Assembly: GCF_000282475.1 (NCBI RefSeq)
Contig: NZ_AKJF01000153.1
Span: 1 to 38,066 of the forward strand
Source: Pseudomonas sp. GM78
GTDB taxonomy: Bacteria > Pseudomonadota > Gammaproteobacteria > Pseudomonadales > Pseudomonadaceae
Reading direction: 5' to 3'
DNA: 38,066 nt
This document shows, one piece after another, positions 1 through 38,066 of this stretch. Both the position numbers and the translations under genes were made by a program. Each line of letters starts with the position of its first letter. Positions within the stretch are counted from its first letter, which is position 1. The notes beneath the pieces were generated by a model, which was given only the letters and a program-made list of their open reading frames with translations, was not told where the DNA came from and did not search any database.

Positions 1-18
1 TGGCTTGCCAGCGATGGC
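1..18. repeat. Partial REP element cut by the window edge
   Basis: The first 18 bases match the inner half of a Pseudomonas REP of the GGCTTGCCAGCGATGG subtype. The same subtype forms the left arm of the REP pair at 20746-20835. The outer GTGGGAGC part must lie before base 1. It sits about 40 bases upstream of the rsmE start, so the element fills the gap between rsmE and the unseen upstream gene. Confidence 0.7.
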
Positions 19-55
19 GGCGCCAAGACCTACACATGAATTACAGAGACCCAGC

Positions 56-775
56 ATGAGACTGTCCCGCTTCTTTATCGACGCCCCCCTGAGCACCGGC
101 GAGCACGAGCTGCCCGAAGCCCAGGCCCATTACATCGGTCGCGTGCTGCGCATGGCCGAGGGCGATGCGTTGCAACTGTTCGACGGTTCCGGCCATGAGT
201 TTCGCGGCACGCTGGTGGAAGTCGGCAAAAAGCGCGTGGTGGTACAGATCAATGAACAGTTTGCCGGCCAGGTCGAATCGCCGTTGCAGATCCACCTCGG
301 CCAAGGTTTGTCCCGTGGCGAACGCATGGACTGGGCGATCCAGAAAGCGACTGAATTGGGCGTCACGCAAATCACGCCGATCTTCAGTGAACGTTGCGAA
401 GTGCGGCTCAAGGACGAGCGCGCCGACAAACGCCTGCTGCACTGGCGCCAGGTGGCGATCAGCGCCTGCGAGCAATGCGGGCGTTCACGGGTGCCGGTGA
501 TTCACCCACCGGTGCTGTTGGCCGATTGGTTGAAACAGACTGAGGCTGAACTGAAGCTGGTGCTGCATCCGGTGGCTGAGCCGTTGGTCAGCCATGCCAA
601 GCCTGGGACGCTGGCGTTCCTGATTGGCCCGGAGGGTGGGTTGTCCGACGCCGAAGTCGAACAGGCCAAGGCCAACGGCTTTCATGCCGCCCGCCTCGGC
701 CCGCGAGTATTGCGCACCGAAACCGCGCCGGTGGTGGCGTTGGCGGTGGCCCAACAGCTTTGGGGTGACTTCTAG
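56..775 (+). CDS. rsmE: 16S rRNA (uracil1498-N3)-methyltransferase RsmE
   Basis: This encodes 239 residues, the usual length for RsmE, which uses SAM to methylate N3 of U1498 in 16S rRNA of the 30S subunit. The N-terminal PUA-like part (about residues 1-70) begins MRLSRFFI. The C-terminal SPOUT (trefoil-knot) part carries the family motifs AIQKATELGV, the SERCEVR stretch, LIGPEGGLSDAE and a final LGPRVLRTETA, which form the SAM-binding knot. I chose the ATG at 56 because families start there. A longer frame opens at 5, but those 17 residues come from REP-derived sequence. The gene is followed directly by a REP pair and converges on trhA. In P. aeruginosa rsmE also lies near the Chp cluster. 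Function is sure by family. Confidence 0.95.
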   Translation: MRLSRFFIDAPLSTGEHELPEAQAHYIGRVLRMAEGDALQLFDGSGHEFRGTLVEVGKKRVVVQINEQFAGQVESPLQIHLGQGLSRGERMDWAIQKATELGVTQITPIFSERCEVRLKDERADKRLLHWRQVAISACEQCGRSRVPVIHPPVLLADWLKQTEAELKLVLHPVAEPLVSHAKPGTLAFLIGPEGGLSDAEVEQAKANGFHAARLGPRVLRTETAPVVALAVAQQLWGDF

Positions 776-778
776 GCA

Positions 779-877
779 GCCATCGCTAGCAGGCTAGCTC
801 CCACAATGAATTTTGGGTGTTCACCAGTTTCATGTTCACTGGAGATCTCCTGTGGGAGCTAGCCTGCTGGCGATAGC
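779..877. repeat. REP pair (inverted) between rsmE and trhA
   Basis: Two inverted REP copies face each other: GCCATCGCTAGCAGGCTAGCTC at 779-805 and its near-complement at 851-877, with a 45-base spacer. This is the GCTAGCAGGC/GCCTGCTGGC subtype. It occupies the convergent junction between rsmE and trhA, starting 3 bases after the rsmE stop. The folded transcript could act as a 3'-end stabiliser or terminator for both genes (inference). Confidence 0.88.
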
Positions 878-888
878 CGCGACTCGGT

Positions 889-1506
889 TTACAGGACATA
901 AAAGAAAATCGCGACAAAGTGCAGCAAACTCCCGGCGATCACGAACAAATGCCAGACCCCGTGGGCATGGCGCAGGCGATGATCCAGGGCAAAAAAGATA
1001 ATCCCCACGGTGTACAAAACCCCGCCCGCCGCCAGCCACGCAAATCCGGCACTGCCGAGCGCCGCCAGCAGCGGCTTGACCGCCACCAGCACGATCCAGC
1101 CCATCACCGCGTAGATCACGATCGACAGGATCCGCGCTTCCGACCTCGGCTTGATCTCCTGCAGTATGCCAATCAGCGCCAACCCCCAGACAATCCCGAA
1201 CAACGTCCAGCCCCAGGGCCCGCGCAGGGTCACCAGGCAGAACGGCGTGTAGCTGCCGGCGATCAACAGGTAGATCGAAAAGTGATCAACCTTCTGCATG
1301 ATCGCTTTCTTGCGTCCGCGCACGCTGTGGTACACGGTCGATGCGCTGTACAGCACCAGCAAGGTAAAGGCATAGATCGCCATGCTGACAATCTTCCACG
1401 GACTGCCGTCAAGGCTGGCGAGCACGATCAGCCACACACCGCCAACAAAGGCTGCCACTGCTCCGACCAGATGCGTCCAGGCGTTCAATCTTTCCCCGTG
1501 ATACAT
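889..1506 (-). CDS. trhA: Hemolysin III / PAQR family membrane protein
   Basis: The 205-residue product is a seven-helix membrane protein of the hemolysin III (TrhA/YqfA) branch of the PAQR family. Visible hallmarks are the N-terminal MYHGERLNAWTHLVG, the YHSVRGRKKA stretch, KVDHFSIYLLIAGSYTPF with its Asp-His pair, and a late RLRHAHGVWHLFV motif with further His residues. In PAQR proteins these residues form a metal site. In E. coli YqfA/TrhA is linked to membrane energetics and fatty-acid-related physiology, and direct haemolysis is doubtful. The start ATG at 1506 follows a GAGGTGGG stretch. The gene is divergent from mdcR, with a 98-base gap that must hold both promoters. The family is clear, but the precise role is not known from sequence. 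Confidence 0.88.
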   Translation of the reverse strand: MYHGERLNAWTHLVGAVAAFVGGVWLIVLASLDGSPWKIVSMAIYAFTLLVLYSASTVYHSVRGRKKAIMQKVDHFSIYLLIAGSYTPFCLVTLRGPWGWTLFGIVWGLALIGILQEIKPRSEARILSIVIYAVMGWIVLVAVKPLLAALGSAGFAWLAAGGVLYTVGIIFFALDHRLRHAHGVWHLFVIAGSLLHFVAIFFYVL

Positions 1507-1604
1507 CGCTTACCCACCTCGAAAATCGTTAAAGCACACTGCGCGCGTTCCTACACAAACCCACATGCGTGCACAATCGGGTTATTCCAAAAAGAGTCCA
1601 CCCC

Positions 1605-2519
1605 ATGTTGATCGATGAAGAGTTGACCCTGAAAAAACTCGAGGTGTTCCTGGCCTTCATGCGCACCGGCAACCTGGCCCGTGCTGCGGCCGAATTGCAG
1701 ACCAGTAACGTTAGCGTACATCGGGCGATCCACTCCCTGGAAAGCGCCCTGCGCTGCCCGCTGTTCAAGCACGAGGGGCGCAACCTCACGCCGCTGGAAA
1801 GCGCCTACGTGCTGGAGGAACGGGCGCAGAAGCTGATTCAGGATGTCGTGGAAACCGTGCGCTTGACCCGCGAAGCCGCCGGGTTTTCCGCCGAGCGTTT
1901 CAAATTGGGCTCGCTGTATTCGCTGACGGTGAAGACGGTGCCGCAGTTGATCATGGGCCTGAAGATTCGCCGCACCGAGCTCAATATCGACCTGATCCTC
2001 GGCTCGAATTTCGACCTGCTGTACAAGCTCAAGAACATGGAGGTCGATGCGATCCTGGTGTCCCTGGACGACAGCATCAACGACCCGGACCTTGCGCATA
2101 TCGAGCTGTTTTCCGACGACATCTTCCTGGCGACACCGGCCGATTCGAAATTTGCGCAAAGAAGCGAAGTCGACCTCGCTGAAGTCCGCGAAGAGACCTT
2201 TATCACCCTGACCCAGGGCTTTGCCACGCATCAGGACAGCAATCGGGTGTTCAGTCAGGCGGGGTTCGAACCCAAGGTGGCGATGCAGGTCAACGACATC
2301 TTCACCCTGCTGAGCATGGTCAGCTCGGGCGTCGGTTATGCGTTGCTGCCGGGCAGGATTGCGGCGGTGTACGAGAATCGGGTGAAGCTGATTCCGTTAC
2401 AGGAGAAGTATCGGATGCAACAGCACATTGGCGTGGTGTTCTTGAAGGCCAAGGAGCGCGATCCAAATTTGCTGGCGTTGCTGGCGGAGTGCCGGATGTA
2501 TGCCAACCGCCAAGCCTGA
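1605..2519 (+). CDS. mdcR: LysR-type regulator of the malonate decarboxylase operon
   Basis: This 304-residue LysR regulator has an N-terminal winged helix-turn-helix (about residues 8-65, with FLAFMRTGNLARAAAEL and the recognition helix near NVSVHRAIHSLESAL) and a C-terminal effector domain (about 90-295). It is the MdcR/MalR type by resemblance and by position: it converges on the last gene of the mdc operon, as in other Pseudomonas mdc loci. Known MdcR proteins activate mdc transcription in response to malonate or a derivative. I chose ATG 1605 over an in-frame upstream start at 1569, because homologues begin at MLIDEELTLKKLEVF and a GAG lies just before it. A candidate target site lies at 9989-10008. 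Confidence 0.88.
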   Translation: MLIDEELTLKKLEVFLAFMRTGNLARAAAELQTSNVSVHRAIHSLESALRCPLFKHEGRNLTPLESAYVLEERAQKLIQDVVETVRLTREAAGFSAERFKLGSLYSLTVKTVPQLIMGLKIRRTELNIDLILGSNFDLLYKLKNMEVDAILVSLDDSINDPDLAHIELFSDDIFLATPADSKFAQRSEVDLAEVREETFITLTQGFATHQDSNRVFSQAGFEPKVAMQVNDIFTLLSMVSSGVGYALLPGRIAAVYENRVKLIPLQEKYRMQQHIGVVFLKAKERDPNLLALLAECRMYANRQA

Positions 2520-2530
2520 AACCGCGCCGC

Positions 2531-2628
2531 CGCCAATCGCCAGCAGGCTGGCTCCCACAGATTTTGTGTTGAACACAATATCTGTTCCAACAGATCACCC
2601 TGTGGGAGCTAGCCTGCTAGCGATGGCG
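2531..2628. repeat. REP pair between mdcR and mdcM
   Basis: Inverted REP copies lie at 2531-2560 (CGCCAATCGCCAGCAGGC...) and 2600-2628 (...GCCTGCTAGCGATGGCG). They belong to the same subtype as the pair after rsmE. They lie in the convergent gap between mdcR and mdcM and start 11 bases after the mdcR stop. Confidence 0.88.
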
Positions 2629-2655
2629 CCAGCCCAGACAACTCAGAATCTGAAA

Positions 2656-3420
2656 TCAGCCAACAATCCCCCGAACAATGAAGTACAGCAACGAAGGCCC
2701 CAGCAAGCATCCAAGCCCGGTATGGAAAGTCGCCGTCAACGCCCCATAAGGCACCAACCGCCGATCCGTCGCCGCCAGCCCCGCCGTCACACCGCTCACC
2801 GTGCCAGCCAAACCACCGAACACCATCGCCGAACGCGGGTTATCCAGGCCCATCCAGCGCGCCGCCATCGGCGTGCCGACCATCACCAGGATCGCCTTGA
2901 TCAACCCGGTGGCAATCGACAGCGCCATCACGTCCGAGGTCGCGCCAATCGCCGCACCGGTCACCGGCCCGACGATGTAGGTCACCGCACCCGCGCCAAT
3001 CGTGGTCATGCTTACCGCATCGCGATAGCCGAACACCCAGGCCATGCACGCGCCGACAATGAACGGCAGCACCGTGCCCAGCAGCAGCGCGATCACGCCG
3101 ATCAAGCCGGCCTTGCGCGCTTCGGTGGCCTGCACTTCGAATGCCGTGGCGACGATGGCGAAGTCCCGCAGCATGGCGCCGCCCATCAGGCCGATGCCGG
3201 AGAACAGCGTCAGGTCCGCCAGGCCTTTTTGCCCGCCGGTCATGGTGCCGCCGACCCAGGCCAGCACCAGGCCGATGACGATGGCAATCGCCGAGCCATG
3301 AATGCGCCCGAAGGTCAGGCGCTTGGAAAGGATGACCGACACCCACATGATCACGCCGACGAAGGCGAATGCAGTAACCAGACCGTTGTGTTCCAGGCCT
3401 TTCTCGATGAGATCCCACAT
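2656..3420 (-). CDS. mdcM: Malonate transporter subunit MdcM (MadM)
   Basis: The 254-residue product is a hydrophobic protein with about seven or eight membrane segments (for example residues 15-32, 42-60, 100-130 and 150-190). It matches the MadM subunit of the MadL/MadM two-component malonate carrier, described as sodium-dependent in Malonomonas rubra. Gly-rich turns such as GGTMTGGQKG and FGGLAGTVSGVTAG are typical. It is the last gene of the operon and begins one base after the mdcL stop (TGA-T-ATG), so the two subunits are translationally coupled. It carries malonate across the inner membrane for the decarboxylase encoded upstream. Many bacteria use an MdcF carrier instead, and none is present here. 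Confidence 0.9.
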   Translation of the reverse strand: MWDLIEKGLEHNGLVTAFAFVGVIMWVSVILSKRLTFGRIHGSAIAIVIGLVLAWVGGTMTGGQKGLADLTLFSGIGLMGGAMLRDFAIVATAFEVQATEARKAGLIGVIALLLGTVLPFIVGACMAWVFGYRDAVSMTTIGAGAVTYIVGPVTGAAIGATSDVMALSIATGLIKAILVMVGTPMAARWMGLDNPRSAMVFGGLAGTVSGVTAGLAATDRRLVPYGALTATFHTGLGCLLGPSLLYFIVRGIVG

Positions 3421-3421
3421 A

Positions 3422-3838
3422 TCAGCGACCTCCTACAGGTGTGCCGACGGGGGAGATTTCCGCCGGTTCATCGGGCAAGGGTTCGCCTTTGTGGGTCCGG
3501 CTGATCAAGGCAATGGTGCAGCCGCAGACCACCACCGAACCGATCGCCGCCAGCACCGCCACCGGACCGCCGTGCAATGCGGTCACCACGTTCTGTTGCG
3601 CGGCCATCGCCACGACCACTGGAATGTACATGGCACCCCAGAAGCCCACGCCCATTTCGCAATCCTTGGTCATGCCGCCGCGTTTTTGCATCCACAGCCG
3701 CGCGCAGATCAACAGGATCATGGCGATCCCGACCCCGCCGACGTTGGATTTGACGCCCAGCAAGACACCGAGCATGTCTCCCATGATCACCCCTGCCAGC
3801 GTACAGATCGCAAGCAGCGCCACACCGTAAATAATCAT
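3422..3838 (-). CDS. mdcL: Malonate transporter subunit MdcL (MadL)
   Basis: This is a 138-residue membrane protein with about four hydrophobic segments (residues 2-22, 30-48, 65-85 and 90-110) and a hydrophilic tail rich in Glu and Pro. It is the MadL partner of MadM in the malonate importer. I chose ATG 3838 (MIIYGVALLAIC), with GAGG nine bases before it. An in-frame TTG at 3853 would add five residues but lacks a ribosome site. There is a 63-base gap from mdcH, the largest inside the operon, so the transporter genes may have some independent translation. The phase before mdcM strongly suggests a matched pair. Confidence 0.88.
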   Translation of the reverse strand: MIIYGVALLAICTLAGVIMGDMLGVLLGVKSNVGGVGIAMILLICARLWMQKRGGMTKDCEMGVGFWGAMYIPVVVAMAAQQNVVTALHGGPVAVLAAIGSVVVCGCTIALISRTHKGEPLPDEPAEISPVGTPVGGR

Positions 3839-3901
3839 TGTTGTCGTCCTCAAAGTGCATCGTCGAATGTTGTTCTTGTTGTTCGAAGCCTCAGGGTTGC
3901 T

Positions 3902-4813
3902 CTAAGGGTGGCGACTTCCCTCCTCACGCAACAGCGCCTGCAGGGTATCGAGCCGGGCACCGTCGAAAGCAATCACGGTGCCCTGTTCGAATACCCGGCG
4001 CGCCAGCCCGGTCAGCACCGCACCGGGCGGCAGTTCGATCTGTAGACGTACGCCACGCTCGTAGGCGCTTTGCACCGTGCCGCGCCAATCCACCACGCGG
4101 CACATGTTGAAGGCCAGGTCGTCGCGCAAGGCGTCAACCTTGATCACCGGCCGCGCGCGGCTGCCGCTCAGGTAGCCGATCTTCGGCGTTTGCAGCGTCA
4201 CCTTGGCAAACGCTTCGGCCAGGGTTTGCGCCGGCACGTCCAGCAGCGGGCAGTGTGACGGCACACTCACCGCCAGACGCTTGGCCATCCCTGCCCCGCG
4301 CGCCTTTGCCAGCTCGGCCAGTGCTTTCATCCCAGCGTCACTGCCGGCTATCACCACCTGGTTATCGGCGTTGATGTTGGCCAGGTAAACCGGCGTATCG
4401 ACGCTGTTAACCTGGGCCAGCAAGCCCTCCACCACAGCCAGCTCCAGGCCGATGATCGCGGTCATCCCGTAGCCCCGTGGATACGCTTGCTGCATCAACT
4501 CACCGCGCAGGCTGACCAGATGCAGCGCATCGCCGAAACCCAAGGCACCCGCTACCACCGCTGCCGGGTAGGCACCGATGGAAAGCCCCGCGACGTAATC
4601 CGCCGGCAATGACAACTGCTGTGCCGCCGCCACACCGGCGATCAGCAGGCAGAGCTGCACCGCCCTTGTCGATTGCAACGCCTGGGCAGAATCCAGCAGC
4701 CGAACGTCTTCACCCAACAGGTCGCTGGCTTCGATCAACATTTCCCGAGGCAAACCCTGGAGCATGCCCGGCCGCTGCGCGCCCTGACCCGGGAACACCA
4801 GCAAGCTGCTCAC
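3902..4813 (-). CDS. mdcH: Malonyl-CoA:ACP transacylase of malonate decarboxylase
   Basis: The 303-residue product belongs to the FabD-like acyltransferase family. It carries the N-terminal LLVFPGQGAQRPGM motif, the nucleophile elbow GLSIGAYP (Ser78), and the partner His in VPSHCPLLD (His187). In the Mdc system MdcH transfers malonyl from malonyl-CoA to the activated thiol of the MdcC prosthetic group, priming the decarboxylase. The likely start is GTG at 4813, which overlaps the mdcG stop in a GTGA junction and has AGGAG eight bases upstream. An ATG at 4837 would add eight residues inside mdcG. The order mdcG-mdcH is the usual one for Pseudomonas mdc operons. Confidence 0.9.
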   Translation of the reverse strand: MSSLLVFPGQGAQRPGMLQGLPREMLIEASDLLGEDVRLLDSAQALQSTRAVQLCLLIAGVAAAQQLSLPADYVAGLSIGAYPAAVVAGALGFGDALHLVSLRGELMQQAYPRGYGMTAIIGLELAVVEGLLAQVNSVDTPVYLANINADNQVVIAGSDAGMKALAELAKARGAGMAKRLAVSVPSHCPLLDVPAQTLAEAFAKVTLQTPKIGYLSGSRARPVIKVDALRDDLAFNMCRVVDWRGTVQSAYERGVRLQIELPPGAVLTGLARRVFEQGTVIAFDGARLDTLQALLREEGSRHP

Positions 4814-5427
4814 GCTGCCTGCTCCTGCGGGTTCCATGGGTCGGTGACCAGACAGGCTCCCGTTGCATTCTTGAACAGAACCCGAGGGGAAGAACCCGCC
4901 CATTCACGCAAGGCGACGGCGCCAAACGAGGTCTGCAATTGCATGTCCACCACACACGGCGCCGTATCGAACAATGCCACCAGCTCCCGGGCCTGATCAC
5001 GCGCCAGCGGTTGTGGCGTGCGCAGAATCAAATCCAGATCGCTGGCTTCATGCATGGCTGCAAAGCCGCTGGCCAACTCGAAGCCGGCACTGCCGCTGAC
5101 TCCCCAGACCCAACCGCAGGCATCGAGTACGGGGCGCAATTGAGCCAGGGCTTCAAGCGCCGGCAGGTCACGGTGGGTCTCGACGTGACAAAGTTCTTCT
5201 GGACTGACACGACGGGTTATCACCGCAATCGCCATCGACGTCCCATAACGCTGCTCACGCAAACGGCCACGCACGCCGACCGCAATCCGCTCCGCCGTCG
5301 ACACCGCACGACGCACCACCACCGGTTGCCCCGCGCCGATCGACTCGACCGCCCAGGCAGGCGCATCCACGGGCAGCTGCCGAGGGGTCATGCCCCAGAG
5401 CAGGTCGTGAGCCAGAAACCGGCTCAC
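4810..5427 (-). CDS. mdcG: Phosphoribosyl-dephospho-CoA transferase (holo-ACP synthase) MdcG
   Basis: This 205-residue protein attaches the 2'-(5''-phosphoribosyl)-3'-dephospho-CoA prosthetic group to Ser25 of apo-MdcC. The family is a divergent nucleotidyltransferase. The catalytic-type pattern is visible as GSAGFELASG followed by SDLDLILRTP, where the Asp residues should bind metal. The GTG at 5427 gives a four-base GTGA overlap with the mdcE stop and is preferred. A second in-frame GTG at 5430 sits directly in front, so the start is ambiguous by one codon. Together with mdcB it forms the cofactor-assembly branch of the operon. Confidence 0.88.
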   Translation of the reverse strand: MSRFLAHDLLWGMTPRQLPVDAPAWAVESIGAGQPVVVRRAVSTAERIAVGVRGRLREQRYGTSMAIAVITRRVSPEELCHVETHRDLPALEALAQLRPVLDACGWVWGVSGSAGFELASGFAAMHEASDLDLILRTPQPLARDQARELVALFDTAPCVVDMQLQTSFGAVALREWAGSSPRVLFKNATGACLVTDPWNPQEQAA

Positions 5428-6227
5428 CACTGCGCTCTCAGCAACTGGCGGACCTTGCTCGAGGCCGCCCGATTGGTCGCCCCGAGGCGAGCGCTCAGAT
5501 CAGTGCCCGTGTGCGCGACATCGCCAATTGCCTGGGTCAGGCACTCGGTCACCCGTGCCAGATCCGAAGGGGTTGGCTGTTCGATCTGCTGCACCGACAA
5601 GGTTTCCCAGAGCAAGCCGAGGCTGGCATAGCTGTCGATGTCATAGGCCATCGGCGGCACGCTGGCGGCCAGGGCTTCCAGTTCTTCGACACTGCGCAAA
5701 GTCACCCGCGCCGCCGAAGCCTTGCCCATAGCGTGCACCATCACGCCCGGATCACGCAGGGCGATCAGCCGATTGGCCTGATAGCCATGAGCGAGAAAAG
5801 CCCCGGACATGGCCTTGCCCACCAGCAGACCGATAACGGCATGACCTGCCAGGCGGGCGCGGGCATAACTGTCGGCGGCACCGGCCAGCGCCTGGTGGAT
5901 GCCGAGCGCTTCTTCGCGGCGGCCGTAGGCCTGGCTCGGTACATCGACGATGGCGATCAAGGCGCGTTTTTGCGGCTTGTCCTGATCGGCTGCAATGACA
6001 TCGTCCACCGCCTTGGCCAGGCCCCAGCCTTCGAGCAACCCGACTTCACCGTTGCGGGCGCGGACGAAACGGTTATCGGGGTCGGCCACCACGACGATAA
6101 ACCGCGCGGGTTGTTCACCCAAGCATCCATCAGCCACTTTCAGCGAGGCCGGCAAACCGTCGACCGGCCTGGCATCGCGGCTCAAGGCGTTGAACCAATT
6201 CAAGCCCCTCAGGGAATACGAACTCAT
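5424..6227 (-). CDS. mdcE: Malonate decarboxylase gamma subunit (decarboxylase, MdcE)
   Basis: The 267-residue product is a crotonase-fold subunit related to acyl-CoA carboxyltransferases. With MdcD it forms the carboxy-lyase core that removes CO2 from malonyl-S-MdcC, leaving acetyl-S-MdcC. Visible family segments are RFIVVVADPDNRFVRARNGE, the Ala/Gly-rich HAVIGLLVGKAMSGAFLAHG and LIALRDPGVMVHAMGK. It begins with an ATGA overlap on the mdcD stop, which fits stoichiometric production of the two subunits. The length is typical. It is cytoplasmic and biotin-independent, since no biotin-carrier gene lies in the cluster. Confidence 0.9.
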   Translation of the reverse strand: MSSYSLRGLNWFNALSRDARPVDGLPASLKVADGCLGEQPARFIVVVADPDNRFVRARNGEVGLLEGWGLAKAVDDVIAADQDKPQKRALIAIVDVPSQAYGRREEALGIHQALAGAADSYARARLAGHAVIGLLVGKAMSGAFLAHGYQANRLIALRDPGVMVHAMGKASAARVTLRSVEELEALAASVPPMAYDIDSYASLGLLWETLSVQQIEQPTPSDLARVTECLTQAIGDVAHTGTDLSARLGATNRAASSKVRQLLRAQW

Positions 6228-7075
6228 GCGCGGTCTCCTTGATACAGGTCGCGAACCGTGGCCGGTTCGATTTGCGGTTCGGCATCCAGACGCGCCAGCC
6301 GTTGCAGAAACAGCGCGGCCTGGGCACTGCGATGCTGCGCGGGCAAACCCTGCTTGAGCAATTCGCCAACCTGCCGGCGAATCTGCGCCACGTCATCCTC
6401 GGCGTAGCGATCCACCAGCCCCGTGGCAAAACGTTGCTCGCCTCCGGTCAGGCTCCAGATGAAGGGGCGATCCCTCGAGTCGTACTCCTCGAGCCCCGCC
6501 TCCTGTTCGATCACCTGCGGACCGTTCAGGCCCAGGCGCGCTTCCTGAGTCACCAACAGGTAGCTGCACAACCCGGCGGCGATCGACATGCCGCCGAAGC
6601 AACCGACACTGCCTGCGATGACACCCACCACCGGTTGGTACTGACGCAAATCAACGATCGCCGCATGGATATCGGCAATCGCCGCCAAGCCGAGGTTGGC
6701 TTCCTGTAAACGCACACCACCGGTTTCCAGCAGCAGCACGGCGCGGGTCGGAATGCCCTTGCGGTTGTCCTCGGCGGCCAGCTCCAGCGCGCCAGCAATT
6801 TTCGCCCCGCCGACTTCACCGAGACTGCCGCCCTGGAACGCCCCTTCGATGGCGGCGATCACCACCGGCAAACCGGCGAGGCTGCCCTTGGCGATCACCA
6901 CACCGTCGTCTGCCTGAGGCACCACGCCCTGGCGCGCCAGCCACGGCGACATGATGCGTTGAAACGGATCGAGCAATTCGCGGAAGGTGCCGGTATCAAG
7001 CAAGGCTTTCGCCCGTTGCCGGGCACCGAGTTCAACGAAGCTGTGTTTGTTCAGAGGCGCTGCGCTGTCAGTCAT
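6224..7075 (-). CDS. mdcD: Malonate decarboxylase beta subunit (MdcD)
   Basis: This is a 283-residue carboxyltransferase-like subunit that pairs with MdcE. Recognisable parts are MSPWLARQGVVPQADDGVV near the start, the GVRLQEANLGLAAIADIHA stretch, and the Gly-rich VGVIAGSVGCFGGMSIAAGL, which in this fold shapes the oxyanion hole. I chose ATG 7075 (MTDSAAPLNKHSF). It overlaps the mdcC stop by eight bases (ATGACTGA) and matches the family start. Longer in-frame extensions upstream run through mdcC in another phase and are not credible. The C-terminal tail (about residues 235-283) is rich in Arg and Ala. Confidence 0.9.
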   Translation of the reverse strand: MTDSAAPLNKHSFVELGARQRAKALLDTGTFRELLDPFQRIMSPWLARQGVVPQADDGVVIAKGSLAGLPVVIAAIEGAFQGGSLGEVGGAKIAGALELAAEDNRKGIPTRAVLLLETGGVRLQEANLGLAAIADIHAAIVDLRQYQPVVGVIAGSVGCFGGMSIAAGLCSYLLVTQEARLGLNGPQVIEQEAGLEEYDSRDRPFIWSLTGGEQRFATGLVDRYAEDDVAQIRRQVGELLKQGLPAQHRSAQAALFLQRLARLDAEPQIEPATVRDLYQGDRA

Positions 7076-7367
7076 GGCCGATCTCCTCGAAGCCCTGTTC
7101 CAGACGCAGGCGTACCACGCCGGGGGTGGCGCCGAAATCGTGGATGTCGATGTCCATGGCCGGCGGGGTCTGGCCGTCGAACATCCGCGCGAACAGGTGC
7201 TGCCAGCGTTGTTCGCTGCCATTGACCGAGGTCTGTACGGTGATGCTCAGCTTGCCGGGCTGACCCGGCTCGATCAGCACTTCCAGATCGCCCGAGCCGA
7301 CACAACCCACCAGCGTGCGGCCGCGTGGCGGCTGCCCGGCGGGGAATTCAAAGGATAAGGTTTCCAT
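7068..7367 (-). CDS. mdcC: Malonate decarboxylase acyl carrier protein (delta subunit)
   Basis: This 99-residue acyl carrier protein bears the phosphoribosyl-dephospho-CoA prosthetic group. The modified residue should be Ser25, seen in the motif GCVGSGDLEV, at the position known for the family. Malonyl, then acetyl, ride on its thiol during the MdcA/MdcD-E cycle. The start is ATG 7367, formed by TGATG coupling with the mdcB stop and preceded by GGGAG. A TTG codon just before it is not needed. It resembles the citrate-lyase gamma subunit in role but not in overall sequence. Confidence 0.92.
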   Translation of the reverse strand: METLSFEFPAGQPPRGRTLVGCVGSGDLEVLIEPGQPGKLSITVQTSVNGSEQRWQHLFARMFDGQTPPAMDIDIHDFGATPGVVRLRLEQGFEEIGHD

Positions 7368-8242
7368 CAAAAAGCTCCCTGAATGATGCCGTCGCCGGAC
7401 TCGATGCGGTCGATGAACAGGCAGGCTGCGAGCAAGTCGGCAGCGCCGCCGGGCGAGGCATTCAACGCGATTAATTGTTGGTCCAGCTCATGCAATCGGC
7501 GGCGACCGGCGAGGCTGGCACTGCCACCGACGTCGAGCACGGCCTGGGCGCCGAGCTGCATGGTGCTCAGGCCCTCTTCCCCGGAGCGGTACAGCACGCA
7601 GGTGTCGGCCAGGTTCGTCATGATCGCCAGCAGCGCATCGAGCCGGGCGTTCTGTTCGCCATGGCCGGCGGCGCGACTGCGCTTGAGTTGCGGCAGCGCG
7701 CGTTGCGTCACCGCCGGGAAGCCGAGTTGCGCTTCCTCACGGGCACCGCGCGCGCCGTAGCGTTGGGCGACTTGCGCGCCGTGGCTCAGTGGGCGCGGTG
7801 CATAACGGTCCTCGAGCAAGGCCAGCCGTGCCGCGCGCAAGGCGATGGAGCCGGCGGCGGTGGCTTGCGGCTCCAGCGCAACCGCGGCGACCAGCAGGCC
7901 CAGCGCCCAGATGGCCCCACGATGGGTGTTCACGCCGTTGGTGGTGGCGAGCATCGCTTGTTCGCCTTCACGACCGATCAGGCCAATGGCCTCGCGCAGC
8001 GGAAATCCGATCTCGCCCAACTCGATAGCGGCTTCAGCCATTTCCTTGAAGGCCGGCCACAGGGCCAGCGCCGAGGCGTGCATCAGCCCCAGGTGCAGAT
8101 CGGTGTGGGCGCCATTGCCGCGACGGTCGACCAGCGCCGGTTTCGGCGACAGGTCGGCTTCGTCGATCAGCGCGTCCACCGCCAGGTCCGCCAGGCGTTC
8201 GGCCAGGCTCAGGGTTTTCGGTTGCAGGTTGAGTGCGTGCAT
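7367..8242 (-). CDS. mdcB: Triphosphoribosyl-dephospho-CoA synthase MdcB
   Basis: The 291-residue product belongs to the CitG/MdcB family. It joins ATP-derived ribose triphosphate to dephospho-CoA to make the precursor of the MdcC cofactor. The diagnostic motif [16 protein letters not shown] is present around residues 112-127, and an N-terminal [19 protein letters not shown] and a central [11 protein letters not shown] are also typical. Translation begins within the mdcA stop (TAATG, one shared base), so it is coupled to mdcA. The placement mdcA-B-C is the usual one in Pseudomonas. Confidence 0.92.
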
Positions 8243-9912
8243 TACCAGCTCCTGAACTTGGCGGGCGGGTTGTAGAGGCCACCGGACCACTCCACCAGAT
8301 CAGCCACGCTTTTGGCGGCGAGCAATTCGCGGGTGGCGTCGGTGCGGCGGATGCCGAGGTCTTCGGGCAAGGCGATCAAGCCTTCGCGGCGCATGCGCGC
8401 GGTGTCTTTCGGGTTGTGGCGCAGGCCGATGGCGGTCACGCCAGCGACGGCGGCGATCATTGCCTGGCGTTCTTCCAGGGTCCGGGCCTTGTACAGATAG
8501 GCGATGCCTTCTTCGGTCAGCAGGTGGGTGACGTCGTCGCCGTAGATCATGATCGGCGCCAGTGGCATGCCGCTTTTCTTCGCCACGTCCACCGCGTCGA
8601 GGGTCTCGACGAAGGTCGGCTTGCCACCTTCCTGGAACGTCTCGACCATTTGCACCACCAGTTTCTTGCCGCGTTCGAGCATCGGCTCGGCCGCGTCGGC
8701 GTGGCGCATGTCGAGCCAGGCCGGCGTACCGTGGCGGCGACCGCGCGGGTCGTGGCCCATGTTCGGCGCCCCACCGAACCCGGCCAGGCGACCGCGGGTC
8801 ACGGTGGAGGAATGGCCATCGCCGTCGACTTGCAGGGTGGCACCGATGAACAGGTCCACCGCGTATTGCCCAGCCAGTTGGCTGAACATCCGGTTGGAGC
8901 GCAGGGAGCCGTCTCGCCCGGTGAAGAACACATCGGGCCGGGCGGCGATGTAGTTTTCCATGCCCAGTTCGGTGCCGAAGCAATGCACGCTTTCGACCCA
9001 GCCGCTTTCAATCGCCGGGATCAGGGTCGGATGGGGATTGAGTGTCCAGTTGCGGCAGATCTTGCCCTTGAGGCCAAGGGATTCGCCGTAGGTCGGCAGG
9101 ATCAGCTCGATGGCGGCCGTGTTGAAGCCGATGCCGTGGTTGAGCGACTGCACGTTGTGTTTTTCGTAGATCCCGCGAATCGCCATCATCGCCATCAGCA
9201 CATGCACCGGCTTGATGTGCCGGGGGTCACGGGTGAACAGCGGCTCGATGTAGAAAGGCTTGTCGGCCACCACCACGAAGTCGACCCAGGAAGCCGGGAT
9301 ATCCACACGCGGCAGGTCGCTGACATCGTCCACCAATTGGTTGACCTGGACGATGACGATGCCGTCGCTGAAGGCGGCCGGTTCGATCAGCGCCGGCGTG
9401 TCTTCGGTGCTGGGGCCGGTGTAGATGTTGCCGGCGCGGTCGGCCATGAAGCCGGCGCTGAGCACCACGTTGGGAATCAGGTCGACCACCAGTCGCGCAT
9501 AAAGCTCGATGTAGGTGTGGATGGCGCCGATTTCCAGCAGGCCGTCTTCGAGCAGTTGGCTGATGCGCAGGCTCTGGGTGCCCGCGAATGAGAAGTCGAG
9601 CTTGCGCGCAATGCCGCGCTCGAACAGGTCCAGGTGCTCGGAACGGCCGACGCTGGGCATGATCATGTGCAGGTCATGCAGCTTGCCGGGATCAACCTTG
9701 GCCAGCGAGCGGGAAAGAAAATCCGCCTGCTTCTGGTTGTTGCCTTCCAGCACCACTCGATCGCCCGGCAGAATCAACGCCTCCAGCGCCGCCACGATCT
9801 TGTCGGTGGGCAGCACCACACCGTCAGCCAGGTCTCGCACTTGCGCAAGGCGCCGCTGCTTTTCGCTGCGCCGCCGCGTCCATCGCGAGTCGGGGGATAT
9901 TGTTGTTGTCAT
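8242..9912 (-). CDS. mdcA: Malonate decarboxylase alpha subunit (acetyl-S-ACP:malonate ACP transferase)
   Basis: This 556-residue CoA-transferase-fold enzyme swaps acetyl for malonyl on the MdcC thiol, closing the catalytic cycle and releasing acetate. The sequence shows the family stretches [60 protein letters not shown] and [20 protein letters not shown] in order. I chose ATG 9912, with GGAG five bases upstream. A frame extending to 9972 adds 20 residues that do not look like the family. It is the first gene of the nine-gene operon. The upstream region holds a candidate MdcR site and a REP pair. Confidence 0.93.
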
Positions 9913-9988
9913 GACCACTCCACGGGTTCGCTGTCGTGGGGTCACAGTAGGAGTGTTGGGTGGGGGCATCAATCAAGCAGAGCGGTGG

Positions 9989-10008
9989 ATTGTTACGGTC
10001 AAGTTAAT
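9989..10008. promoter_or_regulatory. Candidate LysR-type (MdcR) binding site upstream of mdcA
   Basis: The AT-rich interrupted dyad ATTGTTACGGTCAAGTTAAT contains TTA-N9-TAA, which satisfies the T-N11-A rule for LysR boxes. It lies about 77 bases upstream of the mdcA ATG, in the only non-repetitive part of the 243-base gap. No MdcR footprint was available to compare, so the assignment rests on pattern and position. Confidence 0.4.
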
Positions 10009-10019
10009 GGTTGCCTTCA

Positions 10020-10125
10020 CTGACCCCATCGCGGGCAAGCCCGCTCCCACAAGGTTCGCGTCGTACACAAAATTTGTGACCGACACGGTCACTGTGGGAG
10101 CGGGCTTGCCCGCGATGGCGTCAGT
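10020..10125. repeat. REP pair between the HEPN gene and mdcA
   Basis: Inverted REP copies of the GCGGGCAAGCCCGC subtype lie at about 10025-10051 and 10092-10119. They stand between the end of the HEPN gene and the mdcA promoter region, both on the minus strand, so the pair separates two transcription units. Confidence 0.88.
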
Positions 10126-10155
10126 AAAGTCTCCAAAGTCTTGAGCCATGGAACA

Positions 10156-10581
10156 TCACAGCTCAGTCATCTGCTCCTGCACTCGAATCAAAAGCTGCGA
10201 AGTACTTTCCAGCAACTGCACCAGCAACGCCTCATCTTCATCCATATAGCCTTCGTACTCCGCCAGATTTCGCCGCTCATGGCACAAAGCGAAAAGACGG
10301 ACCTGAAGCTTGTTCGCATCGACGGTATGAACCAGACACTGGAAAACCAGGTAGCGCTTGTCGGAGCGATAGCCACTCAACCGCAGGGCAGTCAGCGCAA
10401 TGGCGTGAGCAGCGTTGTAAGCCAGATCGAATCGACTTGCGAAGGAAAGAGAAGTGGTTTGTGCGTCCTTCAGTCGAGCGGTGGCCGAATGCATCAAGCC
10501 TTCGCATTCCTTGCGTTCCGGCGGCTCGACCTTCAACCCACCGCTACGTACCAGATTCTCCAGACTCTCGTTGCTGCCCAT
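10156..10581 (-). CDS. HEPN-like protein paired with a nucleotidyltransferase (putative toxin component)
   Basis: The 141-residue all-helical protein resembles HEPN-domain proteins, many of which are RNases in toxin-antitoxin pairs. The conserved region includes SFASRFDLAYNAAHAIALTAL and CHERRNLAEYEG. The expected catalytic RX4-6H is not seen. The corresponding stretch reads R104-NLAE-Y109, with Tyr where His would be. I prefer ATG 10581, with GGAG seven bases upstream, over a GTG at 10605. It overlaps the end of the upstream nucleotidyltransferase gene by 38 bases, so the two are one operon. GC content looks lower than in the neighbours, suggesting acquired DNA. It could be an inactive or regulatory HEPN. 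The family call is moderately sure and activity is unknown. Confidence 0.65.
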   Translation of the reverse strand: MGSNESLENLVRSGGLKVEPPERKECEGLMHSATARLKDAQTTSLSFASRFDLAYNAAHAIALTALRLSGYRSDKRYLVFQCLVHTVDANKLQVRLFALCHERRNLAEYEGYMDEDEALLVQLLESTSQLLIRVQEQMTEL

Positions 10582-11185
10582 CCTTGGACTCCATTGGGCT
10601 CTCACCCATCAGATTGATCTTGTCCTGTTGCGCTACCCGCACGACGAAGCTGTTTTCAGCCTTTATTTTTGCGGCCCAGTCTTCGGGGGTGTAGAGCGTC
10701 GGGTTGATGGTGCGGCCCAATTGCTCTTCCAGGGGCAAGAGCCGTTCCATCACTTCACTGTAGTGCAGCCCTTTACCAATCAGCATGAGATCAATGTCAC
10801 TGGATGCGTTGGCCTGATCCTTGGCGATCGACCCATAGACAAATGCCCAATCGAGCTGATCGGCGAAGGGCTGCAAGGCGTCGCGCAAAGGCTGTGCGAT
10901 ACCGAAGGTTTTGCGCGTGATACCCATAAGCTCTGTATAGATCGGGCAATCGGGATTGGCTTGATAGTGAGTCTGGTTGCCCTGTCGGGACATCGTCAGT
11001 ACCCCCGCCCGTTGCAAGCGATCCAGTTCGCGCATGAGGCTGCCTTTGCCCACTTGAGCCCAGCGCGCGATCTCGTTGGCGTAAAAGCTTCGGTCGGGTT
11101 TGCCGAACAACAGGCCCAGCACTTTTTGCTGAGTGGTCGTGAACAAGGCTTCGCTGAGAGAGAGGTTTTGCACAGTGAGAACCAA
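10544..11185 (-). CDS. Winged-helix / MNT-type nucleotidyltransferase (putative antitoxin and autoregulator)
   Basis: This protein of up to 213 residues has two parts. Residues about 10-75 form a winged helix (TTTQQKVLGLLFGKPDRSFY, then SLMRELDRLQRAGVLTM). Residues about 95-195 are a minimal nucleotidyltransferase with VYGSIAK and SSDIDLMLIG, giving an exact GSX10DXD (Gly118-Ser119, Asp130, Asp132). In MntA-HepT systems such enzymes AMPylate and neutralise the HEPN toxin. The start is uncertain: TTG 11185 is the longest and GTG 11173 (VQNLSLSEALF) is possible, both without a strong ribosome site. Two TCCC-N5-GGGA inverted repeats lie just upstream, suggesting autoregulation through the winged helix. 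Confidence 0.78.
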   Translation of the reverse strand: MVLTVQNLSLSEALFTTTQQKVLGLLFGKPDRSFYANEIARWAQVGKGSLMRELDRLQRAGVLTMSRQGNQTHYQANPDCPIYTELMGITRKTFGIAQPLRDALQPFADQLDWAFVYGSIAKDQANASSDIDLMLIGKGLHYSEVMERLLPLEEQLGRTINPTLYTPEDWAAKIKAENSFVVRVAQQDKINLMGESPMESKDGQQRESGESGT

Positions 11186-11189
11186 AGAG

Positions 11190-11223
11190 TCCCAAATTGG
11201 GAACGATAGGTCCCTTTTTGGGA
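11190..11223. promoter_or_regulatory. Tandem 13-bp inverted-repeat operator upstream of the wHTH-MNT gene
   Basis: Two dyads of the form TCCC-N5-GGGA occur: TCCCAAATTGGGA at 11190-11202, a perfect odd palindrome, and TCCCTTTTTGGGA at 11211-11223. Their centres are 21 bases apart, two helical turns, so two dimers could bind on the same face. They lie immediately 5' of the start codon. The protein encoded there has a winged helix, so autorepression is the natural reading (inference). Confidence 0.6.
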
Positions 11224-11366
11224 ATCTTCAACCTTTGGACATCTTCGCCAGACGATGGGGTTTTGTGTTTAAACATTTGTCCGCAGAAACGGTGGAAGGC
11301 TACAACTCCTGACACCGCTGCCTACAGCAATGCCGGAACCCGCTGACTGGTGCGCTTTTGTGCTGA

Positions 11367-11430
11367 TCGTTATCGTTTGGGTGTCGCTGCAAATTCAGCG
11401 ACCGGGCCTGGAATCCCGAGGTGATAACGA
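11367..11430 (+). ncRNA. Structured leader, distal three-way junction
   Basis: On the plus strand an eight-pair closing stem (TCGTTATC 11367-11374 with GATAACGA 11423-11430) encloses two hairpins: GTCGCTG/CAGCGAC (11383-11389 with 11396-11402, six-base loop) and CGGG/CCCG (11403-11406 with 11415-11418). The two inner hairpins are directly adjacent, giving a compact three-way junction. No protein frame is apparent here. It lies 193 bases upstream of the DUF6124-type start and is probably part of that mRNA's 5' region. Bases 11224-11366 before it show no gene or clear motif. Confidence 0.5.
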
Positions 11431-11445
11431 GGCAAAAACGCCTTT

Positions 11446-11489
11446 CATAACGTATGCTTGCGCACCTTAATTGGGTGCACTCCGTTATG
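11446..11489 (+). ncRNA. Structured leader, linking stem-loop with alternative pairing
   Basis: CATAACG at 11446-11452 pairs with CGTTATG at 11483-11489. Inside it GCACC (11462-11466) pairs with GGTGC (11474-11478) around a TTAATT loop. The outer stem shares its last two bases with the following 17-pair stem, and its ATAACG/CGTTAT words can also pair with those of the distal junction, so alternative folds are possible. Confidence 0.45.
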
Positions 11490-11566
11490 GCGGCTGTGCG
11501 CGGGAGACCTTTGCGTCTGCCGGGATTTGTCCGTTTGCCCGGGTTCCAGCCCGCGTACAGCTGCCA
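11488..11566 (+). ncRNA. Structured leader, proximal three-way junction with 17-pair stem
   Basis: Bases 11488-11504 (TGGCGGCTGTGCGCGGG) pair with 11550-11566 along all 17 positions, two of them G-U. The stem encloses two hairpins: AGAC/GTCT (11505-11508 with 11515-11518, loop CTTTGC) and CCGGG/CCCGG (11520-11524 with 11538-11542). The structure ends 56 bases before the DUF6124-type ATG, so it should be in its leader. It is not a tRNA: the arm lengths and invariant bases do not fit. It also differs in sequence from the REP pairs around it. Confidence 0.6.
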
Positions 11567-11622
11567 CCCCTTCGCCTGGTAACCGAATGGAGCAGCTGAA
11601 ACTCATTAAGCGGAGATTCAGT

Positions 11623-11991
11623 ATGTTCAAAGTAACTCCCAATCCCCCAGAAACCGATCCCGAGTCCCAAGCTTCCTTCGAAGACGAGAAACTCAAAGAA
11701 GCCGCCGACCGCGCCCTCTCTCATTACTTCCCGTCACCTCACGAAAAACCCGCCAAGCGCCGAAAATTCCAGCTCTTCACCGTCTCTCCGGGCATCGGCA
11801 CCGAAGCGCTTCTGGCCAATGCCTCCGAAGACCTGCTGTCCATCAGCGCCATTGCGGCCGATCTGGCGGACGATGTGGAAGGCTCACGTCGCTCTGTAGC
11901 CTTGGCGCTCAGCCGCATGGCAGATGGTGTGCATTTGTTGGTGGAGCGGGCGTTGGATCATCATGAGGCGTTGGCTCAGGCCAAGGTTTAG
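11623..11991 (+). CDS. Small DUF6124-type protein of unknown function
   Basis: This 122-residue soluble protein opens MFKVTPNPPETDPES and has an acidic N-terminus, a helical EDEKLKEAADRALSHYF segment, a short basic linker KPAKRRKF, and an Ala-rich helical C-terminal half (LLANASEDLLSISAIAADL onward). No signal peptide or membrane segment is seen. The opening and the helical layout match a Pseudomonas-restricted small protein family that I recognise as DUF6124. No function is known to me. ATG 11623 has GGAG seven bases upstream. A longer frame from 11458 runs through the structured leader and is rejected. The gene stands alone between the divergent HEPN/MNT pair and convergent chpC. Confidence 0.75.
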   Translation: MFKVTPNPPETDPESQASFEDEKLKEAADRALSHYFPSPHEKPAKRRKFQLFTVSPGIGTEALLANASEDLLSISAIAADLADDVEGSRRSVALALSRMADGVHLLVERALDHHEALAQAKV

Positions 11992-12021
11992 CCGTCAGGT
12001 TTTCGGTGGATTGTAGGCCGT

Positions 12022-12111
12022 CTTCGCGGGCAAGCCTCGCTCCTACAGTTTTATGTCGTATACGAAACCGGGTACGACATAAAACTGTAGGAGCGAGGCT
12101 TGCCCGCGAAG
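12022..12111. repeat. REP pair with perfect 39-base arms after the DUF6124-type gene
   Basis: Bases 12022-12060 and 12073-12111 are perfect inverted complements, separated by 12 bases. The outer part is a REP of the GCGGGCAAGCC subtype (GAGGCTTGCCCGCGAAG). The inner TTTTATGTCGTA extends the symmetry well beyond the REP core. It lies in the convergent gap between the DUF6124-type gene and chpC and would form a very strong hairpin for both transcripts. Confidence 0.9.
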
Positions 12112-12118
12112 GGGCCCT

Positions 12119-12586
12119 TCAGACGAGCCCGGCACTCACCAACATCTCCTCCAGCGCCAACAAATCCGGCACCTTGGCCACCTGGTCCGCCACCTGCACC
12201 GCCGCTTTCTCCAGCGAGCACAACGGCACATCCACATAGCTCAACTGACTGTCGAGCTTGTACGAACGCGGAATCCCCTGGACCAGTATCGCGATGAACT
12301 TCAGCCCGGGCCGACCACCGAGGGCATTGAGAATGACGATTCGCGCGCGTTCGCCGATGACGATTTTCTGCCCGCAGGCCGACTCGAAGCTGAGCAACGG
12401 TATCTGCCGGTCGCGCCACGCTACCCGTCCCAGGTACCAGGGCGGTGAATCCAGGTCGAAGGCCGCGGGTTGGTAGTCGATCAGCTCCGCCACCGCGACG
12501 TTGGGCAGGATCAGGTTGCGGTCGGCCAGGGGCAGCAGCAGGCCGGTGAGGTGGCTGTCGCGCGGCTCGTGGCGACGCTCATGCAT
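12119..12586 (-). CDS. chpC: CheW-like adaptor ChpC of the type IV pilus chemosensory system
   Basis: The 155-residue product is a CheW-domain adaptor spanning about residues 13-150 (GLLLPLADRNLILPNVAVAELI, then YLGRVAWRDRQIPLLSFE). In P. aeruginosa ChpC is an accessory CheW homologue of the Pil-Chp system that may link further receptors to ChpA. The ATG at 12586 overlaps the chpA stop by eight bases. It is the last gene of the operon here and ends in a REP pair. In P. aeruginosa chpB (a CheB methylesterase) lies between chpA and chpC. Here the two genes abut and no chpB is present. Confidence 0.88.
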   Translation of the reverse strand: MHERRHEPRDSHLTGLLLPLADRNLILPNVAVAELIDYQPAAFDLDSPPWYLGRVAWRDRQIPLLSFESACGQKIVIGERARIVILNALGGRPGLKFIAILVQGIPRSYKLDSQLSYVDVPLCSLEKAAVQVADQVAKVPDLLALEEMLVSAGLV

Positions 12587-15500
12587 GGGTCTTGCTCCAC
12601 AGGGCGATGCTTTCGAGCAATACCGATTCCTGGTACGGCTTGCCTAGGTAGTCGTTGACGCCGATGGCCATGGCCCGATCGCGGTGTTTCTGACCGGTGC
12701 GAGAGGTGATCATGATGATCGGCAGGTGCCGCAGACGCTCATCCTTGCGCACCTGGGTCGCGACTTCGAAGCCATCCATGCGCGGCATTTCGATGTCCAG
12801 CAGCATCAGGTCCGGTTTGTGCTCTTCGAGCAGCAGCATGGCATCGACACCGTCCTTGGCGGTCAGCACGTTCATGCCGTGGCGTTCGAGCAAGCGGCTG
12901 GTGACCTTGCGCACGGTGACCGAGTCGTCGACCACCATCACCAGCAAGGGCCGCTGCGGCTCGACCTCTACTTCGTGGCTCACGGGACGCTGCGGCGCCC
13001 GGGCCTGCATGGCGCGAACCGGCGCCAGCAGATCCAAAATCAGCACCACCCGGCCGTCCCCCAGAATCGTCGCCCCGGACACCCCTTGCACCGCCGCAAA
13101 CTGCGGGCCGAGGCTCTTGACCACGATCTCGCGCGTGCCCGCCATGGCATCGACCTGCACCGCAATGTGACGCTCGTTGCATTGCACCAGCAATACCGGC
13201 AGCGGCAGGCCCTGACCCAGCAGCCGTGGACGTGGGCTGGTTTTCAGCAGCTCACCCAGGTAACACAATTCATAGCGCTGCCCGGCGTATTCATAAGTCG
13301 GCGGATCAAGACGAAAATGCCCCTCGAGCTCGTTGGGCAACACGCGGACAATGCCATCGATGGTGTTCAGCGGAATGGCGTATTGGTCTTCCCCGCATTG
13401 CACCATCAGCGCCCGGTTGACCGACACGGTGAACGGCAGGCGGATGCGAAAGTGCACACCCTGCCCTGGCACGGAGTCGATGCTCATGGTGCCGCCCAGT
13501 TGCCGCACTTCTTCGTGCACCACGTCCATGCCGACACCGCGCCCGGAGATCTGGGTGATTTTCTCGGCCGTGGAAAACCCCGGTTGCAGGATGAATTGCA
13601 GCACGTCGTGGTCGCTGATGACGCTGTGCGGGTCGAGCAGGCCGCGCTTGATCGCCTTGCGCCGCACCGCCTCCAGTGGCACGCCGGCACCGTCGTCGCG
13701 AATATCGAAAATGATGTCGCCGCCTTCGCGCAACAGATCCAGGGTGATCCGCCCTTGCGCCGGCTTGCCCGCCGCCACCCGCACCGGGGCGGCTTCCAGG
13801 CCGTGGTCGACGGCATTGCGCAGCATGTGCTCCAAAGGCGCCGCCATGCGCTCGAGCACATTGCGATCCATTTCGCCTTCGGCGTTGCCGACGATGAACT
13901 CGACGTCCTTGCCCAGCTCACTGGCGACCTGGCGGACGATGCGCTTCAAGCGCGGCAACATCCGCTCGAACGGCACCATGCGCGTACGCATCAGGCCTTC
14001 CTGCAATTCGGTGTTGATGCGGCCCTGCTGTTGCAACAGGTTTTCCGCGTCCAGGGTGCGCCGGTCGAGGGTTTCCTTGAGGTCAAGCAAGTCGGAGGCG
14101 GATTCGAACAGGGCCCGCGACAGTTGTTGCAATTGCGAGTGGCGGTCCATTTCCAGCGGGTCGAACTCTTCGTAACCCAGGCGCTCGGCGTCGACTTGCT
14201 GGCGGCTGAGGATCCTGCCCTGGGTTTCGGTGTCGAGCCGGCGCAACTGGTCGCGCATGCGCTCGATGGTGGTTTCCATCTCGTTGAGCGCTACCTGCGC
14301 ATCGTTGACCTGCTGCTCGATGCGACCGCGAAAGATCGAAGTTTCAGCGGCCAGGTTGACCAGGTCGTCGAGCAATTCCGCCGAGACCTTGACCATGTCC
14401 GCCCCGGCATCGGGTTGCAGCAGCGGCGTCTCGGCTTTCGCCGCAACGGGCACGGTGAGCGGCACCAGTGAATCAGGCTGCACCGGGTGACTGAAGTTCT
14501 GGATGGCGTCGATCAGCCGGTCGGCCGGCGGCAACGGCTCACCGGCGCGCGCCGCGTCGAGCATCTGGGCCAGCCGGTCATGGCTGCGCTGCAACAGTTC
14601 GAACAACGCCGCCGTGGGTTGCAGCGCGCCGGTGGATAAACCCTCGTAGAGAAATTCCAGCTCATGGGCCAGATCGCCAATCGGCGCGATTTCCACCATG
14701 CGCGCACCGCCCTTGAGGGTGTGCAGGTCGCGCAGCAGGGTTTCCATTTCCTGACGGCTCGACGGCTCGGCCTGCCAGCGCAGCAGCGCCGCGCCGGAGC
14801 TTTCGATGATGTCGAAACCTTCTTCAAGGAAGATGTCCAGCAACTCGCCGTCATGGTGGGCCGCGTCGTTGCTGGTCGCTGCTTCGATCACCTCGGCGTT
14901 GCTCGCGTGGCCTTGCCTGAACGCGCGAATCGCTTCGATCAGCTCCCCGGGGTCGCCCAGGGCTTGCTGGTCTTGCAGCTGCTCAAACAACTGCGCCAGA
15001 CGGTCATGGCTCTGTTGCAGCAACTGCACCAGCACTTCGCTGTGGCTGTAACGGCGGTCCGCCAGGCCCTCATAGAGGCTTTCCAGTTCCTGGGCCAGGT
15101 CGCCGACCGGCTCGACCTCGGCCATCCGCGCGCCACCCTTGAGGGTGTGCAAGTCGCGCTGTAACGAGGACAGCGGCGCGGGGTTAAGCGGTTCACTGAC
15201 CCAGCGTTGCAAGGAATGGTTAGCGCTGTCGAGGATGTCCACCGCTTCCTCAAGGAAGATCGAGACGATTTCGTCCTCCGGTTCACGATCCCTTGTGGGA
15301 GCGAGCCTGCTCGCGATGGATTCATAGGCGCCGCGTTTATCCTGCGATAACGTGTCATCGTTATCGTCCATCGCGAGCAGGCTCGCTCCTACAGGGGGGA
15401 GCGTGCGCTCGAGTTCGGCGGTTGCGTCGCCCAGCTCGCGGATGCTCAAGGTGCGGCTGCCGTCGCTGCGGATCAGGCCCATGGCCGAAGGGTCCAGGCT

Positions 15501-18500
15501 CTGGTCGAGCAAGCCGTGCAAGGCCCTAACCCGCTCCGGGCGCGGGCTGACTTCCTGGCCGGCCGCCAGCTCATCGAGCATGTTGATCAGCGCTTCGTGG
15601 GCACTTTGTGCCTCATGGAAAAACGCTTCGCTGACCGCCAGGCTGCTCTCTTCCACCGCACCGTAGAGGTCGAGCAAGGCTTCGCAAAGCTCATCCACCG
15701 GGTGCAGGTCGGCCAGGTGCGCGCCTTCGCCGAGGGTGGTCAATTCATCCAGCAGTGCACTGAGTTCCTGGCGCTCGCCTGGGTGCTGCTGCCAACGCCG
15801 CAACAGGCTTTCAGCGTCCAACAGGATGTCCATGCCCTGGGCCAGGAAGTTGGTGATCAACTGCGGGTCGCGCTTGACCCTCAGGCCGCTGCTGGGCGAG
15901 TTCAAGTGGATTTGCAGGCGCTCGGCGAGCAGCGCCCTGGCACGTTCGATCAGGGCTCGGGAGCCGGGGATTTCGGCCAGCGGGTCGGTCTTGAGCTGGC
16001 GCAAGCCAAGACGGAACAAGCCTTCGGCCTCCAGCAGCACTTCGACTTCGTCGAGGTCGAGCGCGATCAGGTGGGCCTTGTACTCCCGGGCCAACTGATC
16101 CAGCGGCGTCGCCAGCTCGGCAATCGGCATCACCCCCGCCATCGACGCACTGCCCTTGAGCGTGTGCAAAGCGCGCTGCAGCTCATCACTGGCCTGCAGC
16201 GGAAGGTGTTCGGCAGCCTGGTCCAGAAAGCGGTTGAGGCTGCTCAAATGGGTTTCGGCTTCCTTGCGGAAGATTTCCAGCAACAGCGGGTCGAGGGCGG
16301 CGACGTCCTGGGTGTCCTCGTCCTCTGCCGGGGCCTCGCCCTTGGCCAGGGCGTGGGCACGCGCCGCCAACTGGTCGACATCGTTGCGCTGGCGCTGGGT
16401 ATCGGCGGCGTATTCGGCCACCAGTTCCGGCAACAGATCGAGCACATCGCCGAGCAGCTGCTGCACCTGAGCGCCAGGCTCCACGCTGTGTTCCAGTACG
16501 CGGTTGAGCAGGTTTTCCAGGGCCCAGGCCAGTTCGCCGAGCACCAGGGCGCGCACCATCCGGCCACTGCCCTTGAGGGTGTGGAAGGCGCGGCGCAGTT
16601 CACTCAGGGCCAAACGGTTGGCGGGATCCGCCGACCAGCGTGGCAAATACTCGCGAATGACCTCCAGCACTTCATCGGCTTCCTCGAGGAACACTTCACG
16701 CAATTCCTCGTCCACCGGTTCTTCGCCCGAAGGCGGCGGCAGCAGGCTATCCGGGGTGTCGAGCGCGGGCGGGTTCAGGGCAGAGACCGGGCTGGCCAGT
16801 ACATCGGCCAGGGCCTGGGCGACGGCCGGTGCATCCCGCTCCTGCTGTTGTCGCAGGGCCTGTGCTTCGCCGGGGCTCAAGACATCCGCAAGCACCGGTA
16901 CCTGTCGTTCACTGGGGAAAAACCCGAGTGCCGCCAGGCTTCGTTGCGCCACGTCAAGCAGGTGTTCACCGGGCGCTTCGGGGTCGTCGCTGAGGCGCTC
17001 AAGGTAATATTCGATGCTGGTGATGACGTCGGCCAGGCTGTCCAGCGCCTGCCAGCCGGGCTGATCCGGATCGAGCAGCAGGTGCTCGCGGATGAAATGA
17101 TTGCAGGTTTCGATCAGGCCCGCCGCCCGGCTCAACGGAATCATCGCCAGGGCACCGCGCACCTGGGTCAGCAAGGCCGGCAGTGCCTGCAGGTGCTGTC
17201 GGTCCCAGTCGGCATCGATGTAGTCGACGATCATGTCCTTGGCCTGCTGCAGGCAGATGCGCGCTTCCTTGATGACGATCTGGTGGATCTGCGTCAGGTC
17301 GGTGGTGGGCAGGCGGCTGTCTTCCTGACTTTCAGGCTCCACGGTGCCGACCATGCCGGCCAGCGTCGCTTCGACGTAAAGCAAGGCTCCGGCCACGTCC
17401 ATGAGGATCGCGTCGTCGGGTGCGCGCTGGCCCTGGGCCAGGCTGAGCACCACCGCCAGCTGATCGATGATGACCTTGCGTGGCTGGCCAAAGCCCAGCA
17501 CCGCCAGGGTGTCGGCGATTTGCCGCAGGGGCGCGAGCAGGCTGTCGAGGTCCGAGGTGTGTTGCCGGTCGCTGCGCACGAACAGGTCCAGGCGCTCCTT
17601 GACCCGTACCAGTTCTTCGCACAATGCCGCCAGTACCGAGCGCATGGCGTCACGGTCGGGACCGGCCAGCCTTGCGCGTTCTTCGTCGACCATCGCGCTG
17701 TCAGGCAATGCATCGTCCAGTGCGTAGCGATCTTTCATGGTCAGCATCTGCCCGGTGGGATGTTCGGCCTTGGCTATATAGAACAGCAAACTCTTGAGCA
17801 GCTCGGGCGGCGGCGGCTGATTGATGCCCTGCATGCCCTGTTCTAGCAGACGCTTGAGCTCCTTGTCGGCCTCCTTGAACAGGCTGCGCAAGGCCGGGCT
17901 GTTGGCGATGACGCCGGCGCGCATGCCTTCTACCAGCGCCGAGCCGACTTGCCACAGCGGGCTCAGGGGCGCTGTACCGGACAAGCCTTCCAGGCGCGTA
18001 AAGACCTTGGCCAGGTACCCCAGGTGAGTGTCGTCGTCCTGTTCACGCAACAAGCCGACCAGGGCCATCTGCAACATCTGCCGCAACTTGCGCAGCACAT
18101 TCGGCAGATCGGCCGGCTCCAACTGCGCCAGGAACATTTCGTCCAGGGGAACGAGGTCTGGCAACTGCGGACTGAACAGGCTGGTTTCCGACAACAGGCT
18201 TTCGCCCCGGGCGCTGCGCAGGTCGTTGATCAACGGCAACACCACCAGCGGCAAATCGCGGCGGGCGCCTTGCACACGATCAAGGTAGATCGGCAACTGC
18301 CCCAGCGCTTGCAGCATCAGGTGCAACGCCTCGTCGCGATGATGGACGCGATTGTGTTGCAAGGCGGTGACCAGATGCTCCATTTCTTCGGCGAGCAAGG
18401 CCGCGCCGTAGAACTCGACCATCTGCAGGCTGCCGTGAACCTGATGGATGCACGCCAGGCATTCGCTCAGGGCGTGCGTCGCCTGCGGGTCATCAAGCTG

Positions 18501-18590
18501 GGTTTCGATCGCGTGATGAGCCTGCTTCAGCGTTTCGGCAATTTCGCCTTTGACCCATTCGAGGGCCACATAGTCGTGCCGATCACCCAT
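12579..18590 (-). CDS. chpA: Hybrid histidine kinase ChpA of the type IV pilus chemosensory system
   Basis: This giant 2003-residue CheA-like kinase has four clear Hpt domains with HTLKG motifs, centred on His670, His809, His1148 and His1290. An N-terminal Hpt/FimL-like region has HQVHGSL (His49, His52), and at least one degenerate Hpt-like segment lies between. A dimerisation helix follows, then the HATPase domain (N-box NAVDHG near Asn1592, GRGVGMDVV near 1685), a CheW domain (about 1700-1860) and a C-terminal receiver with phospho-acceptor Asp1932 in LMLLDIEMP. It passes phosphate to PilG and PilH. ATG 18590 has GGAG five bases upstream. P. aeruginosa ChpA is longer (about 2470 residues). 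Oddly, residues about 1066-1100 are encoded by a complete in-frame REP pair. Confidence 0.95.
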   Translation of the reverse strand: MGDRHDYVALEWVKGEIAETLKQAHHAIETQLDDPQATHALSECLACIHQVHGSLQMVEFYGAALLAEEMEHLVTALQHNRVHHRDEALHLMLQALGQLPIYLDRVQGARRDLPLVVLPLINDLRSARGESLLSETSLFSPQLPDLVPLDEMFLAQLEPADLPNVLRKLRQMLQMALVGLLREQDDDTHLGYLAKVFTRLEGLSGTAPLSPLWQVGSALVEGMRAGVIANSPALRSLFKEADKELKRLLEQGMQGINQPPPPELLKSLLFYIAKAEHPTGQMLTMKDRYALDDALPDSAMVDEERARLAGPDRDAMRSVLAALCEELVRVKERLDLFVRSDRQHTSDLDSLLAPLRQIADTLAVLGFGQPRKVIIDQLAVVLSLAQGQRAPDDAILMDVAGALLYVEATLAGMVGTVEPESQEDSRLPTTDLTQIHQIVIKEARICLQQAKDMIVDYIDADWDRQHLQALPALLTQVRGALAMIPLSRAAGLIETCNHFIREHLLLDPDQPGWQALDSLADVITSIEYYLERLSDDPEAPGEHLLDVAQRSLAALGFFPSERQVPVLADVLSPGEAQALRQQQERDAPAVAQALADVLASPVSALNPPALDTPDSLLPPPSGEEPVDEELREVFLEEADEVLEVIREYLPRWSADPANRLALSELRRAFHTLKGSGRMVRALVLGELAWALENLLNRVLEHSVEPGAQVQQLLGDVLDLLPELVAEYAADTQRQRNDVDQLAARAHALAKGEAPAEDEDTQDVAALDPLLLEIFRKEAETHLSSLNRFLDQAAEHLPLQASDELQRALHTLKGSASMAGVMPIAELATPLDQLAREYKAHLIALDLDEVEVLLEAEGLFRLGLRQLKTDPLAEIPGSRALIERARALLAERLQIHLNSPSSGLRVKRDPQLITNFLAQGMDILLDAESLLRRWQQHPGERQELSALLDELTTLGEGAHLADLHPVDELCEALLDLYGAVEESSLAVSEAFFHEAQSAHEALINMLDELAAGQEVSPRPERVRALHGLLDQSLDPSAMGLIRSDGSRTLSIRELGDATAELERTLPPVGASLLAMDDNDDTLSQDKRGAYESIASRLAPTRDREPEDEIVSIFLEEAVDILDSANHSLQRWVSEPLNPAPLSSLQRDLHTLKGGARMAEVEPVGDLAQELESLYEGLADRRYSHSEVLVQLLQQSHDRLAQLFEQLQDQQALGDPGELIEAIRAFRQGHASNAEVIEAATSNDAAHHDGELLDIFLEEGFDIIESSGAALLRWQAEPSSRQEMETLLRDLHTLKGGARMVEIAPIGDLAHELEFLYEGLSTGALQPTAALFELLQRSHDRLAQMLDAARAGEPLPPADRLIDAIQNFSHPVQPDSLVPLTVPVAAKAETPLLQPDAGADMVKVSAELLDDLVNLAAETSIFRGRIEQQVNDAQVALNEMETTIERMRDQLRRLDTETQGRILSRQQVDAERLGYEEFDPLEMDRHSQLQQLSRALFESASDLLDLKETLDRRTLDAENLLQQQGRINTELQEGLMRTRMVPFERMLPRLKRIVRQVASELGKDVEFIVGNAEGEMDRNVLERMAAPLEHMLRNAVDHGLEAAPVRVAAGKPAQGRITLDLLREGGDIIFDIRDDGAGVPLEAVRRKAIKRGLLDPHSVISDHDVLQFILQPGFSTAEKITQISGRGVGMDVVHEEVRQLGGTMSIDSVPGQGVHFRIRLPFTVSVNRALMVQCGEDQYAIPLNTIDGIVRVLPNELEGHFRLDPPTYEYAGQRYELCYLGELLKTSPRPRLLGQGLPLPVLLVQCNERHIAVQVDAMAGTREIVVKSLGPQFAAVQGVSGATILGDGRVVLILDLLAPVRAMQARAPQRPVSHEVEVEPQRPLLVMVVDDSVTVRKVTSRLLERHGMNVLTAKDGVDAMLLLEEHKPDLMLLDIEMPRMDGFEVATQVRKDERLRHLPIIMITSRTGQKHRDRAMAIGVNDYLGKPYQESVLLESIALWSKTHA
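15294..15395. repeat. REP pair inside chpA, read in frame
   Basis: Inverted REP copies of the GCGAGCCTGCTCGC subtype lie at 15294-15320 and 15367-15395, with a 46-base centre that itself holds an eight-pair hairpin (CGATAACG/CGTTATCG). The whole unit is within the chpA coding sequence and contains no stop in that frame. It is translated as PVGASLLAMDDNDD at one arm and SIASRLAPT at the other, in the linker before the third HTLKG Hpt domain. Confidence 0.92.
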
Positions 18591-18639
18591 AACCACTCCA
18601 ATCCCCACTTCAATCAAGATAGCCGTGCCCGGGGGCGGT

Positions 18640-20700
18640 TCAAGCTTTGTCCGCGACCTGCGCCTGGGTGGCCGGCAAGGTGAAACCAGACACCGAACGC
18701 CGCAACTGGCTGGCCATTTTTGCCAGGTTGCCGATACTCTCGGCGGTGGCGGTAGAGCCGGACGAGGTCTGCGAGGTGATCTGCTGGATCACGTTCATCG
18801 TCAGGGAAATCTGACCGGCAGACGACGTCTGTTGTTGCGCCGCGTTGGAAATACTCTGGATCAGCGCCGCCAGGGTCTTGGATACCCCTTCGATTTCTTC
18901 CAGGGCCACACCGGCATCCTGCGCCAGACGCGCGCCGCGCACCACTTCGGTGGTGGTCTGTTCCATGGAAATCACCGCCTCGTTGGTGTCGGCCTGGATC
19001 GCCCGCACCAGGGTCTCGATCTGCCGCGTCGCAGCCGAGGAGCGTTCCGCCAGGCGCTGCACCTCGTCGGCGACCACCGCGAAACCGCGCCCAGCATCAC
19101 CAGCCATCGACGCCTGGATCGCCGCGTTGAGGGCTAGGATGTTGGTCTGGTCGGCAATGTCATCGATCAAGCTGACAATATCGCCGATTTCCTGGGAAGA
19201 CTCGCCAAGGCGCTTGATTCTCTTGGCGGTGTCCTGAATCTGTTCGCGGATGTTGTCCATGCCATGGATGGTGTTGTGCACCACCTCATTGCCCTTGTTG
19301 GCGATTTCCACCGAACGCTCGGCCACCGCCGAGGATTCCGCGGCGTTGGCCGACACCTGGTCGATGGACTCCGCCATGTCGTTGATCGCGGTGGAGGCTT
19401 CGGAAATCTGCTGGGCCTGATGCTCCGAGGCCTGCGCCAGGTGCATCGCGGTGGCCTGGGTTTCCTGCACGGCGGCAGCGACTTGGCCGGCCGTCAGGTT
19501 GATGGTTGCCACCAGATCGCGCAGTTGGTCCACGGAATAGTTGATCGAATCGGCAATGGTCCCGGTGAAGTCTTCAGTCACGGTGGCGGTCACGGTCAGG
19601 TCGCCGTCGGCCAGGTCTTCGATTTCGTCGAGCAGGCGCATGATCGCGTTCTGGTTGCGCTCATTCTTTTCGGCGGTTTCGCGCAGCTGGCGATTGGTTT
19701 CGCGCACCATCACCAGGCCGATGAGGATGATCGACATCAACGCCCCCAGGCCCAGGACATAGCCGCCGATGGTGTCGGTGTCACGTCCCCCGGCGAGGTT
19801 TTCGAAACCGCTGGCCAGGTGGGAAGCTTCGTCGAGCAGGGTTTGCGACAGGCTGAAGATATTGGTGGCCGACTCACGGACCTTGAACAACTCCGGGGAG
19901 GTTTCGAGGATTTCGTCCACGGAGCCTGAGACGAACTCGAACAGCTCGGAAATCTCGATCAGCCGCGCGCGCGCGTCACGGTCCTCGACCTGGCTGACCC
20001 GCAGTGCCGTGTTGCCCTGGAGCATGCCGTTGAGCACCTGGCCGAAACGCGCCGCATCGCGGCCGAACGCATCGGCGGCCTGCTGCGAGTTCTCGTCGCC
20101 AGACAGTACGGTATTGACCGCACCTAAAATACGCTCGGCCAGCAGCGATTGGCGCTGAGCCATCGCCACCTGCGCAGCCGGGGCACCACGTTGCAGCAGG
20201 GTTTCCACCACTTTTTCGTATTCGACCTGCAACTGCGGCACGGTTTCGGCCAGGGTCGCGGCGACCTGATGCAGCGACAACACCGTCTGTTCGCTGGACA
20301 AAATAGTGTCGGTGTTTTTCAGCAGGCGTTCCCAGTCCAGTTGTACGGCACGCATTTCCGGACGCACGATGGCCGGTGCCGGTGGCAGGCCGGTGGCGGG
20401 GTCGCCTTTCTTCAGATAGCTCCAGCGCCGGGCAAAATCGTTGCGCGCATCGCTGAGCAACTTGAACGCCGCCGCCTTGCCGGCAGCGGCTTCGGTGGCA
20501 TTCTTGGCAATGCGCTGGGATAGCACGCGCAACTCACCGGCGTGGCCGATGTACTGTTTGTCGTAAGTGGCCTGGGTGTTGAGGTACGCGAAGTTGGCGA
20601 ACAACAACATGATGAAGATGATCAGTGCGATGAACAGCGCGATGATCTGCGATCGACTGCGCGACGCTTCCATTGGCTTGCCTGATTTTGCTTTTGTCAT
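18640..20700 (-). CDS. pilJ: Methyl-accepting chemotaxis protein PilJ
   Basis: This 686-residue receptor of the Pil-Chp system has a short cytoplasmic start, a first membrane segment at about 18-42 ([20 protein letters not shown]), a large periplasmic PilJ-type helical domain, a second membrane segment at about 310-330 ([15 protein letters not shown]), a HAMP region and a cytoplasmic signalling domain. The hairpin tip reads [20 protein letters not shown] and is followed by [16 protein letters not shown]. It senses pilus-derived or surface signals and controls ChpA. The ATG at 20700 is the family-like start, with a weak GAAG upstream. Downstream chpA follows after 49 bases, with no pilK between them. 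Confidence 0.95.
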
Positions 20701-20745
20701 CGGTCTTCGCCTGTTAACCCATACCCCGTCAAACCTTCCACGGAC

Positions 20746-20835
20746 CCCGTGGGAGCTGGCTTGCCAGCGATGGCATCACCTCGGTCAAAGTGAGACCGTG
20801 TCGTTTGCATCGCGGGCAAGCCCGCTCCCACAGGG
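20746..20835. repeat. Hybrid REP pair between pilI and pilJ
   Basis: Two REP copies in inverted orientation lie inside the pil-chp operon. The left one (about 20746-20774) is the GCTGGCTTGCCAGCGATGG subtype. The right one (about 20807-20835) is the GCATCGCGGGCAAGCCCGC subtype. The outer GTGGGAGC and GCTCCCAC ends match, but the inner cores differ, so pairing is partial. Confidence 0.85.
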
Positions 20836-20842
20836 TCCGCGT

Positions 20843-21376
20843 TTACTGCACCACATGCATGAAGCTTTGCGACCGCGCCAGTGCAAACAGGCTGAACACC
20901 TGCCAGCCCTGCTCGCGCTGAAACCGGCCGGTGATGAACGGCGCGATCGGCCCGCCCAGGGCGTCTATCGGCTGCAGACTGTCTCGGGCAAAGTGCTGCA
21001 AACCTACAACCTCATCGACCAACAACCCGGCAAACACGTCTTCATGCTCCACCACCAACACCCGTCGCTGCTTGCGTGCTGCCGAAACTTCCTGGCCAAA
21101 AAAGCCACACAAATCAATGATCGGCAACAAACGCCCGCGCAGGTTGGCCACGCCTTTGACCCAGGACTTGACCCCTGGCACCAGGGTAAATCGCGGCTCG
21201 TGCAACACTTCACCGACTTCGCCCATGGGCGCGACGTACCAGTGTTCGCCCAGGCGAAAACCGATGCCGCTCCAACTGTCCTGGCGGGTCGGCTGGGACG
21301 GCAAGTCCGCCGCCAGCAAGCGACAGCGCCGGTCGATCTGCAGCAGCAGTTCGAAGGCGGTCAGTGATTGGCTCAT
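20843..21376 (-). CDS. pilI: CheW-like adaptor PilI
   Basis: This is a 177-residue CheW-domain adaptor that couples the PilJ receptor to the kinase ChpA. The CheW fold spans about residues 35-170, with GIGFRLGEHWYVAPMGEVGE, the core LRGRLLPIIDLCGFFG and a late VEHEDVFAGLLVDEVVGLQ. The ATG at 21376 is 10 bases after the pilH stop, so translation is probably coupled. The end of the gene is followed by a REP pair before pilJ, an unusual position inside an operon, which may alter the ratio of upstream to downstream mRNA. Confidence 0.93.
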   Translation of the reverse strand: MSQSLTAFELLLQIDRRCRLLAADLPSQPTRQDSWSGIGFRLGEHWYVAPMGEVGEVLHEPRFTLVPGVKSWVKGVANLRGRLLPIIDLCGFFGQEVSAARKQRRVLVVEHEDVFAGLLVDEVVGLQHFARDSLQPIDALGGPIAPFITGRFQREQGWQVFSLFALARSQSFMHVVQ

Positions 21377-21386
21377 GACCCTGTAA

Positions 21387-21752
21387 TCAACCGGCCAGCA
21401 CGTTGTTCAGGGTCTTGATCAGGGTGTCTTCGTCGACCGGCTTGGTCAGGTAGTCCTTGGCCCCTTGGCGCGTGCCCCAGACCTTGTCGGTTTCCTGATC
21501 CTTGGTGGTGATGATGATCACCGGGATGTGTCCGGTTTCCGGGTCTTTGGTCAACTGGCGGGTGGCCTGGAAACCGTTGAGTCCGGGCATGACGATATCC
21601 ATCAGCACCGCGTCGGGTTTTTCCTGGCGGGCCAGGGCCACGCCGTCTGCGCCGTTTTCGGCTTTCAATACTTCATGACCGTGCTTTTCCAGCATGCCGG
21701 TCAGTTTGTACATTTCGGTCGGCGAATCGTCGACGATCAGGATACGTGCCAT
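21387..21752 (-). CDS. pilH: Response regulator PilH (single receiver domain)
   Basis: The 121-residue CheY-like receiver has the acidic pair in ILIVDDSPTEM (Asp8, Asp9), the phospho-acceptor Asp52 in AVLMDIVMPGLNG, and the Lys of DYLTKPVDE. In P. aeruginosa PilH opposes or tempers PilG output and affects pilus retraction by PilT and cAMP levels. ATG 21752, preceded by GGGGAAG, gives exactly the family length. A frame starting at 21785 adds 11 unlikely residues. It lies between pilG and pilI in the usual order. Confidence 0.94.
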   Translation of the reverse strand: MARILIVDDSPTEMYKLTGMLEKHGHEVLKAENGADGVALARQEKPDAVLMDIVMPGLNGFQATRQLTKDPETGHIPVIIITTKDQETDKVWGTRQGAKDYLTKPVDEDTLIKTLNNVLAG

Positions 21753-21809
21753 GGTCTTCCCCATTCTTGTCGACGCAGGGCCCAATGGCCGAGCGTCACT
21801 GTAGGTGTC

Positions 21810-22214
21810 TTACTGCGGCAAAACAGCGGCAAAGCCCGGAACATGGGCCTGGATCGCGTTCAGCAGTTCTTCCTTGCTGAAAGGCTTGGTCAGAAACTGG
21901 TCGGAGCCGACGATGCGCCCCTTGGCCTTGTCGAACAGCCCGTCCTTGGACGACAGCATAATCACTGGCGTGGACTTGAATGCACTGTTGTTCTTGATCA
22001 ATGCGCAGGTCTGATAGCCATCCAGGCGCGGCATCATGATGTCGACAAAGATGATACCGGGGTGGTGATCGGCGATCTTGGCCAGGGCATCGAAGCCGTC
22101 GATGGCCGTGATGACCTCGCACCCCACGTTCTTGAGCAGTGTTTCGGCGGTGCGGCGAATCGTCTTCGAATCGTCGATCACCATGACCTTCAAGGCGCTG
22201 GGTTGCTTTTCCAT
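21810..22214 (-). CDS. pilG: Response regulator PilG (single receiver domain)
   Basis: This 134-residue CheY-like receiver is the first gene of the pil-chp operon. The acidic pocket is in VMVIDDSKTIRR (Asp14, Asp15), the phospho-acceptor is Asp58 in IIFVDIMMPRLDGY, and the conserved Lys is in FLTKPFSKEE. In P. aeruginosa PilG promotes pilus extension and CyaB-dependent cAMP synthesis. The gene is divergent from gshB, with a 359-base gap that contains a leader hairpin and a REP pair. Start ATG 22214 is clear. Confidence 0.95.
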   Translation of the reverse strand: MEKQPSALKVMVIDDSKTIRRTAETLLKNVGCEVITAIDGFDALAKIADHHPGIIFVDIMMPRLDGYQTCALIKNNSAFKSTPVIMLSSKDGLFDKAKGRIVGSDQFLTKPFSKEELLNAIQAHVPGFAAVLPQ

Positions 22215-22573
22215 AGGTGCTCTACCGTCGCCTTTGCGAATCTATTTGTCCATCTGCAGGGCATCGAGGGCTCGAAACCCTTGATGCTCAAGGGCCGGCA
22301 CAACATGGCAGCCTTTTTAGCACAGTCTCCAAATCCAATCTATCGGCCGGCCATGGGAGTGGTTTTTCCTTGACCGGGAACACACTCAGCGCCACTCTGA
22401 CGCCACTTTTATACGGTCCTTTGGATTGATCTTTTGTGGGAGCGAGCCTGCTCGCGATGGTCGTCAACGATGACGCGAATCAGCAGGATGAGCGCGGTGA
22501 TCTTTAGCCCATCGCGAGCAGGCTCGCTCCTACAGGATTTACATAGGCCTCACCCACTTCTGAGGAAACACCC
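22215..22573. other. Divergent pilG/gshB intergenic region with a leader hairpin
   Basis: No gene is seen in these 359 bases. Bases 22261-22270 (GCATCGAGGG) and 22278-22287 (CCCTTGATGC) form an inverted repeat with one imperfect position around a seven-base centre. It lies 47 bases upstream of the pilG ATG, so it is probably in the pilG leader or an operator. The gshB-proximal part holds a REP pair (22435-22536). A TTTTATACG stretch near 22410 could be a -10 region for gshB, but no matching -35 is evident. Confidence 0.4.
22435..22536. repeat. REP pair upstream of gshB
   Basis: Inverted REP copies of the GCGAGCCTGCTCGC subtype lie at 22435-22460 and 22508-22536. They are in a divergent promoter region, an unusual place for REPs, and end only 37 bases before the gshB start, so they probably lie upstream of or within its leader. 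Confidence 0.88.
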
Positions 22574-23527
22574 ATGAGCGTTCGTGTCGGGATTGTCATG
22601 GATCCTATCGCCAGCATCTCCTATAAAAAGGATAGCTCGCTGGCCATGCTGCTGGCCGCACAGAAACGCGGCTGGGAACTGTTCTACATGGAGCAGCGCG
22701 ACCTGTACCAGGCCGAGGGTCAGGCCCGGGCGCGGATGCGTCCGCTGAAAGTGTTCGCCAACCCGGAAAAATGGTTCGAGCTGGAAGCCGAGCAGGACAA
22801 CCTGCTGAGCGACCTGGACGTGATCCTGATGCGCAAGGATCCACCCTTCGACATGGAATTCGTCTATTCCACTTATTTGCTGGAACAGGCCGAGAGCGCC
22901 GGCGTGCTGGTGGTCAACAAGCCGCAGAGCCTGCGTGACTGCAATGAAAAACTGTTCGCCACGCTGTTCCCGCAGTGCACGCCGCCGACCATCGTCAGCC
23001 GTCGCCCTGACGTATTGCGCGAATTCGCCGACCATCATGGCGACGTGATCCTCAAGCCGCTGGACGGCATGGGCGGGTCCTCGATCTTCCGTCACACCGC
23101 CGGCCACCCGAACCTGTCGGTGATCCTCGAAACCCTGACCCTGCACGGCCAGCAGCAAATCATGATCCAGGGCTACCTGCCGGCCATCGTCGATGGCGAC
23201 AAGCGCATCCTGATGATCGACGGCGAGCCGGTGGACTATTGCCTGGCGCGCATTCCCGCGGCCGGTGAAACCCGTGGCAACCTCGCCGCCGGTGGGCGCG
23301 GCGAAGCCCGTCCGTTGACCGAGAAGGATCGCTGGATCGCCGCACAAGTCGGCCCGACCCTGCGCGAAAAAGGCCTGTTGTTTGTCGGCCTCGATGTGAT
23401 CGGCGAGCACCTGACAGAAATCAACGTCACCAGCCCGACCTGCATCCGCGAAATCGATAACGCCTTCGGCACCGATATCGGCGGCATGCTGATGGATGCC
23501 ATCGATCAGAAGCTAAAGGCCCGTTGA
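22574..23527 (+). CDS. gshB: Glutathione synthetase
   Basis: The 317-residue ATP-grasp enzyme joins gamma-glutamylcysteine and glycine to glutathione in the cytoplasm. Visible family features are MSVRVGIVMDPIASI at the start, LMRKDPPFDMEFVYSTYLLE, NKPQSLRDCNEKLFA, the Gly-rich ATP loop KPLDGMGGSSIF, and the metal/product site INVTSPTCIREID. The length equals the proteobacterial norm. ATG 22574 has AGGAA upstream. It stands between the pil-chp operon and tonB3, the same neighbours as in P. aeruginosa. Confidence 0.96.
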   Translation: MSVRVGIVMDPIASISYKKDSSLAMLLAAQKRGWELFYMEQRDLYQAEGQARARMRPLKVFANPEKWFELEAEQDNLLSDLDVILMRKDPPFDMEFVYSTYLLEQAESAGVLVVNKPQSLRDCNEKLFATLFPQCTPPTIVSRRPDVLREFADHHGDVILKPLDGMGGSSIFRHTAGHPNLSVILETLTLHGQQQIMIQGYLPAIVDGDKRILMIDGEPVDYCLARIPAAGETRGNLAAGGRGEARPLTEKDRWIAAQVGPTLREKGLLFVGLDVIGEHLTEINVTSPTCIREIDNAFGTDIGGMLMDAIDQKLKAR

Positions 23528-23533
23528 AAAGCC

Positions 23534-23584
23534 AAACCAACATTGCGTTATCATGCGCGGCCTGTGAAAACGTGATGTTGGTTT
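23534..23584 (+). promoter_or_regulatory. Inverted repeat and possible promoter between gshB and tonB
   Basis: AAACCAACAT (23534-23543) and ATGTTGGTTT (23575-23584) are perfect 10-base complements. The second arm ends 7 bases before the tonB ATG, so an RNA stem would cover its ribosome-binding region, which has no clear Shine-Dalgarno. TTGAAA (23524-23529) and TATCAT (23549-23554) could be a weak promoter with a 19-base spacer. If that promoter is real, only read-through transcripts from gshB would contain both arms. Confidence 0.4.
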
Positions 23585-23591
23585 CCTTGTC

Positions 23592-24491
23592 ATGACCCTC
23601 CCGTCCGATCTGCCCCCCGAACTCGCCCACCACGGCGTGCGCCCGGCCGATCGCCTCGGATTTACCCTGTTTCTGGCGGCGTTGGTGCACCTGGCCTTAT
23701 TGCTGGGTGTCGGCTTTACGATGGTCGAGCCCAAGCAGATCAGTAAGACCCTGGAAATCACCCTCGCCACCTTCAAAAGCGAAAAGAAGCCGGAAAAGGC
23801 CGATTTCCTTGCCCAGGAAAATCAGCAAGGCAGCGGCACCCTGGACAAGAAGGCCGTCCCCAAGACCACCGAGATTGCGCCCTTCCAGGACAATAAGGTT
23901 CAGAAAGTCACGCCACCGCCAGCGGCCAAGCCTGAACAGCAGGAAGCCCCGCCCAAGGCTGCCGTGACCACGGTTGCGCCGAAGCCGAAGAAAGCCGCGG
24001 CGAAAACAGAAGAGCCCAAGCCCGTCACCAAACCTGCGGTGGCGGCACCGACCTTTGATAGCGAACAACTGTCCAGCGACATCGCCAGCCTCGAAGCCGA
24101 ACTGGCCCAGGAACAACAGTTGTACGCCAAGCGCCCGCGCATCCACCGCTTGAGCGCCGCCTCGACCATGCGCGACAAGGGCGCCTGGTATAAGGATGAA
24201 TGGCGTAAAAAAGTCGAGCGCATCGGTAATCTCAATTACCCCGACGAAGCCCGGCGCAAGCAGATTTACGGCAACTTGCGCCTGATGGTCTCGATCAACC
24301 GCGACGGCTCGCTGTATGAGGTGCTGGTACTGGAGTCGTCCGGGCAACCGCTGCTGGACCAGGCGGCCCAGCGCATCGTGCGCCTGGCAGCGCCGTTTGC
24401 CCCCTTTACCGGGGACCTGTCGGACATCGATCGACTGGAAATCATCCGCACGTGGAAATTTGCCCGCGGCGATCGCCTCTCAAGCAACTGA
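23592..24491 (+). CDS. tonB3: TonB-family energy transducer (TonB3-like)
   Basis: This 299-residue inner-membrane protein has one N-terminal membrane anchor at about 23-42 (GFTLFLAALVHLALLLGVGF), a Pro/Lys-rich periplasmic spacer (about 65-155), a short coiled segment (SDIASLEAELAQEQQLYAKR) and a C-terminal TonB domain (about 205-299, with NLNYPDEARRKQIYGNLRLM). The gshB-adjacent homologue in P. aeruginosa is TonB3, which is linked to twitching motility and pilus assembly rather than iron uptake. That makes its place beside the Chp operon meaningful. No exbB or exbD is nearby. TonB family membership is sure, and the TonB3 name rests on context and architecture. Confidence 0.88.
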   Translation: MTLPSDLPPELAHHGVRPADRLGFTLFLAALVHLALLLGVGFTMVEPKQISKTLEITLATFKSEKKPEKADFLAQENQQGSGTLDKKAVPKTTEIAPFQDNKVQKVTPPPAAKPEQQEAPPKAAVTTVAPKPKKAAAKTEEPKPVTKPAVAAPTFDSEQLSSDIASLEAELAQEQQLYAKRPRIHRLSAASTMRDKGAWYKDEWRKKVERIGNLNYPDEARRKQIYGNLRLMVSINRDGSLYEVLVLESSGQPLLDQAAQRIVRLAAPFAPFTGDLSDIDRLEIIRTWKFARGDRLSSN

Positions 24492-24506
24492 CCACCACAA
24501 ATCCCC

Positions 24507-24598
24507 TTGTGGGAGCGAGCCTGCTCGCGATAGCGGTCTGTCTGACACATCAATTTTGAATGTGCCGCCGTCATCGCGAGCAGGCTCGCTCCCACATT
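24507..24598. repeat. REP pair between tonB and algH
   Basis: Inverted REP copies of the GCGAGCCTGCTCGC subtype lie at 24507-24534 and 24571-24596, starting 15 bases after the tonB stop. They separate two genes on the same strand, and the algH start follows 73 bases later. Confidence 0.88.
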
Positions 24599-24671
24599 GG
24601 ATCGATGAAGCCTGCCAAATTGCGGCATCCCCAGCTTGTCAGTTCGTCCCTCCAACGCCACACTAGCGTTC

Positions 24672-25244
24672 ATGAAAAACGTCAGCCCCAGCTACCTCAA
24701 GCATCACTTCCTGATCGCCATGCCTCACATGGTCGACCCGAACTTTGCCCACACCTTGACCTACATCGTCGAGCACACGGCCAATGGTGCCATGGGGCTT
24801 GTGGTCAACCGTCCGCAGGACCTGAACCTGGCCGATATCCTCGAGCAATTGCGCCCGGACATCGAGCCGCCCGCGCTGTGCCAGCACGTGCCGATTTTCA
24901 TCGGCGGTCCGGTGCAGACCGATCGCGGCTTTGTCCTGCACCCCAAGGGCCAGAGTTTTCAAGCGACCGTCGATCTGGAAGGCGAGCTGTCCCTGTCGAC
25001 CTCCCAGGACGTGCTGTTCGCCATCGCCGATGGCGTCGGCCCGGCGAAAAGCGTGATCACCCTGGGTTATGCCGGTTGGGAAGCCGGGCAACTGGAGGCC
25101 GAACTGGCCCAGAACGCCTGGCTGACCTGCCCGTACGACGCCGACATCCTGTTCAACACCAGCAGCGAGCTGCGCCTGGAAGCGGCAGCCAAGCACCTGG
25201 GCGTCAACCTCAGCCTGCTCACCAGCCAGGCGGGGCACGCCTGA
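24672..25244 (+). CDS. algH: YqgE/AlgH family protein (DUF179)
   Basis: The 190-residue protein belongs to the UPF0301 family. It begins MKNVSPSYLKHHFLIAMPHM and contains the conserved NGAMGLVVNRPQDLNLADIL, the FIGGPVQTDRGFVLHP motif and a late ITLGYAGWEAGQLE. In Pseudomonas it is called AlgH because it was implicated in alginate regulation. The biochemical role is unsettled. ATG 24672 is chosen by family alignment. An in-frame start at 24636 adds 12 unsupported residues. It overlaps ruvX by one base (TGATG), a pairing conserved in many gammaproteobacteria. Confidence 0.92.
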   Translation: MKNVSPSYLKHHFLIAMPHMVDPNFAHTLTYIVEHTANGAMGLVVNRPQDLNLADILEQLRPDIEPPALCQHVPIFIGGPVQTDRGFVLHPKGQSFQATVDLEGELSLSTSQDVLFAIADGVGPAKSVITLGYAGWEAGQLEAELAQNAWLTCPYDADILFNTSSELRLEAAAKHLGVNLSLLTSQAGHA

Positions 25245-25681
25245 TGGCCCTGCGGTTGATTCTGGGATTCGACTACGGCACCAAACAGATCGGCGTTGCG
25301 GTTGGCCAGGTCATCACCGGCCAGGCCCGCGAGCTGTGCACCTTGAAGGCACAAAACGGTATTCCCGACTGGGATCAGGTCGAAGCGCTGATCAAGGAGT
25401 GGAAGCCCGATGCCGTGGTGGTCGGCCTGCCGCTGAACATGGACGGCACGCCCAGCGACATGTGCGCCCGCGCGGAAAAGTTCGCCCGGCGCCTGAACGG
25501 CCGCTTCAACCTGCCCTTCTACACCCACGATGAACGCCTGACCACCTACGAGGCCAAGGGCGAACGCCTGGCCCGGGGCGGGCAGAAAGGCAGCTACCGC
25601 GACAACCCGGTGGATGCCATCGCCGCCGCCCTGCTGCTGCAAGGCTGGCTCGACGAGAACAGCGCATTGTTCCAATCCTAA
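25244..25681 (+). CDS. ruvX: Holliday-junction resolvase-like RNase RuvX (YqgF)
   Basis: The 145-residue RNase H-fold nuclease of the YqgF/RuvX family has the first catalytic Asp in [17 protein letters not shown], the [26 protein letters not shown] block, a catalytic Glu region in [11 protein letters not shown], and the last Asp in [17 protein letters not shown]. The E. coli protein takes part in 16S rRNA 5'-end processing, and a recombination role has also been proposed. It is coupled to algH and precedes pyrR by 86 bases. The start is fixed by the TGATG overlap. Confidence 0.94.
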
Positions 25682-25717
25682 TCCTGAAGAGCCGTCACCC
25701 GTCTCTTTTAGCTACAA

Positions 25718-25750
25718 CCCGAGCCACCTGCGGCAACGACCCGGCTCGGG
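25718..25750 (+). promoter_or_regulatory. Leader hairpin just upstream of pyrR
   Basis: CCCGAGCC (25718-25725) and GGCTCGGG (25743-25750) are perfect eight-base complements around a 17-base loop. The hairpin ends four bases before the AGAAGGAG ribosome site of pyrR and has no run of T after it, so it is not an ordinary terminator. A role in setting pyrR-pyrBC' expression is possible but unproven. Confidence 0.4.
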
Positions 25751-25767
25751 CCCAAGAAGGAGCAACC

Positions 25768-26271
25768 ATGAGCCTGCCCAATCCCGCCGAACTGATCAGC
25801 CAGATGGCGATCCGTCTCAAGGCACACCTGGAACACCGTGGCATCAGCGAACCGCGCTACATCGGCATTCGTACCGGTGGTGTGTGGGTTGCCCAGGCCC
25901 TGCTCAAAGAGCTGGGCAGCGCTGAACCGCTTGGCACACTCGACGTTTCCTTCTACCGCGACGACTTCAGCCAGAACGGCCTGCACCCGCAAGTGCGCCC
26001 GTCGGCCCTGCCGTTCGAGATCGAAGGCCAGCATCTGGTGCTGATCGACGACGTACTGATGAGCGGGCGGACCATTCGCGCTGCCATGAACGAACTCTTC
26101 GACTATGGCCGCCCGGCCAGCGTGACGCTGGTCTGCCTGCTGGACCTGGACGCCGGGGAACTGCCGATCCGCCCGAACGTACTGGGTGCGACCCTGTCCC
26201 TGGCAGCCCACGAGCGGGTGAAACTGTCGGGGCCGGAACTCAAGCTCGAACTGCAAGACCTCGCCCTTTAA
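25768..26271 (+). CDS. pyrR: PyrR pyrimidine regulator / uracil phosphoribosyltransferase
   Basis: The 167-residue phosphoribosyltransferase-fold protein has the PRPP loop in [18 protein letters not shown] (about residues 88-105) and the SFYRDDFSQ segment typical of PyrR. In Gram-positives PyrR binds mRNA attenuators. In Pseudomonas it sits in front of pyrB-pyrC' and is thought to be a regulator of the pathway with weak or no need for RNA attenuation. Start ATG 25768 follows a strong AAGAAGGAG. The gap to pyrB is 27 bases, so pyrR-pyrB-pyrC' is one operon. Confidence 0.94.
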
Positions 26272-26298
26272 TTCGCCCTATTGAGAGTCCCCCTCGCG

Positions 26299-27303
26299 AT
26301 GACGCCTCCAGATACCAAGCGCCCGCTGCAGCTCAATGATCAGGGCCAGCTGCGCCACTTCCTCTCGCTCGACGGTTTGCGCCGCGAGCTGCTGACGGAA
26401 ATCCTCGACACCGCCGACTCGTTCCTCGAAGTCGGCGCCCGGGCGGTGAAGAAAGTCCCGTTGCTGCGCGGCAAGACCGTGTGCAACGTGTTCTTCGAAA
26501 ACTCCACCCGCACCCGCACCACCTTCGAACTGGCGGCCCAGCGGCTGTCGGCGGACGTGATCACCCTGAACGTGTCGACATCGTCGGCGAGCAAGGGGGA
26601 AACCCTGCTCGACACCCTGCGCAACCTGGAAGCAATGGCCGCCGACATGTTCGTCGTGCGCCACGGTGATTCCGGTGCCGCACACTTCATCGCCGAACAT
26701 GTTTGCCCTCAAGTGGCGATCATCAACGGCGGCGACGGCCGTCACGCCCACCCGACCCAGGGCATGCTCGACATGCTGACCATCCGCCGGCACAAGGGCG
26801 GCTTCGAAAACCTTTCAGTGGCCATCGTCGGCGACATCCTGCACTCCCGGGTGGCGCGCTCAAACATGCTGGCCCTGAAAACCCTGGGTTGCCCGGACAT
26901 CCGCGTGATCGCGCCGAAGACCTTGCTGCCGATCGGCATCGAGCAATACGGCGTGAAGGTCTACACCGACATGACCGAAGGCCTGAAAGACGTCGACGTG
27001 GTGATCATGCTGCGCCTGCAGCGCGAGCGCATGACCGGCGGCCTGCTGCCGAGCGAGGGCGAGTTCTATCGCCTGTTCGGCCTGACCACCGCGCGCCTGG
27101 CCGGCGCCAAGCCGGATGCCATCGTCATGCACCCGGGGCCGATCAACCGGGGCGTGGAGATCGAATCGGCGGTAGCCGACGGTCCACATTCGGTAATCCT
27201 CAACCAGGTGACCTACGGCATCGCGATTCGCATGGCCGTCTTGTCCATGGCCATGAGCGGTCAAACTGCGCAACGCCAATTCGAGCAGGAGAACGTTCAG
27301 TGA
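26299..27303 (+). CDS. pyrB: Aspartate carbamoyltransferase catalytic subunit
   Basis: The 334-residue product carries out the first committed step of pyrimidine synthesis, carbamoyl phosphate plus aspartate to carbamoyl aspartate. The carbamoyl-phosphate site [12 protein letters not shown], the [15 protein letters not shown] loop, the [17 protein letters not shown] block, and the late [14 protein letters not shown] are all present. Pseudomonas-type ATCase is a dodecamer of PyrB and an inactive PyrC' with nucleotide effectors acting on the N-terminal extension of PyrB. That extension is visible here ([18 protein letters not shown]). ATG 26299 is chosen by family length. The stop overlaps pyrC' in a GTGA junction. 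Confidence 0.96.
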
Positions 27304-28571
27304 AGCTCAGCATTCTTGGCGCCCGCGTCATCGATCCGGCCAGCGGCCTGGATCAAGTCACCGATATCCACATTGAAGCCTGCAAAGTCGTCGCCCTTGG
27401 CGCTGCGCCAGCCGGTTTTGTCGCCGTCGATACCATTGACGCCACAGGCCTGGTGGCCGCCCCTGGCCTGGTCGACCTCAACGTCGCCCTGCGCGAGCCG
27501 GGCTACAGCCGCAAAGGTTCGATTGTCAGCGAAACCCGCGCCGCCGCTGCCGGTGGCGTAACCAGCCTGTGCTGCCCGCCAAAAACCAAGCCGGTGCTGG
27601 ACACCTCGGCCGTGGCCGAACTGATCCTCGACCGCGCCCGCGAAGCCGGTAACGCCAAAGTGTTCCCGATCGGCGCACTGAGCAAAGGCCTGGACGGCGA
27701 ACAGCTTGCAGAGCTGGTTGCCTTGCGCGATGCCGGTTGCGTGGCCTTCGGCAACGGCCTGGAAAGTTTCCGCAACACCCGCACCCTGTGCCGGGCTCTG
27801 GATTACGCGGCCACCTTCGACCTCACGGTGATCTTCAACTCCCAGGACCATGACCTGGCGGAAGGCGGCCTGGCCCATGAAGGACCGACCGCGAGCTTCC
27901 TCGGCCTGCCGGGGATTCCGGAAACTGCTGAAACCGTGGCACTGGCCCGGGATCTGCTGCTGGTTGAGCAAACCGGCGTGCGCGCGCACTTCAGCCAGCT
28001 GACCAGCGCCCGTGGCGTGGCCCTGATCGCCCAGGCCCAGCAGCGCGGCTTGAAGGTCACGGCGGATGTCGCCCTGTACCAGTTGATTCTGACCGACGAA
28101 GCGCTGATCGATTTCAGCAGCCTCTATCACGTGCAGCCACCGCTGCGCACCCGCGCAGACCGTGAGGGTTTGCGTGCCGCCGTGAAGTCAGGCGTGGTGT
28201 CGGCCATTTCCAGCCATCACCAACCCCACGAGCGGGACGCCAAACTGGCGCCGTTCGGGGCTACCGAGCCTGGCATCAGCAGTGTTGAACTGCTGCTGCC
28301 GCTGGCGATGACTTTGGTTGAAGACGGCTTGCTCGACCTGCCGACGCTGCTGGCACGACTCAGTGCCGGCCCTGCCGAGGCCTTGCGCCTGCCGGCGGGC
28401 AAGCTGGCGGTGGGTGGCGCGGCGGATATCGTGCTGTTCGACCCGGCGGCCTCGACCGTGGCCGGTGAGACCTGGCTGTCCAAAGGCGAGAACTGCCCGT
28501 TCCTGGGTCACAGCTTGCCGGGTGTGGTGCGTTACACACTGGTCGACGGCCGGATCAGCCACCAGGCTTAA
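27300..28571 (+). CDS. pyrC': Inactive dihydroorotase homologue PyrC' of the ATCase complex
   Basis: The 423-residue amidohydrolase-fold protein resembles dihydroorotase but has lost the metal ligands. The usual DxHxHxR-E/D-PG reads [10 protein letters not shown], with Asn61 and Ala63 in place of the two His. The later metal His also appears lost (TADVALYQL). The terminal region [12 protein letters not shown] lacks the usual Asp-His-Ala-Pro-His order. In P. putida and P. aeruginosa this protein is needed to hold PyrB in an active dodecamer rather than for catalysis. A true pyrC must lie elsewhere. The start is GTG 27300 in a four-base overlap with pyrB. Confidence 0.94.
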
Positions 28572-28584
28572 AACCGCGTCGTCC

Positions 28585-28660
28585 CAATCGCCAGCAGGGC
28601 TAGCTCCCACAGGATCTGTGAACGACACAAATCCTGTGGGAGCCAGCCTGCTGGCGATGA
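28585..28660. repeat. REP pair between pyrC' and the TM2 gene
   Basis: Inverted REP copies of the GCCAGCAGGGC/GCCTGCTGGC subtype lie at 28585-28613 and 28633-28660, with a short 19-base centre. They fill the convergent gap and end 5 bases before the stop of the TM2-domain gene. One extra G in the left core makes the arms slightly unequal. Confidence 0.87.
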
Positions 28661-28664
28661 CTTA

Positions 28665-29093
28665 TTAAAAGGCGCCGCGATTCTGGGCGTTACGCACAGA
28701 AACCTGGTCATTCAGTGTCCAGAAGTCATACAGCACCCCCAGAAAGAACAACCCACCCGTCACCAGGTACAGCAACCCGCTGATCCACTTCCCCTGATAC
28801 ATCCGGTGCACACCGAACACCCCGAGAAACGTCAACAGGATCCACGCCACGTTGTATTCGATGGGACCTGCGGTAAATCGCAGGTCCGCTTCACGGTCCA
28901 TGGCCGGGATCAGGAACAGGTCGATCAACCAGCCGATCCCCAGCAAACCGAAGGTGAAAAACCAGATCGTCCCGGTCACCGGCTTGCCGTAATAAAAGCG
29001 GTGAGCACCGGTAAATCCAAAAATCCACAGCAGGTAACCGATCACCTTGCTGTGGGTGTCTTGATGCGGAACGGGCGGTTGATAGGTGTTCAT
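28665..29093 (-). CDS. TM2-domain membrane protein
   Basis: This small 142-residue membrane protein has TM2 (NINE-type) features: a first pair of segments with KVIGYLLWIFGFTGAHRFYYGK and GTIWFFTFGLLGIGWLIDLFLI, and a second, related pair with ILLTFLGVFGVHRMYQGKW and LLYLVTGGLFFLGVLYDFW. The repeated pattern G(A/V)HR(F/M)Y(Y/Q)GK followed by a hydrophobic run and a D(L/F) is the hallmark, so the protein is a tandem TM2 duplication. The function is unknown. It has no operon partner. ATG 29093 has GAGG upstream. Confidence 0.85.
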   Translation of the reverse strand: MNTYQPPVPHQDTHSKVIGYLLWIFGFTGAHRFYYGKPVTGTIWFFTFGLLGIGWLIDLFLIPAMDREADLRFTAGPIEYNVAWILLTFLGVFGVHRMYQGKWISGLLYLVTGGLFFLGVLYDFWTLNDQVSVRNAQNRGAF

Positions 29094-29342
29094 GGAGGAC
29101 CTCGATTCACACGATAGATAAATATTCTTTAAATCTTTGTGACTTTTTTACGAGCAGCCGACGTATGGCAACTGATACTGTCCCTTCCGCCAAACCCTTA
29201 TGGCACCTGACTTCTGTCAGACAATTGCGTCAATTTACCGCTCATTTGGTTCCGTTAGACCCAGATGGAATCGACCAACGGCCTCGGAATGCCAAAAAAA
29301 GCTGTTATAAAGTTTCGCGCTAACTTATACGAGCCCTGCCTA

Positions 29343-29960
29343 ATGCGTCCATTTTTCAAGACATGGCTAACCATTTGCCTATTATTGCCACTGGCCGCCC
29401 ACGCCACCAATCGTGAGCAACGTCTTCCGAACGTTAATGGTTACACCCAAAAATCCCATGCTGCTGCTCCTTCGAGCAAAAGCAAGAAATCGCTCAAACT
29501 GGCTCCACAGCTGGTCAGCAAAAGCAGCCTGGTGCCGCCGATGGCGACCCGGGAAAGCAGCAACGTGCTGAGCCGCGCCGTCAACGTCCTCGGTACGCCG
29601 TACCGCTGGGGCGGCAGCAGCCCGAGCAAAGGCTTCGACTGCAGCGGCCTGGTGAAATACGCGTTCAACGACGCCACGTTTGACCTGCCGCGTACCTCCA
29701 ATGCCATGGCCAGCGGTCATGGCGAGAAAGTCGATCGCAACGATTTGAAACCGGGCGACCTGATTTTCTTCAACATCAAGAGCCGTCGAGTCAATCATGT
29801 TGCCATCTACCTGGGCAACGACCGCTTCATCCACGCACCACGCCGTGGCAAGTCGGTGAGCATCGACACCTTGAAGAAACCGTACTGGGAAAAGCACTAC
29901 GTAGTGGCCAAGCGGGTTCTGCCGAAAGATCAGAAAGCGATGCAGGTTGTTCAGCGCTGA
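29343..29960 (+). CDS. NlpC/P60 family cell-wall endopeptidase (secreted)
   Basis: This 205-residue exported protein has a cleavable signal peptide (MRPFFKTWLTICLLLPLAAHA) and a basic, low-complexity linker rich in Ser and Lys. The NlpC/P60 catalytic domain spans about residues 80-195. The catalytic Cys is in GFDCSGLVKYAF, the His in VNHVAIYLGNDRFIHAP, and the further His is at the end of that stretch. Such enzymes cut gamma-D-Glu-diaminopimelate or similar bonds in peptidoglycan. I chose ATG 29343 because the signal peptide begins there. An in-frame start at 29265 would put 26 charged residues in front. The 249-base region upstream is AT-rich, with a TTATAA-like box near 29305. Confidence 0.88.
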   Translation: MRPFFKTWLTICLLLPLAAHATNREQRLPNVNGYTQKSHAAAPSSKSKKSLKLAPQLVSKSSLVPPMATRESSNVLSRAVNVLGTPYRWGGSSPSKGFDCSGLVKYAFNDATFDLPRTSNAMASGHGEKVDRNDLKPGDLIFFNIKSRRVNHVAIYLGNDRFIHAPRRGKSVSIDTLKKPYWEKHYVVAKRVLPKDQKAMQVVQR

Positions 29961-29996
29961 TCTGAACGCATCCGGTATTTGCACTGAACATGATGA

Positions 29997-30068
29997 CCCC
30001 TTCGCGAGCAGGCTCGCTCCCACAGGATTTACGCAGTCCCTGTGGGAGCGAGCCTGCTCGCGATGGGG
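29997..30068. repeat. REP pair between the NlpC/P60 gene and pilT
   Basis: Inverted REP copies of the GCGAGCAGGCTCGC subtype lie at 29997-30026 and 30039-30068, with only a 12-base centre. They lie in the convergent gap and end 26 bases before the pilT stop. Confidence 0.88.
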
Positions 30069-30093
30069 CCCATGAAAGCACTACATTTCTTCC

Positions 30094-31128
30094 TCAGAAA
30101 TTATCCGGCGACCGTGCCTTCTCCCGCGCCTGTTCGCGATTGACCAGGCCCTTGGTCACCAGCTCCTTCAAGCCCATATCCAGCGTCTGCATCCCCAGCG
30201 ACCCGCCCGCCTGAATCGACGAGTACATCTGTGCCACCTTGTCTTCCCGGATCAGGTTACGGATCGCCGACGTTCCCAGCATGATCTCGTGGGCCGCGAC
30301 CCGCCCGCCCCCAATCTTCTTCACCAGGGTCTGGGACACCACCGCCAGCAACGACTCGGACAGCATCGAACGCACCATCGACTTCTCGTCCCCCGGAAAC
30401 ACGTCGATGATCCGGTCGATCGTTTTCGCCGCCGAGGTCGTGTGCAGCGTGCCGAACACCAGGTGGCCGGTCTCGGCAGCGGTCAAGGCCAGGCGGATGG
30501 TTTCCAGGTCACGCATCTCCCCCACCAGGATCACATCCGGATCTTCGCGCAGGGCCGAACGCAAGGCTGTGGCGAAACTGCGGGTATCGCGGTGGACTTC
30601 ACGCTGATTGATCAGGCATTTGCGCGATTCGTGGACAAACTCGATAGGGTCTTCGATCGTAAGGATGTGGTGATGGCGATGGCTGTTCAGGTAGTCGATC
30701 ATCGCCGCCAGGGTGGTGGACTTGCCGGACCCCGTCGGGCCGGTCACCAGGACCAGGCCGCGTGGCGCGTCGGTCATCTTGCGAAACACTTCGCCCATGC
30801 CCAACTCTTCCATGCTTTGGACCCTGGACGGGATCGTGCGAAAGACAGCACCGGCACCTCGACTCTGATTGAAGACATTGACCCGAAATCGCGCGACACC
30901 CGGCACATCAAAGGAAAAGTCGGTTTCCAGGTGCTTTTCGAACGCCACCCGCTGGGCGTCGTTCATGATGTCGTAGATCAGCGCCTGCACTTCCTTGTGT
31001 CCCAGGGCCGGCAAGTTGATGCGCCGCACATCGCCATCGACGCGAATCATCGGTGGCAGCCCTGCCGACAAATGCAGGTCGGATGCGCCTTGTTTGGCGC
31101 TGAACGCCAGCAACTCAGTGATATCCAT
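30094..31128 (-). CDS. pilT: Type IV pilus retraction ATPase PilT
   Basis: The 344-residue hexameric motor powers pilus retraction and twitching at the inner membrane. It has the N-terminal PAS-like part (MDITELLAFSAKQGASDLHL), Walker A GPTGSGKSTTLAAMIDYLNS, the Asp box, the ILTIEDPIEFVH segment, Walker B near DPDVILVGEMRDLETI with its Glu, and the AIRNLIRE motif characteristic of PilT. The length matches the family exactly. I chose ATG 31128, since the longer frame to 31224 enters yggS. It is divergent from yggS, with 56 bases between. pilU, its usual partner, does not follow it here: a REP pair and the NlpC/P60 gene do. Confidence 0.96.
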   Translation of the reverse strand: MDITELLAFSAKQGASDLHLSAGLPPMIRVDGDVRRINLPALGHKEVQALIYDIMNDAQRVAFEKHLETDFSFDVPGVARFRVNVFNQSRGAGAVFRTIPSRVQSMEELGMGEVFRKMTDAPRGLVLVTGPTGSGKSTTLAAMIDYLNSHRHHHILTIEDPIEFVHESRKCLINQREVHRDTRSFATALRSALREDPDVILVGEMRDLETIRLALTAAETGHLVFGTLHTTSAAKTIDRIIDVFPGDEKSMVRSMLSESLLAVVSQTLVKKIGGGRVAAHEIMLGTSAIRNLIREDKVAQMYSSIQAGGSLGMQTLDMGLKELVTKGLVNREQAREKARSPDNF

Positions 31129-31184
31129 AGCACCCCTCAATTCCAGTAGAATGCCGCCAACCTCAGACCGCTGGCGCCTCTTGA

Positions 31185-31871
31185 ATGTCCACGATAGCAG
31201 ACAACATTGAACGGGTTGGTTCACGTATCCGTGCCGCCGCCCTCGCCGCCCACCGCGATGAAAACAGCGTGCAGTTGCTGGCCGTCAGCAAGACCAAACC
31301 CGCACAGGCGCTGCGTGAAGCCTATGCCGCTGGCCTGCGCGACTTTGGCGAGAACTACCTGCAGGAAGCCCTGGGCAAGCAGCTTGAACTGAGCGACCTG
31401 CCCTTGATCTGGCACTTCATCGGCCCCATTCAATCGAACAAGACTCGTGCAATCGCCGAGCACTTCGCCTGGGTGCATTCCGTGGACCGCCTGAAAATCG
31501 CGCAACGCCTGTCCGAGCAACGCCCCGCCGAAATGCCACCGCTGAACATCTGCATCCAGGTCAATGTCAGCGGTGAAGCCAGCAAGTCCGGCTGCACCCC
31601 GGCGGACCTGCCGGCCCTGGCCAACGCCATCAGCGCCTTGCCGCGCCTGAAATTGCGCGGGCTGATGGCCATTCCCGAGCCGACCGAAGATCGTGCCGCC
31701 CAGGATGCCGCTTTCGCTGCCGTGCAAAACCTGCAGGCCAGCCTGAATCTGCCGCTCGACACACTTTCCATGGGGATGAGCCACGATCTCGAATCGGCCA
31801 TCGCCCAGGGCGCCACGTGGGTGCGGATCGGTACCGCACTGTTTGGCGCCCGCGACTACAGCCAGTCGTAA
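31185..31871 (+). CDS. yggS: Pyridoxal-phosphate homeostasis protein YggS (PLPBP)
   Basis: The 228-residue fold-type III PLP-binding protein acts in vitamin B6 and amino-acid balance without known catalysis. The PLP lysine is Lys36 in LLAVSKTKP. Other hallmarks are FGENYLQEALGK, WHFIGPIQSNK and the C-terminal phosphate-binding SMGMSHDLESAIAQGATWVRIG. It heads the yggS-proC-yggT group, the common pilT-yggS-proC neighbourhood in Pseudomonas. A possible -10 (TAGAAT, 31147-31152) lies in the short divergent gap, without a clear -35. Confidence 0.95.
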   Translation: MSTIADNIERVGSRIRAAALAAHRDENSVQLLAVSKTKPAQALREAYAAGLRDFGENYLQEALGKQLELSDLPLIWHFIGPIQSNKTRAIAEHFAWVHSVDRLKIAQRLSEQRPAEMPPLNICIQVNVSGEASKSGCTPADLPALANAISALPRLKLRGLMAIPEPTEDRAAQDAAFAAVQNLQASLNLPLDTLSMGMSHDLESAIAQGATWVRIGTALFGARDYSQS

Positions 31872-31905
31872 ATATGGCCATCCCACTTCTTGATAAGGAC
31901 CTGAC

Positions 31906-32724
31906 ATGAGCAAGACGCGTATTGCCTTTATCGGTGCCGGCAACATGGCCGCCAGCTTGATCGGCGGCCTGCGGGCCAAAGGTCTGGAAGCCGCGCAGAT
32001 CCGCGCCAGCGATCCGGGCGAAGAAACCCGCACCCGTGTGAGCGCCGAACATGGCATCGAAGTATTCGCCGACAATGCCCAGGCCATTGAAGGCGCCGAT
32101 GTGGTGGTGCTGGCGGTCAAGCCCCAGGCGATGAAGGCTGTCTGCGAAGCCATTCGCCCAAGCCTGAAGCCCGGGCAACTGGTGGTGTCGATTGCCGCTG
32201 GCATTACTTGCGCCAGCATGAACAACTGGCTCGGCGCCCAGCCGATCGTGCGCTGCATGCCTAACACCCCGGCACTGTTGCGCCAGGGCGTGAGCGGCCT
32301 GTTCGCCACCGCCCAAGTGACCACTGAACAACGTCAGCAAGCTCAAGAGCTGCTATCGGCGGTTGGTATTGCCCTGTGGCTGGATGAAGAACAGCAACTG
32401 GATGCGGTCACCGCCGTTTCAGGTTCCGGCCCTGCGTACTTTTTCCTGCTGATCGAAGCCATGACCGCCGCTGGCGTCAAACTCGGCCTGCCAGCAGACA
32501 TCGCCGCCCAACTGACCCTGCAAACCGCTTTGGGCGCTGCCCACATGGCAGTGTCCAGCGACGTCGACGCCGCCGAGCTGCGTCGCCGCGTCACGTCGCC
32601 CGCCGGCACCACAGAAGCCGCGATCAAATCGTTCCAGGCCAATGGCTTTGAAGCACTGGTCGAAAAAGCCCTGGGCGCCGCCGCGCACCGCTCGGCCGAG
32701 ATGGCTGAGCAACTCGGTCGCTAA
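31906..32724 (+). CDS. proC: Pyrroline-5-carboxylate reductase
   Basis: The 272-residue NAD(P)H-dependent enzyme performs the last step of proline synthesis. The N-terminal Rossmann motif is IAFIGAGNMAASLIGGL, followed by VVLAVKPQAM, VRCMPNTPALLRQG, and the C-terminal dimer and substrate region with AVSGSGPAYFFLLIEAM and RVTSPAGTTEAAI. The length is normal. It starts 34 bases after yggS and ends 24 bases before yggT, so the three are likely co-transcribed. Confidence 0.96.
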   Translation: MSKTRIAFIGAGNMAASLIGGLRAKGLEAAQIRASDPGEETRTRVSAEHGIEVFADNAQAIEGADVVVLAVKPQAMKAVCEAIRPSLKPGQLVVSIAAGITCASMNNWLGAQPIVRCMPNTPALLRQGVSGLFATAQVTTEQRQQAQELLSAVGIALWLDEEQQLDAVTAVSGSGPAYFFLLIEAMTAAGVKLGLPADIAAQLTLQTALGAAHMAVSSDVDAAELRRRVTSPAGTTEAAIKSFQANGFEALVEKALGAAAHRSAEMAEQLGR

Positions 32725-32748
32725 TCAGCACTTAATAAGGAATCAATA

Positions 32749-33336
32749 ATGCTCGGACTCAATGACGCTGCCATTTTTGTGATCCAGACCTTGGGCAGCC
32801 TGTATCTTTTGATCGTGCTGCTGCGTTTCATCCTGCAATTGGTGCGGGCGAACTTCTACAACCCGCTCTGCCAATTCGCCGTCAAGGCCACGCAACCGCT
32901 GCTCAAGCCACTGCGCCGGGTTATCCCGAGCATGTTCGGGCTGGACATGTCCTCGCTGGTACTGGCCCTGGTCGTGCAAATGGCGCTGTTCGCGGTCATC
33001 CTGCTGCTCAGTGGTTACTCGATCGATGTGCTGTTCCTGGCCCCCTGGGCACTGATCGGCATCTTCGCGCTGTTCTTGAAGATCCTGTTCTGGGCGATGA
33101 TCATCAGCGTGATCCTGTCCTGGGTCGCTCCGGGAAGCCACAACCCGGGCGCCGAGTTGGTCCAGCAGATCACTGAACCGGTATTGGCGCCGTTCCGCCG
33201 GATCATTCCGAACCTGGGCGGCCTCGACATCTCGCCGATCTTCGCCTTCATCGCGCTGCAATTGCTGCAGAGCTGGCTGATTCCGCGTCTGGCTTACTAC
33301 GCGCTGATGCCGAAACAACTGTTCGGCCTGATCTGA
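32749..33336 (+). CDS. yggT: YggT family membrane protein
   Basis: The 195-residue integral membrane protein has two YGGT units. The first (residues about 8-90) contains LRFILQLVRANFYNPLCQF and PLLKPLRRVIPS. The second (about 100-190) contains LSWVAPGSHNPGAELVQQITEPVLAPFRRIIP. Each unit has two hydrophobic segments and the conserved NP and P-(L/F)-R-R-(V/I)-IP stretches. The precise role is not known, although osmotic and potassium stress effects have been reported in E. coli. The gene is a steady partner of proC and yggS. Confidence 0.92.
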   Translation: MLGLNDAAIFVIQTLGSLYLLIVLLRFILQLVRANFYNPLCQFAVKATQPLLKPLRRVIPSMFGLDMSSLVLALVVQMALFAVILLLSGYSIDVLFLAPWALIGIFALFLKILFWAMIISVILSWVAPGSHNPGAELVQQITEPVLAPFRRIIPNLGGLDISPIFAFIALQLLQSWLIPRLAYYALMPKQLFGLI

Positions 33337-33364
33337 TGCGTTCAGCAGGCTAACCGCGTCATCG

Positions 33365-33460
33365 TTCATCGCGGGCAAGCCTTGCTCCTACAATATTGAG
33401 TCGGTCGCGGGATTTGTATGCAACCCGGGACTTGTAGGAGCAAGGCTTGCCCGCGAAGGC
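33365..33460. repeat. REP pair between yggT and metX
   Basis: Inverted REP copies of the GCGGGCAAGCCTTGCTCCTAC subtype lie at 33365-33393 and 33432-33460. They separate the yggS-proC-yggT group from metX on the same strand. Confidence 0.88.
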
Positions 33461-33482
33461 AGCGCCTCGGTCCAGCTGGATA

Positions 33483-33543
33483 AAATGAGGCCCGGCCTTT
33501 GCTTGCCGCTTACCCCACCGGTCTTTAGACTTACGCCTCATTT
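33483..33543 (+). promoter_or_regulatory. Dyad upstream of metX
   Basis: AAATGAGGC (33483-33491) and GCCTCATTT (33535-33543) are perfect nine-base complements enclosing 43 bases. That interval holds a small hairpin, GTCTTTAGAC at 33521-33530. A TAAAAT box (33481-33486) overlaps the first arm and could be a -10. If that is so, the arm is not fully transcribed, and the dyad may act as DNA rather than RNA. The second arm ends 17 bases before the metX ATG. Confidence 0.4.
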
Positions 33544-33560
33544 CAACGAGAGCAGGGTCG

Positions 33561-34700
33561 ATGCCAGCTGCCTTTCCTTCCGATTCTGTTGGTCTGGTGA
33601 CGCCACAAGTGGCGCACTTCAGCGAACCCCTGGCGTTGGCCTGCGGCCGTTCGCTCCCGGCCTATGACCTGATCTACGAGACCTACGGCACACTGAACGC
33701 CACGGCGAGCAACGCCGTGCTGATCTGCCACGCCTTGTCCGGCCACCACCATGCCGCCGGCTATCACAGCCCCGACGACCGCAAACCCGGTTGGTGGGAC
33801 AGCTGCATCGGTCCCGGCAAGCCCATCGACACCAGCAAGTTCTTCGTGGTCAGCCTGAACAACCTCGGTGGCTGCAACGGCTCTACCGGCCCGAGCAGCA
33901 TCAACCCGGAAACCGGCAAGCCGTTCGGCGCCGATTTCCCGGTATTGACCGTGGAAGACTGGGTGCACAGCCAGGCGCGCCTGGCCGATCGCCTCGGCAT
34001 CGCCCAATTTGCCGCCGTGATCGGCGGCAGCCTGGGTGGCATGCAGGCGATGCAGTGGAGCATCACTTACCCAGACCGCATCCGTCATTGCCTGGCCATC
34101 GCCTCGGCCCCCAAGCTGTCGGCGCAGAACATCGCCTTCAACGAAGTGGCGCGCCAGGCGATCCTCACCGACCCCGAATTCCACGGTGGCTCGTTCCAGG
34201 AACACAGCGTGATCCCCAAGCGCGGGCTGATGCTGGCGCGCATGGTCGGGCACATCACCTACCTGTCCGACGACTCCATGGGTGAGAAATTCGGTCGCGG
34301 CCTGAAAAGCGAGAAGCTCAACTACGACTTCCACAGCGTCGAGTTCCAGGTCGAAAGCTACCTGCGCTATCAGGGTGAAGAGTTCTCCGGGCGTTTCGAC
34401 GCCAACACTTACCTGCTGATGACCAAGGCCCTGGACTACTTCGACCCGGCGGCCAACTTCGACGATGACCTGGCGAAAACCTTCGCCAACGCCACCGCCA
34501 AGTTCTGCGTGATGTCGTTCACCACCGACTGGCGCTTCTCCCCTGCCCGCTCGCGGGAACTGGTGGACGCGCTGATGGCCGCGCGCAAGGACGTCTGCTA
34601 CCTGGAAATCGACGCGCCGCAAGGCCACGACGCCTTCCTGATTCCGATCCCGCGCTACTTGCAGGCGTTCGGCAATTACATGAACCGCATTACGTTGTGA
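33561..34700 (+). CDS. metX: Homoserine O-acyltransferase MetX (succinyltransferase type in Pseudomonas)
   Basis: The 379-residue alpha/beta-hydrolase-fold enzyme acylates homoserine with succinyl-CoA (the MetXS activity reported for pseudomonads) for methionine synthesis. The nucleophile is Ser157 in [15 protein letters not shown], the Asp is in [14 protein letters not shown] (about 321) and the His is in QGHDAFLIP (about 354). [14 protein letters not shown] and [11 protein letters not shown] are also typical. Succinyl versus acetyl specificity cannot be fully settled by eye. It is followed by metW after seven bases, the usual pair. A nine-base dyad lies just upstream. Confidence 0.94.
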
Positions 34701-34707
34701 GATAGCC

Positions 34708-35328
34708 ATGAGAGCTGATCTGGAAATCATCCAGGAATGGATCCCCGCCGGCAGCCGCGTGCTCGACCTCGGTTGCGGCAACGGCGAACTGCTGACCTGG
34801 CTGCGCGACAACAAGCAGGTCACCGGCTACGGCCTGGAAAACGACGCGGATAACATCGCCGAATGCGTGGCCAAGGGCATCAACGTCATCGAGCAGGACC
34901 TGGACAAGGGCCTGGGCAACTTTGCCAGCAACAGTTTCGACATCGTGGTCATGACCCAGGCGCTGCAAGCGGTGCACTACCCGGACAAGATCCTCGACGA
35001 AATGCTGCGGGTCGGCCGCCAGTGCATCATCACCTTCCCCAATTTCGGTCACTGGCGCTGCCGCTGGTACCTGGCGAGCAAGGGCCGGATGCCGGTTTCC
35101 GAGTTTCTGCCGTACACCTGGTACAACACGCCGAACATTCACTTCTGCACCTTCGCCGACTTTGAAGCCTTGTGCCTCGAACGTGAAGCCAAGGTCATTG
35201 ATCGGCTGGCCGTGGATCAACAGCATCGGCACGGGTGGGCCAGCAAGCTATGGCCTAATCTGTTAGGTGAGATCGGCATTTACCGCGTCAGCAGCCCGGG
35301 GCTTGCAGACCACAAGGTCGCGGTCTGA
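34708..35328 (+). CDS. metW: Methionine biosynthesis protein MetW
   Basis: The 206-residue protein is methyltransferase-like and Rossmann-fold, with the SAM-like loop VLDLGCGNGELLTWL near residues 18-32 and the later segments DIVVMTQALQAV and ITFPNFGHWRCRW. It is always found beside metX in many proteobacteria, and is proposed to assist MetX by direct interaction rather than by a methylation step. The ATG at 34708 is seven bases after metX, so it is translated from the same mRNA. The C-terminal 20 residues are less conserved. Confidence 0.93.
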   Translation: MRADLEIIQEWIPAGSRVLDLGCGNGELLTWLRDNKQVTGYGLENDADNIAECVAKGINVIEQDLDKGLGNFASNSFDIVVMTQALQAVHYPDKILDEMLRVGRQCIITFPNFGHWRCRWYLASKGRMPVSEFLPYTWYNTPNIHFCTFADFEALCLEREAKVIDRLAVDQQHRHGWASKLWPNLLGEIGIYRVSSPGLADHKVAV

Positions 35329-35353
35329 ACACCTTATTTCGAGGAGAATGATC

Positions 35354-35788
35354 ATGGGTCGTCTAGCGCTGTTACTACTCACCGCCTGCCTGAGCGTCAC
35401 GGCCATGGCCGCCGATGCAATCAAAGGTGATCGCAAGGAAGTCTTTGGCGACACGACGGTGCACTACAACACCTTCAACTCCACGTTCCTGACACCCGAC
35501 ATTGCCAAGGCTGCGGAACTGACACGCAGCAAGAATCAGGGCGTGATCAACGTTTCGGTGATCAAGGACGGCAAGCCGCAGATGGCCCAGGTCAGCGGTA
35601 CGGTCAAAGACCTGACCAGCCAAAGCATTAACCTGAAATTCCGGCAGATCACCGAACAAGGCGCGATCTACTACATCGCCCAATACCCGGTGGAACAGCA
35701 GGAAACCCGCACCTTCGACATCAAGGTGCAGACCGGTGACAAAATCAACACCATCAACTTCAACCAAGAGCTCTTCCCCGGCGAATGA
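35354..35788 (+). CDS. Periplasmic DUF4426 protein
   Basis: This is a 144-residue exported protein with a clear signal peptide ([19 protein letters not shown], cleavage near AMA-AD) and a beta-rich body with [18 protein letters not shown] and [10 protein letters not shown]. It matches the DUF4426 family, found next to metW and rdgB in Pseudomonas. No function is known to me. ATG 35354 is preferred because GAGGAG is seven bases upstream. An ATG at 35348 would be one base from that site. The stop overlaps the rdgB start (ATGA). Confidence 0.88.
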
Positions 35789-36381
35789 TCAACTTCACGC
35801 AACTCGTACTGGCCAGCCATAACGCCGGCAAACTCAAGGAACTCCAGGCCATGCTCGGCGAGTCGGTGCAACTGCGCTCGATCGGCGAGTTCAGCAGCGT
35901 GGAGCCTGAAGAAACCGGCCTGTCGTTCGTCGAGAACGCCATCCTCAAGGCCCGCAATGCCGCGCGCATTTCCGGCTTGCCAGCACTGGCCGACGATTCC
36001 GGGCTGGCGGTGGATTTCCTTGGCGGTGCGCCGGGCATCTACTCGGCGCGTTATGCCGATGGCAAGGGCGATGCGGCGAACAACGCCAAGCTGCTCGAGG
36101 TGTTGAAGGACGTGCCCGAAGCCGAGCGTGGCGCGCAGTTCGTCTGTGTGCTGGCATTGGTCCGTCATGCCGACGATCCACTGCCAATCCTGTGTGAAGG
36201 CCTGTGGCACGGGCGCATCCTGACCCAGGCCAGCGGCGAACACGGTTTTGGCTACGACCCGCTGTTCTGGGTGCCGGAGCGTGATTGCTCCAGCGCCGAG
36301 CTCAGCCCGGGCGACAAGAACCAGATCAGTCACCGCGCCCGTGCAATGGATCTGCTGCGCCAGCGTCTGGGCTTGAAATGA
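35785..36381 (+). CDS. rdgB: dITP/XTP pyrophosphatase RdgB
   Basis: The 198-residue non-canonical purine NTPase of the Ham1 family removes ITP, dITP and XTP from the nucleotide pool. It shows the N-terminal [18 protein letters not shown], the metal-binding site [20 protein letters not shown], and a late [21 protein letters not shown] block with a terminal SHRARAM stretch. It begins in a four-base overlap with the DUF4426 gene and ends in a four-base overlap with hemW, so the three are translationally coupled. Confidence 0.96.
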
Positions 36382-37583
36382 CCCGTGAATCCTCCGCGTC
36401 GCCGCTGATCTTCGGCGGCGCCGCACAATCGCCTCGGGCCGCCCTGCCTGTGCTGCCGCCCCTGGCGCTGTACATCCACATCCCGTGGTGCGTACGCAAA
36501 TGCCCTTATTGCGACTTTAACTCCCACACCGCCAGCCCCGTGCTGCCGGAAGAAGAGTATGTCGACGCATTGCTGGCTGACCTTGATCAGGACCTGCACG
36601 CCGTCTACGGCCGCGAGCTGAGCTCGATCTTCTTCGGCGGCGGCACGCCCAGCCTGTTCAGCGCACAAGCCTTGGGGCGCTTGCTCAAGGGTGTGGAACA
36701 GCGGATTCCTTTCGCCAGCGACATCGAGATCACCCTGGAAGCCAATCCGGGGACCTTCGAACAAGAGAAGTTCATCGCCTACCGCGCACTGGGCATCAAT
36801 CGCCTGTCGATTGGCATCCAGAGTTTCCAGCAAGAAAAGCTCACTGCCCTGGGTCGCATCCACAACGGTGACGAGGCCGTGCGCGCCGCCGGCATGGCCC
36901 GTCAAGCGGGGTTCGATAACTTCAACCTGGACTTGATGCACGGCTTGCCCGATCAATCGCTGGACGATGCCCTGAGCGACTTGCGCCAGGCCATCGCCTT
37001 GAAGCCGACCCACCTGTCCTGGTATCAGCTGACTCTGGAGCCGAACACCGTATTCTGGAACCAACCGCCAACGCTGCCGGAAGACGACACCCTGTGGGAT
37101 ATCCAGGAGGCCGGCCAGGCGCTGTTGGCCGAACACGGTTATGCCCAGTATGAAGTTTCGGCTTATGCCCAGCCCGGCCGTCCGGCACGGCATAACCTCA
37201 ATTACTGGAGCTTCGGCGACTTCATCGGCATCGGTGCCGGCGCCCACGGCAAGCTCAGCCATCCGGACGGGCGCATTATCCGCACCTGGAAGACCCGCCT
37301 GCCGAAAGACTACCTGAACCCGAAAAAGCGCTACCAGGCTGGCGAAAAAGCGCTGAGCAATGAAGAAATGCCGTTCGAGTTCCTGATGAATGCCCTGCGC
37401 CTGACCGCAGGTGTCGAGGCGCGGCTATATCCGGAACGCACTGGCATGACCCTGGAAAGCCTCGCCGAAAGCCGTCGCGAAGCCGAACAAAGCGGCCTGT
37501 TGCAGGTCGAACCGTCACGTCTGGCGGCTACCGAGCGCGGACAACTCTTCCTCAACGACTTGCTGCAGAAATTTCTGACATAA
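36378..37583 (+). CDS. hemW: Radical SAM heme chaperone HemW
   Basis: The 401-residue protein of the radical SAM family has the [4Fe-4S] motif CVRKCPYC (CxxxCxxC) in [17 protein letters not shown], then [12 protein letters not shown] and ITLEANPGT, with a C-terminal HemN-like domain. HemW has the CxxxCxxC triad without the extra features of the oxygen-independent coproporphyrinogen oxidase HemN, and is now viewed as a heme-insertion chaperone. Older annotation calls it HemN-like. ATG 36378 overlaps the rdgB stop. The N-terminal 30 residues are poorly conserved. Confidence 0.93.
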
Positions 37584-37592
37584 GGAAATCGA

Positions 37593-37916
37593 ATGGATTT
37601 GGTACTCGACCTGCTCGCCACCGCGTCTCGCTGGAGCCGCAGCAATCTCTCGGAAATCGCCCTCGCCCTGGTCGGTTGCCTGCTGGTGCTGTTCGGTGCG
37701 GATTTCAAGGGCTGGGTCGAGCAACGCCTGGGCAGCATCGCCGGCGCCTTGCGCGTACCGCTGATGTCCCTGCTGTGCATGATCGGCAGCGGTGCGGCGT
37801 TGATCTACGCCACGCCGTGGATCGTCAAGGGCCTGAGCCAGTTCAACAACTACAGCCTGGCGCCGGTGTTGCTGGTGGTGCTGGTGCTTATCGGCGTAGT
37901 AGCCGACCGCCGCTGA
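37593..37916 (+). CDS. Small membrane protein, DUF3392
   Basis: This 107-residue membrane protein has three hydrophobic segments: LSEIALALVGCLLVLFGADF, MSLLCMIGSGAALIYATPWI and LAPVLLVVLVLIGVVA. The overall layout and the ends match DUF3392, whose function is unknown. It begins nine bases after hemW and has TAAGGAAATCG just before the ATG, so it is probably the last gene of the metX-to-hemW group. A REP pair follows. Confidence 0.85.
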   Translation: MDLVLDLLATASRWSRSNLSEIALALVGCLLVLFGADFKGWVEQRLGSIAGALRVPLMSLLCMIGSGAALIYATPWIVKGLSQFNNYSLAPVLLVVLVLIGVVADRR

Positions 37917-37937
37917 TTTTTGCGTGTCCAAAATAAC

Positions 37938-38020
37938 TGTGGGAGCCAGCCTGCTGGCGATGGTGTGTCAGACACATTGATGTCGACTGACACACCATCG
38001 CCAGCAGGCTGGCTCCCACA
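37938..38020. repeat. REP pair with perfect 34-base arms near the window end
   Basis: Bases 37938-37971 and 37987-38020 are perfect inverted complements with a 15-base centre. The REP is of the GCCAGCCTGCTGGC subtype and the symmetry extends inward by TGTGTCAG. It follows the DUF3392 gene by 21 bases. Bases 38021-38066 show nothing further that I can support. Confidence 0.9.
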
Positions 38021-38066
38021 ATGGGATCGCGCACAAACCTGCAATCAGGTCGGCTTTAAGGCCGCC

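Follow-up and report, generated by a model that had tools for sequence, protein, structure and literature searches.

How does a pair of inverted REPs, an element that belongs mostly between genes, come to be read in frame inside a protein, and what becomes of it there? This question is raised by the gene chpA in contig NZ_AKJF01000153.1 of Pseudomonas sp. GM78, which was analyzed over its full 38,066 nucleotides (hereafter the window). A first-pass annotation of this DNA had recognized a complete REP pair embedded in frame in chpA and had read it as a snapshot of REP mobility that reshapes a protein. In the accessible part of the description of the REPINs of the P. fluorescens group, these elements are inverted REP pairs of high copy number and predominantly extragenic location (Bertels and Rainey, 2011; PMC3116915).

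A REPIN in the Reading Frame of chpA

The embedded pair was confirmed as a symmetric REPIN in an open frame of the minus strand (Table 1). Its two arms of 31 nt are 94% complementary and enclose a spacer of 46 nt, so that two inverted REPs flank a short center. According to the definition available in PMC3686654, a REP consists of a GTRG tetranucleotide and a palindrome; both are present in the arms, and the copy number is high, as the 26-mer of the REP arm has 534 sites in the genome (280 + 254, with up to three mismatches) against none for the reversed control. Two further REPs of the same family lie in the window at 22436–22461 and 30042–30067. A search of a plasmid collection gave no match.

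Table 1. Features of chpA and of the REPIN within it, in window coordinates.
Feature	Position	Strand	Basis or remark
chpA-like gene	12579..18617	-	open frame, 2012 codons from TTG; Pfam
symmetric REPIN unit, 98 nt	15295..15392		chpA CDS nt 3226–3323; orientation A in coding strand
REP arm, 5′ in coding sense, GTAGGAGCGAGCCTGCTCGCGA + flank	15367..15397	-	inverted-repeat match, genome copy count
REP arm, 3′ in coding sense, inverted, GTGGGAGCGAGCCTGCTCGCGA + flank	15290..15320	+	inverted-repeat match, genome copy count
REPIN center, 46 nt	15321..15366	-	reverse complement present in orientation-B relatives
34 REPIN-derived codons, residues 1075–1108	15294..15395	-	open frame, translation

The location is the exception. 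The chpA copy lies within a codon-biased open frame and is the sole REP locus that a rough codon-usage test places inside a gene among 26 distinct loci of the host genome, a non-random sample derived from the 30 best-matching of the 534 sites. The derived peptide runs from PVGASLLAM to SIASRLAPT. Its earlier numbering as residues 1066–1100 is right in position if translation starts at the Met ten codons in and is replaced by that of Table 1 if counted from TTG. The strong hairpin proposed for the middle of the mRNA is borne out by prediction, with a fold of −70.6 kcal/mol for the RNA of 15284–15403 (z = −10.0 against 200 shuffles). An assembly frame error is contradicted, because a one-contig genome labeled as the same species also carries an in-frame insert at this place.

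The name chpA is sound, since the product shows six Hpt stretches, HATPase_c, CheW, and a response regulator receiver domain (Pfam) and the neighboring genes encode a PilJ-type MCP and two CheW proteins. Pfam and AlphaFold agree with the earlier placement of the insert in a linker of low predicted order preceding an Hpt domain. For residues 946–1213, modeled from an alignment of 30 rows, a mean pLDDT of 69.9 and a pTM of 0.39 were obtained; pLDDT is below 50 across most of residues 98–166 of this fragment, in which the insert occupies about 129–163, and the helices on either side of the insert region are better predicted.

Distribution in the Genus Pseudomonas

GTDB contigs were scanned for relatives ranked by likeness to the insert-bearing query. 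Together with the window, the best 80 of 342 gave 81 linkers, of which 32 hold a full two-REP insert, 45 are empty (43 of 99 nt and two of 87 nt) and four carry remnants or scars (L094, L122, L091, and L117). The carrier share of 32 in 81 is biased upward, because the relatives were picked by likeness to a query with the insert. Carriers include P. umsongensis, P. moorei, P. migulae, P. jessenii, P. laurylsulfatiphila, P. laurylsulfativorans, and P. serbica, together with strains assigned to putida or fluorescens.

Among the matches listed for an evenly drawn sample of 149 genomes of the genus, at least six, that of the host itself among them, align over the insert with an identity of 80% or higher. 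A REP motif of the type GTRGGAGC / GCTCCYAC was absent from 58 stretches taken from this sample, and a REP-like peptide was absent from 24 further loci (L007–L030), the remainder being judged on the matches listed. The refuting condition named in the first-pass annotation, the same peptide in distant Pseudomonas without REP-like DNA, did not arise as far as examined. A sample of 398 genomes, overlapping the former, gave 23 matches at E ≤ 1e-12, namely 20 carriers, one remnant (L258), one empty linker (L260), and L259, whose linker was not parsed. Most of the genus is thus without the insert. Nine of these 20 carriers are new, which brings the distinct carriers to 41 (32 + 9).

Bounded by the same pair of protein motifs, all 81 linkers form a single stop-free frame, as do 22 of the 23 linkers in the second set (11 of them repeats from the first), and the insert lengths are therefore divisible by three. 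The phase of the insert is identical in the 41 carriers. Compared with the usual empty linker of 99 nt, the excess is 105–189 nt in 30 of the 32 carriers and 93 nt in L075. The suggested search for a target-site duplication, made by eye in the linker sequences, found a GACC/GACCGCG echo on both sides, but the flanks are too diverged for a duplication to be demonstrated.

The reading as a snapshot of REP mobility is therefore borne out in part. The REPIN, its frame, and its absence from most of the genus hold; a recent one-off jump does not, as 41 genomes have a REPIN at this linker with centers of one family. The shared linker site and center family indicate that the REPIN at chpA is old. The protein appears to be reshaped more by in-place inversion, arm conversion, short-tract recombination, tandem duplication, and deletion than by new insertion.

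Two Orientations of the Center

The centers fall into two classes, A (e.g., DVNDDALSLDKRGA) and B (e.g., DSQAPRLSNDNASS). Identity between the classes is 28.5% in direct comparison and 80.7% as reverse complements, the reverse comparison being the better one in 208 of 208 pairs. Within the classes it amounts to 81.2% (A) and 83.2% (B), and a center compared with its own reverse complement reaches 27.7%. A loose regular expression for the arms mis-cut several inserts, so orientation was counted with fixed 98-nt units; the comparison covers 16 A and 13 B units from 29 of the 32 carriers, with L076, L082, and L083 left out for indels in the arms. Since the centers match as reverse complements, the two classes represent a single element that occurs in either orientation. 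In the host genome, 12 further REPINs of 98 nt are 46–65% identical to the window center in the better orientation. Over the 41 carriers, 25 A and 16 B were tallied (L253, L255, and L257 assigned from their translation), and both orientations occur in one-contig genomes, with B in G342 and G316 and A in G303, G424, and G305.

Both orientations were found at this locus between like flanks, in comparisons between genomes. The clearest pair is L077 (A) and L090 (B), whose units are 66% identical directly and 93% when one is reversed and whose chpA flanks are 93.8% alike. The flank words of L077 are nearly identical on both sides to those of L090 and L085 (B), and the right flanks of L061 (A) and L070 (B) resemble each other. 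When one A center was compared by BLAST with 40 genomes, the chpA locus was the top match in 24 of the 32 carriers (13 A, 11 B). In 11 of the 13 genomes with a B insert, chpA was thus the best match to an A center (85–92%). A better match lies elsewhere in G171 (98% against 95% at chpA) and G175 (86% against 84%), G165 has a tie at 100%, and for five carriers the top match falls outside the matches listed; replacement of the center from elsewhere is therefore possible in these eight genomes.

A center unique to chpA can be ruled out, as a pattern with three mismatches matched 33 of 36 genomes, in some of them with many other REPINs, and near-identical centers occur elsewhere in G165 and G171. 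The argument therefore rests on likeness over the full center.

On a tree of the chpA flanks, built by a quick method with 49 of 78 inner branches starred and 15 forks open, orientation requires nine changes among 32 carriers (mean of 500 shuffles 10.4, with 25.6% at nine or fewer). Insert presence is clustered, requiring 11 changes against 25.8 in shuffles, and empty alleles are nested among carriers. Taken together, the genome comparisons point to flipping of the chpA REPIN, some instances of which could be mimicked by exchange with oppositely oriented alleles from other species.

Reading Frame and Selection

A flip in place preserves the frame, because the symmetry of the unit leaves the start of the left arm unchanged; the flipped unit therefore need only be free of stops. 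Of the 29 inserts, 24 have no stop in this frame (11/16 A, 13/13 B), and the other four unused frames are open in 15 of 116 cases (12/64 A, 3/52 B). The contrast is in part due to a TAG in one arm frame and to shared ancestry. Five of the 16 A inserts have a stop in the flipped frame, that of the window among them.

The dN/dS of the inserts is 0.45 (A) and 0.52 (B), and that of the 100-codon flanks 0.06–0.15. Strong selection on the REPIN peptide is ruled out by these ratios, which for the centers alone are 0.46 (A) and 0.87 (B). The pattern is consistent with a tolerated linker, and the peptide is probably under weak constraint and close to neutrality.

Arms and REP Types of the Host

The arms at chpA tend to match the REP type of their own host. 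In six genomes with GAGCTGGCTTGCCAGC arms at chpA, the median share of this type, as a fraction of the three REP types counted, is 0.61 against 0.05 in 27 others (p = 3e-4), and in eight genomes with GAGCGAGCTCGCTCGC arms the median is 33.5 copies against 5 in 25 others (p = 0.0036); both statistics include the chpA copy itself and ignore kinship. Among seven genomes in which one arm type forms the majority of REPs, L069 and L072 keep other arms in chpA, and an exactly typed chpA arm is missing in 8 of 33 genomes. Longer foreign pieces are present in the arms of L076, L082, L083, and L094, and the piece shared by L076 and L083 also occurs in a REP at another place (L228).

The host genome has three matches to PF01797. 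Two are RAYT-like Y1-transposase genes, each between inverted REPs of a class other than that of the chpA arms, with exact GTGGGAGCTGGCTTGCCAGCGA at L237 (G000 C117) and with two mismatches to the chpA class at L236 (G000 C142). Beside the third gene (L235), none of the four REP classes sought was present. Among these three genes, none was found to be flanked by exactly the arm type of chpA.

Growth, Loss, and Exchange at the Locus

Tandem and collapsed forms of the insert were observed as well. L087 has two copies of the part comprising center and arm, and L257, from a one-contig genome, has three. Relative to L090 and L084, L122 and L091 lack 96 and 99 nt in a way that suggests in-frame excision; this comparison, made by eye and between differing species, shows CCT or CCAC at either presumed end. 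The short linker of L117, with a carrier-like left flank and a leftover resembling a REP end (GCTCCCACC), is likely an excision scar. In L065, the left flank and REP start are partly duplicated (VGAENTLPPVGAN) beside the insert, with the frame kept.

G305, of the same species, shares with the window the left flank, the left arm, and the beginning of the center, after which the two differ. They are 85, 75, and 85% identical over three consecutive segments of 60 nt and 88–100% elsewhere, whereas L239 from another species reaches 92, 92, and 83% in the same segments and 60–97% elsewhere, as a short recombined tract would give. Furthermore, L063 and L064 have nearly identical inserts in chpA flanks only 70–95% alike (150-nt segments), and the flanks of L064 are 81–98% identical to those of the empty L097. 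Descent without transfer is thereby ruled out, and the sequences suggest short-tract transfer between species.

Copies also lie outside chpA. G165 has a second REPIN elsewhere with an identical 63-nt center stretch and different arms. In G171, contigs C57 and C79 (L229, L201) both end near the same non-chpA REPIN, and the sequence of C79 turns back through that flank in the opposite direction, as would be expected from reads holding the center in both orientations or from a hairpin artifact.

Origin of the Two Orientations

The observations are probably best explained by a REPIN of long standing within the gene, where it is tolerated and undergoes inversion, conversion, and loss as long as the frame is kept. 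A single REPIN would have arrived in frame, long ago, in the ChpA linker of a Pseudomonas subgroup including P. umsongensis, P. jessenii, and P. migulae, where the flexibility of the linker would have allowed it to be tolerated. Once there, it would remain part of the REP population of its host. The 98-nt unit may flip between its inverted arms, most likely by template switching during replication or by recombination between the arms, with RAYT action as a possibility. Through ectopic conversion, REP types frequent in the host would replace the sequence of its arms, and parts of the unit would be swapped between strains and species through short-tract recombination. It may grow by tandem duplication and be deleted between short microhomologies, while selection would act on the frame only and purge changes that break it.

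Repeated, independent jumps of REPINs into the same linker, in either orientation, would also account for a REP type that varies between species and for the 11 changes that presence requires on the tree, and the like centers at other sites in G165 and G171 mean that copying to or from chpA happens. Such an insertion hot spot is nevertheless considered unlikely: the 29 compared centers form one family (about 81% alike) that the 12 other REPINs of the host genome do not share, one phase is common to 41 carriers, flank words are alike on both sides in many of them, and presence is more clustered than in the shuffles. Mis-oriented centers or a false frame produced by assembly or annotation are hardly credible. 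Many of the genomes are drafts, in which inverted arms of about 26–31 nt can confuse short k-mers, but each orientation is represented in one-contig genomes and the frame is open in every one of the 81 linkers.

ChpA controls pilus behavior, where heterogeneity could be of benefit. The flip could accordingly be a selected switch, an intragenic inverton that yields two versions of the ChpA linker or, if a stop interrupts the flipped frame, an off state, and the largely open flipped frame and the scatter of orientation over the tree would suit such a role. It is judged very unlikely in view of the fast evolution of the peptide, the empty alleles nested among carriers, and the many extragenic copies with the same REP-center-REP build. 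A related conjecture, that the translated REPIN is a naturally invertible protein module whose arms flip the center in growing cultures, is likewise improbable. In that case, one population would make two ChpA linkers or, given a stop in the flipped frame like the one found here, both full-length ChpA and a truncated form, and a pilus chemosensory kinase would hold a phase-variation device without a recombinase of its own. The old, tolerated REPIN that changes in place thus remains the preferred reading.

Relation to Known Elements

For the REPINs of the P. fluorescens group, excision in sequencing reads and tandem clusters have also been described (PMC3116915). The chpA element resembles them in its inverted REP pair, high copy number, probable excision, and tandem forms and, as far as the accessible part of that description goes, differs in being translated, in keeping one codon position across species, and in occurring in two orientations. 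GTAG/CGTC REPs and their dimers are reported inside ORFs of several species, with differing REPs at about the same recB site in two Xanthomonas species, and linkers or loops were suggested to tolerate them (PMC3733652). The chpA insert is likewise a REP element within an ORF and in a linker; the chpA case itself, inversion, host-matched turnover of the arms, and the likely excision scar go beyond that account in its accessible part.

Rickettsia palindromic elements, which PMC3733652 also mentions, are palindromic repeats inserted in many protein genes. They share with the present case the palindromic repeat within a protein gene and are, by description, a different repeat family; chpA is the sole gene studied here. 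In intragenic invertons, a protein is recoded when the DNA between two inverted repeats of its ORF inverts. Here, the inverted repeats are REPs, and the orientations are known from comparison between genomes.

Searches of the open-access literature brought up no description of a coding REPIN undergoing inversion, which is weak evidence that a translated REPIN in two orientations at one locus is new; intragenic REPs as such are already known. In extragenic REPINs, in-place change is hard to follow, because there is no reading frame and there are few fixed landmarks. At chpA, inversion, conversion, tandem growth, and loss are recorded between conserved protein domains in about 40 genomes. The locus renders REPIN inversion directly testable and illustrates the tolerance and remodeling of a repeat within a protein.
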